A DNA stretch of 64,000 bases from Salinigranum halophilum (lineage in GTDB: Archaea; Halobacteriota; Halobacteria; Halobacteriales; Haloferacaceae). The stretch's first letter is position 1; each line of letters starts with the position of its first letter. The translations under genes were made by a program, and so were the position numbers. This document shows, in pieces, positions 1-64,000 of the stretch. The DNA lies in the NCBI RefSeq assembly GCF_007004735.1, contig NZ_ML660182.1:62001-126000 (forward strand), given 5' to 3'. Below the pieces are notes generated by a model. It ran no database searches and was not told where the DNA came from. It was given only the letters and a program-made list of their open reading frames with translations.

Positions 1-140
1 TCGTGCTGTTCGACGAGCGCATCGAGGGCAGGATGTCGCGTCGGCGGGTCGACGAGCAGTGCGCCGTCGGACCCGAGGAGGTAGGCGTTGGTGGCACCCG
101 TCGGAACGGCACGGGTGACTGGGACGGCGATTCGCTGCAC
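1..140 (-). CDS. Metallo-beta-lactamase-fold protein, N-terminal fragment
   Basis: The gene runs off the left edge of the window, so only about 46 N-terminal residues are visible. They read VQRIAVPVTRAVPTGATNAY and continue with a YLLG...LLVDPP segment, the first beta-strands of a metallo-beta-lactamase fold (the 'TNAYLL ... LLVD(P/T)G' pattern). The HxHxDH metal motif would lie beyond the edge. I chose the GTG at 138-140; no ATG occurs in frame between it and the stop of the preceding gene. It lies 54 bp downstream of the winged-helix regulator on the same strand, so the two may be co-transcribed. Function within the MBL superfamily cannot be told from this fragment. Confidence 0.6.
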   Translation of the reverse strand, partial: MQRIAVPVTRAVPTGATNAYLLGSDGALLVDPPTRHPALDALVEQH

Positions 141-194
141 GGGAAGAGGGTGGTGCTTGGTCAGTCGTGCGTGCGGTTCGTCGGCGTCCCCGGC

Positions 195-467
195 TCAGGT
201 GTTGAGGTAGTACACCTGCTTCCGAGCGTCCTTGAAGCTGTACCGCGAGGAGACGAGTTCGGACTCCTCGAGACGGTTGAGTGCGTACCGGACGGTCCGG
301 TCGGGCAGGAGCGACTCCTCGGCGAGCTGTCCCTGTGAGAGCGGTGCGTCCATCTGCAGGACCTTGGCGACGAGCTTCGCGCTCGGCGGAAGCTCGCGGA
401 GCCGCTCGCGGAACTCGGTCTCGGATAACAGCTCTTCGGCTTCCCGCTCTGCGGTACTGGTGCTCAT
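195..467 (-). CDS. Small winged-helix (MarR-like) transcriptional regulator
   Basis: A 90-residue protein consisting almost only of one winged helix-turn-helix. The segment LPPSAKLVAKVLQ leads into LSQGQLAEESLLPDRTVRYA, which has the helix-turn-helix pattern, followed by a wing ending in KDARKQVYYL. The start is the ATG at 465-467 (MSTSTAERE...); longer in-frame starts upstream give non-conserved sequence. A TATA-like stretch (rc of 'tatggtaaa', about 493-501) sits about 27 bp upstream, suggesting a leaderless message. It precedes an MBL-fold gene on the same strand. A close paralogue occurs at 63583-63846. DNA target and signal are unknown. Confidence 0.8.
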   Translation of the reverse strand: MSTSTAEREAEELLSETEFRERLRELPPSAKLVAKVLQMDAPLSQGQLAEESLLPDRTVRYALNRLEESELVSSRYSFKDARKQVYYLNT

Positions 468-701
468 ACCGATGGGTGGCCGTGGCGTATGGTAAAGGTT
501 AGCTACATGTGTGACAAAACAATCCGTACACCTTAAACACATAATATGTCTCACCGGGGCCAGCGCCGGTCGACCCGATTCTCGGCCACAGGAGCCGGTG
601 ACACGAGCCGGAAACGCACGGCGGCACCCCGAGCGGTGGGTCGGCGCGTGTCAGTCCGTTCCAGTACGTTCATAGTGGAGGCGCGCACAGAGCCGGTACG
701 A

Positions 702-1451
702 GTGAAAGGAAAAGAGTGGTACAAGGCGGACGACGTCGCCGAAGAGTACGACTCGAAACGCTTCTCCCGCGGCGGTCGGCTCATCGACCGCCGGGAGAAG
801 GGCGCCGTCCTCACGGCGCTCTCGCCAGTCGAGGGGAAGCGTGTCCTCGAGATCGCCTGCGGCACCGGCCGGTTCACCGTCATGCTCGCCGAGCGCGGCG
901 CGGACGTCGTCGGGCTGGACATCTCGCGGGCGATGCTCGCGCAGGGCCGCGAGAAGGCCCGCGAGGCGGGCGTCGCCGAGCGTATCTCGTTCCTGCTCGG
1001 CGACGCCGCCCGGTTGCCCTTCCCCGACAACCACTTCGACGCCGTCTTCGCGATGCGATTCTTCCACCTCGCGGACACACCCGCGCGGTTCCTCGCGGAG
1101 ATGGCCCGTGTCTCCAAGGGGCAGGTCTTCTTCGACACGTTCAACGACTTCTCGACCCGGGTCGTCTACAACTGGCTCCTTCCGATGGGTTCGCACCTGT
1201 ACTCCCGCGACGACGTCGAACAGCTCGTCGCCGATGCCGGTCTCTCGCTCGCGTCGGAGTCGCACGACTTCGTCGTCCCGTACGGGTTGTACCGGAAGAT
1301 ACCCAACACCATCGCCTCCGACATCCGTTCCGTCGACACCGCCGTCGGTGACACGAGCGTCGGCGAGCGACTCGCCTCGGTGTCGTACTGGAACGCGTCG
1401 GTTCCCGGCGCGGACGGCGACGCGGCACGCCGGGCCAGCGAGGCCGAGTGA
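702..1451 (+). CDS. Class I SAM-dependent methyltransferase
   Basis: A 249-residue protein with a Rossmann methyltransferase core. Motif I is VLEIACGTGRF (about residues 48-58), followed by the acidic strand GADVVGLDIS (about 67-75), then a GDAARLPFPDNHFDAVFA segment typical of UbiE/Methyltransf_11 enzymes. The substrate is not evident. The frame is open from 546, but the first 52 codons are arginine-rich and unlike the family, so I use the GTG at 702 (VKGKEWYKADD...). A glycosyltransferase gene follows 46 bp later on the same strand, so it may modify a sugar or lipid product, but this is only inference from context. Confidence 0.85.
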   Translation: MKGKEWYKADDVAEEYDSKRFSRGGRLIDRREKGAVLTALSPVEGKRVLEIACGTGRFTVMLAERGADVVGLDISRAMLAQGREKAREAGVAERISFLLGDAARLPFPDNHFDAVFAMRFFHLADTPARFLAEMARVSKGQVFFDTFNDFSTRVVYNWLLPMGSHLYSRDDVEQLVADAGLSLASESHDFVVPYGLYRKIPNTIASDIRSVDTAVGDTSVGERLASVSYWNASVPGADGDAARRASEAE

Positions 1452-1497
1452 GGACGAGAGCGACCGGATTTAAGTGTTCGCTCGCCGACCTCCGGGT

Positions 1498-2418
1498 ATG
1501 GACCTCTCGGTAGTCGTCCCGACGCTCAACGGGCGCGACAGGCTGGCCACCAGTCTCGACTCGCTGGCCACCCACGCTCCCGACGCCGAGGTCGTCGTGG
1601 TCAACGGCCCCTCGGCGGACGGGACGACCGGGATGGTGCGCGACCGCGACGACGTTGACGTCCTCGTCGAACTCTCCGCGCGAACGCTGAACGTCGCGCG
1701 GAACGCCGGCATCCAGGCCGCCACCGGCGACGCCGTCGCCTTTCTCGGCTACGACTTCGCCGTCGGGCCCGAGTGGGCCGAGGGCGTCCGGACACGACTG
1801 GTCGAAGACGCCGTCGTGACCGGTCCGACCCGACGCCGTGTCTACGGCGGGCAGACCGCCGACGCGCCCGAACGCCGGCGCGTCTGTAAACGCGACATCA
1901 CGTACTTCGACGGCGGGAACGTCGCCTTCCGAACCGGGGTCCTCGACGACCTCGACGGCTTCGACGAGTACCTCCAGACCGGCGGCGCTCGCGACGCGGC
2001 CCACCGCCTCGCCGGCCTCGGCTACAGCGTCGTCTGGGAGCCGACGATGCAGGTGTCGCTCGAACACGAGACGGACGGCGGCGTCGAGACCCGCGACTGG
2101 GAGTGGAAGTACCGCGCCCTCGCGTACCGCCTCGTCAAGAACTACGGCCTCCGACCGGAGGTCGCCCGCCGGACCCTCCGTCACGCCGGGTCGGACGCCG
2201 TGTCGACGGCGAAAGAAGTCCTCAGGGGTGAGTCGGTGCCGACGTCGTGGTTTGGGACGAGTCGGGCGGTGACCGTCGGCATCGCGACGGGGTTCAGTGA
2301 CGGGTTAGTCGCCCGCGCTCGAGACCGGACGCCGACGCGTAACCCTCGCGGCGTCTCGACCCGGACCGACCGCGCCGTCGCTCAGTACGACTGGCGCTCT
2401 TCGTCCTCCTCGGCGTAA
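1498..2418 (+). CDS. Family 2 glycosyltransferase
   Basis: A 306-residue GT-A glycosyltransferase. It opens with DLSVVVPTLNGRDRL (residues 2-16), the usual nucleotide-sugar-binding strand, followed by the VVVNGPSADGT loop and LNVARNAGIQAATGD. In place of a clear DxD motif it has VAFLGYDF. A later FDGGNVAFR segment matches the acceptor-side region of GT2 enzymes. No transmembrane helices are visible, so it probably acts at the inner membrane face or in the cytosol. It ends in a short serine run. A TTTAAG box near 1469-1474 lies about 26 bp before the ATG. The acceptor and donor are unknown. Confidence 0.8.
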   Translation: MDLSVVVPTLNGRDRLATSLDSLATHAPDAEVVVVNGPSADGTTGMVRDRDDVDVLVELSARTLNVARNAGIQAATGDAVAFLGYDFAVGPEWAEGVRTRLVEDAVVTGPTRRRVYGGQTADAPERRRVCKRDITYFDGGNVAFRTGVLDDLDGFDEYLQTGGARDAAHRLAGLGYSVVWEPTMQVSLEHETDGGVETRDWEWKYRALAYRLVKNYGLRPEVARRTLRHAGSDAVSTAKEVLRGESVPTSWFGTSRAVTVGIATGFSDGLVARARDRTPTRNPRGVSTRTDRAVAQYDWRSSSSSA

Positions 2419-2425
2419 CTCCGCG

Positions 2426-3250
2426 TCACGCAGACGACGCGAGCGCCGGGAAGACCCGCATCGCGTTCTTCTCGAACGCCCGGCGCATGAGGTCCTCACT
2501 CACGTCGAGCGTGAGCAGTTCCATCACGCTCACGTTCGGATGCGTCGCGGGCGCGCCCGACCCGAAGAGCACGCGGTCGGGGTGTTCGAGCAGCCCCCGC
2601 TCGAGCACGTCGCGATAGCGGACGAAGCTCGTCTCGACGTAGAGGTCGTCGTGGCGGTCGAGGAGGTCGACCGCCGCGTGCATCCGCTCGCGGTCGAACG
2701 GGAAGCCGCCGAAGCGTTCGAGCACCACCGGGAACGAGTACCGAAGCAGCGTCTCCTCCACCGCTGGGAGGGAGAAGTCAGCCCCGACCCGGACCAGCGC
2801 GGGGTGCCCGACGCTGTCGAGCCGTTCGAGCGTCTCCTCGTCGGGGAGGCCGTCGCGTGCGGGGTCGAGCGTGAACCCGTGGAACCGGTCGCCGTATCCG
2901 TACTGCTCGACGTCGTCCGGGGTGGTGTGGTGGTCCGCGCGCGAAGCAGTGAGGTTCCGGAGGCGAGCGGCCGGGCGGTCGCTGGGGTCGCGAGGCCCGT
3001 TGAGACGTGCGAGTGGGACGAACGGCCGGTCGACGCTCAGCCGCGCCACGGCGTTGTTCACGCGGAGATACCCCTCTCGGTCCGGCCGTGGCCCCGGTGC
3101 GACGACGGCGCGGACGACCCCCGCCTGGTGGAGTTCACGCTCGAGGCGTTCGGGGCCGACGTCGCGACCGAATCGCGCGCTCTCGTCCCCGTTGGGGTCG
3201 AGCCGTGCACGGACGTCGACCACGCGGAAGCCGTGTTCCAGTTCCAACAT
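2426..3250 (-). CDS. Amidohydrolase-like TIM-barrel protein with missing metal ligands
   Basis: A 274-residue protein resembling the amidohydrolase_2 / TatD-like barrel: it has the N-terminal strand FRVVDVRARLD, the AGVVRAVVAPG strand, YVETS, and the C-terminal DRVLFGSGAPATHPN followed by AFEKNAMRVF. In active family members the first strand carries HxH and the late strand carries FGSD; here these read DVRAR and FGSG, so the usual metal ligands are absent. It may be a catalytically altered or non-catalytic homologue. The ATG at 3248-3250 gives the natural N-terminus; an in-frame ATG at 3283 would add 11 residues. It ends 7 bp from the convergent glycosyltransferase and is divergent from the thermosome gene. 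Confidence 0.75.
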   Translation of the reverse strand: MLELEHGFRVVDVRARLDPNGDESARFGRDVGPERLERELHQAGVVRAVVAPGPRPDREGYLRVNNAVARLSVDRPFVPLARLNGPRDPSDRPAARLRNLTASRADHHTTPDDVEQYGYGDRFHGFTLDPARDGLPDEETLERLDSVGHPALVRVGADFSLPAVEETLLRYSFPVVLERFGGFPFDRERMHAAVDLLDRHDDLYVETSFVRYRDVLERGLLEHPDRVLFGSGAPATHPNVSVMELLTLDVSEDLMRRAFEKNAMRVFPALASSA

Positions 3251-3400
3251 CCTCTCGCCCGTCCAGTCGCCGGCGCGGCACATAAGCCAGCGGGGTCGGA
3301 CGGGAGCGACGACCCCCGTCCGCGGCTCTCGTGTGTGCTCCATGCACACGTGGCTCTTGCTACGCTGTCCTGCGGTTTTGGGACACATCCCGACAAAACG

Positions 3401-3410
3401 CTTATATAGA
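3401..3410 (+). promoter_or_regulatory. TATA box of the thermosome gene
   Basis: The sequence cttatataga is a strong archaeal TATA box, preceded by the purine-rich 'cgacaaaacg' in BRE position. Transcription should begin near 3430-3435, only a few bases before the ATG at 3439, so the message would be leaderless or nearly so. Confidence 0.75.
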
Positions 3411-3438
3411 ACTGCAAACCATCATACTGGTGATTACT

Positions 3439-5016
3439 ATGTCATCCCGCATGCAGCAAGGTCAGCCGTTGTTTATTCTCGCCGAAGGCAGCCAGCGAAC
3501 GCGCGGCCAGAGCGCGCAGGACTCGAACATCCGCGCCGGTCGGGCAGTCGCCTCCGCCGTACGCACCACACTCGGCCCCCGTGGGATGGACAAGATGCTC
3601 GTCGACTCCTCGGGCGAGGTCGTCATCACCAACGACGGGGCGACCATCCTCAACGAGATGGACATCGAACACCCCGCCGCACAGATGATCGTCGAGGTCG
3701 CCGAGACCCAGGAGGACGAAGTCGGTGACGGCACCACGACCGCCGCCGTGCTCACGGGCGAACTCCTCGCGAAGGCAGAGAACCTCCTCGACGACGACAT
3801 CCACCCGACGGTCATCGTCGAAGGGTACACCGAAGCCGCCCGCCTCGCACAGGACGCCATCGACGCGCAGGTGCTCGACGTCGACCTCGACGACGACCTC
3901 CTCGTGAAGGTCGCCGAGTCCTCCATGACCGGCAAGGGCACCGGCGACGTCACCGCCGACGTCCTCGCCGGGCACGTCGTCCGCGCGGTCCGGATGGTCC
4001 ACGACGACGCCGAGCGGTTCGACCGCGACGACATCAACGTCCACACCCGTACGGGTGCCTCCTCGTCGGCGACCGAACTCGTCGAGGGCGTCATCATCGA
4101 CAAAGAGCCGGTCAACGACGAGATGCCCCGCTCCGTCGAGGACGCCACCGTCGCCGTCGTCGACGTGAAACTCGACGTCCGCAAGGCCGAGGCCGACACC
4201 GAGTACAACATCTCCTCCGTGGAGCAGCTCACGGCGGCGCTCGACGCCGAGGAGTCCGAACTCCGCTCGTACGCCACCTCGCTGAAGGAGGCGGGTGTGG
4301 ACGTCGTGTTCTGCACGAAGTCCATCTCCGACCGCGTCGCGAGCTACCTCGCCAAGGAGGGCATCCTCGCGTTCAAGAGCGTCAAGAAGTCCGACGCCCG
4401 CCGCATCGCTCACGCGACGGGCGCGAAGCGCCTCGGCTCGGTGACCGACATCGACGCCGACGACTTCGGCCACGCCGAGCGCGTCGCCATCGAGAAGTAC
4501 GGCGACGACGAACTCACGTTCGTCGAGGGCGGTGCGGCCTCGCGCTCCGTCACTCTCTTGCTCCGGGGCGGCACCGAACACGTCGTCGACGAACTGGAGC
4601 GTGCCATCAACGACGCCATCGACGTGACGGTCGCCGCCATCGACAAGGGCGGCGTCGTCCCCGGTGCGGGCTGCACCGAGGTCGCCATCGCCGACCACCT
4701 CCGCTCGGAGGCGGCGGGCATCGAGGGGCGCAAGCAACTCGCTGTCGAGGCCTTCGCGGACGCCGTCGAGGCGCTCCCCCGCACGCTCGCGGAGAACGTC
4801 GGGATGGACCCCATCGACGCGCTGGTCGACCTGCGCTCGGCGTACGAGAGCGAGGGCCGCGCGGGCGTCATCGCCACCGGTCGCTTCGGTGAGATCGGTG
4901 ACCCCGTCGAACACGGCGTCCTCGACCCCGCCGCGGTGAAGCGCGAGGCCGTCGAGAGCGCCACCGAGGCCGCGACGATGATCCTCCGCATCGACGACGT
5001 CATCGCTGCCGAGTAA
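3439..5016 (+). CDS. cct3: Thermosome (group II chaperonin) subunit, CCT3-like
   Basis: A 525-residue subunit of the archaeal ATP-dependent chaperonin that folds cytosolic proteins. Visible signatures are [10 protein letters not shown] (residues 43-52), [10 protein letters not shown] (62-71) and the catalytic [10 protein letters not shown] (96-105). The C-terminal nucleotide-contact motif reads VPGAGCTE rather than the usual VPGGG. It ends in [12 protein letters not shown] with no GGM-rich tail, which among Haloferax subunits is the CCT3 pattern (from memory). The ATG at 3439 is chosen because the family N-terminus ([15 protein letters not shown]) follows it and the TATA box fits. It stands alone in its transcription unit; heat induction is expected from the family. 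Confidence 0.95.
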
Positions 5017-5100
5017 CTCTCGGTTCGCGCCGCTCACTTCGGTCGGTTCTCTTGTTCGGCTCTGGGATTGTTGTAACCCTCTGAGAATGACGGGCGTGGC

Positions 5101-5128
5101 GTGCTGAATAGAGAGGGTGTGTTCAGCA
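5101..5128 (+). repeat. Palindromic intergenic repeat, copy 1
   Basis: A 28-bp element starting gtgctgaata and ending gttcagca. Its ends form an imperfect inverted repeat (TGCTGAA.. / ..TTCAGCA) around a purine-rich centre. Two further copies lie at 5568-5595 (same orientation, 23/28 identical) and 6367-6394 (opposite orientation, 23/28 identical). It lies 85 bp after the thermosome gene and 63 bp before the antitoxin gene. Confidence 0.6.
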
Positions 5129-5190
5129 ACCCTCGGTTAACCAGCAGGATGGTAGCAAATTTCGCTCAGTAGTATGTTCTGCTAAACGGT

Positions 5191-5511
5191 ATGGCCACGT
5201 CGGTGAAGATGGACGACGATACCAAGTCCCGTTTCGAACGGTTACAGGCCGAAATTCGGCTAAAGACCGGGAGGCGAGTGACACAACGAGACATCTTGGC
5301 ACGGCTCGTCGAGCAGGCCATCGAGTCCAAGCCGGACCTCATCGACTCGTTTCGCGAGAAACGTGTCCCTCTTGCGGAATCCGAGCGCGAGAAGTTCCAC
5401 GAGGGGATGGTCTCGTCCGGAGTCACGACGACCGAAGAAGACATCGACGACGTGCTGAGCTTCGACACGGATTTCGATGGACTCGTTGACCGCATCGAAC
5501 CAGGATTCTAA
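5191..5511 (+). CDS. VapB-like ribbon-helix-helix antitoxin, orphan
   Basis: A 106-residue protein beginning MATSVKMDDDTKSRFERLQA, the N-terminus of a haloarchaeal family of VapB-type antitoxins, then GRRVTQRDILARLVEQA as the DNA-binding/dimer part. The C-terminal region (VTTTEEDIDDVLSF) is the kind that normally binds a PIN-domain toxin. Such genes are usually followed within a few bases by the toxin gene. Here the 132 bp after the stop codon hold no PIN ORF, only a second palindromic repeat. It is therefore an orphan, either a remnant of a deleted toxin-antitoxin pair or a protector against a toxin encoded elsewhere. The flanking repeats and lower GC suggest accessory DNA. Confidence 0.75.
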   Translation: MATSVKMDDDTKSRFERLQAEIRLKTGRRVTQRDILARLVEQAIESKPDLIDSFREKRVPLAESEREKFHEGMVSSGVTTTEEDIDDVLSFDTDFDGLVDRIEPGF

Positions 5512-5567
5512 GGGGTGTCCTACTCGGAGTGCCCAATTCAAATCATACAGAAGGTGTCAGAAGGTAC

Positions 5568-5595
5568 GTGCTGAAGTTAGAGGGTGTATGCAGCA
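5568..5595 (+). repeat. Palindromic intergenic repeat, copy 2
   Basis: A 28-bp copy (gtgctgaagt ... atgcagca) 23/28 identical to the copy at 5101-5128 and in the same orientation, so the antitoxin gene lies between two direct copies. It sits where a toxin gene would be expected. Confidence 0.6.
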
Positions 5596-5643
5596 GTTGA
5601 ATCACCGTCTCGGCCCCTCTGAGTCGAAACCGGGTGGCTACGG

Positions 5644-6274
5644 CTACACCGCTCCCCAGAGAGCCAGTATTCCGAACCCGACGATGATGAGACCAGCCAG
5701 TTGACTCACCCGCCGCATCACAGTCTGGGTGAATCGTGTCCGGAACAGACTCACACCGACGCTCAGCGTTAGCCACCAGAGAGCCGAACCAAGGAAGACA
5801 CCACCGACCAGTGCGGCGGCGTCGGCGTACGCACCTGAAGTCCCGATTCCGAGCCCAGCGAAGATGCCAACGAAGGCGAGAATCGTCACTGGGTTGGTGA
5901 TCGTCAGCAGAAACGTCGAGCCGTAGTCTCTGGTGAGTTCACTCGTGTTGGTGGCTGCGGTCGAGTCGTTTGTCGGCTCGGTACGGAAGGACTGGACGCC
6001 AAGGTACAACAGCAGTGCCCCACCGATTATCCGAATCGTCGTCTGGTGCTCCAACAGGAGCGACGAGACGAGTGTGATACCGAAGCCCGCGATAGCACCA
6101 TACACGGCGTCCGCAGACGCGGCTCCGAGGCCACTCACGAACCCCGAGAATCTCCCTTTAGAAACCGTTCGCTGGATACACAGGACGCCAATCGGGCCAA
6201 CCGGTGCGGCGATGGAGAACCCGAGGACGATGCCCTGTAGCAGAATGTTGATTGTCGCTGTCGTTAATACGCAT
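5644..6274 (-). pseudogene. LysE/RhtB-family amino-acid exporter with out-of-frame start
   Basis: The frame open from 6273 to 5644 encodes a complete-length LysE exporter of about 208 residues. It has the N-terminal LGFSIAAPVGPIGVLC motif, SGLGAASADAVYGAIAGFG, a TITNPVTILAFVG helix and about six membrane helices. No ATG, GTG or TTG lies in this frame before codon 45 (GTG at 6138), which would delete the first helix and the PVGP motif. The only suitable ATG (6272-6274), correctly placed about 34 bp after a TATA-like box (rc of 6304-6312), is in a different frame, and the LysE frame resumes just after it. A small indel near codon 2 would explain this; a sequencing error is the alternative. Confidence 0.65.
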
Positions 6275-6366
6275 CACCTCACAGTCGCCTGAACACCGGG
6301 GCTGGATAAGTACGTTCTGAATGTCTGCTCTCCCGACAATCGAATCGTTGAGGACTCTCGTCTGAC

Positions 6367-6394
6367 TGCTGGATACGCACTCTGTATTCAGCAC
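6367..6394 (-). repeat. Palindromic intergenic repeat, copy 3 (inverted)
   Basis: The reverse complement (gtgctgaata ... atccagca) matches copy 1 at 23 of 28 positions. This copy has the clearest hairpin, with arms GTGCTGAATAC and GTATCCAGCA around a 7-nt loop. It marks the far side of the antitoxin/LysE islet. Confidence 0.6.
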
Positions 6395-6455
6395 GGCCCT
6401 GAAACCCATCAGACATCGAGTACTTCAACAGAACCTCGGTTCTCACGTTCCGTTC

Positions 6456-7070
6456 TCACACCGTCGGGAGTTGCCAGTCGTACGTGAGCGCCAGCCCTCT
6501 GAGTGCGAGCACGCTCACGGTGCACACGAGGGTCGACAGACCGGCGGAGGCACCGACCTCTGAGAGTATCCAGAACGACACACCACCGACGAGTGCCGGC
6601 GTCGCGTAGAAGTCCTCTCTGAGCACTACTGGTACTCGCCCGAGGAGGATGTCCGCGATGCTTCCGCCGCCGACAGCCGTGACTGTCGCGAGCGCGACGA
6701 CGCCGAACGGTGAGAGGCCCACGCCGGTCCCGACGAGTGCACCCGTCGACGCGAACGCTGCCAGGCCGAGCGCGTCCGAGAGCAAAAAGAGTGGATTATC
6801 TCGCAGTCGAGGGCCGTCGCCGGCGACGACGATGACAGCGATGGCGACGCCGACGAGTGCGACGGTGACGTCGCCGACGCTGGCAAGCGAGGTCGGTGTC
6901 CGCCCGACGAGTACGTCCCGTGTCGTCCCCCCACCGAGCGCGGTGACGACGCCGAGGACGACGACGCCGAAGAGGTCGAGGTCCGCGTCCGCGGCCTTCA
7001 GTGCACCCGCGATCGCGAACGCGAGGAGGCCGACGACGTTGGCGACGGCGAAGGGGTCCCCGAGTCTCAT
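6456..7070 (-). CDS. TRIC-type cation channel (UPF0126 / YadS family)
   Basis: A 204-residue protein with about seven membrane helices and the internal duplication typical of prokaryotic TRIC channels. The two glycine-rich repeats are TALGGGTTRDVLVGRTP and TAVGGGSIADILLGRVPVVL. The first helix (VVGLLAFAIAGALKA) and the FGVVVLG turn also fit. It probably conducts monovalent cations across the cytoplasmic membrane. Its ATG overlaps the stop codon of the upstream SAM hydrolase gene by 4 bp (7067-7070), so the two are translationally coupled. Confidence 0.85.
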   Translation of the reverse strand: MRLGDPFAVANVVGLLAFAIAGALKAADADLDLFGVVVLGVVTALGGGTTRDVLVGRTPTSLASVGDVTVALVGVAIAVIVVAGDGPRLRDNPLFLLSDALGLAAFASTGALVGTGVGLSPFGVVALATVTAVGGGSIADILLGRVPVVLREDFYATPALVGGVSFWILSEVGASAGLSTLVCTVSVLALRGLALTYDWQLPTV

Positions 7071-7843
7071 TCGATTCGTTCGATTCTGACCGTATCCCCG
7101 GTAGAGAGGCCGAACGCCTCGTCTCCGCGTCCACGGTTCACGTCACACTCGACGTTGCCATGACTCCCGACGGTGACGAGTCGCTCTCCTTCTGCGACCG
7201 CCGCGAACGAGTCGCCGACGGGCACGCGCTCGCCGTTCACTCGAACCCGCGCTGCGCCATCGATGAACGGCCCTGGGACGCTCGTGATGGCGTTGCCGAA
7301 GTCGTCGACGACGAGGACTTCGCCGTGAGCGACCGCTTCCTCGCCCGCTCCCTCGACGGTCGCCTCGGGAAGCGTCAGGTCGACGTACTCGTCGGCGGGC
7401 GAGACGGCGTCGAGGTCCTCGACGTTCGCGACGCCAGCCTCGTGGACGGCCGCGGCGGCGGGGGCGAAGACGTCGCGGCCGTGGAAGGTGTTCGAGGCCG
7501 GGTCGTCGTGGGCGTACGCGAACACCTCGACCGACGAATCGCCGACGAGCGCCCGTGCCGCCGGGAGGGCGACGCCGTTGTCCGGGGCGACGAGCGCGTG
7601 GTCGCCGGCGCGGACGACGAGGGCGGCGCGGCCGGTGCCGACGCCGGGGTCGACGACGAGGAGGTGGACCGCGGGGGGGAACTCCGGGAGGACGAACTGG
7701 GTCCAGAAGGCAGCGGCGCGGACGTCCTGGCGGGGGAGGTCGTGGGCGACGTCGACCAGCCGTATCTGGGGGTCGGCAGAGAGGAGCACGCCGCGCATCG
7801 CTGCGGGGTACGGCGAGCCGAAGTCCGAACTGAGCGTGATCAT
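7067..7843 (-). CDS. S-adenosyl-L-methionine hydrolase (adenosine-forming)
   Basis: A 258-residue DUF62 / SAM-hydroxide adenosyltransferase family protein that cleaves SAM to adenosine and methionine. It begins MITLSSDFGSPYPAAMRGVL, and has LLVVDPGVGT with the catalytic Asp region, HALVAPDNGVALP, and the C-terminal domain motif VVDDFGNAITSV. Length and motifs are complete. It lies between NMN adenylyltransferase (1 bp upstream) and the TRIC gene (4-bp overlap), forming a three-gene operon. Haloarchaeal members sit beside nucleotide or cofactor genes, which fits adenosine salvage. Confidence 0.88.
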   Translation of the reverse strand: MITLSSDFGSPYPAAMRGVLLSADPQIRLVDVAHDLPRQDVRAAAFWTQFVLPEFPPAVHLLVVDPGVGTGRAALVVRAGDHALVAPDNGVALPAARALVGDSSVEVFAYAHDDPASNTFHGRDVFAPAAAAVHEAGVANVEDLDAVSPADEYVDLTLPEATVEGAGEEAVAHGEVLVVDDFGNAITSVPGPFIDGAARVRVNGERVPVGDSFAAVAEGERLVTVGSHGNVECDVNRGRGDEAFGLSTGDTVRIERIE

Positions 7844-7844
7844 C

Positions 7845-8384
7845 TCACTCGGGGTCGCTCGTCGCGTCTCGCGGACCGTTGGAGTCGGTTTCGGAGACGC
7901 GCTGGATGCGTTCGATCCCGTCGATTTCCTCGATGACCTCGACGACGGATGCGGGGACGAGCGAACGCCAGTCGCCGTTCGAGAGCATGCGCTCTCTGAG
8001 TTCGGTCCCCTCGAGGACGTCGCGGTTGAACATCGGCGACTGGCGAACCTCGACGCCCGCTTCCCGAAACAGTTGGATGACGAGTGGGTTGTTCGAGTAC
8101 GCCACGTCGAACGTCGGGGACATCGACTGGACGTGGCTCACCCACACCGAGTTCCGGTCGAGGTCCTCGATGGGGACCGCGTAGCTGACGATGTCGAAGT
8201 CGCTCACCGACTTCGAGACCATCATGACCCGCTCGCCGGCGGTGAACGGGTTCCGCGGCGAGTGGGAGTCGCCCGCGGAGCCGATGCCGAGGACGAGTTC
8301 GTCGACCTCTCCCGCGATCTCCTCGACCATCCTGTGGTGGCCGTTGTGATACGGCTGAAACCGTCCGATGTAGAACCCCCGCAT
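7845..8384 (-). CDS. Nicotinamide-nucleotide adenylyltransferase (archaeal NMNAT)
   Basis: A 179-residue enzyme that makes NAD from NMN and ATP. The nucleotidyltransferase motif GRFQPYHNGHH with HxGH is at residues 6-16, the phosphate-loop region GSAGDSHSPRNPFTAGER follows, and the C-terminal ATP-binding motif appears as LEGTELRERML. The start is the ATG at 8382-8384 (MRGFYIGRFQPY); an upstream in-frame ATG would add seven non-conserved residues. It is the first gene of the operon with SAM hydrolase and TRIC. It is divergent from lonB, with 166 bp between the two starts. Confidence 0.92.
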   Translation of the reverse strand: MRGFYIGRFQPYHNGHHRMVEEIAGEVDELVLGIGSAGDSHSPRNPFTAGERVMMVSKSVSDFDIVSYAVPIEDLDRNSVWVSHVQSMSPTFDVAYSNNPLVIQLFREAGVEVRQSPMFNRDVLEGTELRERMLSNGDWRSLVPASVVEVIEEIDGIERIQRVSETDSNGPRDATSDPE

Positions 8385-8550
8385 GACCAGTTGATTCACC
8401 TGCACCTTTTATAAAGCCCACGAGTCGGCGCAGACGCCGGATTCAGCTTGTAGCACCGGCGTACGCGAGGGTTTGGGTCGTGCGTTCCAGCCGCTGTGGG
8501 GGAGAAAGTATATCAGTCGCGCGACCCTGTTTCAGTATAGTAACGCTTCT

Positions 8551-10704
8551 ATGAGCAACGACATGGAATCTGACGAAACTCCCCCGGAACGAGGGAGTGA
8601 AGACCACCCCGACTCGCCCTCGTCCGAGGGGACTCCACGCGAGTCTCCCGACCGGGAGGAGCCGACGGACCACGACGGTGCGGACGCTCCGCGGCGCGAG
8701 CACGGGAACGGGTCCAACGGGAGAGAGACACAGACCATCGACGACCTCGACGACCTCGGGAGCGCCGTCGACGTCGAGGTCGACGGTGAAGCCACCATCG
8801 AGGAGAACCCGTCGGAAGACGACCTTCTCGGTGGCCTCCGCATCGACTCGACGCAGGAGATCGAGGTACCGGACCGACTCGTCGACCAGGTCATCGGACA
8901 GGAGCACGCCCGCGACGTCATCCTGAAGGCCGCGAAGCAGCGCCGTCACGTGATGATGATCGGCTCGCCTGGGACCGGGAAGTCTATGCTGGCGAAGGCG
9001 ATGTCCGAACTCCTCCCGAAGGAGGAGCTACAGGACGTCCTCGTCTACCACAACCCCGACGACGGCAACAAGCCGAAGGTCCGCACCGTCCCCTCGGGGA
9101 AGGGCGACCAAATCGTCGAGGCGCACAAGGAAGAAGCGCGCAAGCGGAACCAGATGCGCTCCTTCCTGATGTGGATCATCATCGCCATCGTCCTCGGCTA
9201 CTCGCTCATCATCGCCGGGCAGATCCTGCTCGGTATCCTGGCGGCGGGTATCATCTACCTCGCGTTCCGCTACGGTTCGCGCAGCGGCGACGCGATGATT
9301 CCGAACCTCATCGTCAACAACGCCGACCAGACCACCGCGCCGTTCGAGGACGCCACGGGTGCCCACGCTGGTGCGCTGCTCGGCGACGTCCGCCACGACC
9401 CGTTCCAGTCCGGTGGGATGGAGACGCCGAGTCACGACCGTGTCGAACCCGGTGCCATCCACAAGGCGAACAAGGGTGTGCTGTTCGTCGACGAGATAAA
9501 CACCCTCGACATCCGCTCCCAGCAGCACCTCATGACGGCCATCCAGGAGGGCGAGTTCGGTATCACGGGCCAGTCCGAGCGGTCCTCGGGCGCGATGGTC
9601 CAGACCGAGCCCGTCCCGACGGACTTCGTCATGGTCGCCGCCGGGAACCTCGACGCGATGGAGAACATGCACCCCGCCCTGCGCTCGCGTATCAAGGGCT
9701 ACGGGTACGAGGTGTACATGGACGACACCATCGAGGACTCCCCCGAGATGCGGCGCAAGTACGCGCGGTTCGTCGCCCAGGAGGTCGCCAAAGACGGCCG
9801 TCTGCCCCACTTTACGGCCAACGCCGTCGAGGAGGTCATCCTCGAGGCTCGCCGCCGTGCGGGTCGGAAGGGTCACCTCACCCTCGAGTTCCGGAACCTC
9901 GGGGGATTGGTCCGCGTCGCGGGCGACATCGCCCGCTCCGAGGACGCCGAGAACACGACGCGCGATCACGTCCTCCAGGCGAAGGGTCGCGCCCGCTCCA
10001 TCGAGCAGCAGATCGCCGACGAGTACATCCAGCGGCGTAAGGACTACGAGCTCTCGGTCAACGAGGGCTTCGTCACCGGCCGCGTCAACGGCCTCGCCGT
10101 CATGGGACAGGACTCCGGAATCATGCTGCCCGTCATGGCCGAGGTCACTCCCTCGCAGGGTCCTGGCCAGGTCATCGCCACTGGGCAGCTGAAGGAGATG
10201 GCCGAAGAGTCGGTCCAGAACGTCTCCGCCATCATCAAGAAGTTCTCCGACCAGGACCTCTCCGAGATGGACGTCCACGTCCAGTTCGTCCAGACCGGAC
10301 AGCAGGGTGTCGACGGCGACTCCGCCTCCATCACCGTGGCGACGGCGGTCATCTCGGCGCTGGAAGACATCCCCGTCGACCAGGGCCTCGCGATGACTGG
10401 GTCGCTCTCGGTCCGCGGCGACGTCCTCCCCGTGGGAGGCGTCACCCACAAGATCGAGGCCGCCGCGAAGGCTGGCTGTAAGCGGGTCATCATCCCCGCC
10501 GCGAACGAGCAGGACGTGATGATCGAAGACGAGTACAAGGACATGATCGAGATCATCCCCGTCTCGCACATCAGCGAGGTCCTCGACGTCGCCCTCGAGG
10601 GCGAACCCGAGAAGGACTCGCTCGTCGACCGGCTGAAGACCATCACGGGGTCGGCACTCCCGAAGAAGGGCGTCCGCGGCCCCTCGAGCCCTAGCCCGCA
10701 GTAG
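8551..10704 (+). CDS. lonB: Membrane-anchored ATP-dependent protease LonB
   Basis: A 717-residue archaeal LonB. It has a long acidic N-terminal tail (about 1-95), Walker A GSPGTGKS (138-145), two membrane helices inserted in the AAA+ domain (about 204-239), Walker B VLFVDEINTLD (310-320), and the C-terminal protease domain. The catalytic dyad is Ser591 in GDSASITVA and Lys634 in GGVTHKIEAAAKAG. It degrades unfolded and regulatory proteins at the inner face of the membrane. The ATG at 8551 follows an AT-rich 'agtatagtaacg' promoter region. The CPBP gene starts at the base after its stop codon, so the two proteases are co-expressed. Confidence 0.96.
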   Translation: MSNDMESDETPPERGSEDHPDSPSSEGTPRESPDREEPTDHDGADAPRREHGNGSNGRETQTIDDLDDLGSAVDVEVDGEATIEENPSEDDLLGGLRIDSTQEIEVPDRLVDQVIGQEHARDVILKAAKQRRHVMMIGSPGTGKSMLAKAMSELLPKEELQDVLVYHNPDDGNKPKVRTVPSGKGDQIVEAHKEEARKRNQMRSFLMWIIIAIVLGYSLIIAGQILLGILAAGIIYLAFRYGSRSGDAMIPNLIVNNADQTTAPFEDATGAHAGALLGDVRHDPFQSGGMETPSHDRVEPGAIHKANKGVLFVDEINTLDIRSQQHLMTAIQEGEFGITGQSERSSGAMVQTEPVPTDFVMVAAGNLDAMENMHPALRSRIKGYGYEVYMDDTIEDSPEMRRKYARFVAQEVAKDGRLPHFTANAVEEVILEARRRAGRKGHLTLEFRNLGGLVRVAGDIARSEDAENTTRDHVLQAKGRARSIEQQIADEYIQRRKDYELSVNEGFVTGRVNGLAVMGQDSGIMLPVMAEVTPSQGPGQVIATGQLKEMAEESVQNVSAIIKKFSDQDLSEMDVHVQFVQTGQQGVDGDSASITVATAVISALEDIPVDQGLAMTGSLSVRGDVLPVGGVTHKIEAAAKAGCKRVIIPAANEQDVMIEDEYKDMIEIIPVSHISEVLDVALEGEPEKDSLVDRLKTITGSALPKKGVRGPSSPSPQ

Positions 10705-11526
10705 ATGCCCGACTGGGCGACGTTCGCCGGCTTCGCGGGCGTCGTCCTCGTCTTACTTCTCCTCCTCGCGCACGCGTCGAAATCCGCCGTGAGCGGTGGC
10801 ACCCCGATTCGAGGGGGCGTCGACCGGCCACAGCCCGGCTCGGTCGACCCCGCCGTCGCCGAGGTTCACGCGTCGCTCACGAACCGCGTACGCGCTACCG
10901 GACGTGGGACCGACCCGACACACGCGACGCAACCGCAGCTCTCGACGCTGGCGCTGCTCGCGAACGTCGCCGTCTCCCAGGGGGCGTTCGGGCTCTTGCT
11001 CCTCGCCGGAGGGTGGTTCACCGAGATTCCGCCCTCCGCGTTCGGCGTCACCGCACCCGTCCTCTCGGCGTCGACGCTGGGTGTCGGCGTGGTGCTCGGC
11101 GGGGTGCTCTACGCCGCCAACGAGGTCGGCGCTTCGGTCGGTGAGCGGCTCGGCATCGGCGCGGACGAGGGGCTTCGCGAGGCGCTCGCGCCGGACTCGC
11201 CAGCCGGGTGGGCCGTCCTCCTATTCCTCGTGCTCCCCATCATCGCCGGGTTCGAGGAACTCCTCTTTCGAGGGGTGCTCATCGGCGTGTTCGCTGCCGG
11301 CTTCGGCGTGTCGCCGTGGCTCCTCGCTGTCGGCTCGTCGCTCGCGTTCGCCCTCGGACACGGGGCGCAGGGTCCCGCCGGCGTCGTCGTCACCGGCGTT
11401 CTCGGATTCGTGCTCGCGGCGGCGTTCGTGCTCACGGGGAGCCTCTTCGTCGTCGTGGTCGCGCACTATCTGGTGAACGCGCTGGAGTTCGTCGTCCACG
11501 AAGGGATGGACGTCGACTGGGGCTGA
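10705..11526 (+). CDS. CPBP (Abi/CAAX-like) intramembrane metalloprotease
   Basis: A 273-residue, multi-helix membrane protein. It has the CPBP protease motif FEELLFRG (Glu184, Glu185, Arg189), His219 in FALGHGAQG and His254 in VVAHYLVNAL, which together are the metal-binding and catalytic set. The N-terminal helix is at residues 8-22. It begins at the base after the lonB stop codon, a spacing that implies one message and translational coupling. From memory, lonB and an abi gene are also linked in Haloferax. Its substrate is not known; prenyl-protein processing or membrane-protein turnover are both possible. Confidence 0.85.
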   Translation: MPDWATFAGFAGVVLVLLLLLAHASKSAVSGGTPIRGGVDRPQPGSVDPAVAEVHASLTNRVRATGRGTDPTHATQPQLSTLALLANVAVSQGAFGLLLLAGGWFTEIPPSAFGVTAPVLSASTLGVGVVLGGVLYAANEVGASVGERLGIGADEGLREALAPDSPAGWAVLLFLVLPIIAGFEELLFRGVLIGVFAAGFGVSPWLLAVGSSLAFALGHGAQGPAGVVVTGVLGFVLAAAFVLTGSLFVVVVAHYLVNALEFVVHEGMDVDWG

Positions 11527-11638
11527 CGGACGGCACACACTCCTCCGAGGCGAGGTGCCGTCGCGTCGCGGACCGCCCCGGAGCCGCGCTCACATAGCGC
11601 GGGGTGGCCACGGTCTGCGATAAGAAGTCTCGCCTCGC

Positions 11639-12100
11639 CTACGACGACTCGACGGCACGGAGCAGGCGAGCGACGGTCGGTGGCGTCGCGCCCGGCCCTT
11701 CGACCCGGTGGTCCGGGACGAACAACGGGACCGGATTCTCACGCAGCGCCGTCTCGACCGTTCTCCGGTCGTCGTCGTCCTCGGGGTCGAGACCGGCGAG
11801 ACGAGCGAGGCGTTCGACCGAGACCGTCTCGCCGTACGGGACGTTCCGCGTCGCTTCGAGTACCGACCGCTGAGCCGTCGGGATGGTAAGCGCCACCTGC
11901 ACGTCGTCGAAGTGGTCCTCCTCGCCATCGAGGTACGCCGCCACCCGGTCGAGAAGCGCGTGGTCGGTCGCGGCGTCGTCGGGCACCGCGTCGGGGAAGG
12001 AGACGCCGACGACGCGGCCGCTCGCGACGCCGATCTCGACCACGAAGTCGTCGAACGAGCGGGCAAAGATGCCCGCGTCCGTCGCCGAATCGAGAGTCAT
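11639..12100 (-). CDS. Alkyltransferase-like (MGMT-family) protein lacking the acceptor Cys
   Basis: A 153-residue protein with the fold and motifs of O6-alkylguanine-DNA alkyltransferases: [20 protein letters not shown], then an arginine-finger region, then [16 protein letters not shown]. The active-site motif of true MGMT is PCHR(V). Here residue 130 is Asp (PDHR; the codon is GAC on the coding strand), so alkyl transfer by the usual mechanism is impossible. Loss of the Cys is typical of alkyltransferase-like proteins, which flag DNA lesions for other repair. The glycine-rich stretch after HRV is also absent. The start is the ATG at 12098-12100. It is divergent from trpC and shares its upstream region. 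Confidence 0.75.
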
Positions 12101-12207
12101 ACCCCAGGGTCGACGCCGGAGCGTCTTCAACCCCGTCCTCGTCCGCCTTGTTCGCCTCGCTCCCCTCGCACCTGCCGCATCCCGCAAGCCTTATGAACAA
12201 ATCAGTC

Positions 12208-12225
12208 CATCAGTGTACACTGATG
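12208..12225. promoter_or_regulatory. Perfect 18-bp palindrome on the trpC start, TRP-box-like operator
   Basis: CATCAGTGTACACTGATG is its own reverse complement, and its last three bases are the trpC ATG. Its centre is TGTACA, the TRP-box consensus bound by the repressor TrpY in Methanothermobacter (from memory). A TATA-like element (gccttatgaa, 12188-12197) lies just upstream, so a bound protein would cover the transcription start. Confidence 0.6.
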
Positions 12226-13026
12226 AACGATACTGGCGAGGAGATGGCTCCCGCGGTGCGCTCCATTCTGGACGCCGCCCGGGAGCGTTCTGGGGGTGAC
12301 ACCCGCGTCTCTGTGGACGCGCGGTCGTTCCCCGACGCAGTTGCGGCTGCCGAGGCCGACGGGCGGGCCCCGGTCGTCGCGGAGGTGAAGCCGACGAGTC
12401 CGACCACGGACGGGGTCGTCGATAGCGATCCGGTGGAGCTGGCACGGGAGATGGTCGCCGGTGGTGCGACCGCACTGTCGGTGCTGACCGAACCGGCGCA
12501 CTTCGGCGGTTCGGCCGACTCGTTGCGCCGAATTCGCGATGCCGTCGACGTGCCCGTGCTTCGCAAAGACTTCATCCTGCACGAGGCGCAACTGGACGTC
12601 GTCGAGGCAGACCTCGTGTTGCTCATCGCCCGGTTCTTGACGGACGACCTCTCGTCGATGGTGGACGCGGCGCGCGAGCGAGGGTTCCAGCCGCTCGTGG
12701 AGGTCCACTCCGGCGCGGAGCTTCGGCACGCGCTCGACGCGGGCGCAGCGGTCGTCGGCGTGAACAACCGCGACCTCACGCGGCTCGAGGTCGACCTGGC
12801 GACGTTCGAACGGGTCGCGCCCGACGTCCCCGACGACGTGACGCTCCTCGCGGAGAGCGGCGTCACGACGCCTGCCGACGCTCGGCGGATGCGCCGGGCC
12901 GGTGCGGACGCGCTCCTCATCGGCAGCGCCATCATGGACGGCGATGTACGTGCCAACACGGAACGGTTCGTCCGCAGCGAACGAGCGACAGAGACCGACG
13001 AGACGGACACGGAGACCACACAATGA
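12223..13026 (+). CDS. trpC: Indole-3-glycerol-phosphate synthase
   Basis: A 267-residue TIM-barrel enzyme of tryptophan synthesis. Conserved segments are [11 protein letters not shown] (substrate Lys), VPVLRKDFI (catalytic Lys), [11 protein letters not shown] (Glu), [10 protein letters not shown] and LLAESGV. I use the ATG at 12223 ([10 protein letters not shown]...), which follows the palindrome; an in-frame ATG at 12193 would add 10 residues and place the palindrome inside the gene. The stop overlaps the trpB start by 4 bp (ATGA at 13023-13026). It is the first gene of trpCBA. Confidence 0.95.
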
Positions 13027-14267
13027 GTACGGACACGAACGGGAAGTTCGGCGACTACGGTGGACAGTACGTGCCGGAGGCGTTGATGCCGGCGATCGAA
13101 GAGCTCACGGATGCGTACGAGCGGTACGTCCTCGAGAACGAGGACGGCTTCATGGACGAGTTCCGTTCTCGGCTGCGTGACTTCGGCGGGCGACCGACGC
13201 CGCTGCAGCGCGCGGACCGCCTCTCCGACCGCTACGACACGGAGGTGTACCTCAAGCGTGAGGACCTCCTCCACGGCGGCGCGCACAAGCTCAACAACGC
13301 CCTCGGACAGGTGCTCTTGGCGAAGTACATGGGCAAAGAGCGAATCATCGCCGAGACGGGTGCCGGCCAGCACGGGACGGCGACGGCGATGGCCGCCGCC
13401 CATCTCGACATGCCCTGTGAGATATACATGGGCACGCGCGACATCAACCGACAGCGACCCAACGTCTTCCGGATGCGGATCAACGGTGCCGAACTCAACC
13501 CGGTCACCGTGGGCCGCGGCACCCTGAAGGAGGCCATCTCCGAGACGATGCGCGACTGGGCCACCACCGTGGAGACGACTCACTACGTCATCGGCTCCGT
13601 GGTCGGGCCGCACCCGTTCCCCTCGATGGTCCGCGACTTCCAGGCGGTCATCAGCGAGGAGGCGCGGCGACAGGTCCGAGACCAGGCCGGGCGACTGCCC
13701 GACTCCGTCCTCGCCTGTGCGGGTGGCGGTTCGAACACGATGGGCACGTTCGCACACTTCGTCGACGACTCCGAGGTCGAACTGTTCGCCATCGAGGCCG
13801 GCGGGTCGTCGCTCGCCGTCGACGAAGCGGCAGGCGTCGCGCCCAACTCGGCGTCGCTGTCGACGGGGAACGAGGGAATCCTCCACGGTGCCCGGACGAA
13901 GCTCCTGCAGGACTCCAGCGGGCAGATCATGGAGTCGCACTCGGTCTCGTCGGGACTCGACTACGCCGGCGTGGGCCCGGAACTCGCCCACCTCGTCGAC
14001 ACCGACCGCGTCACGCCCGTGAACGTCGACGACGACACCGCGCTCGAGGGGTTTCACCGACTGTCGCAGATGGAAGGCATCATCCCGGCGCTGGAGACCG
14101 CCCACGCCTTCGGCTTCCTCGAAGCGCACACCGACCAGGTCGGCGACCTCACCGTGGTGAACGTCTCGGGGAGGGGGGACAAGGACCTGGAGACGGTCAT
14201 CGAGGAGACCGCGGACCGAGACATCGCGAACGCGCCCGACATGGACATGTTCGCTGGAGGGCTGTGA
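13023..14267 (+). CDS. trpB: Tryptophan synthase beta chain
   Basis: A 414-residue PLP enzyme that joins indole and serine to give tryptophan. The PLP lysine is Lys89 in [12 protein letters not shown]. The catalytic Glu lies in [10 protein letters not shown], and the phosphate-binding glycine loop is [10 protein letters not shown]. The N-terminal [19 protein letters not shown] is the classical TrpB1 signature, so this is the form that pairs with TrpA. It overlaps trpC by 4 bp and trpA by 1 bp (TGATG at 14265-14269), so the three genes are translationally coupled. Confidence 0.97.
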
Positions 14268-15166
14268 TGTCGGGTATCGCCGAGGCGTTCGCCGACGGCC
14301 CCGCGTTCGTCCCGTATCTCGCGGCGGGCGACCCCGACTACGAGCAGTCTCTCGAGTACGTCGAGGCGCTCGCACGCGGCGGCGCGGACATCATCGAACT
14401 CGGTCTCCCCTTCTCGGAACCGATCGCCGAGGGGCCGACCATCCAGCAGGCCATCGTCCGCTCGCTCGAAGGAGGGATGACGCCCACGCGCTTTTTCGAG
14501 TTCGTCCAGGACCTCGACGTGGACGTCCCCCTCGTCTGTATGACCTACTACAACCTCATCTACCAGTACGGGAGGAGCGAGGCGCGTCGCGCCTCGGAGA
14601 CGGCGAGCGGCGACGCCGCGAGCGAGGCCGGCACACCCGGCCCCGAGGCGTTCGTCGCGCGTGCGGCCGAGGTCGGTATCGAGGGCTTCGTGGTGCCCGA
14701 CCTCCCGGCCGAGGAGGCCGACGACCTCCGGGAGGCCTGTGACGAGTACGGACTCGACCTCGTCTTCATCGTCGCGCCGACGACGAAGGGCGACAGGCTG
14801 CGCCGCATCATGGAGCAGGTGTCGGGCTACGTCTACGTCCAGGCGCGCCTCGGGGTGACGGGCGCGCGCGACGACGTCTCCTCGCAGACGGACGAGTCGC
14901 TCGCGCGGCTCACGGAGTGGGACGTCCCGAAGGCCGTCGGCTTCGGCATCAAGACCGGCGAACACGCAGAACGCGTCGTTCGGGCCGGTGCCGACGGCGT
15001 CATCGTCGGCTCGGCGCTCGTCGACATCGTCGCCGAGGGGGCCGAACACGATGCGCCGACTGCGGACACGGCGAGCCGCCTCGAAGCGAAGGCTCGAGAG
15101 TTGAAACAGGGCGCCCTCAGCGGCAGCGAGACGGCGCAATCGACACCGCAAACGGAACGCACATAA
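14267..15166 (+). CDS. trpA: Tryptophan synthase alpha chain
   Basis: A 299-residue TIM-barrel subunit that cleaves indole-3-glycerol phosphate to indole. The first catalytic Glu is in [11 protein letters not shown]. The position of bacterial Asp60 (LADGP) reads IAEGP, a Glu in place of Asp; I believe this is usual in haloarchaea. A polar insertion of about 25 residues ([16 protein letters not shown]...) extends the loop after YYNLIYQYG. Later motifs [17 protein letters not shown] and [11 protein letters not shown] are intact. I start at the ATG at 14267. The tail after residue 270 is acidic and low in complexity. Confidence 0.95.
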
Positions 15167-15199
15167 CCACCGATTGATACAGATTCTCACACTACAACC

Positions 15200-16018
15200 A
15201 TGGACGCCGGAATCTCAGCACGACTCGACCGCATCTCGACACGCGGCAAGTACCTCATCGTCCCGATGGACCACGGCATCACGCTGGGGGCCATCAAGGG
15301 GCTGAAAGACATCGAATCGACCATCGACGGCATCACGCGCGGTGGCGCCGACGCCGTCCTGACGCAGAAAGGCATCGCCCCGCGCGTCCACGCGAACAAG
15401 AACGGCGCGGGCTACATCGTACACCTCAACGCCTCGACCAGCGTCGGCCCGGACTCGAACGACAAACGCCACACCGGGACGGTGAAAGAGGCGATTCGGG
15501 CGGGCGCAGACGCCGTCTCTTTCCACATCAACGTCGGCTCGAACTACGAACCCGACCAGATCTCCGAACTCGCGCGTGTCACCGAACAGGCGAGTGACTA
15601 CGGCATCCCGGTCCTCGCGATGGCGTACGCCCGCGGGGCCAACCTCGAAGGTGAGGACCCCGAGCACGACGCGGAGTACCTCGGCCACGCCGTCCGCCTC
15701 GCGGAGGAACTCGGTGCGGACGTGGTCAAGACGGCCTACAGCGGCGACGCCGACTCCTTCCAGCACGTCGTCGAGTCCACCCGTCTCCCGGTCGTCATCG
15801 CTGGCGGGGCGAAGGGGACCGACAGACAGACGGTCCAGAACGTCCGCGGGGCGATGGACGGCGGTGCCGCCGGCGTCTCGATGGGTCGCTCTATCTTCCA
15901 GCACGACGACCCCGAGGCGATTACGCGCGCCGTCTCGGCCATCATCCACGACGACGCCTCCGCCGACGAGGCGCTCGACGTCGCGGGCCTCTCCGAAGAG
16001 GCCGGCGCTCAGGCCTGA
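15200..16018 (+). CDS. 2-amino-3,7-dideoxy-D-threo-hept-6-ulosonate (ADH) synthase
   Basis: A 272-residue class I aldolase-type enzyme (DhnA / archaeal FBA family). It has YLIVPMDHGITLG, AVLTQKGIAPR, SFHINVGSNYE, the Schiff-base lysine region ADVVKTAYSGD and phosphate-binding VVIAGGAKGTD and GVSMGRSIFQ. In archaea lacking DAHP synthase this enzyme makes ADH, the entry compound of the alternative shikimate route. The presence of 3-dehydroquinate synthase II at 16932 supports ADH synthase over fructose-bisphosphate aldolase. It starts 33 bp after trpA, so aromatic amino-acid genes are clustered here. Confidence 0.88.
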   Translation: MDAGISARLDRISTRGKYLIVPMDHGITLGAIKGLKDIESTIDGITRGGADAVLTQKGIAPRVHANKNGAGYIVHLNASTSVGPDSNDKRHTGTVKEAIRAGADAVSFHINVGSNYEPDQISELARVTEQASDYGIPVLAMAYARGANLEGEDPEHDAEYLGHAVRLAEELGADVVKTAYSGDADSFQHVVESTRLPVVIAGGAKGTDRQTVQNVRGAMDGGAAGVSMGRSIFQHDDPEAITRAVSAIIHDDASADEALDVAGLSEEAGAQA

Positions 16019-16081
16019 CGGCGGCGTCGCTCACCGGGCCGCGACCCGCGCTGTTTTCACCGTCCCCATCGAACCGCGGCT

Positions 16082-16867
16082 GTGAACGTTACATACGACT
16101 ACGCTGACACGACGGTCGTCGTCACCGGTGCGTCCTCGGGTATCGGTCGCGCCGTCGCCCAGCGGTTCGGTTCGGCAGGTGCGACAGTCATCAACGCGGA
16201 CGTCAGACCCGACCCGAAAGACACCGACGAGACGCGCCCGACGCACGAACTCGTCGCCGAGGCTGGCGGCGTCGGTCGATACGTCGAGACCGACGTCTCG
16301 AACGTCGACGACATCGAGACCGTCGTCGAAACCGCCCGCGAGTTCGGCGGCGTCGACGTCATGGTGAACAACGCGGGTATCTTCCGCCCGGGGAACATCC
16401 TCGACCTCGACCCCGCGGACTTCGACCGGCTCCACGCGGTGAACGCGAAGGGCGTCTTCTACGGCACGCAGGTCGCGGCGAAGGACATGATCGACCGCGG
16501 GGCCGGCGGCAGCATCATCAACACGGCCTCTATCAGCGCCGAACTCGCGCAGTTCGACCACGTCCAGTACGACTCGACCAAGGGCGGCGTGAAGATGATT
16601 ACCCGCGGCGCGGCGCTCGAACTCGCCGACCACGGCATCCGCGTCAACGCTGTCGCGCCCGGCCACGTCGCCACCGAGATCAGCGAGGGCTGGTCGGAGA
16701 GTGCCCCACAGGAGGTCCGCGCGGGCGAGGTCATCAAGCACGTCCCGCTCGGCCGCGCGGCCGACCCCAAGGACGTCGCGGGCGCGTACCTCTTCCTCGC
16801 GAGCGACGACGCCGGCTACGTCACCGGCGAGACCGTGTGGGTCGACGGCGGCCTCCAGGTGTTCTGA
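16082..16867 (+). CDS. Short-chain dehydrogenase/reductase (SDR)
   Basis: A 261-residue classical SDR with GTG start. It has the NAD(P)-binding TGASSGIG (about 14-21), the NNAGI motif, catalytic Ser in INTASISAE, and YxxxK in VQYDSTKGG; the C-terminal AGYVTGETVWVDGGLQV is the usual FabG-like ending. An acidic residue after the second strand (NADVRPD) suggests NAD preference. The substrate is unknown. It sits between ADH synthase and 3-dehydroquinate synthase II with 63-64 bp gaps on both sides and in the same orientation, so a link to aromatic or sugar metabolism is possible but unproven. Confidence 0.85.
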   Translation: MNVTYDYADTTVVVTGASSGIGRAVAQRFGSAGATVINADVRPDPKDTDETRPTHELVAEAGGVGRYVETDVSNVDDIETVVETAREFGGVDVMVNNAGIFRPGNILDLDPADFDRLHAVNAKGVFYGTQVAAKDMIDRGAGGSIINTASISAELAQFDHVQYDSTKGGVKMITRGAALELADHGIRVNAVAPGHVATEISEGWSESAPQEVRAGEVIKHVPLGRAADPKDVAGAYLFLASDDAGYVTGETVWVDGGLQVF

Positions 16868-16931
16868 GGGCACCGCCGCGCTGGATGTCGGATTCGCCAC
16901 GTTCAAGCCCGCCCATCGAGTGGATTCGCCC

Positions 16932-18119
16932 ATGACACGAAGCGTCTGGCTCAAGGCCGACGACAGCGTCGGCGACTGGGAGGCGAGGAAACGACGCATC
17001 ACCGCCGGCCTGGAGTCCGGTGTCGACTGGGTACTCGTCGACGAGGGCGACGTCGACCGCGTGCGCGACCTCGGGAGCGTGAAGATTGCCGCGTTCAGGA
17101 CGGACGCGGACGTCCACGTGATGGACGCCGAAGGCGGTGACGACCCCGACGCGGAGGCCGACGCGTACTTCGTCGGCAAGGAGTCGGAGGGCGACGGCAC
17201 CGTCGACCTCCCCAGCGACTTCTCGGGGTCGGCGGACCTCTCGTCGCTGCGCCGCAGTGACGACCACGCACAGGGCGCGTACGTCCGCATCCTCTCGAAG
17301 GAGTACGAGACCTTCGCCGAGGAGGCCGCCCGCGAGGCCGACCACACCATCGTCGTCGGCGAGGACTGGACCATCATCCCGCTGGAGAACCTCATCGCCC
17401 GCATCGGCGAGGAGACCGAACTCATCGCGGGCGTCACCACCGCAGCGGAGGCCAAGACGGCGTTCGAGACGCTCGAACAGGGGGCGGACTCGGTGCTCCT
17501 CGACAGCGACGACCCAGACGAGATCCGCCGGACGTGTGAGGTTCGCGATGCCGCCGAGCGCGAACACCTCGACCTGCAGTGGGCCGAGGTGACGACCATC
17601 GAACCGACCGGCATGGCCGACCGCGTCTGCGTCGACACCGGGTCACTCATGGAACACGACGAGGGGATGCTCGTCGGCTCGATGAGCCGCGGCCTGTTCT
17701 TCGTCCACGCCGAGACCGCGGAGTCACCCTACGTGGCCTCACGGCCCTTCCGGGTGAACGCCGGGGCCGTTCACGCGTACGTCCGCGCACCCGACGGCGG
17801 AACGCGCTACCTCGCCGAGTTACAGAGCGGCGACGAGGTGCAGGTCGTCGACAGCGGCGGCAACACGCGCGAGGCCATCGTCGGGCGCTGCAAGATCGAG
17901 AAACGCCCCATGTTCCGGGTCCAGGCCCGACTCGAGACCGACGACGGAGAGGACCGCATCGAGACGCTCTTACAGAACGCCGAGACCATCAAGGTCCACA
18001 CTCGCGAGGGACGCAAGGCCGTGACCGACCTCGAGGCGGGTGACGAGGTACTGGTGTACTACGAGGACACCGCTCGGCACTTCGGCGAGGCCGTCGAAGA
18101 GTCCATCATCGAGAAGTAA
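16932..18119 (+). CDS. 3-dehydroquinate synthase II (AroB')
   Basis: A 395-residue enzyme of the archaeal shikimate pathway that oxidatively deaminates and cyclises ADH to 3-dehydroquinate using NAD. It begins MTRSVWLKADDSVGDWEARK, includes EDWTIIPLENLIA, VTTIEPTGMADRVCVDT, GMLVGSMSRGLFFVHAET and a C-terminal beta domain that contains GRCKIEKRPMFRVQA, all matching the family. The ATG at 16932 gives this N-terminus; the frame is open further upstream but with non-conserved sequence. It works with the ADH synthase at 15200 and the dehydratase AroD at 18723. Confidence 0.93.
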   Translation: MTRSVWLKADDSVGDWEARKRRITAGLESGVDWVLVDEGDVDRVRDLGSVKIAAFRTDADVHVMDAEGGDDPDAEADAYFVGKESEGDGTVDLPSDFSGSADLSSLRRSDDHAQGAYVRILSKEYETFAEEAAREADHTIVVGEDWTIIPLENLIARIGEETELIAGVTTAAEAKTAFETLEQGADSVLLDSDDPDEIRRTCEVRDAAEREHLDLQWAEVTTIEPTGMADRVCVDTGSLMEHDEGMLVGSMSRGLFFVHAETAESPYVASRPFRVNAGAVHAYVRAPDGGTRYLAELQSGDEVQVVDSGGNTREAIVGRCKIEKRPMFRVQARLETDDGEDRIETLLQNAETIKVHTREGRKAVTDLEAGDEVLVYYEDTARHFGEAVEESIIEK

Positions 18120-18133
18120 CGCCGCCGCGACCG

Positions 18134-18625
18134 CTACTGCCGCGAGCCGTGGTCGTGGCTCGCCGGGCGCGGTTCCGTGGTCTCCGTCTCTTCCGGTGCC
18201 GTCTCGAACCGGCCGGTACACCACTGACAGAAGTCGAGTTCGGGGTCGACCGCCTGCCCGCAGTACGGGCACGACGGCCCGGCGTCCTCGCCGGCCTCGC
18301 CACCCATCAGCCCGAGTCGATACGCGTCGACGGTGCTCAACACGAGCAGGACGAGTAGCGGCCCGGTGACCGTCGACGGCAGGGTCGAAGCCGTCGACAT
18401 GAGGTTCGAGAGCGTCGTCGGCATCGACGACCCGGACCCGACGACAGCCGCGGGGTCGGCGAACACCGAGAGCAACACCAGTTCTGCGCCGAGGACGAAG
18501 GTGAACCACGCGACTGCGCGTCGCCACTCGCGCAGGTACGCGTGGCCGACCCCGGCGATTCCGATGGTCGCGCCGAGGACACCGACGAGAGCCGCGACCA
18601 GCGCGCGGCGACGTGTGTTCGACAT
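18134..18625 (-). CDS. Membrane protein with C-terminal zinc ribbon
   Basis: A 163-residue protein of unknown function, conserved-looking in haloarchaea. It has about three membrane helices (roughly residues 9-28, 38-56 and 88-106), then a zinc ribbon with CPYCGQ and CQWCTG, then an acidic His-rich tail. The zinc ribbon would face the cytoplasm. The leader contains a short inverted repeat (CTCTCT-cag-AGAGAG, 18630-18644) between the ATG and a CTTAAG box at about 18658-18663. It is convergent with the dehydroquinate synthase gene, 14 bp away. I do not recognise a specific function. Confidence 0.75.
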   Translation of the reverse strand: MSNTRRRALVAALVGVLGATIGIAGVGHAYLREWRRAVAWFTFVLGAELVLLSVFADPAAVVGSGSSMPTTLSNLMSTASTLPSTVTGPLLVLLVLSTVDAYRLGLMGGEAGEDAGPSCPYCGQAVDPELDFCQWCTGRFETAPEETETTEPRPASHDHGSRQ

Positions 18626-18722
18626 TGCGCTCTCTCAGAGAGAGGACGCTCCGCCCGCTTAAGTGTCCGGATACGGCGTCAGCCACCCGTCGGCTCGCCG
18701 TCAGCCCGACGACTGCCGTCGA

Positions 18723-19415
18723 TTAGCGCCCGACCAGCCCGTCGACGAGCGCCCGGAGCGTGGCGAGGTCGTACTGTCCGGGCGCTGTCGCCTGCGCGGG
18801 GGTGAGGGGCGCGTAGCCGATTTTCGAACCGTACACCGGGGCGACCGCACGGGTGTGACTCCCGGCCGCCCCCATCGCCATCGTCGCGACGGGGTCGCCC
18901 CACGCCGTCGCGGCGTGAGTCGCCTCGAGGAGTCGGAGCGCGTCGGCCCCCGTCTCGGCGGTGACGGCGACCTTCCCGACGTCGCCCAGCGAGGCCGCCT
19001 CGTGGAGGAGTCGTCGCAGCGCCGACGACGCCGGGGTGCCCTCGAAGTCGTGGACCGAGGCCACGACGGCCGCGCCGCGCTCGCGAACGGCGTCGGCCGT
19101 CTCCACGCCCTGTTCGGTCCTGAGCGTCTCGAGTTCGAGGTCGACAGCGCCGACGGCGTCGTGGTCAGCCGCCGCGACGAGGCCGTCGAGCCGGGAGGCT
19201 TCCGCGCCCGCGAACGCGCCGCCCTCCCACTCGGGACGGTACGTGACGAGAAGTGGAAGCCCGTCGCTCGGATAGTCGTCGAGCGCCGCGAGGGGGTCGT
19301 CGGCGAGGTCCAGCCGGAACTCGACGGCGTCGGCGTGTTCGCGCGCCGTCTCGGTCTCCGCGTCTGCGAGGTCCCCCGTCGATGCACAGAGGACGAACGC
19401 GTCGAAGTCGAGCAT
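18723..19415 (-). CDS. aroD: 3-dehydroquinate dehydratase, type I
   Basis: A 230-residue type I enzyme that converts 3-dehydroquinate to 3-dehydroshikimate. It has the N-terminal VEFRLDLADD strand, VTYRPEWEGG, catalytic His122 in VVASVHDFEGTP and Schiff-base Lys148 in GDVGKVAVTA, with the closing GSKIGYAPLTPAQATAPGQY lid region. The ATG at 19413-19415 starts the conserved sequence. It is the third shikimate step and lies close to the ADH synthase and dehydroquinate synthase genes but on the opposite strand. It is downstream of the Zim methyltransferase gene by 43 bp. Confidence 0.93.
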   Translation of the reverse strand: MLDFDAFVLCASTGDLADAETETAREHADAVEFRLDLADDPLAALDDYPSDGLPLLVTYRPEWEGGAFAGAEASRLDGLVAAADHDAVGAVDLELETLRTEQGVETADAVRERGAAVVASVHDFEGTPASSALRRLLHEAASLGDVGKVAVTAETGADALRLLEATHAATAWGDPVATMAMGAAGSHTRAVAPVYGSKIGYAPLTPAQATAPGQYDLATLRALVDGLVGR

Positions 19416-19458
19416 ACCAGCACCACCGAGTCGAAGGACAAAACGCCTCCGGACGCTG

Positions 19459-20487
19459 CTATCGCGGCTCGTACGACACCGAATACTGGCGCGGCCCCTC
19501 TCCATCGGCGGCTTCGGCGTCGGTCACGTCGTAGAAGCGGACGTGTCGCTCCTGTTTGGTCACGACCGGGAAGTCGTAGTGGACGGCGTCGTACTCGAGC
19601 GGTTCGTCGCGCTCGCGGACGAACGTGCGGTGTCTGTCGAGGCGCGCGTCGAGGCGCTGTCTGGCGCGCTCGGGGAGCCCGTCCAGGCGGTCGTCGAAGG
19701 CGCTCAGGAGGTCAGGTTCGAGTTCCGTCCCGACGGAGTCTCGGCCGGCGAGCATGGCCGCAAGCGTCGTCGTCCCCGTCCCGGCGAACGGGTCGTACAC
19801 GCGGTCCCCGTAGGTCGAGTACATCCGGACGAGCCTGAGCGGGAGAGCGAGCGGGAACGACCCGCTCCGGTCGCGGCCGTCGCCCTCACGGGCCTGCGAC
19901 GCGCCGTGGAGCTCCCAGAGGTCGGAGAACCAGCGGTTGCGCTCCTCCCAGAAGAACGCGCTCTCGTACCGCGACTCGTCGTGGGGCGGGAACTGTCTCC
20001 GCGGGCCCTTCCGGAAGACGAGCACGTGCTCGTGTTCGAGCGTGACGTAGGCGTTCGTCGGCAGCATCCCCGAGCCCATGAACTTCGTTAGCCGATTCGT
20101 CGGCTTCCGCCAGAGGACCGTCGGCAGGGGTGAGAAGCCCCGCTCGCGGAACGCCTGCGTCACCCGCGCGTGGTTGGGGAAACACTGGAACTCGCCGTCC
20201 AGCGAGCGGGTGGCGTCGCCGACGTTGACGCAGGCGATGCCGCTCGGCCGAAGCACGCGGTCGACCTCGCCCCACACCGCGTCGAGGAGTTCGTGCATCG
20301 CGTCGAACGCGTCGTCCCCGCGCCCCTCGCCGAGTGCTCGGCCCACCGCGGGCGAGAGGGCGGCGAACTGCTCGTCCCACATCTCGATCATCGGGTACGG
20401 CGGCGAGGTGACGACGAGGTCGACGCTCTCGTCGGCCACGTCCGACTCCCGACTGTCCCCGACGTGGAGGACGTGCTCGGTCCGCAT
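19459..20487 (-). CDS. zim: DNA (cytosine-N4 type) methyltransferase, Zim-like, CTAG-specific
   Basis: A 342-residue DNA methyltransferase with motif order TSPPYP (motif IV, residues 27-32) before YDPFAGTGTTTLAAM (motif I, about residue 231-245), the beta-class arrangement. TSPPY rather than DPPY suggests N4-cytosine or a related target. Its neighbourhood matches the orphan Zim methylase of haloarchaea, which modifies CTAG (knowledge of Haloferax; not shown by sequence alone). No restriction gene is adjacent, so it is a solitary methylase. CTAG is very scarce in this window, yet one CTAG sits in this gene's own promoter (20510-20513). Confidence 0.85.
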   Translation of the reverse strand: MRTEHVLHVGDSRESDVADESVDLVVTSPPYPMIEMWDEQFAALSPAVGRALGEGRGDDAFDAMHELLDAVWGEVDRVLRPSGIACVNVGDATRSLDGEFQCFPNHARVTQAFRERGFSPLPTVLWRKPTNRLTKFMGSGMLPTNAYVTLEHEHVLVFRKGPRRQFPPHDESRYESAFFWEERNRWFSDLWELHGASQAREGDGRDRSGSFPLALPLRLVRMYSTYGDRVYDPFAGTGTTTLAAMLAGRDSVGTELEPDLLSAFDDRLDGLPERARQRLDARLDRHRTFVRERDEPLEYDAVHYDFPVVTKQERHVRFYDVTDAEAADGEGPRQYSVSYEPR

Positions 20488-20507
20488 CGGCCGATGGACG
20501 ACGGCAG

Positions 20508-20518
20508 GGCTAGTAGGC
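20508..20518 (-). promoter_or_regulatory. Probable zim promoter box containing a CTAG site
   Basis: Read on the minus strand this is cctactagccc. The T/A-rich TACTAG core lies 23-29 bp before the zim ATG, where a TATA box for a leaderless message would lie, and no better box is visible nearby. It contains CTAG (20510-20513), the presumed target of the encoded enzyme. Confidence 0.4.
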
Positions 20519-20638
20519 TTTGGGGTCGCGTCGATGGTCGGGTGCGTGCAGGCGCGGCCGTCGCGGTGAGGACGCGCGACCGCAGCGAAACGAGACGAGG
20601 TGATGGTTCCGGGGCTCCCGCGGCCCGAATCCAGCGAC

Positions 20639-21631
20639 TCAGGCCAGGCCGATCTGCTCTTCGGCTTCCAGCAGTTCGTGGTAGCGGTTCCGGATGGTCA
20701 CTTCCGAGATGTCGGCGACCTCGCTCACGGCGGCCTGCGTCGTCTTCTCGTTGGTGAGGAGGGAGGCGGCGTACACCGCGGCGGCGGCGAGGCCGACGGG
20801 AGACTTCCCCGAGTGGACGCCCTGTTCCTTCGCGTTCTGCAGGAGCTGTCGGGCGCGCATCTTCGACTCGTCGGAGAGGCCGAGTTCGCTCGCAAAGCGC
20901 GGGACGTACTGCTCGGGGTCGGCGGGCTTCACCTCGAGCGAGAGTTCGCGAGAGACGTAGCGGTAGGTGCGGGCGACCTCGCTCTTCTCGACGCGAGAGA
21001 CCTCGGCGATCTCGTCGAGCGAGCGTGGGACGCCGGCCATCCGCGCGGCGGCGTAGGTGCAGGAGGTGGAGACGCCCTCGATGCTTCTTCCAGGTAGGAG
21101 GTCCTCCGAGAGCGCGCGGCGGTAGATGACCGACGCGGTCTCGCGGACGTTGTCCGGGAGACCAAGGGCAGAAGCCATCCGGTCGATCTCGCCGAGCGCC
21201 TGCTTGAGGTTGCGCTCCTTGGAGTCGCGGGTGCGGAACCGCTCGTTCCACTTGCGGAGCCGCTGCATCTTCTGGCGCTGGCGCGCGCCCAGCGAGTTGC
21301 CGTAGGCGTCCTTGTCGCGCCAGTCGATGTTGGTCGACAGCCCCTTGTCGTGCATCGTGTTCGTCGTCGGGGCCCCGACGCGCGACTTCTGGTCCTTCTC
21401 GCGGGCGTCGAACGCGCGCCACTCCGGGCCGCGGTCGACGGAGTCGGTGGTGATGACGAGCCCGCAGTCTTCACACACGGTCTCGCCGTGCTCGTCGTCG
21501 GTGACGACGTTCCCCGAACACTCGGGGCAGGTCAGTTCGTCACCGGTCGTCTCGCTCTCGGTCGTCCGCTCGTCACTTCGTTCGCGCGGTGCGTCTCGTA
21601 GTCGTGTGCGTCCGTATGATTTCTCGCTCAT
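20639..21631 (-). CDS. tfb: Transcription initiation factor TFB (TFIIB homologue)
   Basis: A 330-residue general transcription factor that bridges TBP and RNA polymerase. The zinc ribbon has Cys35, Cys38, Cys53 and Cys56 (CPEC ... CEDC), followed by the B-reader region DSVDRGPEWRAFD, and two cyclin-like repeats. The second repeat contains SGKSPVGLAAAAVYAA and the recognition helix EVTIRNRYHELLE that reads the BRE. The start is the ATG at 21629-21631 (MSEKSYGRT); an upstream in-frame ATG would add nine residues. Haloarchaea carry several TFBs; which paralogue this is cannot be decided here. Its upstream region is unusually rich in TATA-like and palindromic sequence. Confidence 0.96.
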   Translation of the reverse strand: MSEKSYGRTRLRDAPRERSDERTTESETTGDELTCPECSGNVVTDDEHGETVCEDCGLVITTDSVDRGPEWRAFDAREKDQKSRVGAPTTNTMHDKGLSTNIDWRDKDAYGNSLGARQRQKMQRLRKWNERFRTRDSKERNLKQALGEIDRMASALGLPDNVRETASVIYRRALSEDLLPGRSIEGVSTSCTYAAARMAGVPRSLDEIAEVSRVEKSEVARTYRYVSRELSLEVKPADPEQYVPRFASELGLSDESKMRARQLLQNAKEQGVHSGKSPVGLAAAAVYAASLLTNEKTTQAAVSEVADISEVTIRNRYHELLEAEEQIGLA

Positions 21632-21713
21632 GGATACGACGGCAGGTGCTCCCGGCATCCGTGGCGTCCGCGAAAAGGCCGGTGCAGTCTGTTGCGTTGA
21701 CGACGGAGTGGTA

Positions 21714-21805
21714 GTATATATACTTGACGCATTCTGGTGGTATATGTCCGTGAATCGCCTCGATTCGGCGAATCACGACACGTGTTACCGTATATTTATA
21801 TACGA
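21714..21805. promoter_or_regulatory. tfb upstream region: two palindromic TATA elements and a 10-bp-arm inverted repeat
   Basis: GTATATATAC (21714-21723) is a perfect palindrome and a strong TATA box for tfb, implying a leader of about 60 nt. At 21750-21776 an inverted repeat (gtgaatcgcc - 7 nt - ggcgaatcac, one mismatch) follows. Near 21790-21805 a second element, cgtatatttatatacg, has perfect 6-bp arms. The divergent NTPase gene has its own box at about 21868, so the second element has no obvious gene. Confidence 0.5.
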
Positions 21806-21896
21806 TTGTTTGACACCCCGGCGGGCGGTCGTGTCCCTCTCGCCACGTCGGGACGGGAACGGGCCGGTTTTAGCCTTCGCCGCCACACCCTCTGCC

Positions 21897-22433
21897 ATGC
21901 GCATCGCGGTCGGCAGCGGGAACCCGGTGAAGCGTGACGCGACGGCGCGGGTGTTCGACGCGGCGGCGGTCGAGGCCGTCGTCGTCGACTCCGGCGTGAG
22001 CGAACAGCCGTTCGGCCGCGCCGAGACACGGCACGGGGCGGTCACCCGGGCGCGACGGGCGTTCGCCGAGGCGGCGGCCGCCGACCTCGCTGTGGGTATC
22101 GAGGGCGGGGTGGCAGCCGTCGACTCTGCCGACTGCGGACCGCTTGCCCCCGTCGGTGACGACCTCTCGCTCGTCATGTGGGCGGCGGTTACGGACGGTG
22201 ACAGGCTCTCCTGTGGCGGCGGGCCCACGCTCCCGCTCCCCGACCGTATCGCCGCCCGACTGCGCGCGGGCGAGGAACTCGGGCCGGTGATGGACGACGT
22301 CCTCGGCACGGACGACGTGGCGAAGAAACAGGGGGCGGCCGGGGCGTTCACTGCGGGGACGCTGACGCGGACCGACGCGCTCGAATCGGCGGTGGCCGCG
22401 GCCGCCGGGCCGTTCCTGAGCGACCACTACTGA
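21897..22433 (+). CDS. Inosine/xanthosine triphosphatase (YjjX-type NTPase)
   Basis: A 178-residue member of the ITPase/XTPase YjjX family, which removes non-canonical purine nucleoside triphosphates. It opens with MRIAVGSGNPVKRDATARVF, has the SGVSEQPFGRAETRHGAVTRA segment and LAVGIEGGV, as in the family. The start at 21897 is supported by a TTTTAG box 28 bp upstream. It is convergent with aglD, 8 bp apart, and divergent from tfb across a 265-bp regulatory region. Confidence 0.85.
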   Translation: MRIAVGSGNPVKRDATARVFDAAAVEAVVVDSGVSEQPFGRAETRHGAVTRARRAFAEAAAADLAVGIEGGVAAVDSADCGPLAPVGDDLSLVMWAAVTDGDRLSCGGGPTLPLPDRIAARLRAGEELGPVMDDVLGTDDVAKKQGAAGAFTAGTLTRTDALESAVAAAAGPFLSDHY

Positions 22434-22441
22434 ACTCGCGC

Positions 22442-24256
22442 TCAGTCGTCCTGTACGACGTCCACCTCGACGTCGCCACCGTCGGGACCCTGGTCGACGG
22501 CGGTGGTCAACGAGACGTTGAGCGCGAGCATCGACGCCACGCCGCCGATGACCGTGACGATGTTCTTCACCGCGTGGTCGAGGACGGCCGCCCCGAGCGC
22601 GAGCGGGTAGCCGACACCGGTGAGTCCCACTACGAGCAGCGTGAACGCGCCCTCGTACAGGCCGACGCCGCCAGGCGAGAGCGGCAGGACCTTCGCGAGG
22701 TTGCCGACGCTGACGGCGAAGAAGCCGACGGAGACGAGTGTCACGAGCCCCATCCCCGGTTCGAACGCCCGGAGGACGAACACGGCGGTCACGACGTCGA
22801 GCGTCCAGATGAGGACGCTGGTGAGGCCGATTCGGCTGAAGCCAGCCCGCGTCCCGGCGACGCGCTGGACGTCACCGACGAACTGTTCGAGCACCTCGAT
22901 GACGCGCTCGGCGTACGAGTCGGTCGAGAAGCGATAGACCGCGCCCCGGACGAACCGCGTCCCCGACCGCGCCGAGGCGATGATCGCGGCGACGGCGACG
23001 ACGGCGCCGATGCCGACGGCCGTGGCGACGGCGACGGCCACCCGTCCGGCACCCTCCGCGCCCGTCACGGCCCGGGCGAGTTCCGCCGTCTGGCCCGTCA
23101 CGGTGTATCCGATGAGCACGATGCCCGCGAGGAGCGTGATGGTCAGGAGGTCGAACACCCGCTCGACGGCGAGCGAAGCGAAGCCCGACGGGTAGGGAAT
23201 GCCCCGACGCATCTTGACGACGTACGCCCGGACGGCGTCGCCGGCCCGGGCGGGGAAGACGAGGTTCCCCGTCTGTGAGATGAACACCGCACCGGTGAGG
23301 AAGCCGACACTGGTCCGATACCCCTGTTCGGCGAGGATGTCGCGGTATCGGAGACCGCGCAGTGGCCACGAGAGGACGTAGATGAGTGCGCCACCGATGA
23401 CCAACGCGGGGTCGGCCTGCCGCATCTCGGTCACGACGGCGCCGAAGTCGATGTACTGCGTCATCAACACGAGCGCGAGCAGCGTGAGCACCCCCCCAGC
23501 GGTGAGCGTCACGCGCCGAGTGACGCGCGGCTGGACCGAGAGTTGCCACCAGGTGCGGAGGACCTGCGAGCCCATCCCGAACACGTCGCGGACCAGGTCG
23601 ACCTTCGTGTCACCCTTCGGCGTCCAGTCGACGGGGAACTCGGCCACGCGGAACCCCTCCCGCTGGGCGCGGACGAGCATCTCCGTGTCCCAGAACCAGT
23701 GGGCGTCTTCGACCTGTGTGGAGAGGTGGTCGAACGCGTCCCGCGAGAAGGCCTTGAATCCGCACTGGTGGTCGCGAAGCTCGGAGTGCAACAAGAGGCG
23801 GACGAGCGAGTTGTACCCCCGAGAGGGGACGCCGCGTTTCGCGGGTCTGTCCGCGACCCGACCGGGGAGCCACCGTGACCCGGTGGCGACGTCGTACTCG
23901 CCCGACCGGATTCGCTCGACCAGCTCCTCGAGGTGTTTCAGGTCTGTCGCCAGGTCGGTGTCGAAGTAGACGAGCACGTCCCCGTGAGCCGCCTCGAAGG
24001 CGCGCTCGAGCGCGCCACCCCGCCCGAGGCGCTCGTCGCTGTGGACGTGCCGAATCCGCGAGTCCTCGGCGGCGAGTCGGGTCGCGATGTCGGGGGTGTC
24101 GTCGTCACAGCCGTCCTCGGCGACGATGACCTCGTACCCCCCCGTGAGAAAGCCGTCCAGTGCCGTCAGTGTCCGCTGGACCGTCTCCTCGATGCTGTCC
24201 TCCTCGTTGTACGCCGGGAGGACGACGCTCACCTCGACCGACGCCGCAGGCCCCAT
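22442..24256 (-). CDS. aglD: Dolichol-phosphate glycosyltransferase AglD (GT2 fused to flippase-like membrane domain)
   Basis: A 604-residue two-part protein. Residues 1-235 are a GT2 domain with SVVLPAYNEEDSIEE (10-24), EDGCDDDT (47-54), the DxD-type YFDTDLATD (97-105) and QCGFKAFSRDAF. The remainder carries about eight to nine membrane helices of the lysylphosphatidylglycerol-synthase/flippase-like domain, with NLVFPARAGDAVRAY and LPLSPGGVGLYEGAF. This fusion is the architecture of Haloferax AglD, which loads the terminal mannose onto dolichol phosphate for S-layer N-glycosylation. The GT2 domain faces the cytoplasm. The gene is monocistronic. Confidence 0.9.
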   Translation of the reverse strand: MGPAASVEVSVVLPAYNEEDSIEETVQRTLTALDGFLTGGYEVIVAEDGCDDDTPDIATRLAAEDSRIRHVHSDERLGRGGALERAFEAAHGDVLVYFDTDLATDLKHLEELVERIRSGEYDVATGSRWLPGRVADRPAKRGVPSRGYNSLVRLLLHSELRDHQCGFKAFSRDAFDHLSTQVEDAHWFWDTEMLVRAQREGFRVAEFPVDWTPKGDTKVDLVRDVFGMGSQVLRTWWQLSVQPRVTRRVTLTAGGVLTLLALVLMTQYIDFGAVVTEMRQADPALVIGGALIYVLSWPLRGLRYRDILAEQGYRTSVGFLTGAVFISQTGNLVFPARAGDAVRAYVVKMRRGIPYPSGFASLAVERVFDLLTITLLAGIVLIGYTVTGQTAELARAVTGAEGAGRVAVAVATAVGIGAVVAVAAIIASARSGTRFVRGAVYRFSTDSYAERVIEVLEQFVGDVQRVAGTRAGFSRIGLTSVLIWTLDVVTAVFVLRAFEPGMGLVTLVSVGFFAVSVGNLAKVLPLSPGGVGLYEGAFTLLVVGLTGVGYPLALGAAVLDHAVKNIVTVIGGVASMLALNVSLTTAVDQGPDGGDVEVDVVQDD

Positions 24257-24456
24257 TTGGCCTCAGTCGCCGCCGCGCGGACAAGAACTTTCTGACTCGG
24301 GAACGCCCGCGTCGGCCGGCGACTCGTCGCCCGACTGGTCTCTCGTGCGGTGTGGACTGTCTACGCCGCCTGACCCTCGACCTGTCGTGGCAGTTAGGCG
24401 ACTGTACCCACACCCCCGTATCTGGGTGGGCTCTCCGGCTCCCGGTCGCCGAAAAA

Positions 24457-24469
24457 CGCACGACTGCGC
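24457..24469 (+). promoter_or_regulatory. Shared upstream element, copy at the DUF7123 gene
   Basis: CGCACGACTGCGC, with CGCA/TGCG arms, ends 56 bp before the ATG at 24525. The identical 13-mer ends 57 bp before the MC1 start (41492-41504). Including flanks, 19 of 21 bases agree. Immediately downstream an inverted repeat cgcggt-gtta-accgcg (24468-24483) occurs here but not at MC1. Confidence 0.45.
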
Positions 24470-24524
24470 GGTGTTAACCGCGTGTACCAAACCCCCTATG
24501 AGTGCTGGTATCGATGCATGAGCC

Positions 24525-24761
24525 ATGAGCACGACACAGGCCACGACCGACCTCTCGACGAAGCAGCGCCGCATCCTCCAGTACCTCCGCACGAACGCCG
24601 GCGAGCAGACCTACTTCAAATCCCGGCTCATCGCGAAGGACCTCGGCCTCTCGGCGAAGGAGGTCGGCGCGAACATGCGGGCCATCCTCGACGGCGACTT
24701 CGACGTGACAGTCGAGAAGTGGGGCTACTCGTCGGGGACGACGTGGAAAGTGACCCGGTAG
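24525..24761 (+). CDS. Small winged-helix protein (DUF7123 family)
   Basis: A 78-residue protein whose core, KQRRILQYLRTNAGEQTYFK followed by SRLIAKDLGLSAKEVGANMR, is a winged helix-turn-helix; the rest (WGYSSGTTWKVTR) is a short wing. It matches the conserved haloarchaeal DUF7123 family as I remember it. No effector domain is present, so it may be a DNA-binding accessory or chromatin-type protein. It shares an upstream element with the chromosomal protein MC1 gene at identical distance. A ccctatgag box (about 24493-24500) lies near -27. Function unknown. Confidence 0.8.
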   Translation: MSTTQATTDLSTKQRRILQYLRTNAGEQTYFKSRLIAKDLGLSAKEVGANMRAILDGDFDVTVEKWGYSSGTTWKVTR

Positions 24762-24899
24762 TCGATCGCCCGCTCGAACCGACCCGCGGCTCCCCCCAGC
24801 CGGCGGTCCGCAGTCGGTCGCCTCGTGTCTCTCCTGTGCGGTCGTGCTCCGTCTGTGAGGGCCAGCTTTCGTCTCCGTCCCGCGCCAGGAAGACCCCGC

Positions 24900-25523
24900 T
24901 CAGCTCTGCGGCTCGAACCGGATGAAATCAGCGGCCTCGGAGGCGAACGCGACGGCGTCCTCGCCGAAGGAGTCCGCGAACCGGACCAGCAGCGTCAGCA
25001 CCGTCTCGGGGTTCCGAACCGCGTAGCCGTCGGCCCGCGAGAGCAGTCCCACGGCGTCGAGTTCCTTCGCGGTCGTGCTGACCGTCGCTCGGGAGACGTC
25101 GAGCGCCCGTGCGATGTCGCTCCCCGTCGCCGTCGGGTCCCTGATGAGCGCGAGCAAGACGCCGCGGGCGGTCTCACGGCGGAGGTAGCCGAGTGCGACC
25201 TGTTCGAAGTCGGAGAACTGCCCAGCCGTGAAGTAGCGACGGTAGTCGCCGTCCTTCCGGGTCTCGACGGCCCCGGCCTCCACCAGGCGGCGGAGGTGGT
25301 GCTGGGTCTCGCCGGTGCCGAGTTTGAGGTCGTCGCGTATCTTCGAGAAGTGTGCACCGGGCGTCGTCGCGAGGTAGCCGCGGATGGCCGCGCGCGTCTC
25401 GCTGTTTCCGGTGTCGGTATCGTTCCGGCTGCCGAGGCCGACAAGCGGCGTCGCCGTCCCGAGTGCGGCGAACCGACGGAGCGTCGTCCGTTTCTCCTCG
25501 TCGACGCTCGGCTGCTCGGACAT
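24900..25523 (-). CDS. Tandem winged-helix transcriptional regulator with Tat-like N-terminus
   Basis: A 207-residue protein with two winged helices. The first covers about residues 45-105 (YLATTPGAHFSKIRDDLKLG and GETQHHLRRLVEAGAVETRK). The second covers about 115-170 (GVLLALIRDPTATGSDIARA and SRATVSTTAKELDAVGLLSR). Before them the N-terminus reads KRTTLRRFAALGTATPLVGL, which looks like a twin-arginine leader although the rest is a DNA-binding protein. I think this N-terminus recurs in haloarchaeal relatives. The target is unknown. It is monocistronic and is followed by a 138-bp gap before the DUF7123 gene. Confidence 0.8.
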   Translation of the reverse strand: MSEQPSVDEEKRTTLRRFAALGTATPLVGLGSRNDTDTGNSETRAAIRGYLATTPGAHFSKIRDDLKLGTGETQHHLRRLVEAGAVETRKDGDYRRYFTAGQFSDFEQVALGYLRRETARGVLLALIRDPTATGSDIARALDVSRATVSTTAKELDAVGLLSRADGYAVRNPETVLTLLVRFADSFGEDAVAFASEAADFIRFEPQS

Positions 25524-25641
25524 GTTACAGGTCTGAGTAGGCGAGTTACCGATGAAAAGGCTTCGGGCTCGGGTCTCAACGATGAGATTCCCGTCCCCAC
25601 GTTGTCATGACTCTCCGGAGCGAGAGACAGTCAGGCCCGAC

Positions 25642-26868
25642 TCAGGACTCGAGGTTCGCGTCGAACTCCATCTCCTCGTCGTCTTCTTCGTCGGGCGCGC
25701 CGCCGTCGGTGTCGACTTCGGTGACGACCTCCTCTTCGCTCATCGCCGACCCCTCGTCGGCCTCGGCGACGACCTCGTCGGCGCTCTTGATGTCGGCGTC
25801 GACGTTGCCGGCCTTGATCGCCTCTGCTTCCTTCTCCATCTGCTCGACGTCCATCTCGGCGGCCTCGTCGATCTGACCGAGTATCTCGTCGATGTCGTCG
25901 AGGCCGAGCATCTGTCGCGTCTCGGCGTCGAAGTCGAGGCTGTTGAGTCCCGCCGACTGCTGGACGTCGCTGTCGGTCAGCTGCTTGCCGTACCGACCGA
26001 GGAGCGAGGTGAGTTCCTGCGGCAGGACGAACGTCGTCGACTCGCCCTGACCGATGCGCTCTAGGGTCTCCATCCCCTTGTCGATGATTGCACGCTCGCC
26101 CATCGACTCGGCGGACTTGGCGCGGAGCACGGTCGAGATGGCGTCACCCTGCGCTTCGAGGATCTGCGACTGCTTCTTCCCCTGGGCGCGGATGATGTTC
26201 GACTGCTTCTCACCCTCCGCCGTCTCGACGGCGGAGCGGCGTTCACCCTGCGCTTCGAGGATCATGGCGCGGCGGCGGCGCTCGGCGGAGGTCTGCTGCT
26301 CCATCGCCTGCTGGACGTCGGGGCTCGGGTTGACCTCTCTCACTTCCACGGACTCGACCCGAACACCCCACTCGTCGGTGGGTTCGTCCAGTTCCTTGCG
26401 GATGCGAGCGTTGATCTCCTGGCGCTTGTTGAGCGTGTCGTCGAGTTCCATGTCCCCCAAGACGGCGCGCAGGGTCGTCTGGGCGAGGTTCGAGACGGCC
26501 TTCTTGTAGTCGTCGACCTCGAGGAAGGCCTTCTTCGCGTCCATCACCTTGATGTAGACGACGGCGTCGGCCGTGACGGGCGAGTTGTCGCGGGTGATGG
26601 CCTCCTGTCGAGGCACGTCGAGCGTCTGCGTCCGCATGTCGAACGCGTACGTCCGCGAGACGAACGGCGGGATGAAGTTGATACCCGGCTCGAGGAGTTT
26701 GCGGTACTCGCCGAACACCGTGAGCGCCTTCTTCTCGTAGGCGTCGACGATCTCGACCATCGACCACACCGTGGCGATGGCGAGGACGAGGACGAGGAAG
26801 CCGATGGCGGCGACTCCGAGTCCCAGTCCCAGTTGGAGGGGGACCACTGTGAATGATTCGAGGGCCAT
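25642..26868 (-). CDS. SPFH/Band 7 (stomatin-like) membrane protein
   Basis: A 408-residue stomatin/HflK-type protein. One membrane helix (about residues 12-36) is followed by the SPFH domain: GEYRKLLEPGINFIPPFVSR, TLDVPRQEAITRDNSPVTAD and LRAVLGDMELDDTLNKRQEI. A long charged coiled coil (ERRRRAMILEAQGERRSAVE and repeats of EAQG) follows, and the last 60 residues are strongly acidic. Such proteins form large ring assemblies on the membrane and act in protease control and lipid-domain organisation. No NfeD partner gene is adjacent. It is divergent from nth. Confidence 0.93.
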   Translation of the reverse strand: MALESFTVVPLQLGLGLGVAAIGFLVLVLAIATVWSMVEIVDAYEKKALTVFGEYRKLLEPGINFIPPFVSRTYAFDMRTQTLDVPRQEAITRDNSPVTADAVVYIKVMDAKKAFLEVDDYKKAVSNLAQTTLRAVLGDMELDDTLNKRQEINARIRKELDEPTDEWGVRVESVEVREVNPSPDVQQAMEQQTSAERRRRAMILEAQGERRSAVETAEGEKQSNIIRAQGKKQSQILEAQGDAISTVLRAKSAESMGERAIIDKGMETLERIGQGESTTFVLPQELTSLLGRYGKQLTDSDVQQSAGLNSLDFDAETRQMLGLDDIDEILGQIDEAAEMDVEQMEKEAEAIKAGNVDADIKSADEVVAEADEGSAMSEEEVVTEVDTDGGAPDEEDDEEMEFDANLES

Positions 26869-26973
26869 ACGAGCGCTTGGGGCGGTCCGGGCAAAAGGGT
26901 TCTCCCGACGGGGAGGTCGGACGTGCCGCGAGAGTCGTCACGCTTCTTACGGTCGCGTCCGTCCCCTCCACCG

Positions 26974-27789
26974 ATGACCGACCAGCGAGACGAACCCGCC
27001 GAGAACATCAGCGGCGGGGCGGGCGGCGGTGGCGCGTTCACGACGTTCGACGCCGAGGGAACGTCGGGTACGCGCGCGGAGGCCGTCGTCGACGAACTCG
27101 GCGCGAGGTACTGGCAGAAGGCCTACGGCGGGCAGGACGGCTTCGAGTGTCTCGTGCGAACGATTCTGAGTCAGAACACCTCGGACAAGGCGAGCCAACC
27201 CGCACACGACAGCCTGATGACCCGGTACGGCCCCGCCGACGAACTCGCGGAGACGCTCGCGGAGGCTCCGCAGGACGAACTCGCCGAGACCATCGCCTCC
27301 GCGGGGCTGTACAACCAGAAGTCCGAGGTCATCGTCCGAACCGCTCGGTGGGTGCTCGACGAGTACGGGTCGACGCGGGAGTTCGACCGGTTCGTCCGCG
27401 AGGACGACCCGAGCGAGGTCCGCGACACGCTCCTCTCGGTGAAGGGGGTCGGCCCGAAGACCGCCGACTGCGTGCTGCTCTTCGCCGGCGGTCGCGGCGG
27501 CGTCTTCCCCGTCGACACCCACGTCCACCGGATCGCCCGGCGGATGGGGCTCGCGCCCGCCGACGCCGACCACGAGGCCGTGAGGGCGCATCTCGAACGC
27601 GACGTTCCCGCGGAGAAGTGCGGCTTCGGCCACACCGCGATGATCCAGTTCGGGCGCGACTACTGCTCGGCGCGCAAACCGGCGTGTCTCGACGGCCCCG
27701 AAGCCTGTCCGCTGTACGATTCGTGTGACAGGGTGGGAATCGACGAACTCGACGGCGAGGTACGCGACCCGGCGGACGTCGCCGACTGA
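26974..27789 (+). CDS. nth: Endonuclease III (DNA glycosylase/AP lyase)
   Basis: A 271-residue base-excision repair enzyme for oxidised pyrimidines. It has the helix-hairpin-helix VKGVGPKTADCVLLF with the catalytic Lys, followed by the catalytic Asp in FPVDTHVHRIARRMG. A C-terminal 4Fe-4S loop runs YCSARKPAC then EACPLYDSC, giving Cys spacing 6-6-5, four residues longer in the middle than the usual 6-2-5. The N-terminal 25 residues are Gly-rich and variable. The ATG at 26974 was chosen over the open frame upstream because the MTDQRDEP start precedes the conserved region and follows a promoter-like gap. Confidence 0.93.
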   Translation: MTDQRDEPAENISGGAGGGGAFTTFDAEGTSGTRAEAVVDELGARYWQKAYGGQDGFECLVRTILSQNTSDKASQPAHDSLMTRYGPADELAETLAEAPQDELAETIASAGLYNQKSEVIVRTARWVLDEYGSTREFDRFVREDDPSEVRDTLLSVKGVGPKTADCVLLFAGGRGGVFPVDTHVHRIARRMGLAPADADHEAVRAHLERDVPAEKCGFGHTAMIQFGRDYCSARKPACLDGPEACPLYDSCDRVGIDELDGEVRDPADVAD

Positions 27790-27931
27790 GCTTTTACGGC
27801 CGCTCGCGTACCGTGGGGTGTGACACGCTCCGACTCACCGACCCCGACGGGAGTGAGGCCCGCGTCCGTCCGGCGTCCTGACCACCTCCCGGTGGCTCCG
27901 AATCCGACAGCCGATACGACCCCTTCGGCGG

Positions 27932-28471
27932 TCAGCGCGAACAGGCCGCTTCCTCGACCGGACCTTCGACCGGGGCGTCGCTGACGCGGTAGTCCGAGTC
28001 GGCCGTCGTCCCCTCGAACGCGGGGATGGTGAGCCGGTAGTCGAACACGAAGGCGAACGGGGCGAAGGGGTTCGACACGAACGCGGTGGCGTTCTCGACG
28101 CCCTCGAACAGCACGCCGGACTGTAGCGAGACGATCTGGTCCGTCCCGGTCGTCGCGACGGCCTCGATGCCGAACGCGCCGGCGGCGTACGGGGCGCTCC
28201 GGTTCGCGAGCGTCGTGTTCGTCGACGTCACGTTGGTCGGGTCGTCACCCGCGACGACCGCCGGCAGCAGTGACAGGTGCAGGACGAATCGAATCTGTGG
28301 GCCCTCGGTTCCGACGACGAACTCCCAGCCGTCGGGGGGGAAACAGCGGTCCGCGGTGGTCTTCGAACCGGGCGTCGCGGCGGCGGCCGGGCTGACCGCA
28401 CTGCAGACGACCAGGACGGCGGCGAGGAGCGCCATCCGGCCCGAGAGCGGGGACGACCCGCGAGGAACCAT
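27932..28471 (-). CDS. Secreted protein of unknown function
   Basis: A 179-residue protein with a Sec-type signal peptide: after MVPRGSSPLSGR comes the hydrophobic stretch MALLAAVLVVCSAVSPAAAA, with a likely cleavage after AAAA. The mature part has three NxT/S sites near residues 80-95 (TNVTSTNTTLANRS), suitable for N-glycosylation, two or more Cys residues near the ends (DRCFPPDGW and EEAACSR), and beta-rich sequence. I do not recognise a domain. It is convergent with nth across a 142-bp gap and lies downstream of mgsA on the same strand. Confidence 0.7.
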   Translation of the reverse strand: MVPRGSSPLSGRMALLAAVLVVCSAVSPAAAATPGSKTTADRCFPPDGWEFVVGTEGPQIRFVLHLSLLPAVVAGDDPTNVTSTNTTLANRSAPYAAGAFGIEAVATTGTDQIVSLQSGVLFEGVENATAFVSNPFAPFAFVFDYRLTIPAFEGTTADSDYRVSDAPVEGPVEEAACSR

Positions 28472-28493
28472 AGCGGGGATGCGCGCCCGAAGG

Positions 28494-28501
28494 ACAAAAA
28501 C
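28494..28501 (-). terminator. T-run after mgsA
   Basis: On the minus strand TGTTTTTG follows the mgsA stop codon by about 40 bp and precedes the next gene. U-rich runs of this kind are archaeal termination signals read by FttA. Confidence 0.4.
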
Positions 28502-28541
28502 ATCACGTATCTGGACAGTCTTCTGAGAAGTACTGTCGGGT

Positions 28542-28910
28542 TCAGGCGCTCGTCATCACCTCGACGATGGCGTCGGCGCTCGCGCGGTTCGTCGCGAGCG
28601 GGACGTCGTGGACGTCACAGATGCGCATGAGGGCGGAGACGTCGGGCTCGTGAGGTTGAGCGGTGAGGGGGTCGCGGAAGAAGACGATGCCGTGGCACGA
28701 CCCTTCCGCGACCTCGGCCCCGATCTGGAGGTCCCCACCCAGGGGGCCGGACTTCTTCGGCTCGACCGCCAGCTCCGTCTCCTCGCGGAGCCGTTTTCCC
28801 GTCGTCCCCGTGGCGATGAGTTCACAGGTCGCGAGGAGTTCCTGGTGTTCCTGCGCGAATTCGATGAGGTCGGGCTTCTTCTCGTCGTGAGCGATCAGCG
28901 CGAGACGCAT
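28542..28910 (-). CDS. mgsA: Methylglyoxal synthase
   Basis: A 122-residue enzyme that converts dihydroxyacetone phosphate to methylglyoxal. It has MRLALIAHDEKKPDLIEF with His8, the phosphate-binding IATGTTGKRL (residues 32-41), the catalytic Asp60 in SGPLGGDLQIGA, and FFRDPLTAQPHEPDV with the substrate-proximal Asp80 and His87. Length and motifs are complete. The ATG at 28908-28910 fits the family start. It lies 71 bp downstream of fttA on the same strand, so readthrough from that gene is possible. Confidence 0.93.
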   Translation of the reverse strand: MRLALIAHDEKKPDLIEFAQEHQELLATCELIATGTTGKRLREETELAVEPKKSGPLGGDLQIGAEVAEGSCHGIVFFRDPLTAQPHEPDVSALMRICDVHDVPLATNRASADAIVEVMTSA

Positions 28911-28981
28911 ACGAGAGAGTGTGGAAGGCCGCGGCTTGAACCTAGCGACGGCGGTGAGACTCGGTCCCGGCGTGTCCGCGC

Positions 28982-30907
28982 TTACTTGAACCGGAACGTC
29001 TCGAGGTTCTTCGGGGCGAAGGTCCGCATGTTGTAGTTGTGATACAGCGCCGAGGAGAGGTCCTGCACGGAGCGTTCGTCGCCGTGGACGCAGAGCACCT
29101 TCTCGGGGCGGGGGTTCATCGTCTTGACGAAGTTCTCCAGCCCCTGCCTGTCGGCGTGGCCGGAGAACCCGTCGACGGTCTTGACGCCCATCTTGAGCGT
29201 GAGGGTCGACGACCGACCCATGTCGTTGCGGTCGTTCACCGGAATCTCGTCCCAGCCGTTCTGGATTCGCCGCCCGAGGGTCCCCTGCGCCTGGTAGCCG
29301 ACGAAGACGAGGTTCGAGTCCGGGTCCGGTCCCAGATGGCGGAGCCACGACATGATGGGGCCCCCCGTGATCATCCCCGAGGTGGAGAGGATGATGGCGG
29401 GGCCGCCGTCTGTCACTTCCTGGCGTTCGTCTTCGCCGCCGTCGATGTGGTTGAACTCCTCGGCGAGGAAGGGGTTGGCGTCCTCGTGGAAGATCCGGTC
29501 GCGGAGGTCGTCGCGGAGGTACTCGGGATAGGTGGTGTGGATGGCCGTCGCCTCCCAGATCATCCCGTCGAGGTGGACGGGCATGCTCGGAATCTTGTCG
29601 TTGCGCATCGCCTCCTCGAGGACGAGCATGATCTCCTGCGAGCGGCCGACGGCGAAGGCGGGGATGACGACCTTCCCACCCTGCTCGTGCGTCTCGTTGA
29701 TGATGTCGAGGAGCTTCCGCTCGGAGTCCTCCTGGTCGGTCTGGTAATCGTTTCTCCCGCCGTAGGTGGATTCGAGGACGAGCGTCTCGACGCGCGGGAA
29801 GTCGTTGACCGCGCCGTTGAACAGCCGGGTGTCCTTGTAGTGGATGTCGCCGGAGAAGGCGACGTTGTAGAGGCCGTCGCCGATGTGGAAGTGCGTCACC
29901 GCCGAGCCCAGAATGTGGCCCGCGTTGTGGAAGGTGAGCTTCACGTCCGGCGCGATGTCGGTCACGTCGCCGTACTCGAGTGGGATACAGTGCTTGATTG
30001 CCTCCCGAACCATCTCCGACTCGTAGGGCGGGGTTCGGCCCTCCTTGGAGGCGACGTCGAGGTAGTCGAGCGTGAGGAGGCCCATCAGGTCGCGCGTGGG
30101 CTCGGTACAGTAGATGGGGCCGTCGTAGCCGTACTTGAACAGGAGGGGGATGAGCGCGGAGTGGTCGAGGTGAGCGTGCGTGAGGACGACCGCATCGAGC
30201 GTGTTCGCGCCCGCGCCGAGCGCCTCAGGGACCTGCAGATACGGGACTTCGCCCTCGGCACCGGGCTTGTCGCCACAGTCGATGAGGACGCGCGTCTCGG
30301 GTGTCGAGAGGATAAAGGAGGCGCGACCAACCTCGCGGCAACAGCCGAGGGTGGTGATGCGGACCCACTCGTCGTTCGAGAGCTCCTTGCGGTGGATCTG
30401 TCGGCCGACGCGCTCGAGGATGGAACGGCGCTCCTCGCGTTCCTGCTTGAGGAAGTTGCGGACGTTCGACACCGTCGCGCTCTCGATTGGCGGCGTTCGA
30501 ACCACCTCGGGGGTCCAGCCGACCTCCTGGGTGATCTTTCGAAGCGTCGAGCCGTGGCGACCGATGACCATCCCGGGCTTTTCGGCCTCGATGACGATCT
30601 CGCCGGTGTCCTCGTGGAAATCCAGTGAGGTGACGCCGGCCTCCTCGGGGATGACGTCGAGCACCTGCGCTTCGGCCTCTCTGGACGGCGTGAGCACGTC
30701 GGGGTCCGGCCGGACCGTGATGCGCTTTCGGAGCTTGGAGGCCAGTTTCCGGATGAGGTCACCGTTCTGCGCGAACTCCTTCGGGTGCCGCGTGTACACC
30801 ACCAGTTCTGGCCCCTCGTACTTCACGTCCGAGACGGAGATGTCTGTCGGAAGTTCGGATTCGATCTCTGCTTGTAACTCATCGAGTTGCTTGTCTACGG
30901 AACTCAT
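28982..30907 (-). CDS. fttA: Transcription termination factor FttA (aCPSF1, beta-CASP ribonuclease)
   Basis: A 641-residue archaeal CPSF73 homologue that cleaves nascent RNA at U-rich sites and terminates transcription. Two KH-type domains occupy the first 150 residues, with GRHGSTLRKI at about 117-126. The MBL domain has ITTLGCCREVGRASF and the metal motif THAHLDHSALIP (about residue 243), followed by the beta-CASP insert and late motifs STSGMITGGP and VDGFSGHADRQGL. It is monocistronic or leads into mgsA. The start at 30905-30907 (MSSVDKQLDELQ) is the only family-like one. Confidence 0.96.
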   Translation of the reverse strand: MSSVDKQLDELQAEIESELPTDISVSDVKYEGPELVVYTRHPKEFAQNGDLIRKLASKLRKRITVRPDPDVLTPSREAEAQVLDVIPEEAGVTSLDFHEDTGEIVIEAEKPGMVIGRHGSTLRKITQEVGWTPEVVRTPPIESATVSNVRNFLKQEREERRSILERVGRQIHRKELSNDEWVRITTLGCCREVGRASFILSTPETRVLIDCGDKPGAEGEVPYLQVPEALGAGANTLDAVVLTHAHLDHSALIPLLFKYGYDGPIYCTEPTRDLMGLLTLDYLDVASKEGRTPPYESEMVREAIKHCIPLEYGDVTDIAPDVKLTFHNAGHILGSAVTHFHIGDGLYNVAFSGDIHYKDTRLFNGAVNDFPRVETLVLESTYGGRNDYQTDQEDSERKLLDIINETHEQGGKVVIPAFAVGRSQEIMLVLEEAMRNDKIPSMPVHLDGMIWEATAIHTTYPEYLRDDLRDRIFHEDANPFLAEEFNHIDGGEDERQEVTDGGPAIILSTSGMITGGPIMSWLRHLGPDPDSNLVFVGYQAQGTLGRRIQNGWDEIPVNDRNDMGRSSTLTLKMGVKTVDGFSGHADRQGLENFVKTMNPRPEKVLCVHGDERSVQDLSSALYHNYNMRTFAPKNLETFRFK

Positions 30908-31135
30908 AGCTGAGAGCAGTCGCCCATCCTGTGGACGGCTGAAGTTCGGGCCCGACCGCCTCTTCCCGAGCCGCGGTCGTCCGTCTCGCCCGCGGTGGCA
31001 GGCGCTCTGTCCAGCGCGTGCCGACGAGGGGAGACCCGAGAGAGTGCATTATCGACTATGTCAGTAGTGCAGTGTCGTGACTGCGGTGCGGGAAGAGGCA
31101 GTGAAAACCCGCTTAATCGGGTCTATCACCGCCGA

Positions 31136-31145
31136 GTTATAAAAG
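31136..31145 (+). promoter_or_regulatory. TATA box for the gene at 31186
   Basis: gttataaaag is a good archaeal TATA element 41-50 bp before the ATG, implying a leader of about 18-20 nt. The rest of the 278-bp gap between fttA and this gene (30908-31185) shows only a short Cys-containing reading frame at 31058, treated as unsupported. Confidence 0.55.
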
Positions 31146-31185
31146 CCTTCGCAAACCCGAAGTGCCCCCCTCACCTCGACCCACC

Positions 31186-31680
31186 ATGCGACTCACCGCC
31201 GACCGGGTCGAACACGAGTACGAGTGGACACGAGAACGGGCCCCGCGAGTGGTGGTCGTCATCAACGAGACGCGCGCACGACTCGGCGAGGTGTTCGGCG
31301 TCACCGTCGACCCCGTCACGGAGACACAGTACCGCGCGGAGGTCGACACCGTGTTCGCCGACGGTGAGCGAGCGGTCAACGTCGCCGCCTACATCGGCAT
31401 CCTCCGCGACCTAGACGTCGAGGACGACTACCCGGGGTTCGTGGTCGACGAGATTCTCGGCCGGGAGCTCGCGGCGACCATCGCCGGTGGACAGCCGCTC
31501 GCGCTGCTCGCGCAGGCGACGTTCCACTTCGCGGACGTCTTCACGCACACCGACGGTAGCGCCGGTGCCGACGACCTCGATGCGGCCCTCGCCGCGGGGT
31601 TTCAGACGCGGCTCCCCGGGTGGTCCTGGCGCGAGACGGACCCGTTCTCGGTGTCCGTCCCGGGCGAAGACGGCGAGTGA
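31186..31680 (+). CDS. Conserved haloarchaeal protein of unknown function (possibly DUF5813)
   Basis: A 164-residue soluble, acidic protein beginning MRLTADRVEHEYEWTRERAP. It has alternating strands and helices with no membrane segment, Cys or recognised catalytic motif; ALLAQATFHFADVFTHTDG and LPGWSWRETDPFSVS are the most distinctive parts. I associate it, from memory and without a check, with a haloarchaeal family named DUF5813. The ATG at 31186 is placed 41 bp after a clear TATA box. It is convergent with the next gene, 9 bp apart. Confidence 0.65.
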   Translation: MRLTADRVEHEYEWTRERAPRVVVVINETRARLGEVFGVTVDPVTETQYRAEVDTVFADGERAVNVAAYIGILRDLDVEDDYPGFVVDEILGRELAATIAGGQPLALLAQATFHFADVFTHTDGSAGADDLDAALAAGFQTRLPGWSWRETDPFSVSVPGEDGE

Positions 31681-31689
31681 CGCGGCGCG

Positions 31690-32187
31690 TCAACCGAGCA
31701 GTTGCGAGCGCGAGGACTGCTCGCGCTCGGCTTCGAGCCCTGCCAGCCGTTCGGAGATACACCGCGCCCGACGGTCACAGGGCGTGACGTTCACCAGCAC
31801 GCCGTGTTGATACTCTGCGAGCAGGACGCGCGGGACGCGCTGGGTGACGTACTCGGGTCCCATCCGACCGCGACCGGCGCGGCGGCGCTCGCCGAATCCG
31901 GAGAGTTCAGAGCCGTGTTGCCACGCCCATCGTTTGAACGCCTGGAGCGCGACCCGCGCCTCCTGCTCGCGGTGGCTGTGCAGGCGTGACGAGAGGTCCT
32001 GATGGGCGTCCCACTCACGGACTTCGACCGCCTCGACGCACCCCTCGGACTCGAGTGCCCGCGCCCGTCTCACGAGCCGACTGGCCTCGTCCTCGCGAGC
32101 CCCCGGCTGTATCCAGAGTTCGAGTCGTCTCCCCGTCGTCTGTCCCGGGCGGGAGTACCGCTCGGGACTGTTTGTCGACGCTGACAT
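31690..32187 (-). CDS. Conserved haloarchaeal protein of unknown function
   Basis: A 165-residue protein starting MSASTNSPERYSR. Its core begins RRLELWIQPGAREDEASRLV, has VEAVEVREWDAHQDLSSR and ends ARCISERLAGLEAE, a pattern I recall from haloarchaeal proteins labelled only as hypothetical or HTH-domain. It is charged, without membrane segments; the two Cys in TPCDRRARC may bind a metal. The start ATG at 32185-32187 has an AT-rich promoter-like stretch (32210-32222) behind it. It is convergent with the gene at 31186 and divergent from proS. Function unknown. Confidence 0.65.
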   Translation of the reverse strand: MSASTNSPERYSRPGQTTGRRLELWIQPGAREDEASRLVRRARALESEGCVEAVEVREWDAHQDLSSRLHSHREQEARVALQAFKRWAWQHGSELSGFGERRRAGRGRMGPEYVTQRVPRVLLAEYQHGVLVNVTPCDRRARCISERLAGLEAEREQSSRSQLLG

Positions 32188-32319
32188 CCCCGTTCGACAT
32201 ACGTCGATTGCTAACAAGTAACTATCCCCTGGATGACTGGAACGTACACGACCGTCCGACGGGGTCGGCGGCGTCGGGCGGTCCGGTCGGTGGTCGACGC
32301 CCGGATTGAACGGTTCGGG

Positions 32320-32330
32320 GTCTTTAAGAC
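32320..32330 (+). promoter_or_regulatory. proS TATA box within a small palindrome
   Basis: gtctttaagac (arms GTCTT/AAGAC) is centred 29 bp before the proS ATG, at the TATA position of a leaderless transcript. Confidence 0.5.
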
Positions 32331-32353
32331 GGCGCTGACGCAACGCACCGCCA

Positions 32354-33829
32354 ATGACTGACGACCAGGAACTCGGCATCACCGAGTCGAAATCACACCG
32401 AACCGGCGAGTGGTACGCCGAAGTGGTCCAGAAGGCGGGACTGGCGAACTACGCCCCCGAGGGGATGAGCGGCTTCATCATCACCCGTCCACGGGGCTAT
32501 GCCCTCTGGGAGCGCCTCCAGCGTCACCTCGACGCGAAGTTCAAGGCGACGGGTGTCCAGAACGCCTACTTCCCGCTCTTCATCCCCGAGTCGTATCTCG
32601 AACGCGAGAAGGACATCGTCGAGGGGTTCGACCCCGAGGTGGCGTGGGTCACCCACGGCGGGCACGAGGAGTTAGAGGAACGACTCGCCGTCCGCCCCAC
32701 GAGCGAGTCCATCATCGCACCGTACATGAGCCAGTGGGTCCGGAGCCACCGCGACCTTCCCCTGCGCGTGAACCAGTGGGCCTCCGTCGTGCGGTGGGAG
32801 GCGACGGAGACCAAGCCGTTCTTCCGGACGAAGGAGTTCCTCTGGCAGGAGGGCCACACCGCCCACGCCACACACGACGGGGCGTGGGAGGAGACCATCC
32901 TCCGCCTCGACCAGTACCAGTCCATCTACGAGGACGTCCTCGCCATCCCCGTCCTCCGCGGACAGAAGCCAGACCACGACAAGTTCCCCGGCGCACACAC
33001 CACCACGACGGTGGAGGCGCTGATGCCCGACGGCAAGACCGTACAGGGGGCGACGAGCCACCACCTCGGGAGTTCGTTCGCCGAGGCGTTCGACATCCAC
33101 TACACGGACGAGAACGAGGACGAACAGGTCGCCCACACCACCTCGTGGGGGCTCTCGTGGCGCGCGCTCGGCGCGCTCATCATGACGCACTCCGACGAGC
33201 AAGGACTCGTCCTTCCCCCCACGATCGCCCCCGAACAGGTCGTCGTCGTCCCCATCTGGCAGTCGGACACCAAAGAGCAGGTGCTCGACTACGCCGAGAG
33301 CGTCACCGCGGACCTCGAAGAGGCAGGGTTCAGGGTCGAACTCGACGACCGCGACGAGCGTAACCCCGGCTTCAAGTTCAACGAGTGGGAGCTGAAGGGC
33401 GTCCCGCTCCGCATCGAAATCGGCCCGAACGAGGTCGACGACGGTGCGCTCACGCTCGCACACCGTCCCGACGGCGAGAAACACGAGGTCCCGAGAGCAC
33501 ACGTCGCCGACACCGTCGAAGACCACCTCGACGAGGTGTTCGCCAAGCTGTACGCCGCCGCCGAGGAGACCCTCGACGGTGCCGTTCGCGAGGCCGACTC
33601 GCGAGCCGATGTCCTCGGAACGCTCGGGCGTCACGGCGGCTACGTGAAGGCCCCGTGGTGCGGCGACGAGGCGTGTGAGACCGAAATCAAAGACCAGATC
33701 GCCGCCGAGATTGTCATGGTGCCGCTGTACGGCGACGACGAATCCGGTGAGCCCATCCACGAGGGCGAAGCGTGTGCCATCTGTGACGAGGCTGCCGTCG
33801 AGACGGCGTACTTCGCGAAGTCGTACTGA
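32354..33829 (+). CDS. proS: Prolyl-tRNA synthetase (archaeal/eukaryotic type)
   Basis: A 491-residue class II synthetase. Class II motif 1 lies around GYALWERLQRHLDAKF, motif 2 in RWEATETKPFFRTKEFLWQE and motif 3 in TTSWGLSWRALGALIMTHSD. The anticodon-binding domain has QVVVVPIW. The C-terminal zinc region has CGDEACE and CAICDEA, and the protein ends with Tyr (AKSY), a hallmark of the archaeal-type enzyme. No bacterial-type editing insertion is present. It is monocistronic, with the TATA box 29 bp upstream implying a leaderless message. Confidence 0.96.
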   Translation: MTDDQELGITESKSHRTGEWYAEVVQKAGLANYAPEGMSGFIITRPRGYALWERLQRHLDAKFKATGVQNAYFPLFIPESYLEREKDIVEGFDPEVAWVTHGGHEELEERLAVRPTSESIIAPYMSQWVRSHRDLPLRVNQWASVVRWEATETKPFFRTKEFLWQEGHTAHATHDGAWEETILRLDQYQSIYEDVLAIPVLRGQKPDHDKFPGAHTTTTVEALMPDGKTVQGATSHHLGSSFAEAFDIHYTDENEDEQVAHTTSWGLSWRALGALIMTHSDEQGLVLPPTIAPEQVVVVPIWQSDTKEQVLDYAESVTADLEEAGFRVELDDRDERNPGFKFNEWELKGVPLRIEIGPNEVDDGALTLAHRPDGEKHEVPRAHVADTVEDHLDEVFAKLYAAAEETLDGAVREADSRADVLGTLGRHGGYVKAPWCGDEACETEIKDQIAAEIVMVPLYGDDESGEPIHEGEACAICDEAAVETAYFAKSY

Positions 33830-34077
33830 TTCGTCGCTCGACGCACACCCGCGCCGCCGCCGACACGCGCCGGTTCGTCGACGCTCCGTGGGTCCCTTCC
33901 CGGCTGGCCGAGCCGTGCGTACGGGCAGCCCGAGACCTACACGGTCGTTCGTCCCGTTCGGCGACCGTCGATGGTGTCCGCGCCGGATACGGGATTGATA
34001 TTATTACCTTATATGTGATTAACACACCCTTATCCCTTCATGAGTAGCCTGATAAGTGCGAGGTCCAACAAGGGGGT

Positions 34078-37000
34078 ATGACCAAGCCACACAGAGACAC
34101 CCACGCCGCGTCGGCGGGGCTCGCAGACCCCACGGACGAACGGTCGAACTGCGGCGTCGGGGCTGTCATCGACCTCGACGGCGGGTCTTCGCACGACGTC
34201 GTCGCGGACGGTCTCGAACTCTTAGCGAACCTCGAACACCGAGGCACCACCGGTGCCGAGGAGGACACCGGCGACGGCGCGGGTATCCTCATCCAGCGCC
34301 CCGACGAGTTCTTTGCGGCAGTCGTCGACATCGACCTCCCCGAGACGTACGCGGTCGGTTCGGTCTTCATGCCACAGAACGGCGACGACCGTCGGGCGCT
34401 CGAAGCGGTCGTCGAGTCGACGCTCGAAGACCACGGCGTCGAGGTGCTCGACTGGCGCGACGTCCCGACCGAGAACGGCGACCTTGGCAAGACGGCACTC
34501 GAATCCGAACCCGACGTTCGACAGGTGTTCGTCGCACCCGCCGCGGACCAGTCGACGGCGGCGTTCGACCGCGCGCTGTACGTCGGCCGCCGCGCCGTCG
34601 AGAAGGCGGTCGAGACGTCCACCGTCGCCGGGGCCGAGCGTTTCTACGTCTGTTCGCTCGACCGAAAGACGCTGGTGTACAAGGGCCTCCTAAAGGGTGA
34701 GCAGGTCGCGGACTACTACCCGGACCTCGGTGACGAGCGCGTGAAGACGACGCTCGCACTCGTGCACGCGCGCTTCTCGACGAACACGCTCGGCGCGTGG
34801 CACCTCGCTCACCCGTACCGGAAGGTCATCCACAACGGCGAGATAAACACCATCCAGGGGAACATCAACTGGATGCGCGCGCGGGAGACCGACCTCGCCG
34901 ACCCCGCCTTCGGGGGCGACCTGGAGACGTTGAAACCCGTCATCAACGACCCGGGCCAGTCCGACACCGCCTCCGTCGACAACGCCATCGAACTCCTCCT
35001 CAACACCGGACGAGAGCTCCCGCACGTCCTCCGGATGCTCATCCCCGAGGCGTTCGAGGGTGACGACGAGATGGCCCAGGAACGGAAAGACTGGTACGAC
35101 TTCCACGCCTCGCTCATCGAGCCGTGGGACGGCCCCGCGCTCGTCGCGGCGACCGACGGCGACCGGGTCGCCGCGGTACTCGACCGGAACGGTCTCCGGC
35201 CGTGCCGCTACGACATCACCACCGACAACACGCTCGTCATGGCCTCCGAGGTGGGTGCGCTCGACACCGACCCGAGTGAGATTCGCGAACGCGGCCGGCT
35301 CCAACCGGGTCAACTGTTCATGGCCGACCCCGCGGAGGGGCGAGTCATCCCCGACGAGGAGGTGTTCGACCAGCTCACCGACGAGAAGTACGGCGAGTGG
35401 GTCAGTGAACACCAGGTCGAACTCGCCGACGTCGTCGACGACGGCGACATGCTCCCCCACGCCCGGGTCGACCATCTCCGCGCACAGCAGGCGGCGTTCG
35501 GCTACACGCACGACCAGCTCAGTCATCTCATCGAGCCGATGGCCCAGTCGGGGAAAGACCCCGTCGGGTCGATGGGCGACGACACCCCCCTGTCGGTCCT
35601 CTCGGACTTCAACCGCCCGCTGTTCACCTACTTCAAGCAGCTGTTCGCACAGGTGACGAACCCGCCGCTCGACTACATCCGCGAGGAGCTCGTCACCTCG
35701 CTCGAATCGAGGCTCGGATACCAGCGGAACCTCCTCGACGAGAGCCCCGAACACGCCCAGCAGCTCGTCCTCGACTCGCCCGTCCTCACGGACGCCCAGT
35801 TAGCGGGTATCAGGGGGCTCGACGGCGACGTCTCCTCGGCCGTCGTCGACATCACTTACGAGAAGGGCGTCGCGTTGACGGACGCCATCGAACGTATCCG
35901 CGACGACGCGAAGGCGGCCATCGACGCGGGCGCAACGGTCGTCGTGCTCTCCGACCGGACCATCGGCGAGGACCGGGTCGCGGCACCCAGTCTGCTGGTC
36001 ACCGGCGCGGTCCACCACGCCCTCGTCCGAAACGGGCTTCGAAACCATGCCGGACTCGTCCTCGAGTCGGGTGACCCCCGCGAGGTCCACCACATCGCGA
36101 CCCTCGTCGGCTACGGTGCCGACGCGGTCAACCCCTACCTCGCGTACCAGACCATCTGCGACATCGTCGCCGGTCCCGACGGTGCGGACGAGGCCGAGGC
36201 CATCGCGGCGTACAAGAAGGCGCTGGAGGACGGCCTCCTGAAGACGATGGCGAAGATGGGTATCTCGACCGTCGAGTCGTACCAGGGCGCGCAGATATTC
36301 GAGGCGGTCGGTCTCGACTCCGACTTCGTCGAGGAGTACTTCGAGGGGACCGAGATTCGCACGGAGGGTATCGGCCTCCCGCAGATCGAAGAGGACCTCC
36401 TCACGCGCCACGCGGTCGGCTTCGGTGCCGACCCCGAACTCGACCGATCCGGCGAGTACGAGAACCGTTCGAGCGGACTGCACCACCGCTGGAACCCCCA
36501 GACCGTCGGGACGCTCCAGCAAGCCGCCCGGTCGGGCAGCTACGAGAAGTACGGCGAGTTCGCCGAACTCGTGAACGACCAGACCCAGGAACTGCAGACG
36601 CTCCGTGGCCTCCTGGAGTTCGACTCCGACCGCGACCCCGTTCCCTTAGCGGAGGTCGAACCGGTCGAAGACATCGTCACGCGCTTCTCGACGGCGGCCA
36701 TGTCGCTCGGGTCGCTCTCTCCCGAGGCCCACGAGAACAACTCCATCGCGATGAACCGTCTCGGGGGCAAGTCGAACTCCGGCGAGGGCGGCGAACCGCC
36801 CGAGCGGTTCAACACGGAGAAGGAGTGTACCGTCAAGCAGGTCGCCTCCGGCCGCTTCGGCGTCACCTCCGAGTATCTGACGAACGCCGAGGAGATCCAG
36901 ATCAAGATGGCCCAGGGGTCGAAGCCCGGCGAGGGCGGGCACCTCCCCGGAAAGAAGGTCAACGAGATGATCGCACACGTCCGCTTTTCGACGCCGGGCG

Positions 37001-38613
37001 TCGGCCTCATCTCGCCGCCACCGCTGCACGACATCTACTCCATCGAGGACCTCAAGCAGCTTATCCACGACCTCAAGGTCGCCAACCCCGACGCCGACAT
37101 CAACGTCAAACTCGTCTCCGAGGCGGGCATCGGCACCATCGCGGCCGGTGTCGCCAAAGCGAACGCCGACGTGGTCCACATCTCGGGCGACTCCGGTGGG
37201 ACGGGTGCCTCCCCGAAGACCTCTATCAAGAACGCGGGTCTCCCGTGGGAACTCGGCCTCGCCGAGGCGAACCAGATGCTGCGGGCGACGAACCTCCGCT
37301 CGCGTATCAAGGTCTCGACCGACGGTGGCCTGATGACCGGCCGCGACGTCGCCGTCGCGGCGCTCCTCGGAGCCGAGGAGTACATCTTCGGGACGGCCGC
37401 ACTCGTCACGGGTGGCTGTGTGATGGCCCGCCAGTGCCACGAGAACACCTGTCCGGTCGGGGTGGCGACCCAGAACGAAAAGCTGAGAGAACGGTTCCCC
37501 GGTAAGCCCCAGCACGTCATCAACTACATGACGTTCATGGCCCAGGAGCTTCGAGAGATCATGGCCGAACTCGGCTTCCGGACGGTCGACGAGATGGTCG
37601 GTCGCCCCTCGCTGCTCCGCCAGCGCGAGACCGACCACCCGAAGGCCAAGCATCTCGACCTCTCGGCAGTCATCGCCGAGCCCGCGCCGGGACCGCGGTA
37701 CAAGACCGAAGCGCAGCGTCACGCCGACCTCGCGACACAACTCGACCACGACCTCATCGAACAGGCCCAACCCGCACTCAACGAGGGGCGCGGCGTCCGC
37801 ATCCAGTCCGACATCTCGAACGTCGACCGGGCCGTCGGGGCGATGCTCTCGAACCGCATCTCGAAAGCGTACGGCGGCACCGGCCTGCCCGACGACACCA
37901 TCAGCATCGACTTCGAGGGCGTCGCGGGCCAGTCGTTCGGCGCGTTCCTCGCCAGCGGCGTGACGATGCGGCTCGAAGGTGCCTGCAACGACTACGTCGG
38001 CAAGGGGCTCTCCGGCGGGAAGCTCATCGTCCGGACGCCCGAGACGGCCGCATACGTCGCCGACGAGAACGTCCTCATCGGCAACGTCGCGCTGTACGGG
38101 GCGACGCAGGGCGAGGCGTACATCAACGGGGTCGCAGGCGAGCGCTTCGCCGTTCGGAACTCCGGGGTCAAGGCGGTCGTCGAAGGCGTCGGCGACCACG
38201 GCTGTGAGTACATGACCGGCGGCGTCGTCGCGGTGCTCGGTGACACGGGCAAGAACTTCGCAGCGGGGATGTCTGGCGGGGTCGCGTACGTCTACGACCC
38301 CGACGACACGTTCGCCCGCACGGCCAACACCGGCATGGTCTCGCTCGAAGACACGCTCGACGAAGCGGACGAGGCGATGCTCCGCCGACTGGTCGAGAAC
38401 CACGCCGAGTACACCGGCTCCGACCGCGCCGCGTGGATGCTCGACGAGTGGGCCGACGTGAGCCAGGCGTTCGTGAAGGTGATGCCCGACGCGTACGCCG
38501 AGGTCATCGCCGAGCGGGCGCGAGACGACGTTCGTACCGACCTCCCAGAAGAGGCGAGCGCCTCCGCAGTCGACACCGAATCGGGCAGCGTCGCGACGAC
38601 GAGCGACGACTGA
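34078..38613 (+). CDS. gltB: Glutamate synthase, large subunit
   Basis: A 1511-residue multidomain enzyme that makes glutamate from 2-oxoglutarate and glutamine. A 24-residue leader precedes NCGVGAVIDLDG, in which Cys25 would be the N-terminal nucleophile of the amidotransferase after processing. The FMN-binding synthase domain holds GGKSNSGEGGEPPERF, SGDSGGTGASPKTSI, and the 3Fe-4S ligands CVMARQCHENTCPVG (about residue 1118-1132). A C-terminal GXGXG beta-helix domain closes the protein. No small-subunit gene is adjacent, so ferredoxin may be the electron donor. A ctgataagt box lies at about 34048-34056. Confidence 0.96.
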   Translation: MTKPHRDTHAASAGLADPTDERSNCGVGAVIDLDGGSSHDVVADGLELLANLEHRGTTGAEEDTGDGAGILIQRPDEFFAAVVDIDLPETYAVGSVFMPQNGDDRRALEAVVESTLEDHGVEVLDWRDVPTENGDLGKTALESEPDVRQVFVAPAADQSTAAFDRALYVGRRAVEKAVETSTVAGAERFYVCSLDRKTLVYKGLLKGEQVADYYPDLGDERVKTTLALVHARFSTNTLGAWHLAHPYRKVIHNGEINTIQGNINWMRARETDLADPAFGGDLETLKPVINDPGQSDTASVDNAIELLLNTGRELPHVLRMLIPEAFEGDDEMAQERKDWYDFHASLIEPWDGPALVAATDGDRVAAVLDRNGLRPCRYDITTDNTLVMASEVGALDTDPSEIRERGRLQPGQLFMADPAEGRVIPDEEVFDQLTDEKYGEWVSEHQVELADVVDDGDMLPHARVDHLRAQQAAFGYTHDQLSHLIEPMAQSGKDPVGSMGDDTPLSVLSDFNRPLFTYFKQLFAQVTNPPLDYIREELVTSLESRLGYQRNLLDESPEHAQQLVLDSPVLTDAQLAGIRGLDGDVSSAVVDITYEKGVALTDAIERIRDDAKAAIDAGATVVVLSDRTIGEDRVAAPSLLVTGAVHHALVRNGLRNHAGLVLESGDPREVHHIATLVGYGADAVNPYLAYQTICDIVAGPDGADEAEAIAAYKKALEDGLLKTMAKMGISTVESYQGAQIFEAVGLDSDFVEEYFEGTEIRTEGIGLPQIEEDLLTRHAVGFGADPELDRSGEYENRSSGLHHRWNPQTVGTLQQAARSGSYEKYGEFAELVNDQTQELQTLRGLLEFDSDRDPVPLAEVEPVEDIVTRFSTAAMSLGSLSPEAHENNSIAMNRLGGKSNSGEGGEPPERFNTEKECTVKQVASGRFGVTSEYLTNAEEIQIKMAQGSKPGEGGHLPGKKVNEMIAHVRFSTPGVGLISPPPLHDIYSIEDLKQLIHDLKVANPDADINVKLVSEAGIGTIAAGVAKANADVVHISGDSGGTGASPKTSIKNAGLPWELGLAEANQMLRATNLRSRIKVSTDGGLMTGRDVAVAALLGAEEYIFGTAALVTGGCVMARQCHENTCPVGVATQNEKLRERFPGKPQHVINYMTFMAQELREIMAELGFRTVDEMVGRPSLLRQRETDHPKAKHLDLSAVIAEPAPGPRYKTEAQRHADLATQLDHDLIEQAQPALNEGRGVRIQSDISNVDRAVGAMLSNRISKAYGGTGLPDDTISIDFEGVAGQSFGAFLASGVTMRLEGACNDYVGKGLSGGKLIVRTPETAAYVADENVLIGNVALYGATQGEAYINGVAGERFAVRNSGVKAVVEGVGDHGCEYMTGGVVAVLGDTGKNFAAGMSGGVAYVYDPDDTFARTANTGMVSLEDTLDEADEAMLRRLVENHAEYTGSDRAAWMLDEWADVSQAFVKVMPDAYAEVIAERARDDVRTDLPEEASASAVDTESGSVATTSDD

Positions 38614-38712
38614 CGCGTCCGACTCGTTCCGACTCGACTTCTCAACGCTCGTCTCGACCGAACGTTTATCTCCGATACCGAGACCATCAGGCCGTGTGCG
38701 CCAGAACGAGGC

Positions 38713-38751
38713 CACGGAACGTCTGCGGTCGTGTGGTGTGTCCGTTCCGTG
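38713..38751. other. Inverted repeat with perfect 9-bp arms downstream of gltB
   Basis: CACGGAACG (38713-38721) and CGTTCCGTG (38743-38751) are exact reverse complements separated by 21 nt. They lie in the 254-bp gap between gltB and the epimerase gene, about 50 bp after a gtttatct box (38660-38667) that is not needed for the epimerase gene. The element could be a structured leader, a small RNA or an operator. Confidence 0.4.
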
Positions 38752-38867
38752 CAGCGCCTGAACGCTGAGACGCGCCACCTGTCCGCACTCTTTGCCGGAG
38801 CGATGCTACTTCCCTCCGCTCGCCTCAGGAGTGACACGCTTTACTGCCCGCGTTCGCAGGGGGTGGT

Positions 38868-39857
38868 ATGGACTCCGTACTCGTCATCGGTGGCACGCGC
38901 TTCATCGGCCGCCATCTCGTCGAGCACCTCCTCGACCACGACTATCACGTCACACTGTTCACCCGCGGGACCCACGAGAACCCCTTCGCCGCCCACGAGT
39001 ACGTCGACCACGTCCAGGGCGACAGAGGGGTCAAAACCGACCTCCAGGCGGCGGCGATGACTGTCGACTACGACGCGGTGTTCGACCTCGTCGCGTACCA
39101 TCCCGGAGACGTCGAGACGGCGGTCGACGTGTTCGCCGACGCCGAGGCGTACGTCTACGTCTCCAGCGGGGCGGCGTACGGCGACGAGGTGATTCCGAAA
39201 CGCGAGGGCGAGACGGGGTTGAAGCCCTGTACGCCGGCGCAGGCGACCGACGAGTCTCCGGACTCGTACGGTGCGCGGAAGGCCGCGGGCGACCGCGTGG
39301 TGTTCGAGGCCGCCGAACAGGGCGTCCGCGCGATGTCGGTCCGCCCCTGTGTCGTCTACGGCCCGCACGACTACACGGAGCGAACGGATTACTGGCTCGC
39401 GCGCGTCCACGACCACGACCGCGTGCTCGTCCCCGGCGACGGGACGAACGTCTGGCACCGCGTCTACGCTCCCGACGTCGCCGAGGCGATGCGACTCGTC
39501 GCGGAAGAAGGAACCGCAGGCGAGGCGTACAACGTCGGGGACCGTCGCCTCACCACCCTGCGCGAGTACGTCGATCTCGCGGCGGACGCCATGGGGACCG
39601 ACGTCGAAGTCGTGACCGCCGGCGAGCGGGAACTCGCTGCGGGGGGACTCGCGCCGACCGACTTCCCGCTCTATCGGTCGTATCCGCACGTCATGTCGAC
39701 GGCGAAGCTCACGCGACTCGGCTGGGAGTCGACGCCGCTCTCGTCGGCGATGCTCGCGACAGCGGCCGACCACCGCGAGAGCGACCGTGACGGGAGCGAC
39801 GTCGGCCCCAGTCGGGAGAACGAGGCCCGCGTCCTCGGCGTGCTCGATACGCTCTGA
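38868..39857 (+). CDS. NAD-dependent epimerase/dehydratase (extended SDR)
   Basis: A 329-residue protein with the nucleotide-binding GGTRFIGRHLVEHLLD (residues 8-23), LFTRGTHENPF, YVSSGAAYG, and the YxxxK motif in DSYGARKAAGD. It matches atypical extended SDRs related to the plant CSP41/mRNA-binding protein and sugar-nucleotide epimerases (RPCVVYGPHDYTERTDYWLA). Substrate unknown; a nucleotide sugar is likely. A cgctttact box 22-30 bp before the ATG indicates a leaderless transcript. It is convergent with the HD-domain gene. Confidence 0.85.
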   Translation: MDSVLVIGGTRFIGRHLVEHLLDHDYHVTLFTRGTHENPFAAHEYVDHVQGDRGVKTDLQAAAMTVDYDAVFDLVAYHPGDVETAVDVFADAEAYVYVSSGAAYGDEVIPKREGETGLKPCTPAQATDESPDSYGARKAAGDRVVFEAAEQGVRAMSVRPCVVYGPHDYTERTDYWLARVHDHDRVLVPGDGTNVWHRVYAPDVAEAMRLVAEEGTAGEAYNVGDRRLTTLREYVDLAADAMGTDVEVVTAGERELAAGGLAPTDFPLYRSYPHVMSTAKLTRLGWESTPLSSAMLATAADHRESDRDGSDVGPSRENEARVLGVLDTL

Positions 39858-39873
39858 GGGCTCGTCGCCCGCG

Positions 39874-40563
39874 CTACTCGCCGAAGCCCTCGTGGTCCAT
39901 GTTCGGGACCTCCTCCTCGAGCCACTCTTGGAACCACTTCACCCGGGTGAGCCGCTGGTGGACGAGGCTCTCGGCGGTGTCGGACTCGACCCGTCGGGAC
40001 GCGTCCTTGCCGCGTTCGAGGACCCGCTGGACCATCTCGGCAGCGTCCATGTGGGTCCGCGCCTCGTAGCCCATCCGCAGGAGCATCAACGCGGTGCCGT
40101 TGGCACCGACCTTGTCGATGATGTCGGCCTCGATGAGACAGCGCGTCTCCAGTGAGACGTCCGAGAGCGGCCCCTGATAGGAGTGTTCGGAGACGACCTG
40201 ACACACCTGTTCGATGAGCGACTGTGTGAAGTCTCCGTGTGTCGTGAGGTACTCGCGGGCGACACGCGCACCCTCCTCGGCGTGGACCTCCTGGTCGGCT
40301 TCGAGTTTGGCGATGTCGTGAAACAGCGCGGCGATGGTGACCACGTCCACGTCAGCGCCCTCGCGTTCGGCGATGTGCACGGCGAGGTCGACCACGTTGA
40401 GGATGTGGTTGTAGCGGTACTCCGCACTGTGCCAGGGGTACCACCGCATGCGCCCGCCGTCGTCCTCGTTCTCGACGCTCGCGTCGAGGTAGTCGTACAC
40501 GAACGCCTTCATCTCCTCGAACGCGTTCTCCGAGACGGGCGACTCTTGGATCTCAACGCCCAC
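39874..40563 (-). CDS. HD-domain phosphohydrolase
   Basis: A 229-residue HD-superfamily protein. The metal site is formed by His in RYNHILNVVDLAVHIAE, the HD pair in TIAALFHDIAKLEAD and the later HSYQG and EADIIDKVG segments. The pattern, with helices carrying H...HD...H...D, is that of predicted metal-dependent hydrolases acting on nucleotides. The substrate is unknown. The start MGVEIQESPV is the only one near the conserved part. It is convergent with the epimerase gene (16 bp) and divergent from alaX (149 bp). Confidence 0.85.
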   Translation of the reverse strand: MGVEIQESPVSENAFEEMKAFVYDYLDASVENEDDGGRMRWYPWHSAEYRYNHILNVVDLAVHIAEREGADVDVVTIAALFHDIAKLEADQEVHAEEGARVAREYLTTHGDFTQSLIEQVCQVVSEHSYQGPLSDVSLETRCLIEADIIDKVGANGTALMLLRMGYEARTHMDAAEMVQRVLERGKDASRRVESDTAESLVHQRLTRVKWFQEWLEEEVPNMDHEGFGE

Positions 40564-40712
40564 GGCAACACCTCCCGCTCCGGAATCGTCTCTGATAGTT
40601 CATTACATCGCAAAACGGTTCTTCCGCTCTTAGGCGTTACGACGGTTTCGACGCAGCGTGTCGCGGAGATATGAGCGACGTGGGTAAGTCCGTGCCCCCC
40701 GTCCGTCCCGGT

Positions 40713-41438
40713 ATGACCGACGCGTTGTACCTGGCCGAGACGCGACAGCGGACGTTCGAGGCACACGTCGAACGCGCACTCGACGACCGGGTCGTGCTCG
40801 ACCGGACCTGCTTCTACCCGACTGGCGGCGGCCAGCCGTCTGACACCGGTGTCCTCCGAGACCCCGTCACGGAGACCACCTGGCGGGTCACTGGCGTCGA
40901 GAAACGCGACACGATTCACCACATGGTCGACGGGAACCCGCCCACGGCCGGGACGTCGCTCGTGGGCGAACTCGACTGGGAGCGTCGGTACGCACACATG
41001 CGCTATCACACGGCTCAACACCTCCTCTCGGCGGTGTTGCTCGAAGCGTTCGACGCCGAGACGACCGGTAACCAGCTGTACGCCGACCACGCCCACCTCG
41101 ACTGTGCGTACCCGCGGTTCTCGGCCACCGACCTCGCGGACATCGAGGCGCGGCTGAACGACCTCGTCGCCGCGGACCTCCCTGTCGAATGGTACGTCCT
41201 CGACCGCGGCGAAGCCGAGCGACGGCTCGACCCGGAGCGGACGCGCCTGCACCTGCTCCCCGACTCCATCACCGAGGTCCGCATCGTCGAGGTCGTCGGG
41301 CCGGACGGAACGGCGTACGACCGGACCGCGTGTGCGGGGACTCACGTCGCGTCGACGGGTGCAATCGGGTCCGTCGAGGTCGTCGGCCGGGAGACGAAGG
41401 GTACCGGCGAAGAGCGCATCGAGTTCGTCCTCTCGTAG
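40713..41438 (+). CDS. alaX: Alanyl-tRNA editing protein AlaX
   Basis: A 241-residue free-standing editing domain that hydrolyses Ser- or Gly-mischarged tRNA-Ala. It has the N-terminal DRTCFYPTGGGQPSDTG segment found in longer AlaX forms, and the zinc-binding HTAQHLL plus CAGTHVASTG, giving the HxxxH and CxxxH ligands. Length points to the AlaX-L/M class. I start at the ATG at 40713 (MTDALYLAETRQR); the frame is open from 40671 but adds 14 non-conserved residues. The MC1 gene follows 122 bp later. Confidence 0.92.
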   Translation: MTDALYLAETRQRTFEAHVERALDDRVVLDRTCFYPTGGGQPSDTGVLRDPVTETTWRVTGVEKRDTIHHMVDGNPPTAGTSLVGELDWERRYAHMRYHTAQHLLSAVLLEAFDAETTGNQLYADHAHLDCAYPRFSATDLADIEARLNDLVAADLPVEWYVLDRGEAERRLDPERTRLHLLPDSITEVRIVEVVGPDGTAYDRTACAGTHVASTGAIGSVEVVGRETKGTGEERIEFVLS

Positions 41439-41491
41439 CACCGCCGCCCGGTTTCCCGTCAAAACGTCATCTCGTACTGTCAGATAGAAAC

Positions 41492-41504
41492 CGCACGACT
41501 GCGC
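41492..41504 (+). promoter_or_regulatory. Shared upstream element, copy at MC1
   Basis: CGCACGACTGCGC, preceded by AAA and followed by aGTG, ends 57 bp before the MC1 ATG and 26 bp before its TATA box. The same 13-mer occurs at 24457-24469, at the same distance from the DUF7123 gene. Confidence 0.45.
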
Positions 41505-41530
41505 AGTGGAGGTCCGTTCCGTCTGGTGGT

Positions 41531-41540
41531 TTTATTAACC
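41531..41540 (+). promoter_or_regulatory. TATA box of the MC1 gene
   Basis: tttattaacc is centred about 26 bp before the ATG at 41561, so transcription should start at or next to the start codon. Confidence 0.7.
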
Positions 41541-41560
41541 TTGGCAGTGTGAGGGGTGGT

Positions 41561-41872
41561 ATGGTCCGTGAAGACGGCAAGCGGAACTTCGTGCTCCGCG
41601 AAGAGGACGGTACCGAAGACAGCGTGTTCAGCGGTCGAACGCCCCGACAGGCGGCACTCAAAGCGGCCCGCCGACTCCATCCCGCGCCGAGCGAGGACGA
41701 GGTCGACGACAAGGCCGTCTTGCGACTTCGCGAGCGCGGGACCGACAAGGTCCACATCTACCACGGCTGGGCCTGGAAGGAGGAGGCGCCCGACGACGCG
41801 CCCGACTGGATGCCCGAAGTCATCACCAAGGCGAACGTCTCCAAGCAGGGTATCGAACACCTCGACGAGTGA
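41561..41872 (+). CDS. Non-histone chromosomal protein MC1
   Basis: A 103-residue DNA-bending chromatin protein. It begins MVREDGKRNFVLREEDGTED and contains VFSGRTPRQAALKAARRL, the conserved MC1 core, then KVHIYHGWAWKEEAPDDAPD. Compared with methanogen MC1 it is slightly extended and more acidic, as in haloarchaea. It coats and sharply bends DNA in the nucleoid. The gene is preceded by a strong TATA box and an upstream element shared with the DUF7123 gene, suggesting coordinated and probably high expression. Confidence 0.95.
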   Translation: MVREDGKRNFVLREEDGTEDSVFSGRTPRQAALKAARRLHPAPSEDEVDDKAVLRLRERGTDKVHIYHGWAWKEEAPDDAPDWMPEVITKANVSKQGIEHLDE

Positions 41873-42064
41873 GACTCGCCCGCTGACGCGTCCGCTCGGC
41901 GTCCGTGGACTGTCGGGTGTCGGCCTCGCGACGTCGCTCGTCGGACGGAAGCGAACGCTCACGCGCGCTCCCGCTTGCTCGTCTTCTCTCGGTCTCGTCC
42001 AGTCCGTTCGTTCGCGGCGTCTCGCGCCCACAGAGCCTTGACCCTCTCGGCCCAACCGACCCGT

Positions 42065-43090
42065 ATGCCCAGTGGACCTGCCCTCGCCGAGTTCCTCGCG
42101 GGCCACGACTCGCTTGCGGTCGTCTGTCACAACAACCCCGACCCCGACAGCCTCGCCAGCGCCATGGCGCTCGAGGTAATCGCTCACGACGCGGGACTCA
42201 CGGACGTCGACGTGCTGTACAGCGGTTCGATCTCCCACCAGCAGAACCGGGCGTTCGTGAACCTCCTCGACCTCGACCTGACGCGCTTCGCCGTCGGCGA
42301 CCTCGATACAGCCGACCTCGTCGCGTTCGTCGACCACTCTCGCCCCGGAGCGAACAACGAGGTGCCCCAGGAGACGTCGGTGGACATCGTCATCGACCAC
42401 CACACAGCCGACGGTGTCGACGCGTCCTACGTCGACCACCGGGAGGCCATCGGTGCGACGGCGACCATCATGACGGAGTATCTCTCGGAACTCGACCTCC
42501 TGACGTCGGAGGCGCTCGCGACGGCGCTCATGTTCGCCATCCGGCGCGAGACGCTGACGTTCCTCCGGGGGGCGACGAGCGCCGAGTTCGCGGCCGCGGA
42601 ACGGCTCCACGGCCACCTCGATACCGAACTGTTGCGCCGACTCGCCCACCCCGCGGTCAGCGAGTCGACGGTCGACGCCATCAGCGACGCCATCGACAAC
42701 CGGACGGTCCGCGGGTCGACGCTCCTCAGCCACACCGGGTGGACGACAGAGCGCGACGCCATCCCGCAGGCCGCAGACTACCTCTCGGAGGTCGAGGGCG
42801 TTCAGACCTGCATCGTCTTCGGCCTCATCGACGACAGCGTCGAACTCAGCGCCCGTTCGACCGACTCGCGCGTCCACGTCGGCAACGTCCTCGACGAGGC
42901 GTTCTCCGACGTGGGAAGCGCCGGCGGCCACCGCCAGATGGCCGGCGGGCACGTCCCGCTCGGTCTGTTCGCCGACCTCGCCAGCGACGGTGGCGACGAG
43001 GAGTTGGTCGAGATGGTCGAGCGAATCGTCTCCCGGCGACTCAGCAGACGGCTCAACCTCTCCTCGCGAGAGGAAGCGGACACAGAGTAG
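42065..43090 (+). CDS. DHH-family phosphoesterase
   Basis: A 341-residue RecJ/NrnA-type phosphoesterase. Metal-binding motifs are HNNPDPDSLASAMAL (DxD), FVDHSRPG and VIDHHTADG (DHH). The DHHA1 domain is at the C-terminus with SAGGHRQMAGGHVPLG. The size and motifs fit oligoribonucleases or cyclic-dinucleotide/pAp phosphatases, not a full RecJ. The ATG at 42065 (MPSGPALAEF) was chosen; the frame opens earlier at 41975 but without conservation. The region 41873-42064 between it and MC1 shows no other feature. Confidence 0.88.
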   Translation: MPSGPALAEFLAGHDSLAVVCHNNPDPDSLASAMALEVIAHDAGLTDVDVLYSGSISHQQNRAFVNLLDLDLTRFAVGDLDTADLVAFVDHSRPGANNEVPQETSVDIVIDHHTADGVDASYVDHREAIGATATIMTEYLSELDLLTSEALATALMFAIRRETLTFLRGATSAEFAAAERLHGHLDTELLRRLAHPAVSESTVDAISDAIDNRTVRGSTLLSHTGWTTERDAIPQAADYLSEVEGVQTCIVFGLIDDSVELSARSTDSRVHVGNVLDEAFSDVGSAGGHRQMAGGHVPLGLFADLASDGGDEELVEMVERIVSRRLSRRLNLSSREEADTE

Positions 43091-43131
43091 CCACGGACGA
43101 CGCCGCGCGTGTCACGTGTCGGCCGGACTGC

Positions 43132-43554
43132 TCACCGGATGAGGGTCACTGGGACGGGAATCCGGTCGACGACCCGTTCGGCGACGCTGCCGACGAAGAA
43201 CCGCTCGAGGAAGTCTCGGCTGTGACTCCCGAGGACGACGTGGTCGATGTCGTGGTCGTCGACGTACTCGAGAATCTCCTGCCAGGGTCGACCCCGCTCG
43301 ACGACCGTCGTCAACGGGGCGTCGAACTCGGCAGCGATCGACTCGGCCTCCTCGAGCAGGTCCTCGCCCTCCTTTTCACGTTGCTCGTAGATCTCGCCGA
43401 GCTTCACGCCCACGTACCGCTCCGGCTGGTACGTGACGCTCGTGTCGACGACGAACAGCGCCGTCACCTCCGCTTCCGGAAAGCGCTCGTAGGCGAACCG
43501 GAGCGCTTCGACCGCGAGCTTCGAACCGTCGAACGGAACCAGAACGCCCGTCAT
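43132..43554 (-). CDS. Universal stress protein (UspA family)
   Basis: A 140-residue Usp domain. It begins MTGVLVPFDGSKLAVEALRF, has ALFVVDTS, and the ATP-binding glycine motif appears as GSHSRDFLERFFVGSVAERV followed by RIPVPVTLIR. The usual G-x2-G-x9-G-S/T pattern is altered (GSHSRDFLERFFVGS), so nucleotide binding is uncertain. It is divergent from the NhaC antiporter with an 83-bp shared promoter region, and may respond to the same stress. Confidence 0.9.
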   Translation of the reverse strand: MTGVLVPFDGSKLAVEALRFAYERFPEAEVTALFVVDTSVTYQPERYVGVKLGEIYEQREKEGEDLLEEAESIAAEFDAPLTTVVERGRPWQEILEYVDDHDIDHVVLGSHSRDFLERFFVGSVAERVVDRIPVPVTLIR

Positions 43555-43605
43555 GCAGAGTATCTCACTCCCCATGCCATTAAACATCGGCTCGATTTCG
43601 GCAGG

Positions 43606-43614
43606 GTTTTATGT
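43606..43614 (+). promoter_or_regulatory. TATA box of the nhaC gene
   Basis: ttttatgta is centred about 28 bp before the ATG at 43638. A TGTACA hexamer (43631-43636) abuts the start codon. Confidence 0.55.
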
Positions 43615-43637
43615 ACTATCTTGTGGTGTGTGTACAT

Positions 43638-45248
43638 ATGTCAGAGTTTGGTGCACTATCACTCGTCCCGCCGCTGTTGGCTATCGTGCTCGCGATCGTC
43701 ACGAGGAAAGCAGTCCTGTCGCTGTTCGTCGGCATCTGGGCCGGGGGTATCATCCTCACCGGTGGGGTCGGCCTCGGACAGACCTTCGACTGGATCGCAG
43801 CGGCGATCGGTGAGAGCGTGTTTCACGCGCAGATAATCGTCTTCACGCTGCTGCTCGGCTCGTCGGTCGCGATGATCTGGCGGTTGGGAGGGTCACACGC
43901 CGTTCGGGACTTCGCCATCGAACGAATCGACACCAAGCGCAAGGCTGGTGCCGCGGCGTGGATACTCGGTGTGGTCCTGTTCTTCGACGATTACGCGAAC
44001 ACCGCGGTCGTCGGGAGTACGATGAAAGACGTCTCGGACCACCTGAACATCTCCCGCGAGAAGCTCTCGTACCTGGTCGACTCGACCGCCGCGCCGGTCG
44101 CGACGCTGGCGATCTCCTCGTGGGTGGCCTTCCAGCTGTCGATGATCGAGTCGGGCTACGCAGCGACCGACCTGGCCGAGAGCGAGATTCCGGACTCGTT
44201 CGGGGTCTTCCTGCAGTCGATCCCCTACAACATGTACGCGATTCTGGCCATCGCCATGGTCGGCATCATCGTGCTCAGTCAGCGAGACTACGGCGAGATG
44301 CTCACCGCCGAACACCGCGCCGCCGAAACCGGCAAGGTGACTCGTGACGACGCCCGGCCGATGCAGGACGTCGAGGCCGAACTCGGGAAGCCGAACATCG
44401 ACGACCCGCGACTGGTGTCGTTCTTCCTGCCCATCGTGGTGCTCATCTCGGTCACGATCGGCTCGGCGCTGTACACCGGGTACGAACCGGGCGCGTCGCT
44501 GTACGACGTCGTCACCGGTGCCGACTACGCGGTGGCGCTCATCTTCGGCTCGTTCGCGATGGTCGTCTCGACGTACGCACTCGGCTACGTCTACAACATC
44601 CTCTCGCTGAGCGAGAGCGTCGACACGACCATCGACGGCTTCGGCATCATGCTGACCGCGGTGACGATTCTCGTCCTCGCGTGGAGCATCGGCAACGTCG
44701 TCGCGCCCGTCGAAGACGGGGGACTCGGCACGGGCGCGTACATCGCAACGCTGGTCGAGCAGTTCCTGTCTCCCGAGATTCTGCCGGTCGCTGTGTTGTT
44801 CACCGCCGCGTTCATCGCCTTCTCGACCGGGAGTTCCTGGGGTACGATGGCGATCGTGACCCCGATCGCCGTTCCGGTGGCGTGGAACCTCACCGGCAGC
44901 CACACCATGGTCGCGGCCATCGTCGGCATGGTGTTTTCGGGTGCCATCTTCGGCGACCACTCCTCGCCCATCTCCGACACGACGGTGCTGTCGTCGACTT
45001 TCACCGGCGCCGACCTCATCGACCACGTCCGCACGCAGTTTTACTACGCGACGACAGTCGCCATCGTGGCGCTCGTGTTGATGCTCGTGTGGGGGTACAC
45101 CCGTATCACGCCGTTCGCCCTGCTCGCGGTCGGCGTCGTGTCGCTGGTCGGACTCGTCTACGGCCTCTCGGAGTTCGACGCGAACCGGCGTGGCATCGAC
45201 CCGAAGTCCACCACCGAACCACCCGAGGCCGCACCGGCCGACGACTGA
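43638..45248 (+). CDS. Na+/H+ antiporter, NhaC family
   Basis: A 536-residue membrane protein with about twelve helices. Family hallmarks are VLFFDDYANTAVVGSTMKDV with the acidic ion-binding residues, STAAPVATLAISSW, STGSSWGTMAIVTPIAVP and FGDHSSPISDTTVLSS. These match the NhaC/tetracycline-efflux-like antiporters of haloarchaea. It exports Na+ in exchange for protons at the cytoplasmic membrane. The C-terminal 25 residues are acidic and cytosolic. It is monocistronic and ends 145 bp before the tRNA-Gln gene, which lies on the other strand. Confidence 0.92.
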   Translation: MSEFGALSLVPPLLAIVLAIVTRKAVLSLFVGIWAGGIILTGGVGLGQTFDWIAAAIGESVFHAQIIVFTLLLGSSVAMIWRLGGSHAVRDFAIERIDTKRKAGAAAWILGVVLFFDDYANTAVVGSTMKDVSDHLNISREKLSYLVDSTAAPVATLAISSWVAFQLSMIESGYAATDLAESEIPDSFGVFLQSIPYNMYAILAIAMVGIIVLSQRDYGEMLTAEHRAAETGKVTRDDARPMQDVEAELGKPNIDDPRLVSFFLPIVVLISVTIGSALYTGYEPGASLYDVVTGADYAVALIFGSFAMVVSTYALGYVYNILSLSESVDTTIDGFGIMLTAVTILVLAWSIGNVVAPVEDGGLGTGAYIATLVEQFLSPEILPVAVLFTAAFIAFSTGSSWGTMAIVTPIAVPVAWNLTGSHTMVAAIVGMVFSGAIFGDHSSPISDTTVLSSTFTGADLIDHVRTQFYYATTVAIVALVLMLVWGYTRITPFALLAVGVVSLVGLVYGLSEFDANRRGIDPKSTTEPPEAAPADD

Positions 45249-45393
45249 CCGGGAAGTCGTCGGTTGCCCGCACGGACATAGCGTCGACTCGGACGAGGGG
45301 ACGGAGACTCGATCTCGTGGCGTGACCGTTCGCTCGTCGTCTGGACTCGACTCCGGGACGGATACCTCTCGCTCACGTACCTTCGGGAGAAGA

Positions 45394-45499
45394 TAGTCCC
45401 GGGCGGATTCGAACCGCCGTCAATGGCTGGCTTCCACGCCTGGTCAACTCCAGTAGCGTGTCCAAAGGCCATTATGATTGGCCACTACACCACGGGACT
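45394..45499 (-). tRNA. tRNA-Gln (TTG anticodon) with a 33-nt intron
   Basis: The 7-bp acceptor stem is AGTCCCG (45493-45499 on the minus strand) with CGGGACT (45395-45401), discriminator A, and no encoded CCA. The T arm has GGTTCGAATCC. The anticodon stem is ATGGC/GCCAT, with loop CTTTGGA and anticodon TTG. Exons of 38 and 35 nt give a 73-nt mature tRNA. The insert at 45429-45461 falls after position 37, the classic site for the archaeal bulge-helix-bulge intron; the exact splice points could move by one or two bases. A gcatatga box lies about 33 bp upstream (near 45530). Confidence 0.93.
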
Positions 45500-45616
45500 G
45501 CACTCACTCTTTGCGATAGACACCGACGGTCATATGCTCTACGATGTACGGCACCGTCACCGCCTGTTCCGGATGCGAGTGTGCGATTGAACGGTACTCT
45601 CGCTTATACAATAGAC

Positions 45617-46359
45617 TTACCCTTTGAAACGAGTGACGCTGCTAGTATCACTCTCAACGAGGCAGTGACAACTTCGACAGAGTGAGACGAGGTTTGTAAG
45701 TGTGTGTGCCTCCTCGGGGTTCTCAAACTCACGGACTGGTTTGATGTGGTGGACATCGGGGTTCTGTTCTAACTCGTCGGCCGTCTTCTCACAACGAACA
45801 CAGCGATAGTCGTCACGTTCTAGGGCTTCGCGGCGTGCCTTCCACCAGCCAGTGCCGTAATCGAGAGAACCACCCTTCGACTGGTGATGATTCTCTCCGA
45901 CGATGTTTTCCGACAACCACTGCCCGTAACAGGCCGACGAACAGAACACTCCGTAGGAATTCCTCGCTCTCCTCCATTCCTGAATACGGAGGACGGAGCC
46001 ACACTGCTCGCAGTTGGTGGTTATCCGCGCTGGACGTGCTGGGTTTTAGCCAAGAGGCCGACTGCCTGCTTGACACATCTCGAACAGTAGACCCCCCGTT
46101 TGTTCGAGGGGTAGTAGTCGAACCGGGTTTCACAGATTCGACACACTGCTGTTTCTCTACTATCCCTCCAGTTTCCGTTGTTTTTTCCAGCGTTCGGGTT
46201 GCAGTTATCGCAGTACTTTCGCTGTGACTTGGGATCGTAGAACTCCACACCGCAGTCAGCACAGGTACGGTTTGGGAGCGACTCACCGTGTACTTTCGAG
46301 TGATGTTGACGTAGCCCGCTTTCGGTGCGAACCGATCTACTGCACGTCGGGCAGTCCAT
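45617..46359 (-). pseudogene. HNH endonuclease-like gene broken by a frameshift
   Basis: Two adjoining frames together make one protein. The first (46359-46021) starts MDCPTCSRSVRTESGLRQHH, a C2H2-like finger, with further Cys pairs (CADC, YCDNC, CRIC, YCSRC). It stops at 46021. The next frame begins just before, at TTNCEQCGSVLRIQEW (about 46008), and runs through FCSSACYGQWLSEN to an HNH nuclease, DYRCVRCEKTAD, VHHIKPVREF, LVSLCRSCH, ending at 45617. A one-base shift around 46020-46040 separates them. The GC content is lower than nearby, and it holds two of the nine CTAG sites, which suggests transfer. It lies between sirR and tRNA-Gln. Confidence 0.7.
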
Positions 46360-46419
46360 AACAGCGTAACAAACCACGCTCTCTTGAATCTCTGGTCTGT
46401 GTGTAACGGTCCGTCCCGT

Positions 46420-46854
46420 TCAATCCGCCGGGTTCTCCGACGGAATCTCGAGATACCGACAGGCGTCGGTCTCGGGGTCGAAGCAGTCGGGACACTCCGC
46501 GTTGCGTTCGATGATGGTGTCGAGTCGTTCTGCCACCGTCTCGTCGATGACGGGTTCCAGTTCGCGCGCCTCGGCGCGGAACTCCTCGACGTCGAGGACG
46601 TTCGCGAGGAAGCGCTCGATGATGCAGTACGTCTGCAGCGCCTCCCGAGCGTTGATGATACCCTCGTCGGTGAGGCGGACGCCCTTGTACTTCTCGTGCT
46701 CGGCGAGGCCTCTCCCTTCGAGTTTGCCGATCATCTCGTTGGCGCTCGCGGGGCTCACGTTGAGCATGTCCGCGAGCGCACCGGTCGACGCGGGGCCGTC
46801 TTCCATCTCCTGGAGCAGGTAGATCGCCTTGACGTACTGGTCTGCGGTGTTCAT
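46420..46854 (-). CDS. sirR: DtxR/MntR-type metal-dependent repressor SirR
   Basis: A 144-residue regulator. The N-terminal winged helix runs from MNTADQYVKAIYLLQEMEDG through ALADMLNVSPASANEMIGKL to GVRLTDEGI. The dimerisation and metal domain follows: ARELEPVIDETVAERLD, with Cys and His-poor C-terminal CPDCFDPETDACRYL. In the family it represses iron or manganese uptake genes when metal is bound. It is the last gene of an operon with a ferritin-like gene; its ATG overlaps the stop of a 26-codon ORF by 4 bp. A near-palindrome on the operon's TATA box (47471-47485) is a candidate autoregulatory site. Confidence 0.9.
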   Translation of the reverse strand: MNTADQYVKAIYLLQEMEDGPASTGALADMLNVSPASANEMIGKLEGRGLAEHEKYKGVRLTDEGIINAREALQTYCIIERFLANVLDVEEFRAEARELEPVIDETVAERLDTIIERNAECPDCFDPETDACRYLEIPSENPAD

Positions 46855-46931
46855 GTGGTCTCCTCCTGCGGGCGGGTCGTCTCGTTCGGGGCGCCGTCGT
46901 CACGGTCGTCGAACGACGCGTCCGGGTTCAT
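46851..46931 (-). CDS. 26-codon micro-ORF between the ferritin-like gene and sirR
   Basis: Reading ATG at 46929-46931 to TGA at 46851-46853 gives a 26-residue acidic peptide (starts MNPDASFDDRDDG, ends PQEETT). Its start overlaps the ferritin-like stop (ATGA, 46928-46931) and its stop overlaps the sirR start (ATGA, 46851-46854). The double 4-bp overlap is just what is seen between coupled archaeal cistrons. It is too short to recognise. It may be a real microprotein or only serve to carry ribosomes to sirR. Confidence 0.4.
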   Translation of the reverse strand: MNPDASFDDRDDGAPNETTRPQEETT

Positions 46932-47413
46932 TCGCGACGCTCCATGATCTTCGTCACCGCTTCGACGCCGTCTGCTTCCTCCTCGCGGATGGCGACGAGC
47001 GTCTCGAGCAACCGGTCGCGGTCGATGCTGAACGGGACGTCACTGGCGCGGATTGCACCGATGAGGTCGTCGTAGAACTTGTACGCCGTCTCCTCGTTGC
47101 AGAGCTGGTCGTACAGCACGCCGTCGAAGTCCTCTGGTTTCGTCTGGCCGTACTGGGCCTCGACGAGCGCGTTCACCTCCTCGAACGGGATGGTGTCGAC
47201 GTCGAGTTCGTCGACGATGGCCTCGAGTCGTTCGCGGTGGAGCGCCGACTCCTCGGCCGCCTCGACGAGCAACGCCTCGATCTCGTCGTCGGGCTCTTCG
47301 AGCGTTCCCGTGTGGTGTTGCGCGCGGGCCTCGACGACCTCCTCCAAGACGATGCCGATCTGAAGGAGCCGTGCCAGTTGGTGGTCCGAGGTCACGCGGT
47401 TCCCGACGCTCAC
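46928..47413 (-). CDS. Ferritin-like (rubrerythrin-type) protein
   Basis: A 161-residue four-helix-bundle protein with GTG start. Helix 1 carries LQIGIVLEEVVEARAQHH, helix 2 AEESALHRERLEAIVDEL, helix 3 DQLCNEETAYKFYDDLIGAI and helix 4 LVAIREEEADGVEAVTKIME. The repeated E...ExxH-type pattern fits a di-iron centre. Iron storage or peroxide reduction is likely, in line with its place upstream of the metal repressor SirR. The GTG overlaps the TGA of a 13-codon leader ORF (GTGA), and its own stop overlaps the next micro-ORF. Confidence 0.82.
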   Translation of the reverse strand: MSVGNRVTSDHQLARLLQIGIVLEEVVEARAQHHTGTLEEPDDEIEALLVEAAEESALHRERLEAIVDELDVDTIPFEEVNALVEAQYGQTKPEDFDGVLYDQLCNEETAYKFYDDLIGAIRASDVPFSIDRDRLLETLVAIREEEADGVEAVTKIMERRE

Positions 47414-47451
47414 GGGAGCCGACCCTCCACGATGCGTCCCCTGACGGTCAT
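47410..47451 (-). CDS. 13-codon leader ORF of the ferritin-sirR operon
   Basis: ATG at 47449-47451 starts a 13-residue basic peptide, MTVRGRIVEGRLP, with its TGA at 47410-47412 overlapping the GTG of the ferritin-like gene (GTGA). The operon's CTTAAG box is centred about 27 bp upstream, so this ATG, and not the ferritin start, lies at the predicted 5' end of the mRNA. It may be a coupled leader peptide. Confidence 0.4.
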   Translation of the reverse strand: MTVRGRIVEGRLP

Positions 47452-47470
47452 ACTCGGGGGGTAGTGTGTG

Positions 47471-47485
47471 ACCGACTTAAGCGGT
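47471..47485. promoter_or_regulatory. Promoter and candidate operator of the ferritin-sirR operon
   Basis: accgacttaagcggt has ACCG/CGGT arms around the CTTAAG core, which also serves as TATA-like box. A repressor bound here would block TBP. SirR is the obvious candidate, but its binding motif in this group is not known to me. Confidence 0.4.
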
Positions 47486-47597
47486 TCCCTCGCTGACCGG
47501 TCCTGTCTCGACGAGTCCCCGGTGTCGACGCTCTCACCAGCCGACCCGCGCCGGGAGGTGCCACAGTCTCAAGTCCCCTCGCCGCCTCTCTCCGGAG

Positions 47598-49025
47598 ATG
47601 CGCTCTCGTGCTCACCCCCTCTCGGTCCTCGTGGTCGTCGGGTTGCTCGTCCTCGCCGGCTGTACTGCCGGCACCGGCTCGCCGTCTTCCGCCCCGGAGG
47701 TCACAGCGACTGCCACACCCGACGGGGAGGGACAGCCATCGGACGGGACGGCCGCCGCGGCGAACGTCTCCGGCACCTTGTCGGTCCACTTCATCAACGT
47801 CGGTCAGGGGGACAGCACGCTCATCGTCGGGCCGGCGGGTGAGACGGTTCTGGTCGACACGGGCGACTTCCGTGACGACGGCGCGCACGTCATCGACTAC
47901 CTCGACTCGCAGGGGGTCGACCGCATCGACGCGCTCGTCTCGACCCACGCCGACGCCGACCACATCGGTGGACACGCGGCCGTCATCGAGTACTACGAGA
48001 CCGAGAAACGAGGTGTTGGGGCGGTCTACGACCCGGGCGTCGCCGCGTCGACGGCGACGTACGACCGCTACCTCGACACCGTCGAGCAGTACGACGTCCC
48101 GCTGTACAGAACGCTCGCGGGTGACCGCATCCCGCTCGACGGCGCGCGAGTGACGGTGCTCGGCCCCCCACAGCCGTACCTCGCCGATGGCGAGCGCAAC
48201 GACAACAGTATCGTCCTTCGCGTCGCCTTCGGGCGGACGAGCGTGCTCCTCACGGGTGACGCTGGACCCGCCGAGGAGCCGTACCTGGTCGAGAATCACG
48301 AGGCAGCGCTCGACGTCACCCTGCTGAAAGTGGGCCACCACGGCAGCAGTTCGAGCACCAGTGCGGCGCTGCTCAACGCCGCGACGCCGAACGCCGCCGT
48401 CGTCTCCGCTGCTTACGACTCCCGGTACGGTCACCCTCACGAGGAGGTGTTGGGACGACTCGCCGCCCGGTCGGTGCCGACCTACTGGACGGGGACGCAC
48501 GGCACCATCGTCGCCACCAGTGACGGCGCGGTGTTCGAGGTCGCCACGCAGGCGGCAGCGACCACTCGCCCACGTGACCTCCGCGTGGACGCGCCCGTCT
48601 CGCCCGACACTCGGGGTCCCGTCGTCGTCCGCGCCGCCTACCGCGACACGGAAAGCGGTGGAGCGACGAGCGCGGCGACGACATCACCCGAGACGCGCGT
48701 CGAGATTTCGACGATTCACGCCGACGCCGCCGGGGACGACCGCGAGAACCTCACGGACGAGTACGTCGTGGTGACGAACCGCGGTTCCGAGCGGGTCGAC
48801 CTCTCGGGGTGGGTCCTCACCGACGAGAGCGGCGCGCGGTACACGTTCTCACAGGGGACGGCTCTCGACCCCGGCGAGTCGGTGACCGTCCGGACGGGCG
48901 ACGGGACCGACACGGCGACGGACCGCTACTGGGACGCCGGCCGCCCGGTGTGGAACAACGACGGCGACACGGTTACCTTGCTTCGGACAGACGGTGGAGT
49001 CGTGACGGAGCGCAGCTACTCGTGA
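47598..49025 (+). CDS. Secreted lipoprotein with ComEC-type MBL domain and lamin-tail domain
   Basis: A 475-residue protein. A lipoprotein signal, VLVVVGLLVLAGC, places the lipidated Cys at residue 22. The MBL hydrolase domain (about 60-330) starts LSVHFINVGQGDSTLIVG, has VDTGD, the HxHxDH variant STHADADHIGGH (115-126), LTGDAG and KVGHHGSSSSTS, as in ComEC C-terminal nucleases. Residues about 365-475 form a lamin-tail domain (EYVVVTNRGSERVDLSGWVL, then WNNDGDTVTLL). It probably acts outside the membrane on DNA or nucleotides. The DUF3006 gene overlaps its stop, a known pairing for this MBL type. Confidence 0.88.
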   Translation: MRSRAHPLSVLVVVGLLVLAGCTAGTGSPSSAPEVTATATPDGEGQPSDGTAAAANVSGTLSVHFINVGQGDSTLIVGPAGETVLVDTGDFRDDGAHVIDYLDSQGVDRIDALVSTHADADHIGGHAAVIEYYETEKRGVGAVYDPGVAASTATYDRYLDTVEQYDVPLYRTLAGDRIPLDGARVTVLGPPQPYLADGERNDNSIVLRVAFGRTSVLLTGDAGPAEEPYLVENHEAALDVTLLKVGHHGSSSSTSAALLNAATPNAAVVSAAYDSRYGHPHEEVLGRLAARSVPTYWTGTHGTIVATSDGAVFEVATQAAATTRPRDLRVDAPVSPDTRGPVVVRAAYRDTESGGATSAATTSPETRVEISTIHADAAGDDRENLTDEYVVVTNRGSERVDLSGWVLTDESGARYTFSQGTALDPGESVTVRTGDGTDTATDRYWDAGRPVWNNDGDTVTLLRTDGGVVTERSYS

Positions 49026-49312
49026 TCGACCCAGGCACCTACACGGCGACGCTGGACCGGTTCGAAGACGCTCCCGGGACGGAAGTGGCAGTGCTCGTCG
49101 TCGAACGCGACGACGAGGCCGTCTCGCAACTGGACCTCCCGGTCGAGGCGATCCCCGACGCGGGTCGACGAGTCGACGCGGTGTTCGACCTCGTGGTCGG
49201 CGAGCGCCGCTTCGAACTCACCTACCGCGACGACGAGACGGCCCGCCGCGCCGCGGACGCCCAGTCGCGCTTCGACCGCCTCGCACAGCGCCCGCCCTCT
49301 GTCGACGAGTGA
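49022..49312 (+). CDS. DUF3006-family protein
   Basis: A 96-residue protein starting with GTG at 49022, which overlaps the TGA of the MBL gene (GTGA). It reads VIDPGTYTATLDRFEDAPGT, then VAVLVVERDDEAVSQLDLPV and ends in an acidic helix. The TATLDRFE ... VLVVE pattern is that of DUF3006, a small beta-rich family that accompanies ComEC-like MBL proteins in bacteria and archaea. No signal peptide is visible, so it should stay in the cytoplasm, at odds with the secreted partner. Its function is unknown. Confidence 0.8.
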   Translation: MIDPGTYTATLDRFEDAPGTEVAVLVVERDDEAVSQLDLPVEAIPDAGRRVDAVFDLVVGERRFELTYRDDETARRAADAQSRFDRLAQRPPSVDE

Positions 49313-49374
49313 CCGTGCTCACGCTGGCCGTGTGAATCCACGTGAATTAATTGTGCGCCACCAGTGAGGTCGCT

Positions 49375-51048
49375 ATGGCACGCACACGGCACGGCGACCC
49401 CGACTGGTACCGAGACGCCGTCGTCTACTCGCTCGACGTCAAGACGTTCAACGACGCCGACAGGGACGGCTGGGGGGACTTCCAGGGCCTCACAGAGCGC
49501 CTCGGCTACCTCGACACCCTGGGCGTCGACTGTCTCTGGTTGCGTCCATTCTTCCCCAGCCCCCTCGAGGACAACGGCTACGACGTCGCCGACTACTACG
49601 GCGTCGACTCCCGCGTGGGAACCCTCGGCGACTTCGTCGACTTCGTCGAGGCCGCCCACAGTCGGGGCATCCGCGTCCTCTGCGACATGGTGTTCAACCA
49701 CACCTCCGACCAGCACCGCTGGTTCCAGCGCGCTCGCGAGGACGCCGGCTCGAAGTACCACGACTACTACCTCTGGACGAGCCACCTCGAGTCGGCGCAC
49801 AAACGTGGGAACATCTTCCCCGAGTACGAAGACGGCGTCTGGTCGTACGACGACCGCGCGGGCAAACACTACTTCCACCAGTTCTACGGCTTCCAGCCGG
49901 ACCTGAACGTCTCCAACCCCGCGGTCCAACAGGAGATTCGGAACGTCCTCGAGTTCTGGCTCGACCTCGGCGTCGACGGCTTCCGGATCGACGCCGCCCA
50001 CCCGATGATGATGCCGAAGGGGCACAACGCGACCACCCTCGACGAGGGCATCGGCTTCTTCCAGCGGATGCGCTCGTGGGTCGACGAGGCGAAATCCGAC
50101 GCGATACTCATCGCCGAGGCCGACGAGGAACCCGAACATCTCGACCGCTACTTCGGTGAGGGTGAGGGGTTCGACCTCATGTTCAACTTCGTCCTGAACG
50201 CCCACCTGACCTACGCCGTGGGTGTCAAGGACACCTGGCCGCTGTACCGCTCGTTCGAGGTGCTCCCCGACGTCTCCGACGTGGGCCAGTGGGCGAACTT
50301 CCTGCGGAACCACGACGAGTGGAACCTCCTCAAACTCCCCTGGGACGCGTTCTCGCACGCCCGCGAGTTCTTCGGCGACGACGACGGCGACTCGTGGATA
50401 TTCGGCCGGGGTCACCGACTCCGCCTCGCCGACCTCTACATCGGCGACCACGACCGCATCGCCTGCGCGCACAGCCTCATGTTCGCGCTGCCGGGCACGC
50501 CGGTCGTCCTCTCGGGCGACGAGATCGGGATGGGTGCGGACCTCGACCTCCCCGAGCGCGAGTCGGTCCGCACGCCGATGCAGTGGTCGAACAACGAACA
50601 CGGCGGCTTCTCCACGGCGAGCGAGGCCGACCTCTACCACCCCGTCATCGACGAGGGACAGTACGGGTATCAAGAGATCAACGTCGCCGACCAGCGTCCC
50701 GACCCGGATTCGCTCCTCAACCGCATCAGCCGCCTTATCGACGCCCGGACGCTGTGTACGGAACTCTCGACGGGCGAGTTCTCCATCGTCGACGTCGAGC
50801 CGAAGGAGGTGTGGGTCCACCGCATCGACCAGGGCCGGACGGCGCTGTTGACCGCACACAACCTCGCGGCCGAACCACGGACCGTGACCGTCGACTTCGA
50901 CGCGCCGGCCGATGCGACCACGAGGGTCGTCGGTGGCGGCGATTTCACCATCGAGGACGGCCGCGTGACGTTCGAGATGGATGCCACCGACTACGTGTGG
51001 CTCCGTGGCGACACCCGCGGCGAGCGCGTGCCGCTGGGCTCGCCCTGA
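49375..51048 (+). CDS. GH13 glycosidase, trehalose synthase/alpha-amylase type
   Basis: A 557-residue GH13 enzyme. The start DWYRDAVVYSLDVKTFNDAD and LGVDCLWLRPFFPSP match the trehalose synthase (TreS) subfamily. Conserved region I is DMVFNHTSDQHRWF; the nucleophile is Asp206 in DGFRIDAAHP, the acid/base Glu248 in LIAEADEEP and the third carboxylate Asp314 in RNHDEWN. A C-terminal beta domain follows. No signal peptide, so it is cytosolic; conversion of maltose to trehalose, a compatible solute, is plausible, but an alpha-glucosidase role cannot be excluded. A gaattaatt box lies about 27 bp before the ATG at 49375. Confidence 0.85.
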   Translation: MARTRHGDPDWYRDAVVYSLDVKTFNDADRDGWGDFQGLTERLGYLDTLGVDCLWLRPFFPSPLEDNGYDVADYYGVDSRVGTLGDFVDFVEAAHSRGIRVLCDMVFNHTSDQHRWFQRAREDAGSKYHDYYLWTSHLESAHKRGNIFPEYEDGVWSYDDRAGKHYFHQFYGFQPDLNVSNPAVQQEIRNVLEFWLDLGVDGFRIDAAHPMMMPKGHNATTLDEGIGFFQRMRSWVDEAKSDAILIAEADEEPEHLDRYFGEGEGFDLMFNFVLNAHLTYAVGVKDTWPLYRSFEVLPDVSDVGQWANFLRNHDEWNLLKLPWDAFSHAREFFGDDDGDSWIFGRGHRLRLADLYIGDHDRIACAHSLMFALPGTPVVLSGDEIGMGADLDLPERESVRTPMQWSNNEHGGFSTASEADLYHPVIDEGQYGYQEINVADQRPDPDSLLNRISRLIDARTLCTELSTGEFSIVDVEPKEVWVHRIDQGRTALLTAHNLAAEPRTVTVDFDAPADATTRVVGGGDFTIEDGRVTFEMDATDYVWLRGDTRGERVPLGSP

Positions 51049-51192
51049 CTGGCGCGTCCCGCTCGACACCGTCGCCAGCGCCCCGAATCGGTCGGAACCG
51101 ACGACTGTCCCGTCTCCCCGACTATTTTGTGTACCCTCCCAGAAAGCAAAAAACATATTTCGCGTAGCCGCAACCGCCGACACGACCCCCGC

Positions 51193-51576
51193 ATGACAGC
51201 GCACGACCCTGCGGACGTCAGCCCCTCACTCGGCCCCGAGTCGCTGACGCGAGCGTTCGCCGTCCTCGCCGACACGCGGCGACGCGCGGCGGTTCGCTAC
51301 CTCCACCGACACCCGTCGCTCAGCCTCCCCACGCTCGCCGACGGGGTGGCAGAGCGTGAGGCGAACGCCCCGTTACGGGACATCGACCCGGACGAGGTGC
51401 GGGAGGTGTACCTCTCGCTGTACCACACGCACGTCCCGGCGCTGGAGGACGCGTCGGTCGTCACGTACGACCAAGAGTGCGACTGGGTGACTCGCCGTGA
51501 CACCTGCCAGTGCGAACTGGTGTACGCCGTCCTCGAGTCCGCGCCGTCGCCGCCGGACGACGTGCGCTTCGGCTGA
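51193..51576 (+). CDS. DUF7344-type winged-helix protein
   Basis: A 127-residue protein with one predicted winged helix: ESLTRAFAVLADTRRRAAVR, LHRHPSLSLPTLADGVAERE, then YLSLYHTHVPALEDASVVTY, ending with a segment holding the pair CQC. This is the haloarchaeal DUF7344 pattern as I recall it, common in small regulators. The ATG at 51193 follows a catattt box at about 51158. It is convergent with sufD across a 47-bp gap. Target unknown. Confidence 0.75.
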   Translation: MTAHDPADVSPSLGPESLTRAFAVLADTRRRAAVRYLHRHPSLSLPTLADGVAEREANAPLRDIDPDEVREVYLSLYHTHVPALEDASVVTYDQECDWVTRRDTCQCELVYAVLESAPSPPDDVRFG

Positions 51577-51592
51577 CCGGGGCGGTTCGACC

Positions 51593-51602
51593 CGAAAAAA
51601 GA
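51593..51602 (-). terminator. T-run after the sufCBD operon
   Basis: On the minus strand the gap after sufD contains TCTTTTTTCG, a U-rich termination signal 22 bp past the sufD stop. Confidence 0.5.
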
Positions 51603-51623
51603 ACGAACGCGCGGTCGGGAGCG

Positions 51624-52838
51624 CTACCGCAGGCGGGCCGCGATGGCTTCCTGGAGGTCCTCGCGGAGTTCGTCGACCTCGATCTCCTCGAGGACGGGCA
51701 CGAAGAAGCCCTCGACGAGCATGTTGCGGGCCTGTCGCTCCGGGATGGTGCGCGACATCATGTAGAACAGGTCCTCCTTGTCGACCTGTCCGACCGTCGC
51801 CGAGTGTGACGCCTCGGTGTCGTGGTTGTGGATGATGAGCTTTGGCGAGGCGTCGGCTTCGGAGTCGTCCGAGAGCATCAGCGTGTTCTCGCGCTGGTAC
51901 GACGAGGTGTCCCACGCGTCGCGGCCGACGTCCTGGACGCCCTCGTACACCGAGCGGGCCTCCTCGTCGAGGACGCCGCGGGTGACGAGGTCGGCCGTCG
52001 TATGCTCGCCCTTGTGCCAGACGCGGGCGTTGACGTCGAAGTGCTGGTCGTCGTGACCGAAGAACGCGCCGACGATCTTCGTCTCCGAGGAGTCGCCGTT
52101 GAGTTCGGTCTCGATGTCCGAGCGGGTGAGCCGCGAGCCGATGTTCCCCTCGATGAAGTTGACCGAGGAGTACGTGTCGGCGTCGCCGCGCTTCAGCGTG
52201 TAGTTGTACGTCTCCTCGTCTAGGTCCTGTAAGGAGCCGTACTGGACGTAGGAGTTCTCGCCGGCGTCGACCTCGACGAGGCCGCTGTAGTAACGCATCC
52301 CCTCGCCGTCGTAGGGCTCGGAGGACTGCCGCTCCAGAATCGTCACGGACGCGGACTCCTCGGTGACGACGAGCGTGTGGTTGAACAGCGACCGACCCTC
52401 CATCCGGGTCCGGATCTTCACGTCCTCGGCGTCGACGCCTTCGGGGACGTACACGAGCGTCCCCGAGGAGAACAGCGCCACCGAGAGCGCGGTCAGGTAG
52501 TCCCGCTCGGGGTCGATGACCGACCCGAAGGAGTCGCGGACGACCTCCTCGTACTCGTCGAGCGCGTCGACGAACGAGAGGACCTCAACGTCCGAATCGG
52601 GGACGACGAGGTCGCGCTCTTCGGTCTGTGCGAGCGGGTCGACGAGTTCCTCGAAGTCGAACTGCTCGAGGTTCGTCCACCGGCGGCCGGGCGTCTGGAT
52701 GACGTCCGGCAGCTCGACGTCGGGGAGCGCCGCCAGAGCGCTCAGGCGTGTCTCGAGGAGCCACTCGGGCTCGCCGCGCTCCTCGGAGAGCTTCCGTACC
52801 GTCTCTTCGGAGATGTTGGCTGGCAGTGTCGCGGACAT
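51624..52838 (-). CDS. sufD: Fe-S cluster assembly protein SufD
   Basis: A 404-residue SufBD-fold protein. It opens MSATLPANISEETVRKLSEE and has PGRRWTNLEQFDFEEL, then the right-handed beta-helix core, and the C-terminal HNHDTEASHSATVGQVDKED and FYMMSRTIPERQARNMLVEG motifs shared with SufB. It forms the SufBC2D scaffold on which iron-sulfur clusters are built. Its ATG follows directly on the sufB stop codon (no gap), so it is the third gene of sufCBD. A T-run terminator follows. Confidence 0.95.
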   Translation of the reverse strand: MSATLPANISEETVRKLSEERGEPEWLLETRLSALAALPDVELPDVIQTPGRRWTNLEQFDFEELVDPLAQTEERDLVVPDSDVEVLSFVDALDEYEEVVRDSFGSVIDPERDYLTALSVALFSSGTLVYVPEGVDAEDVKIRTRMEGRSLFNHTLVVTEESASVTILERQSSEPYDGEGMRYYSGLVEVDAGENSYVQYGSLQDLDEETYNYTLKRGDADTYSSVNFIEGNIGSRLTRSDIETELNGDSSETKIVGAFFGHDDQHFDVNARVWHKGEHTTADLVTRGVLDEEARSVYEGVQDVGRDAWDTSSYQRENTLMLSDDSEADASPKLIIHNHDTEASHSATVGQVDKEDLFYMMSRTIPERQARNMLVEGFFVPVLEEIEVDELREDLQEAIAARLR

Positions 52839-54269
52839 CTATCCGAGGCTTCCCTCCATCTCGAGCTCGACCAGACGGTTCAGCTCGACCGCGTACTCGA
52901 TGGGCAGCTCCTCCGTGATGGGCTCGATGAAGCCCGAGACGATCATCTGCTTGGCGTCGTCGTCGTCCAGTCCACGGGACTGGAGGTAGAAGACGTCCTC
53001 GTCGCCGATCTTGCCGACCGTGGCCTCGTGGGCGACGTCGACGGTCGACTCGTTGATCTCCATGTACGGCATCGTGTCCGACGTGGACTCGTTGTCGAAC
53101 ATCAGCGCGTCACACTCGACTGCCGTCGAGGAGTCGTGTGCGCCGTCCGCGATGTGGACCAGTCCGCGGTAGTTCGTGCGGCCGCCGTCCTTGGAGATAG
53201 ACTTCGACTCGATGGTCGACTTCGTCTCCGGAGCGTTGTGGTACACCTTCGCGCCCGTGTCGATGTTCTGACCCTTGCCGGCGAACGCGATGGTGATGTG
53301 GTTGTCCGACGCACCGCGGCCCTTGAGGATCGAGGCGGGGTACAGCATGGTGGCCTTCGAGCCCATCGAGCCCGAAATCCACTCCATGCGGCCGTTCTTC
53401 TCGACGATGGCGCGCTTGGTGTTGAGGTTGTAGGTGTTCTTCGACCAGTTCTGCACCGTCGAGTACTGGACGTGAGCGTCCTCGCCGACGAAGACCTCGA
53501 CTCCGCCGGAGTGGAGGTTGAACGCCGAGTACTTCGGCGCGCTGCAGCCTTCGATGTAGTGGACCTCGCTGCCCTCCTCGGCGACGATGAGCGTGTGCTC
53601 GAACTGGCCCATCCCCTCCGAGTTCATCCGGAAGTACGCCTGGACGGGCATGTCGACCGTCACGTCTTCGGGGACGTAGACGAACGACCCGCCGGACCAG
53701 ATGGCCCCGTGGAGCGCGGCGAACTTGTTGTCCGATGGGGGCACGCACTTCGTCATGAAGTACTCGCGGACGATGTCCTCGTGCTCCTGGACGGCCTTGT
53801 CCATGTTGCAGAAGACGACCCCCTTCTCCTCCCAGCGTTCCTGCATGTTCTGGTAGACGACCTCGGACTCGTACTGGGCACCCACGCCGGAGAGGGCGTT
53901 CTTCTCGGCTTCCGGGATACCCAGCTTGTCGAAGGTGTCCTTGATGTCGTCGGGGAGGTCGGTCCAGTCGTCGACGCCGCCACGGACTTCGACGTCGGGC
54001 CGGATGTACGGGACGATCTGGTCGACGTCGACCTCCGAGAGGTCCGGCTGGCCGGGCCAGTCGGTCGGCATCGGCATCTTCTGGAACTGCTTCAGCGCGC
54101 GAAGGCGACGCTCCAGCATCCACTCGGGCTCGTCTTTGTCCTCGGAGATGACGCGAATCGTCTCCTCGGTGAGACCCTTTTCGGCCTGGAAGGACGACTT
54201 CTGGTCCTTCTTGAACTCGAAGCGGGCTTCGGTGTCTGTCTCTTTGAGGTGGTCTTGTTCGGAACTCAT
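52839..54269 (-). CDS. sufB: Fe-S cluster assembly protein SufB
   Basis: A 476-residue scaffold subunit. It starts MSSEQDHLKETDTEARFEFK, has KGVVFCNMDKAVQEHEDIVR, SGGSFVYVPEDVTVDMPVQA, VHYIEGCSAPKYSAFNLHSG and MPYMEINESTVDVAHEATVG. The YIEGCSAP cysteine is the conserved SufB Cys associated with sulfur transfer from the desulfurase. It pairs with SufD and two SufC subunits. It starts 24 bp after sufC, in one operon. No sufS or sufU gene is present in this window. Confidence 0.97.
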   Translation of the reverse strand: MSSEQDHLKETDTEARFEFKKDQKSSFQAEKGLTEETIRVISEDKDEPEWMLERRLRALKQFQKMPMPTDWPGQPDLSEVDVDQIVPYIRPDVEVRGGVDDWTDLPDDIKDTFDKLGIPEAEKNALSGVGAQYESEVVYQNMQERWEEKGVVFCNMDKAVQEHEDIVREYFMTKCVPPSDNKFAALHGAIWSGGSFVYVPEDVTVDMPVQAYFRMNSEGMGQFEHTLIVAEEGSEVHYIEGCSAPKYSAFNLHSGGVEVFVGEDAHVQYSTVQNWSKNTYNLNTKRAIVEKNGRMEWISGSMGSKATMLYPASILKGRGASDNHITIAFAGKGQNIDTGAKVYHNAPETKSTIESKSISKDGGRTNYRGLVHIADGAHDSSTAVECDALMFDNESTSDTMPYMEINESTVDVAHEATVGKIGDEDVFYLQSRGLDDDDAKQMIVSGFIEPITEELPIEYAVELNRLVELEMEGSLG

Positions 54270-54293
54270 GATGTGTGTGTGATGTGTGTCCGC

Positions 54294-55199
54294 TTACGCT
54301 GCCTCGTACACTTCCTCGCGAACCCAGTCGTAGCCACGGTCTTCGAGCTCTTCGGCGAGGGAGGCGTCGCCGCTCTTGACGACGCGACCGTCGAGCATGA
54401 TGTGGACGTGGTCGGGTTCGACGTAGTCGAGGATACGCTGGTAGTGGGTGATCTGGAGGATGCCCGTCCCCTGCTCGTCACGGAGCGCGTTGATGCCCTT
54501 CGAGACGTCCTGCAGGCGGTCGATGTCCAGTCCGGAGTCGATTTCGTCGAGAACGGCGATCGAGGGCTCGAGGATGGCCGCCTGCAGCACCTCGTTCTGC
54601 TTCTTCTCGCCGCCGGAGAAGCCGGCGTTGAGGTACCGCTGGGCGAACTTCGAGTCCATGTCGAGCAGTTCCATCTTCTCCTTGAGGAGCTGCTGGAACT
54701 CCGCGACACCGATCTCGCCGTCGTCGGCCGGCCCCTCCATCGGCGAGGTGTCGTAGCCGGCTTCTTCTTCCTCTTCGTCCTCGCCCTCGTCGCCCTCGAA
54801 GAGCTCCTCTCGCTCTTCGAGCTTGGCGTTGAGCGCCTGCCGGAGGAAGTTCGTCATCGTGACGCCCTCGATCTCCGCGGGGTACTGGAAGCCGAGGAAG
54901 ATACCGAGCGCGGCGCGCTCGTTCGGCTCCAGTTCGAGAAGGTCCCACGTCTTCATGTCTTCGGGGATCTCCTCGCCGAACTCGTCGTCGTCGAGGTGGA
55001 GCAGGATCTCGCCGTCGGTCACCTCGTAGGCGGGGTGGCCAGCGATGACCTTCGCGGTCGTCGATTTACCCGACCCGTTCGGGCCCATCAGTGCGTGAAT
55101 CTCGCCGGAGCGTACTTCCAGGTCGACGCCGCGGAGGATCGTTTCGCCGTCTTCTTCCGCGACCTCGGCGTGGAGGTCCTTGATTTCGAGTGTCGCCAT
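54294..55199 (-). CDS. sufC: Fe-S cluster assembly ATPase SufC
   Basis: A 301-residue ABC ATPase. Walker A is MGPNGSGKSTTAKVIAGHPA, the signature FSGGEKKQNEVLQAA, Walker B IAVLDEIDSGLDIDRLQDVS, and the switch His in ILQITHYQRIL. An acidic insertion (EGDEGEDEEEEEAGYD) separates the Q-loop helices from the signature region and lengthens the protein beyond the 250 or so residues of bacterial SufC; this is a haloarchaeal feature. It drives conformational change in the SufBC2D complex. It is the first gene of the operon. Confidence 0.97.
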   Translation of the reverse strand: MATLEIKDLHAEVAEEDGETILRGVDLEVRSGEIHALMGPNGSGKSTTAKVIAGHPAYEVTDGEILLHLDDDEFGEEIPEDMKTWDLLELEPNERAALGIFLGFQYPAEIEGVTMTNFLRQALNAKLEEREELFEGDEGEDEEEEEAGYDTSPMEGPADDGEIGVAEFQQLLKEKMELLDMDSKFAQRYLNAGFSGGEKKQNEVLQAAILEPSIAVLDEIDSGLDIDRLQDVSKGINALRDEQGTGILQITHYQRILDYVEPDHVHIMLDGRVVKSGDASLAEELEDRGYDWVREEVYEAA

Positions 55200-55281
55200 T
55201 GTTACTGGTGTTCCTCTTTCGGAAGTGGGGGAGTTGGCTCCATAATGCTTACGGATTTACTATCCTCGGCTTCGTAGTGGA

Positions 55282-55293
55282 GAAATATATTTT
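55282..55293 (-). promoter_or_regulatory. TATA box upstream of sufC
   Basis: Read on the minus strand, aaaatatatttc is a strong TATA element. It would give a leader of about 55-60 nt. That leader contains a GAGGAA sequence about 12 bp before the ATG, a possible ribosome-binding site. A second, weaker box (gcattatg, about 55241-55248) would give a shorter leader. Just upstream lies the inverted repeat GGGA-t-TCCC (about 55294-55302). Confidence 0.55.
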
Positions 55294-55415
55294 GGGAATC
55301 CCGAAACACCGCGGGTGAGTCGACAACTGTCCGGGTTTCGGCCGCCCGAAGTCACGGGTGGACCGTGTGGGGGGCGTTCGTGGTCGATTCGGCGATTCGG
55401 GCGGCCGTCAGTCGC

Positions 55416-58142
55416 TTACACGAACGAGCCGAGGCCGGTCTGTTCCTGGCCGCTTTTGACTTCGTCCCAGGTCATCCCGAGCGCCTCGATGACACGAGCG
55501 ATGGGCCCTTTCAGCGTCTTGTCGAGCATCTTGTCCCAGTCGACGGCGAACGCTTCGGGGACCTGGTCGGCGTACTCGAAGCAGATGACGTCGGGGTCGC
55601 GCTTGAACTCCATGTAGAGCGGGTCTTCGGTGATGTCGGGCCGTTCCGACTCGATACGCTGCCAGAAGTCGGGGTGGACCTTCTCGAGGTAGACGTGTTT
55701 GGGCTTCGAGCCGCGACCGAAGTTCGTCCCCAAGAGGAGGTTCGCGTACCGCGCCCCCCGGACGTGCGCAGAGGCGTTCTCGTACGTCGACAGGCGCTTG
55801 CCGATACCGCCGGGGACGCCGATGTCGTCGAGCGAGAGGTGCCCGTCCGCGAACTCCTCGATGATGTCGTGGAGGTACGTCTTGATGTCGTCCGTGGCCT
55901 CGCCGGTGACGATCATCTCGATGACTTTCTGCTGGACCTCCTTTGTCACGGGCGCGATGTCCGAGCGCTTGTACTCGAACCCCGTGATGTCGATGTCGTC
56001 GACGTCCTTCCCTTCTTTCCAGACGATGTGGCCGGCGTAGCGCTTCTTCCGCCCGGCCTGGAAGAACCGCCGATACAGTTTCTCGAACTCGATCTGGAAG
56101 CGGTGTTCCTCCGCACCCAACTCCTCGAGTGCGAAGTCGTCGTACGCGGCGTTGATGTTCTCCTCTAACTCGAACGACTGCTCGATGGCCTCCTCCTTCG
56201 AGACGTCGGGCCCGAGTTCGAGCATGACGGAGTCGGTGTCTCCATACGCGACTTGGTAGTTCAGTCCGCTTGCCACCTCTTCGGTGAACTGGATGACCTC
56301 TCTCCCTGTCGCCGTGATGGCCGCACCCATCTCCTTGTCGTAGAGGCGGAACCGGTCCCACCCCAGCACGCCGTACAGCGAGTTCATGATGACCTTCACC
56401 GCCGCCTGCTGGCGGTCGAACTGCTCGTACGCCTCGGAGTCGGCGGGGTGGTCGTTCCGCAGCGCCTTCTTCTGCTCGCGCTCGTCGAGCAGTTCGTCGA
56501 CCATCTCCCGGATGATGCCGTCCGGTTCCCTCCTGAAGTGGGTCCCGTTGGGCGCGCGATAGGTGTTCGCCTCGAACGCCTCTTCGGAGTCGTAGTCGGC
56601 CGGCGTGACCTTCGTCTCCGGCGAGGCGTTGATGGTCACCATACACATCGGGTACAGCGACTTCAGGTCGAGGACGGTGACGTTCTCCTTGACGCCGACG
56701 ATGGGTTCGAACACCGCGCCGCCCTCGTACTCCTCGCTCTCGACCGTGCCCTTCGAGGGGAGGGCGAACTCACCGTGGACCTTGTGCAGGACGTAGATGT
56801 CGACGGTGTCGCCGGGAGTGGGCGCGTCCTCGAGTTTACAGCCGACGAACGACCGCACCTCGTCCCAGAAGGCGATTACCTCCTGCTTTCGGTCGATTTC
56901 GACGCACAGTTCCACGTCGCGGAGGTTGTACTCCAGGAGGCGCTCGGGGTCGTCCTCCCAGAGGTCGCCGATGTCTCCGGAGTACCGCTCTTTTCCCACG
57001 TCGAGTTCGAGTTCACCGACGGCGTCGAGTCGGTACGATTCGAGTTCGGTGAACTGCGTCCGCTTGTACGCGTAGAGGAGGTCGAACACCACGCGCCCCT
57101 TCACGTCGGGGCCACCCCACCCGCCGCGCCACACCTCGTTCACGCGGGAGAGGCGCTCGACGGCGAGGTCCGCCTCGCAGGAGGGGTTCAGCACGTCGAG
57201 GCGGTCCAACAGATAGGGCGCGTCGAAGTCCTCGAAGTTCCAGCCGGTCAGGACGTCGGGGTCGGTCTCTTCGAGATGCGAGAGGAACGCGTCGAGCATG
57301 GCCGCCTCGTCGTCGAACGACCGGACCCGGACGTTCGTCTCCTCCTGGAGCGGTTCGTATCCTGGCAGGGAGTCGACCGACTCGCCGTTCCCCTCGGGGG
57401 CGACGGCGTGCCAGACGACGTACTCGTCGTCGTACGAGTCGTGGCTGGTGAGACAGACGATGGGCTCTTCGCCGTCTTCGGGGAAGCCGTTGCGGTCGTC
57501 GACCTCGATGTCGAAGGTGTTCACGCGGAGGTCGGCGTCGACGTCCGTCCCGTGAACCTCCTCGTGTGGGATCTGAATCGTCCCCGACTCCAGGCGTCGT
57601 TCGGGCACCCGGACCCCGTTGCCGACGTCCTTGTCGATGAGCAGGCGGTTGGGGAAGAGGATGTCCGCCTCGTAGTGGTCGAACTCGTCTCGAATCTGGC
57701 CGACGTCGCGCGGCGTCCGGGTACAGATTTTGGTCAGCGCCTCGCCCCGGATGCTCTCGAACCCCTCCTCGGTGCGGGTGATGACGTCGCGGTCGAGGTC
57801 CGCGTCGGAGAGCGTCTCCGTCGGCGCGTAGAAGTACGGCTCGAAGCCGAGGACGCGGACGTGTTCGGCCGTGTTATCGGGGGTGCGTCCGAACACGTGG
57901 AGGACGGGGTACTCCTCGCGCCCCTGCCCCTCGATGGTGTAGTCCACCTGCGTGATCATCAGTTCGACGACGCCGTCGGCGTCTGGATACCCCGCGTGGT
58001 CGTCCGCGACCACCTCCGTCACCTGCGGCCCGCCGTTTCCGGCGATGGCCTCGGCAATCGCTGCCTCGTCTACCGACTCGCCCCCACCCTCGTCGGGGTC
58101 GTCGGCCGGCGAAGAGAAGTCCGCGAGTCCCGTCTGCGTCAT
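55416..58142 (-). CDS. polB: DNA polymerase B (family B replicative polymerase), intein-free
   Basis: A 908-residue family B polymerase. Exonuclease motifs are NTFDIEVDDRNG (about 208), NFEDFDAPYLL and EYNLRDVELC. Polymerase motif A is LDLKSLYPMCMV (about 490), B KVIMNSLYGVLGW (about 590), and C AYGDTDSVMLE (about 630), all uninterrupted, so no intein occupies the common haloarchaeal sites. QTGLADF at residues 3-9 and QTGLGSFV at the very C-terminus both resemble PCNA-interacting motifs. I use the ATG at 58140-58142 because MTQTGLADF then starts the protein; MAMTQ two codons earlier is also possible. It replicates the chromosome with PolD. Confidence 0.96.
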   Translation of the reverse strand: MTQTGLADFSSPADDPDEGGGESVDEAAIAEAIAGNGGPQVTEVVADDHAGYPDADGVVELMITQVDYTIEGQGREEYPVLHVFGRTPDNTAEHVRVLGFEPYFYAPTETLSDADLDRDVITRTEEGFESIRGEALTKICTRTPRDVGQIRDEFDHYEADILFPNRLLIDKDVGNGVRVPERRLESGTIQIPHEEVHGTDVDADLRVNTFDIEVDDRNGFPEDGEEPIVCLTSHDSYDDEYVVWHAVAPEGNGESVDSLPGYEPLQEETNVRVRSFDDEAAMLDAFLSHLEETDPDVLTGWNFEDFDAPYLLDRLDVLNPSCEADLAVERLSRVNEVWRGGWGGPDVKGRVVFDLLYAYKRTQFTELESYRLDAVGELELDVGKERYSGDIGDLWEDDPERLLEYNLRDVELCVEIDRKQEVIAFWDEVRSFVGCKLEDAPTPGDTVDIYVLHKVHGEFALPSKGTVESEEYEGGAVFEPIVGVKENVTVLDLKSLYPMCMVTINASPETKVTPADYDSEEAFEANTYRAPNGTHFRREPDGIIREMVDELLDEREQKKALRNDHPADSEAYEQFDRQQAAVKVIMNSLYGVLGWDRFRLYDKEMGAAITATGREVIQFTEEVASGLNYQVAYGDTDSVMLELGPDVSKEEAIEQSFELEENINAAYDDFALEELGAEEHRFQIEFEKLYRRFFQAGRKKRYAGHIVWKEGKDVDDIDITGFEYKRSDIAPVTKEVQQKVIEMIVTGEATDDIKTYLHDIIEEFADGHLSLDDIGVPGGIGKRLSTYENASAHVRGARYANLLLGTNFGRGSKPKHVYLEKVHPDFWQRIESERPDITEDPLYMEFKRDPDVICFEYADQVPEAFAVDWDKMLDKTLKGPIARVIEALGMTWDEVKSGQEQTGLGSFV

Positions 58143-58245
58143 GGCCATCTCTTCTGCGCTGTGGCGTAAAAACCCCGTCTTTCTCGCGGTCCGGTTCGGC
58201 ACGACCGCTGTTTGAGACAATTTCCGTCACGAAAGAAAGACCTAT

Positions 58246-58263
58246 GGTATGCTACGTCATACC
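58246..58263. promoter_or_regulatory. Inverted repeat before the DUF7331 gene
   Basis: GGTATG-ctacgt-CATACC has perfect 6-bp arms and a 6-bp spacer and lies 10 bp before the ATG at 58274, in the region shared with the divergent polB promoter. It resembles a dimer-binding operator. Confidence 0.4.
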
Positions 58264-58273
58264 GTGTCGATAC

Positions 58274-58441
58274 ATGTCCGACTCCACTCGAGCCGACGGA
58301 CGGGATCGCGCTTCTGATTACGACCCCGCAGTCGACGTCGAGACATACGAGGTCGACGGTGGCGTCGTCTTCTTCGACGCCGAGAACCCGCTCGCGTGGG
58401 TGGAGGCGGCGACGACGGTGCGGCTCACCGACGTGGCCTGA
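58274..58441 (+). CDS. Small conserved haloarchaeal protein (DUF7331)
   Basis: A 55-residue acidic protein starting MSDSTRADGRDRASDYDPAV, with the core YEVDGGVVFFDAENPLAWVE and ending TTVRLTDVA. I recall this as the DUF7331 family, widespread in haloarchaea and of unknown function. The 'YEVDGGVVFFDAENPLAW' strand-turn-strand is a small beta unit. It is divergent from polB and has a likely operator before its start. Confidence 0.75.
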   Translation: MSDSTRADGRDRASDYDPAVDVETYEVDGGVVFFDAENPLAWVEAATTVRLTDVA

Positions 58442-58594
58442 CGCCGTTCGCTGTCGGTGACGGCCCGTGCGACCGATACCGACCGGGTGGGCTCGGCTCC
58501 GTACCGAATCTCCCTCTCGTGGCGGGAGCACCCACCGGTTGTGCCGACGCCGGCGAGCGGAACGGCTAAACGCGACGCCGGGCTCTCCTCTCTC

Positions 58595-59017
58595 ATGCGA
58601 ACGGTGCGCGACACAGATGGGGCGCGATATCTCCTCGTGAAGCGGTCGAGTGATGCGACGCTCGTTCGCGACCCCGAGACCGGAGCCGAGCAGTACCTCC
58701 CGAACGACGAACTCACCGAGGCGGAGGGCGTGTCCGCCCTCACCGTCGCGGCGAGTGGCGTCCCCGAGTCGGTTCGACGGGTCGTCACCGCTGCCCACAC
58801 CGAGGACGCACTCGGCCTGCTCGTCGAGCTGGTCGACCGTGGCCCCCTCCCGGTGCGGGACCTCCTCTCGGCGTACGACCTCTGTGAGTCCGACCTGCAC
58901 GGGCTGCTCGCGGAGTTCCGTGCGGCCGGCCTCATCCGCGAGCGGGACGCGGCCGGCGAACGGGGGTACGAAGCCACCGAGACGACTCGTGAGGCCGTCG
59001 CCGCGCTCCGCGGCTAG
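58595..59017 (+). CDS. Winged-helix-like protein next to rad50 (DUF7346-like)
   Basis: A 140-residue protein. Residues 1-45 form a beta unit, [20 protein letters not shown] and [11 protein letters not shown]. The C-terminal part is helical and winged-helix-like: [59 protein letters not shown]. This resembles a haloarchaeal family I recall as DUF7346. The start is the ATG at 58595 after a ggctaaacg box. Its 3' end overlaps the rad50 3' end by 4 bp (59014-59017), a tail-to-tail overlap. Function unknown. Confidence 0.7.
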
Positions 59018-61689
59018 TCCTGCGCGACCGCCGCGAGGGTCGGGTCCTCGACGCGCTCGACCGTCGAGCGGTTAGTCGTGGGGTCTTTCTCGACCCGGAC
59101 GAGGTCGTCGGCGGCACCGACGAGTTCGTCGTCGTGGCTCACGATGACGATCTGACGGACGCCGAGCGAGCGCATCTCGTCGACGAGGTCGACCAGCCGT
59201 GACACGTGTCCCGAGTCGAGGAACACCGTCGGCTCGTCGAGGATGAGCGGCGGCATCGGTGCGGCCCCGTCGATTCCCTCTGCGAGCAGTCGGTAGATGG
59301 CACATCGCAGCGAGAGGTTGAACAGGGCGCGCTCGCCGCCCGAGAGCTGGTCCGGGGCGAGCGCCGTCCCGTCCTTCTGGAACACGGTGAGTTCGTACTC
59401 GCCGTCGAGCCGGATGTGCGAGTACGCGTCGTTCCCGTAGACGAGGTCGAACGTCTCGTTCAGCATCCGCCCGAGCGTCTCGACGTTCTGCTGTCGGAGC
59501 TCCGCGCGGAGGTCGCCGTACATCGCCTCCAGCGACTCGGTCTCGTCGTGGAGCGACGCCAGCGCACCGACCTCCGTCTCGAGTGCGTCGCGTCTCTCTC
59601 GGAGGCGTTCGAGCTGCTCGATGTCGCCCTCGACACTCCCGATACGGCTCTGGACGTCGTCACGCTCCGTTCGTAACTCCTCGAGCGCGTCGTCGACCTG
59701 TTCGAGGTAGTTCTGGGCGCGCGCTCTGTCTGCACGCGCGCTTTCGACCCGCTCTTCGTCGACGGCGTCGGCCAGTTCGCGCCGTCGCTCGCGCTTCTCG
59801 GTCAGCCGCTCGTTCCGCTCGGCGTTCAGGTCGGCGAGTCGCTCACGCCGCTCGCGGAGCTGTTCCACGGCGTCCTCGGCATCGGCACGTGCGTCGAGTC
59901 GCTCGCCGAGCGCGGCCAGTCCGTCGAGACGTCGTTCGAGCGCCTCGATCTCCTCGTTCGCCGTCGACACCTCCTCACGGACCGTCGACGCCCGCTCCGC
60001 CTGCGTCTCCGCGGCCTCGCGGGCCGACTCGACCTGCTCGTCGAGTTCGTCCGCCTCCGCTCTGAGCCGGTCGGCGCGATCATGTGTCTCCTCGACACTC
60101 TCGGCGCGGTCCTCGACTAGCTGGGTGAGCGACGCGAGTCGGTCCTCGATGGACTCGACGCGGTTCTCGCGCTCGACGAGCGTCTCCGCGTCGTCGATGG
60201 CGGCCTCGCACTCGTCGCGCTCGTCCTCGAGTTCGGTCAGTTCGCGTTCGAGTTCCGCGACCGTCTCACGGTCGTCTGCCAGCCGCTCGACGTGCGGCGA
60301 GCCCTCGACGGGTTGCCCGCACTCGGGACACTTCCCCTCCTCGCGGAGGCGCTCGGCCTCCTCGACGCGGCGTCGGGCCGCCTCGAGCGCCCCGGCCACC
60401 TCGCCGTGACGGTCCCGAACCGCGTCGAGGCGTTCCCGGAGCGCCTCCAGGTGGTCGGCGGCCTCGCCGAACTCGACGGGGGCCTCCTCGAATCCCGCCC
60501 GGAGGTCCTCGGCCTCCGCTTCGAGTTCCTCGACGCGCTCGCGTCGGTCTTCGAGGTCCTCCATCGCCGACTCGGCCTTCGCTTCGAGCTCCGACGCCTG
60601 CTCGCGCTTCTCGGCGGCGCGTGACGAGAGGTCCTCGGCTTTCGTCCGGAGGTTCTCCGCCTGTGTCTCCAGCGCCTTCGCGCTGGTCCGCTCGTCCGCA
60701 GCCGCCTCTCGTTTCTCCTCGACGCGCGCGGAGAGCGTCTCCGCTCTGTCTGCGACCGCTTCGGCCGTCGCCTCGTCGAGGTCTGTCTCGGCCAAGCGTG
60801 TCTGTATCTCCTCGTCGAGTGTTTCGACCCGGTCCCGCTCGTCGCCGAGCTTCCGCCTGAGTTCGTCACGCTCGGTCTCGGTCTCGCGCACCTTCGACTC
60901 GAGTGCCTCGATTTCGGTGTCGAGCCGCTGCAGTTCCTCACGGGTCTCTTCGTACTCTTCGAGGACGGCTCTCGCCCCGTCGAGCGTCTCCCGCGCGCGC
61001 TCGCGCTGGTCCTCGTACCGTTCGAGCTTCGCGTCGAGTTCCTCCCGCTCGGTCGTGAGCGCGTTCAGTGTCTCGTGGAGGTCGCGCGACTCGTACTCCT
61101 CGATGGTGGTCTCGAGTTGGTCGAGCGCGCCGCGCTTCTCGCTCCGGACGTCCTCGACGCCGAGGCGCGCCTGCCCGGCCCGCTCGCGGTACTCCTCGAG
61201 CGTCCCGAGCTGGAGGAGGTCGTCGAGCATCGTCTGTCGCTCCTTCGGGGTGGCGTTGATGAGCTTGTTCACCTCCCCCTGCCGGACGTACGCGCAGTTG
61301 ACGAACGCCTCGGCGTCCATGCGGAGCATCCGGGTGACGCGGTCGCGCACGTCGCGTGCCCCGTCGTACGTCGCGTCGGGTCCCTCCAGCGTGCAGTCGG
61401 CGGTCTGGATTCGCTCGCCCGACCGGCGGAGCCGTCGGTGGACGTGGTAGGCGGTGTCGTCGTGGGTGAACCACAGGTCGATTTCGGCCTCGTCCTCGCC
61501 GGTCGTCACGAGGTCGTCGAGCGTCTCGTCGAGCGCCCGCGCCCCGTAGAGCGCGAAGAAACACGCGTCGAGCAGCGAGGACTTCCCGCTCCCGTTCAAC
61601 CCGTGAATGACGGTCACGCCGTCGTCGAGGTCGAGGTCGGCGTCGGCGTACGGCTTGAAGTTCGCCAGTCGGACGCGGTCGAACCTCAC
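59014..61689 (-). CDS. rad50: DNA double-strand break repair ATPase Rad50
   Basis: An 891-residue SMC-like ATPase. Walker A is [20 protein letters not shown] (about 29-48), the Q-loop lies in [11 protein letters not shown], and the zinc hook CPECGQPV is at about residue 453-460. The signature is [20 protein letters not shown] (about 781-800), Walker [13 protein letters not shown], and the late His in [20 protein letters not shown]. Long coiled coils flank the hook. With Mre11 it tethers and processes DNA ends. Its start overlaps the mre11 stop by 4 bp (61686-61689), so the two are coupled. Confidence 0.97.
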
Positions 61690-63104
61690 AGGTAGTCCTC
61701 CATCGAGACCTGCCCGTCACCGTTCGCGCCGGCGGACTCCGCTCGACTCGGCTTCTCGTCCGTCCCGTTATCTGCTTCGTCCTCAGCGCCGTCCGACGTT
61801 TCGGCCGTCTCGGGCGTCTCGGCTGTCTCAGCCCCGTCAGTCGGTTCCGTCGGGCCCGCCGGGTCCGCCGGGTCCTCCGGCTCCGCCGTCACCGTCTCGT
61901 CACGCTCGTGTTCGTCTCCGTCGCCGGTCGCGCGCGTCGTCGTCGCCCTGTCGCGCTCGCCTCCGGCTCCGTCCACCGCGTCGCCGTCGGCGGGCTCGAA
62001 CCTCGAGACGCCCTCGTCGAGTCGCGCTCTGACCCGTCGCTTGACCGTCTCGCGGACGTTCGCGTCCGCGACTTCTCCCCTGACCGCGTCGTCGACGTCG
62101 AGCGCCGCCGGTGAGAGCCCGAGGTCACCCACCCGCTCGCGCACGGCGGCGTCGGGGTCGGCGAAGTCGACAGCCGTCTCCGACTCACCCGGGGATTCGA
62201 ACTCCCGGCGGTCGGTGACGCGCGCGACGAGTGCGCCGTTCTCGGTCGCCAGCGTCTCGATGCTCGCCGGGGTGACCGGGTCGCCCTCGCCGGTGACCTC
62301 GACGACCACGACGGCGTCCTCCACGTCGTACTGGCGGACCTGCTCGCGGACCCGCTCTCCGCCCTCCCCCTCGGCGAGGGTGACCTCGACGAAGACGAAC
62401 GGCCGCGTCTCGACCGCGCGTCGGCGGATGTCCACCGTCCCGTCCTCGAAGGAGACGAGGTTGTAGCCGCGGCCATCACGTTCTGCGGCCGAGACGCGCT
62501 CCGTCGACCCGCAGTAGGTCACCGGCGTGTCGGCGACGCGTTCGGTCCCCGGGGCGTGGTTGTCGCCCAGGAGGACGGCGTCGAAGTCGACCGTCGCCTC
62601 GTCCAACACGGTCTCGGTCTCCCAGTCGGCGTGGGCGAAGGGTGTGAAGAGGCCGTGCGCGACGAGTGCCGCGAAGTCGGCGTCGTGTGGCTCGAAGGCG
62701 TAGTCGAGGGCTGCGCGTTTCGACGTGGGCACGTGGTCCAGCCCGTAGAACGCGACGTCGTCGACGACGACGGGTGCCGAACCGAGGCGCGTGGCGAGTC
62801 CCAACTGCTCGAAGAGGTCGAGCCACTGGCCGCCCCGGGTCGACTCGTGGTTCCCAACGACCGCGAGGAACGGCACCCCAGCGCTCGCGAGCCGTCGGAG
62901 GGCCGAAATCGTTCCGAGGAGGTCGGGCAGCGCCGGCCGTCGGTCGTGGAAGAGGTCGCCGGCGTGGACGACGGCGCTCACCCCGTCCTCGATGGCGTCG
63001 TCGACGACGCGCTCGAAGGCGTCGAGGAAGTCCTGCCGACGCGTCGGCGAGTGATACTGCTGGTACCCGAGGTGCGTGTCGCCTGTGTGGATGACTCGGG
63101 TCAT
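61686..63104 (-). CDS. mre11: DNA double-strand break repair nuclease Mre11
   Basis: A 472-residue calcineurin-like nuclease. Phosphoesterase motifs are [20 protein letters not shown] (motif I), [13 protein letters not shown] (II), [12 protein letters not shown] (III) and LLGDNHAPG. The first 300 residues are the nuclease and capping domains. The last 110 residues are long, acidic and low in complexity (many [12 protein letters not shown]-like units), ending VSMEDYL, a tail common in haloarchaeal Mre11. It is upstream of rad50 with a 4-bp overlap. Confidence 0.96.
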
Positions 63105-63191
63105 CTGTCACCTCGTCTCATCTGCACCCACGTTTGCCACGGCCGCCTAAAACCGTTCCGCGAGCGGGGTGGAAGTGGAACGCTCGCGGGC

Positions 63192-63494
63192 TCACTCGTC
63201 GGACCACGACCCCTCTCTCCCGGCGGCTTCGCCCGCGAGCGCCGCCGTCAACTCCCGGAGCGTCTCCAGCGTCTCCCGCCCACGGTCGACGGCCTCCCAG
63301 TCGTCGTCGCGGACGGCGCGGACGACCGCCTCGGCCAGCCGACGCTCGCCGTCGTCCGCGAGGAACCGGGCGGCCGTCCCGACGGAGTCGAGCGAGGCCG
63401 TCGCCTCGTCGATGACCTGCTCGGCGGACTCCTGCGGTCCCGCCACGAACGCGGACAGTGCGTCCTTCGTCTCCCGAGTCGACTGGGTGTCCAT
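63192..63494 (-). CDS. Small acidic helical protein of unknown function
   Basis: A 100-residue protein starting MDTQSTRETKDALSAFVAGP. It is nearly all alpha-helical, with heptad-like segments ESAEQVIDEATASLDSVGTA, DDGERRLAEAVVRAVRDDDW and RGRETLETLRELTAALAG. No Cys, no membrane span and no recognisable domain. It lies 87 bp upstream of mre11 and 88 bp downstream of the winged-helix gene, all on the same strand, so all may be read together. The ATG at 63492-63494 was preferred to a start at 63542 because the added residues are basic and atypical. Confidence 0.65.
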   Translation of the reverse strand: MDTQSTRETKDALSAFVAGPQESAEQVIDEATASLDSVGTAARFLADDGERRLAEAVVRAVRDDDWEAVDRGRETLETLRELTAALAGEAAGREGSWSDE

Positions 63495-63582
63495 GCACCG
63501 CGATGGCTGCGGCTTCGTATTTGAACGCCGGGGGGACCTCACCCTCGACGTGCGAGCCCTGCGCCCCGCCGGTGTTCGAGGC

Positions 63583-63846
63583 TCAGACGGTCAGCCGGTA
63601 GAGGCGCTTGCGCGCGTCGGAGAAGGAAAAGCGGGACTCGACGACGCCCTCGTCCTCGAGTCGCGTCAGCGCGTACCGGACGGTTCGCGCCGGGAGGAGC
63701 GTCTCCTCGGCGATCTGCGACTGGGAGAGGGTGTCCTCGTAGTCGAGAATCTTCGCGACCAGCTTCGCACTCGGTGGGAGGTCTCGAACTGCTGCCCAGC
63801 GGTCCGCGTCTGCGCCCTGCTTCGTGACGGCCTTCGACGTACTCAT
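63583..63846 (-). CDS. Small winged-helix (MarR-like) transcriptional regulator
   Basis: An 87-residue single winged helix. LPPSAKLVAKILDYEDTLSQ is followed by SQIAEETLLPARTVRYALTR and a wing ending in SDARKRLYRLTV. It is clearly paralogous with the protein at 195-467: the segments LPPSAKLVAK, LLP-RTVRYAL-RLE and SF-DARK are shared. It is encoded upstream of the hypothetical gene at 63192 and mre11-rad50 on the same strand. The upstream region is very AT-rich. Target and ligand unknown. Confidence 0.82.
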   Translation of the reverse strand: MSTSKAVTKQGADADRWAAVRDLPPSAKLVAKILDYEDTLSQSQIAEETLLPARTVRYALTRLEDEGVVESRFSFSDARKRLYRLTV

Positions 63847-64000
63847 GCGTATCTACTCGTAGTGGGATACAGAGTGATAATATTTGTTAATCTGTTTTAT
63901 GACCAAGAATAATATTACGTGGCGGGACGGATTGGGCGATTCCCCCCGAGCAGACGCGCGCGATACCGGTCGTATCGGCCGTCTGCCGGGTTAGCACATG
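63847..64000. other. AT-rich intergenic region at the right edge
   Basis: This 154-bp stretch has no gene. It is AT-rich between 63866 and 63918, with the octamer ataatatt twice (about 63871 and 63909) and a possible TATA box for the regulator gene (rc of 'gataatattt'). The right end may hold the promoter of a gene outside the window. Confidence 0.4.

Follow-up and report, generated by a model that had tools for sequence, protein, structure and literature searches.

A CTAG, the sequence that the orphan-type DNA methyltransferase encoded by zim is expected to methylate, is located upstream of zim itself within the window (the whole stretch of DNA analysed in this study, 64 kb in length, positions 62001-126000 of contig C1 of a haloarchaeon of Haloferacaceae type), and the promoter evidence strongly indicates that it lies within the TATA element of a true zim core promoter. 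It is, on balance, probable that this box represents an old, inherited CTAG-type spelling of the TATA element, of ordinary strength, which is found in one clade of zim genes and perhaps makes zim mildly sensitive to its own product. Selection for feedback is not needed to explain the presence of CTAG in the zim promoter.

Table 1. Features of the zim locus (positions in the window; promoter elements are listed after the genes)
Feature	Position	Strand	Description
zim	19459-20487	minus	orphan-type CTAG DNA methyltransferase (putative), 342 aa, PF01555, TSPPY and DPFAGTGTT motifs
TFB (transcription factor B) gene, tfb	20639-21631	minus	upstream of zim at a distance of 151 bp; possible alternative start at 21658
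aroD	18723-19415	minus	type I 3-dehydroquinate dehydratase; downstream of zim
Core promoter (16 bp), CAAAGCCTACTAGCCC	20507-20522	minus	predicted; best model match upstream of zim, score 7.16
TATA element, TACTAG	20510-20515	minus	predicted from the AT peak and the promoter-model match; kept in G323 and G424 but lost from G423
BRE-like CAAAG, inside ACCCCAAAG	20518-20522	minus	predicted from the model match; ACCC(C)AA block kept in 4/4 congeners
CTAG	20510-20513	minus	expected target of the CTAG methylase; -26 to -23 from the zim start codon

The product of zim matches the PF01555 (N6_N4_Mtase) domain in a domain search (E = 6e-35) and shares 60–67% identity with Haloferax and other homologues across residues 1–341, so that full-length homology to haloarchaeal zim proteins is combined with an N4/N6 methylase domain. 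The motifs follow each other in the translation in the order SPPY, FxGxG (TSPPY at approximately residue 27 and DPFAGTGTT at approximately residue 230). This is the single full-length zim match within its own genome, and no restriction gene is present beside it at this locus, the neighbours being tfb and aroD. The enzyme is predicted to methylate CTAG by homology to HVO_0794, for which this activity was established through deletion, as described in the available text of PMC5867850. The initial annotation had placed the zim start at 20487, and this assignment holds: the ATG is backed by an N-terminal alignment, in which most homologues begin at the aligned codon, and a published primer at the HVO_0794 start shows an identical context preceding the ATG. 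A mis-annotated start was thus ruled out. The gene order tfb-zim-aroD recurs widely: across the 189 zim loci compared, tfb precedes zim in 48 and aroD follows it in 63. Moreover, zim is missing in many genomes of genus g2 (family f1), and many partial matches, spanning only the first 200 residues, were found in genera g3 and g20.

The position of the core promoter was examined using an 800-kb portion of the same genome, in which a codon-usage model called 827 genes (89% coding); 589 of these are preceded by 50 bp or more of free DNA and constituted the promoter set. Across all of these promoters, AT content reaches its maximum at -29 to -25, and the TATA position can therefore be regarded as real. 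A peak at this distance is what leaderless genes would give. In Haloferax volcanii, 72% of transcripts are reported to be leaderless (PMC4983044, available text). A core-promoter model trained on the promoters of the window's own genome yielded the consensus CGAAACGCTTATGCCC, in which a TATA box comes after a BRE. The highest-scoring match to this model upstream of zim, CAAAGCCTACTAGCCC, ranks at the 58th percentile of promoters (above the median) and scores higher than every coding-sequence control. The CTAG falls within the TATA element of this match, in agreement with the initial annotation both as to its exact location and as to its overlap with the probable TATA box; the expected target site thus lies within the core promoter of the predicted methylase gene.

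CTAG was also said to be scarce in the window, with nine copies, and this is correct in substance: ten are present, against approximately 83 expected from dinucleotide shuffles. In the 800 kb of the same genome 133 CTAGs were counted (0.17 per kb), and intergenic DNA is richer in them than genes (56 of the 133 sites in 11% of the sequence). Only one of the 589 genes, namely zim, has a CTAG with its C at -32 to -23. If alternative start codons are allowed, at most two more, ambiguous, cases are added (232758 and 657795 in 800-kb coordinates), which gives a rate of 1 to 3 in approximately 590. The occurrence of CTAG at the zim TATA position is more than chance in this genome. A genome-wide promoter enrichment of CTAG was ruled out for this genome, as no clear TATA-position CTAG was found outside zim. 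Among the other CTAGs of the window, one (28942-28945) is intergenic, 35 bp upstream of the gene at 28542-28910 (minus strand) and just before its TATA-like GTTCAAG. Two of the ten lie in a stretch comprising an HNH-endonuclease-like reading frame (45617-46377, minus strand) and the adjoining tRNA gene (45394-45499, minus strand), whose length of 106 nt suggests an intron.

The comparison was extended to 189 non-redundant haloarchaeal zim promoters, with 1,613 other promoters of the same loci as the background. CTAG occupies the TATA position in 17 of the 189 zim promoters versus 12 of the 1,613 others, a 12-fold excess by species count (Fisher 2e-10), and, without correction for ancestry, it has the highest zim-to-background ratio among the 256 tetramers at this position; TTTA, the usual TATA word, is depleted at zim promoters. 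Nearly all CTAG-positive zim genes belong to one clade of the zim tree, comprising 69 genes, in which CTAG is present in 16 of 68 zim promoters (window excluded) versus 3 of 520 background promoters. The positives are Halomarina and g65, g46, Haloglomus and g86, one member of g39, one of g51, Halobium, Halegenticoccus soli and the window's genus; this clade has in common a CAAGACACTAG-like block and the tfb-zim-aroD synteny. Three of the four congeners carry CTAG, and the BRE and the TAC of the box are conserved within otherwise diverged intergenic DNA: G323 retains CCTACTAG, G424 retains TACTAG, and G423, with CCTACGGGG, has lost the CTAG. No CTAG was found at the TATA position of the sampled Haloferax, Natrialbaceae or Halobacterium zim promoters, and approximately 91% of the 189 zim promoters are without it. 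Other spellings occupy the same place: CTAAG in Natrialbaceae, CACGAG in Halomicrobium and relatives, TTTTG in Haloferax, CTACATAA in g5 and GATACC in Haloplanus. Further upstream, at -100 to -51, there is no excess of CTAG that would indicate a distal cluster. The conservation across haloarchaeal zim promoters that the initial annotation had put forward as a check is therefore found in one clade and fails in most others.

The raw 12-fold excess was dropped as proof of selection after a tree-aware test, because most of the positives have one common ancestral promoter. When a two-state model with the background frequency as its equilibrium was compared with a free model on the zim tree, the likelihood-ratio statistic was 1.15; the fixed-equilibrium model fits almost as well, and the excess is not significant. 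Stochastic mapping gave 1–2 gains of CTAG and approximately 13 losses, and the turnover rate of CTAG (approximately 2) is similar to that of CTAA in the sister clade (1.5–1.7). Given that gains are few, losses many and the excess not significant on the tree, common inheritance of a TATA box of the CTAG type is a sufficient explanation.

Set against shared ancestry, the evidence concerning the site consists of the excess by species count, the small statistic on the tree and a double CTAG in genus g18, which lies outside the CTAG-TATA zim clade. Each of the four g18 genomes (G421, G174, G124 and G346; loci L252-L255) contains a single copy of the 11-mer CTAGCGCCTAG, invariably placed downstream of the TATA box and 4 bp before the zim ATG, while the neighbouring bases vary. 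The g18 zim promoter is composed of a BRE and a TATA box (GAAACGGAGGATATAT), followed by GCTAGCGCCTAG ending at that same distance from the ATG. Elsewhere in the family, CTAGCGCCTAG was found in 5 of 163 genomes, none of the copies being at listed zim coordinates, and two CTAGs within -50 to -1 occur in 0 of the 1,613 other promoters. In two of the four g18 genomes a second CTAG (ATCATTTCTAGG) is located ahead of the BRE. A coding remnant was considered as the source of the motif: the reading frame stays open over the final few codons, yet silent positions are conserved while neighbouring residues change, and a DNA-level cause is therefore likelier. As the strongest independent hint, the g18 element favours a real control link between CTAG and zim, which might operate via methylation or via binding of Zim as a repressor.

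According to the reading that we prefer, zim would be transcribed from a leaderless core promoter of its own, with the CTAG as the 3' portion of the TATA element, and an ancestral box close to CAAGACACTAG would have been passed down, along with the tfb-zim-aroD neighbourhood, in one haloarchaeal zim clade and repeatedly mutated away. TBP and TFB would bind the CTAG box as a TATA element of ordinary strength and start leaderless transcription, TBP use and the transcription start being predicted from the promoter sequence. In living cells the box is probably methylated (N4-methyl-C), since its sequence equals the predicted target of Zim, so the Zim protein may have a mild effect on transcription of its own gene. 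In favour of the inherited box we count its placement by the model exactly at the CTAG, the BRE and TAC conservation in congeners, the restriction of nearly all positives to one clade and the ratio of gains to losses. Against it stand the leftover coincidence that a rare box sits on the CTAG methylase's own gene (approximately 0.2–0.7% by background frequency), the separate double CTAG of g18 and the top tetramer ratio.

Selected feedback is a possible, though tentative, alternative. Methylation by Zim of its core-promoter CTAG would lower or raise TBP/TFB binding or promoter opening, which would fix the enzyme level; the hemimethylated state that follows replication would trigger a burst of enzyme synthesis, and g18 would reach the same end with its two CTAGs between TATA and start. 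This fits the uniqueness of zim among the 589 promoters, the contrast between zim and background promoters within the clade, the invariant placement of CTAGCGCCTAG in g18 and its near-absence elsewhere, and the bacterial precedents CfrBI, LlaDII and AhdI (PMC12707154). It fits less well with the numerous losses (including that in congener G423), the lack of a significant tree-aware excess and the fact that most zim genes are without the site. In addition, TBP contacts the minor groove and the N4-methyl group sits in the major groove, hence methylation need not affect TBP strongly. Promoter strength may change if the box carries the methyl group, and a route through DNA bending or through TFB/polymerase is as likely as one through TBP contact. 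The broader proposition, that orphan CTAG methylases set their own level via core-promoter CTAGs and that this evolved at least twice (as a TATA-box CTAG and as the g18 CTAG-3bp-CTAG), is possible, with equally limited confidence.

Pure chance, by which CTAG would have arisen in this species and a handful of others without any promoter or regulatory role, could appeal to the single site and to the higher density of CTAG in intergenic DNA, but is very improbable in view of its location at the TATA peak, its conservation in congeners, its recurrence across families and the promoter-model score. Least probable of all is that zim is mainly transcribed by read-through from tfb, with the local box of little weight: tfb is the near upstream neighbour in the same orientation, an arrangement seen in 48 of the 189 loci, but the BRE/TATA block is conserved at the right distance in species both with and without an adjoining tfb.

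Feedback of the kind considered here had been thought not to have been described before. This does not apply to bacteria, where methylase genes controlled by methylation of a site in their own promoter are known (CfrBI, LlaDII and AhdI; PMC12707154, available text), nor to upstream CTAGs as such, which were noted in Haloferax lucertense; for archaea, no report of promoter-methylation feedback on a methylase gene was found in the open-access literature. PMC6471742 (available text) describes as open questions both the role of the haloarchaeal CTAG methylase, which is retained very widely, and the cause of CTAG scarcity. If feedback were true, the CTAG methylase would have a regulatory circuit, cytosine-N4 methylation would act on an archaeal core promoter, and the loop would be the first of its kind in an archaeal TBP/TFB promoter. 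Genera suited to a comparison are the window's genus, Halegenticoccus, Halomarina and g18, with the site, and Haloferax, without it.

Three known systems invite comparison with the window. The orphan CTAG methylase of Halobacteria (zim, HVO_0794; cHG U of Fullmer et al. 2019, PMC6471742; PMC5867850) belongs to the same protein family and has the same expected target, whereas Haloferax zim promoters have TTTTGTTT or TTTTGTCG in place of the window's CTAG; the available text of both papers discusses no regulatory role of the zim promoter. In Haloferax lucertense, CTAG is enriched upstream of genes and regulation by methylation has been proposed (PMC11001535). This resembles the window in that CTAG lies near gene starts, but it is a genome-wide statistic, presented in the available text of PMC11001535 without mention of the methylase's own promoter, and in the window genome the TATA position is not enriched in CTAG outside zim. 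Finally, in CfrBI, LlaDII and AhdI, as in zim, the methylase gene has a core promoter that contains the target site of the enzyme it encodes. The three are bacterial RM systems whose effects were shown by experiment, and CfrBI has an adjacent restriction gene; zim, in contrast, is an archaeal, apparently solitary methylase gene with a TBP/TFB promoter, known here from its sequence.
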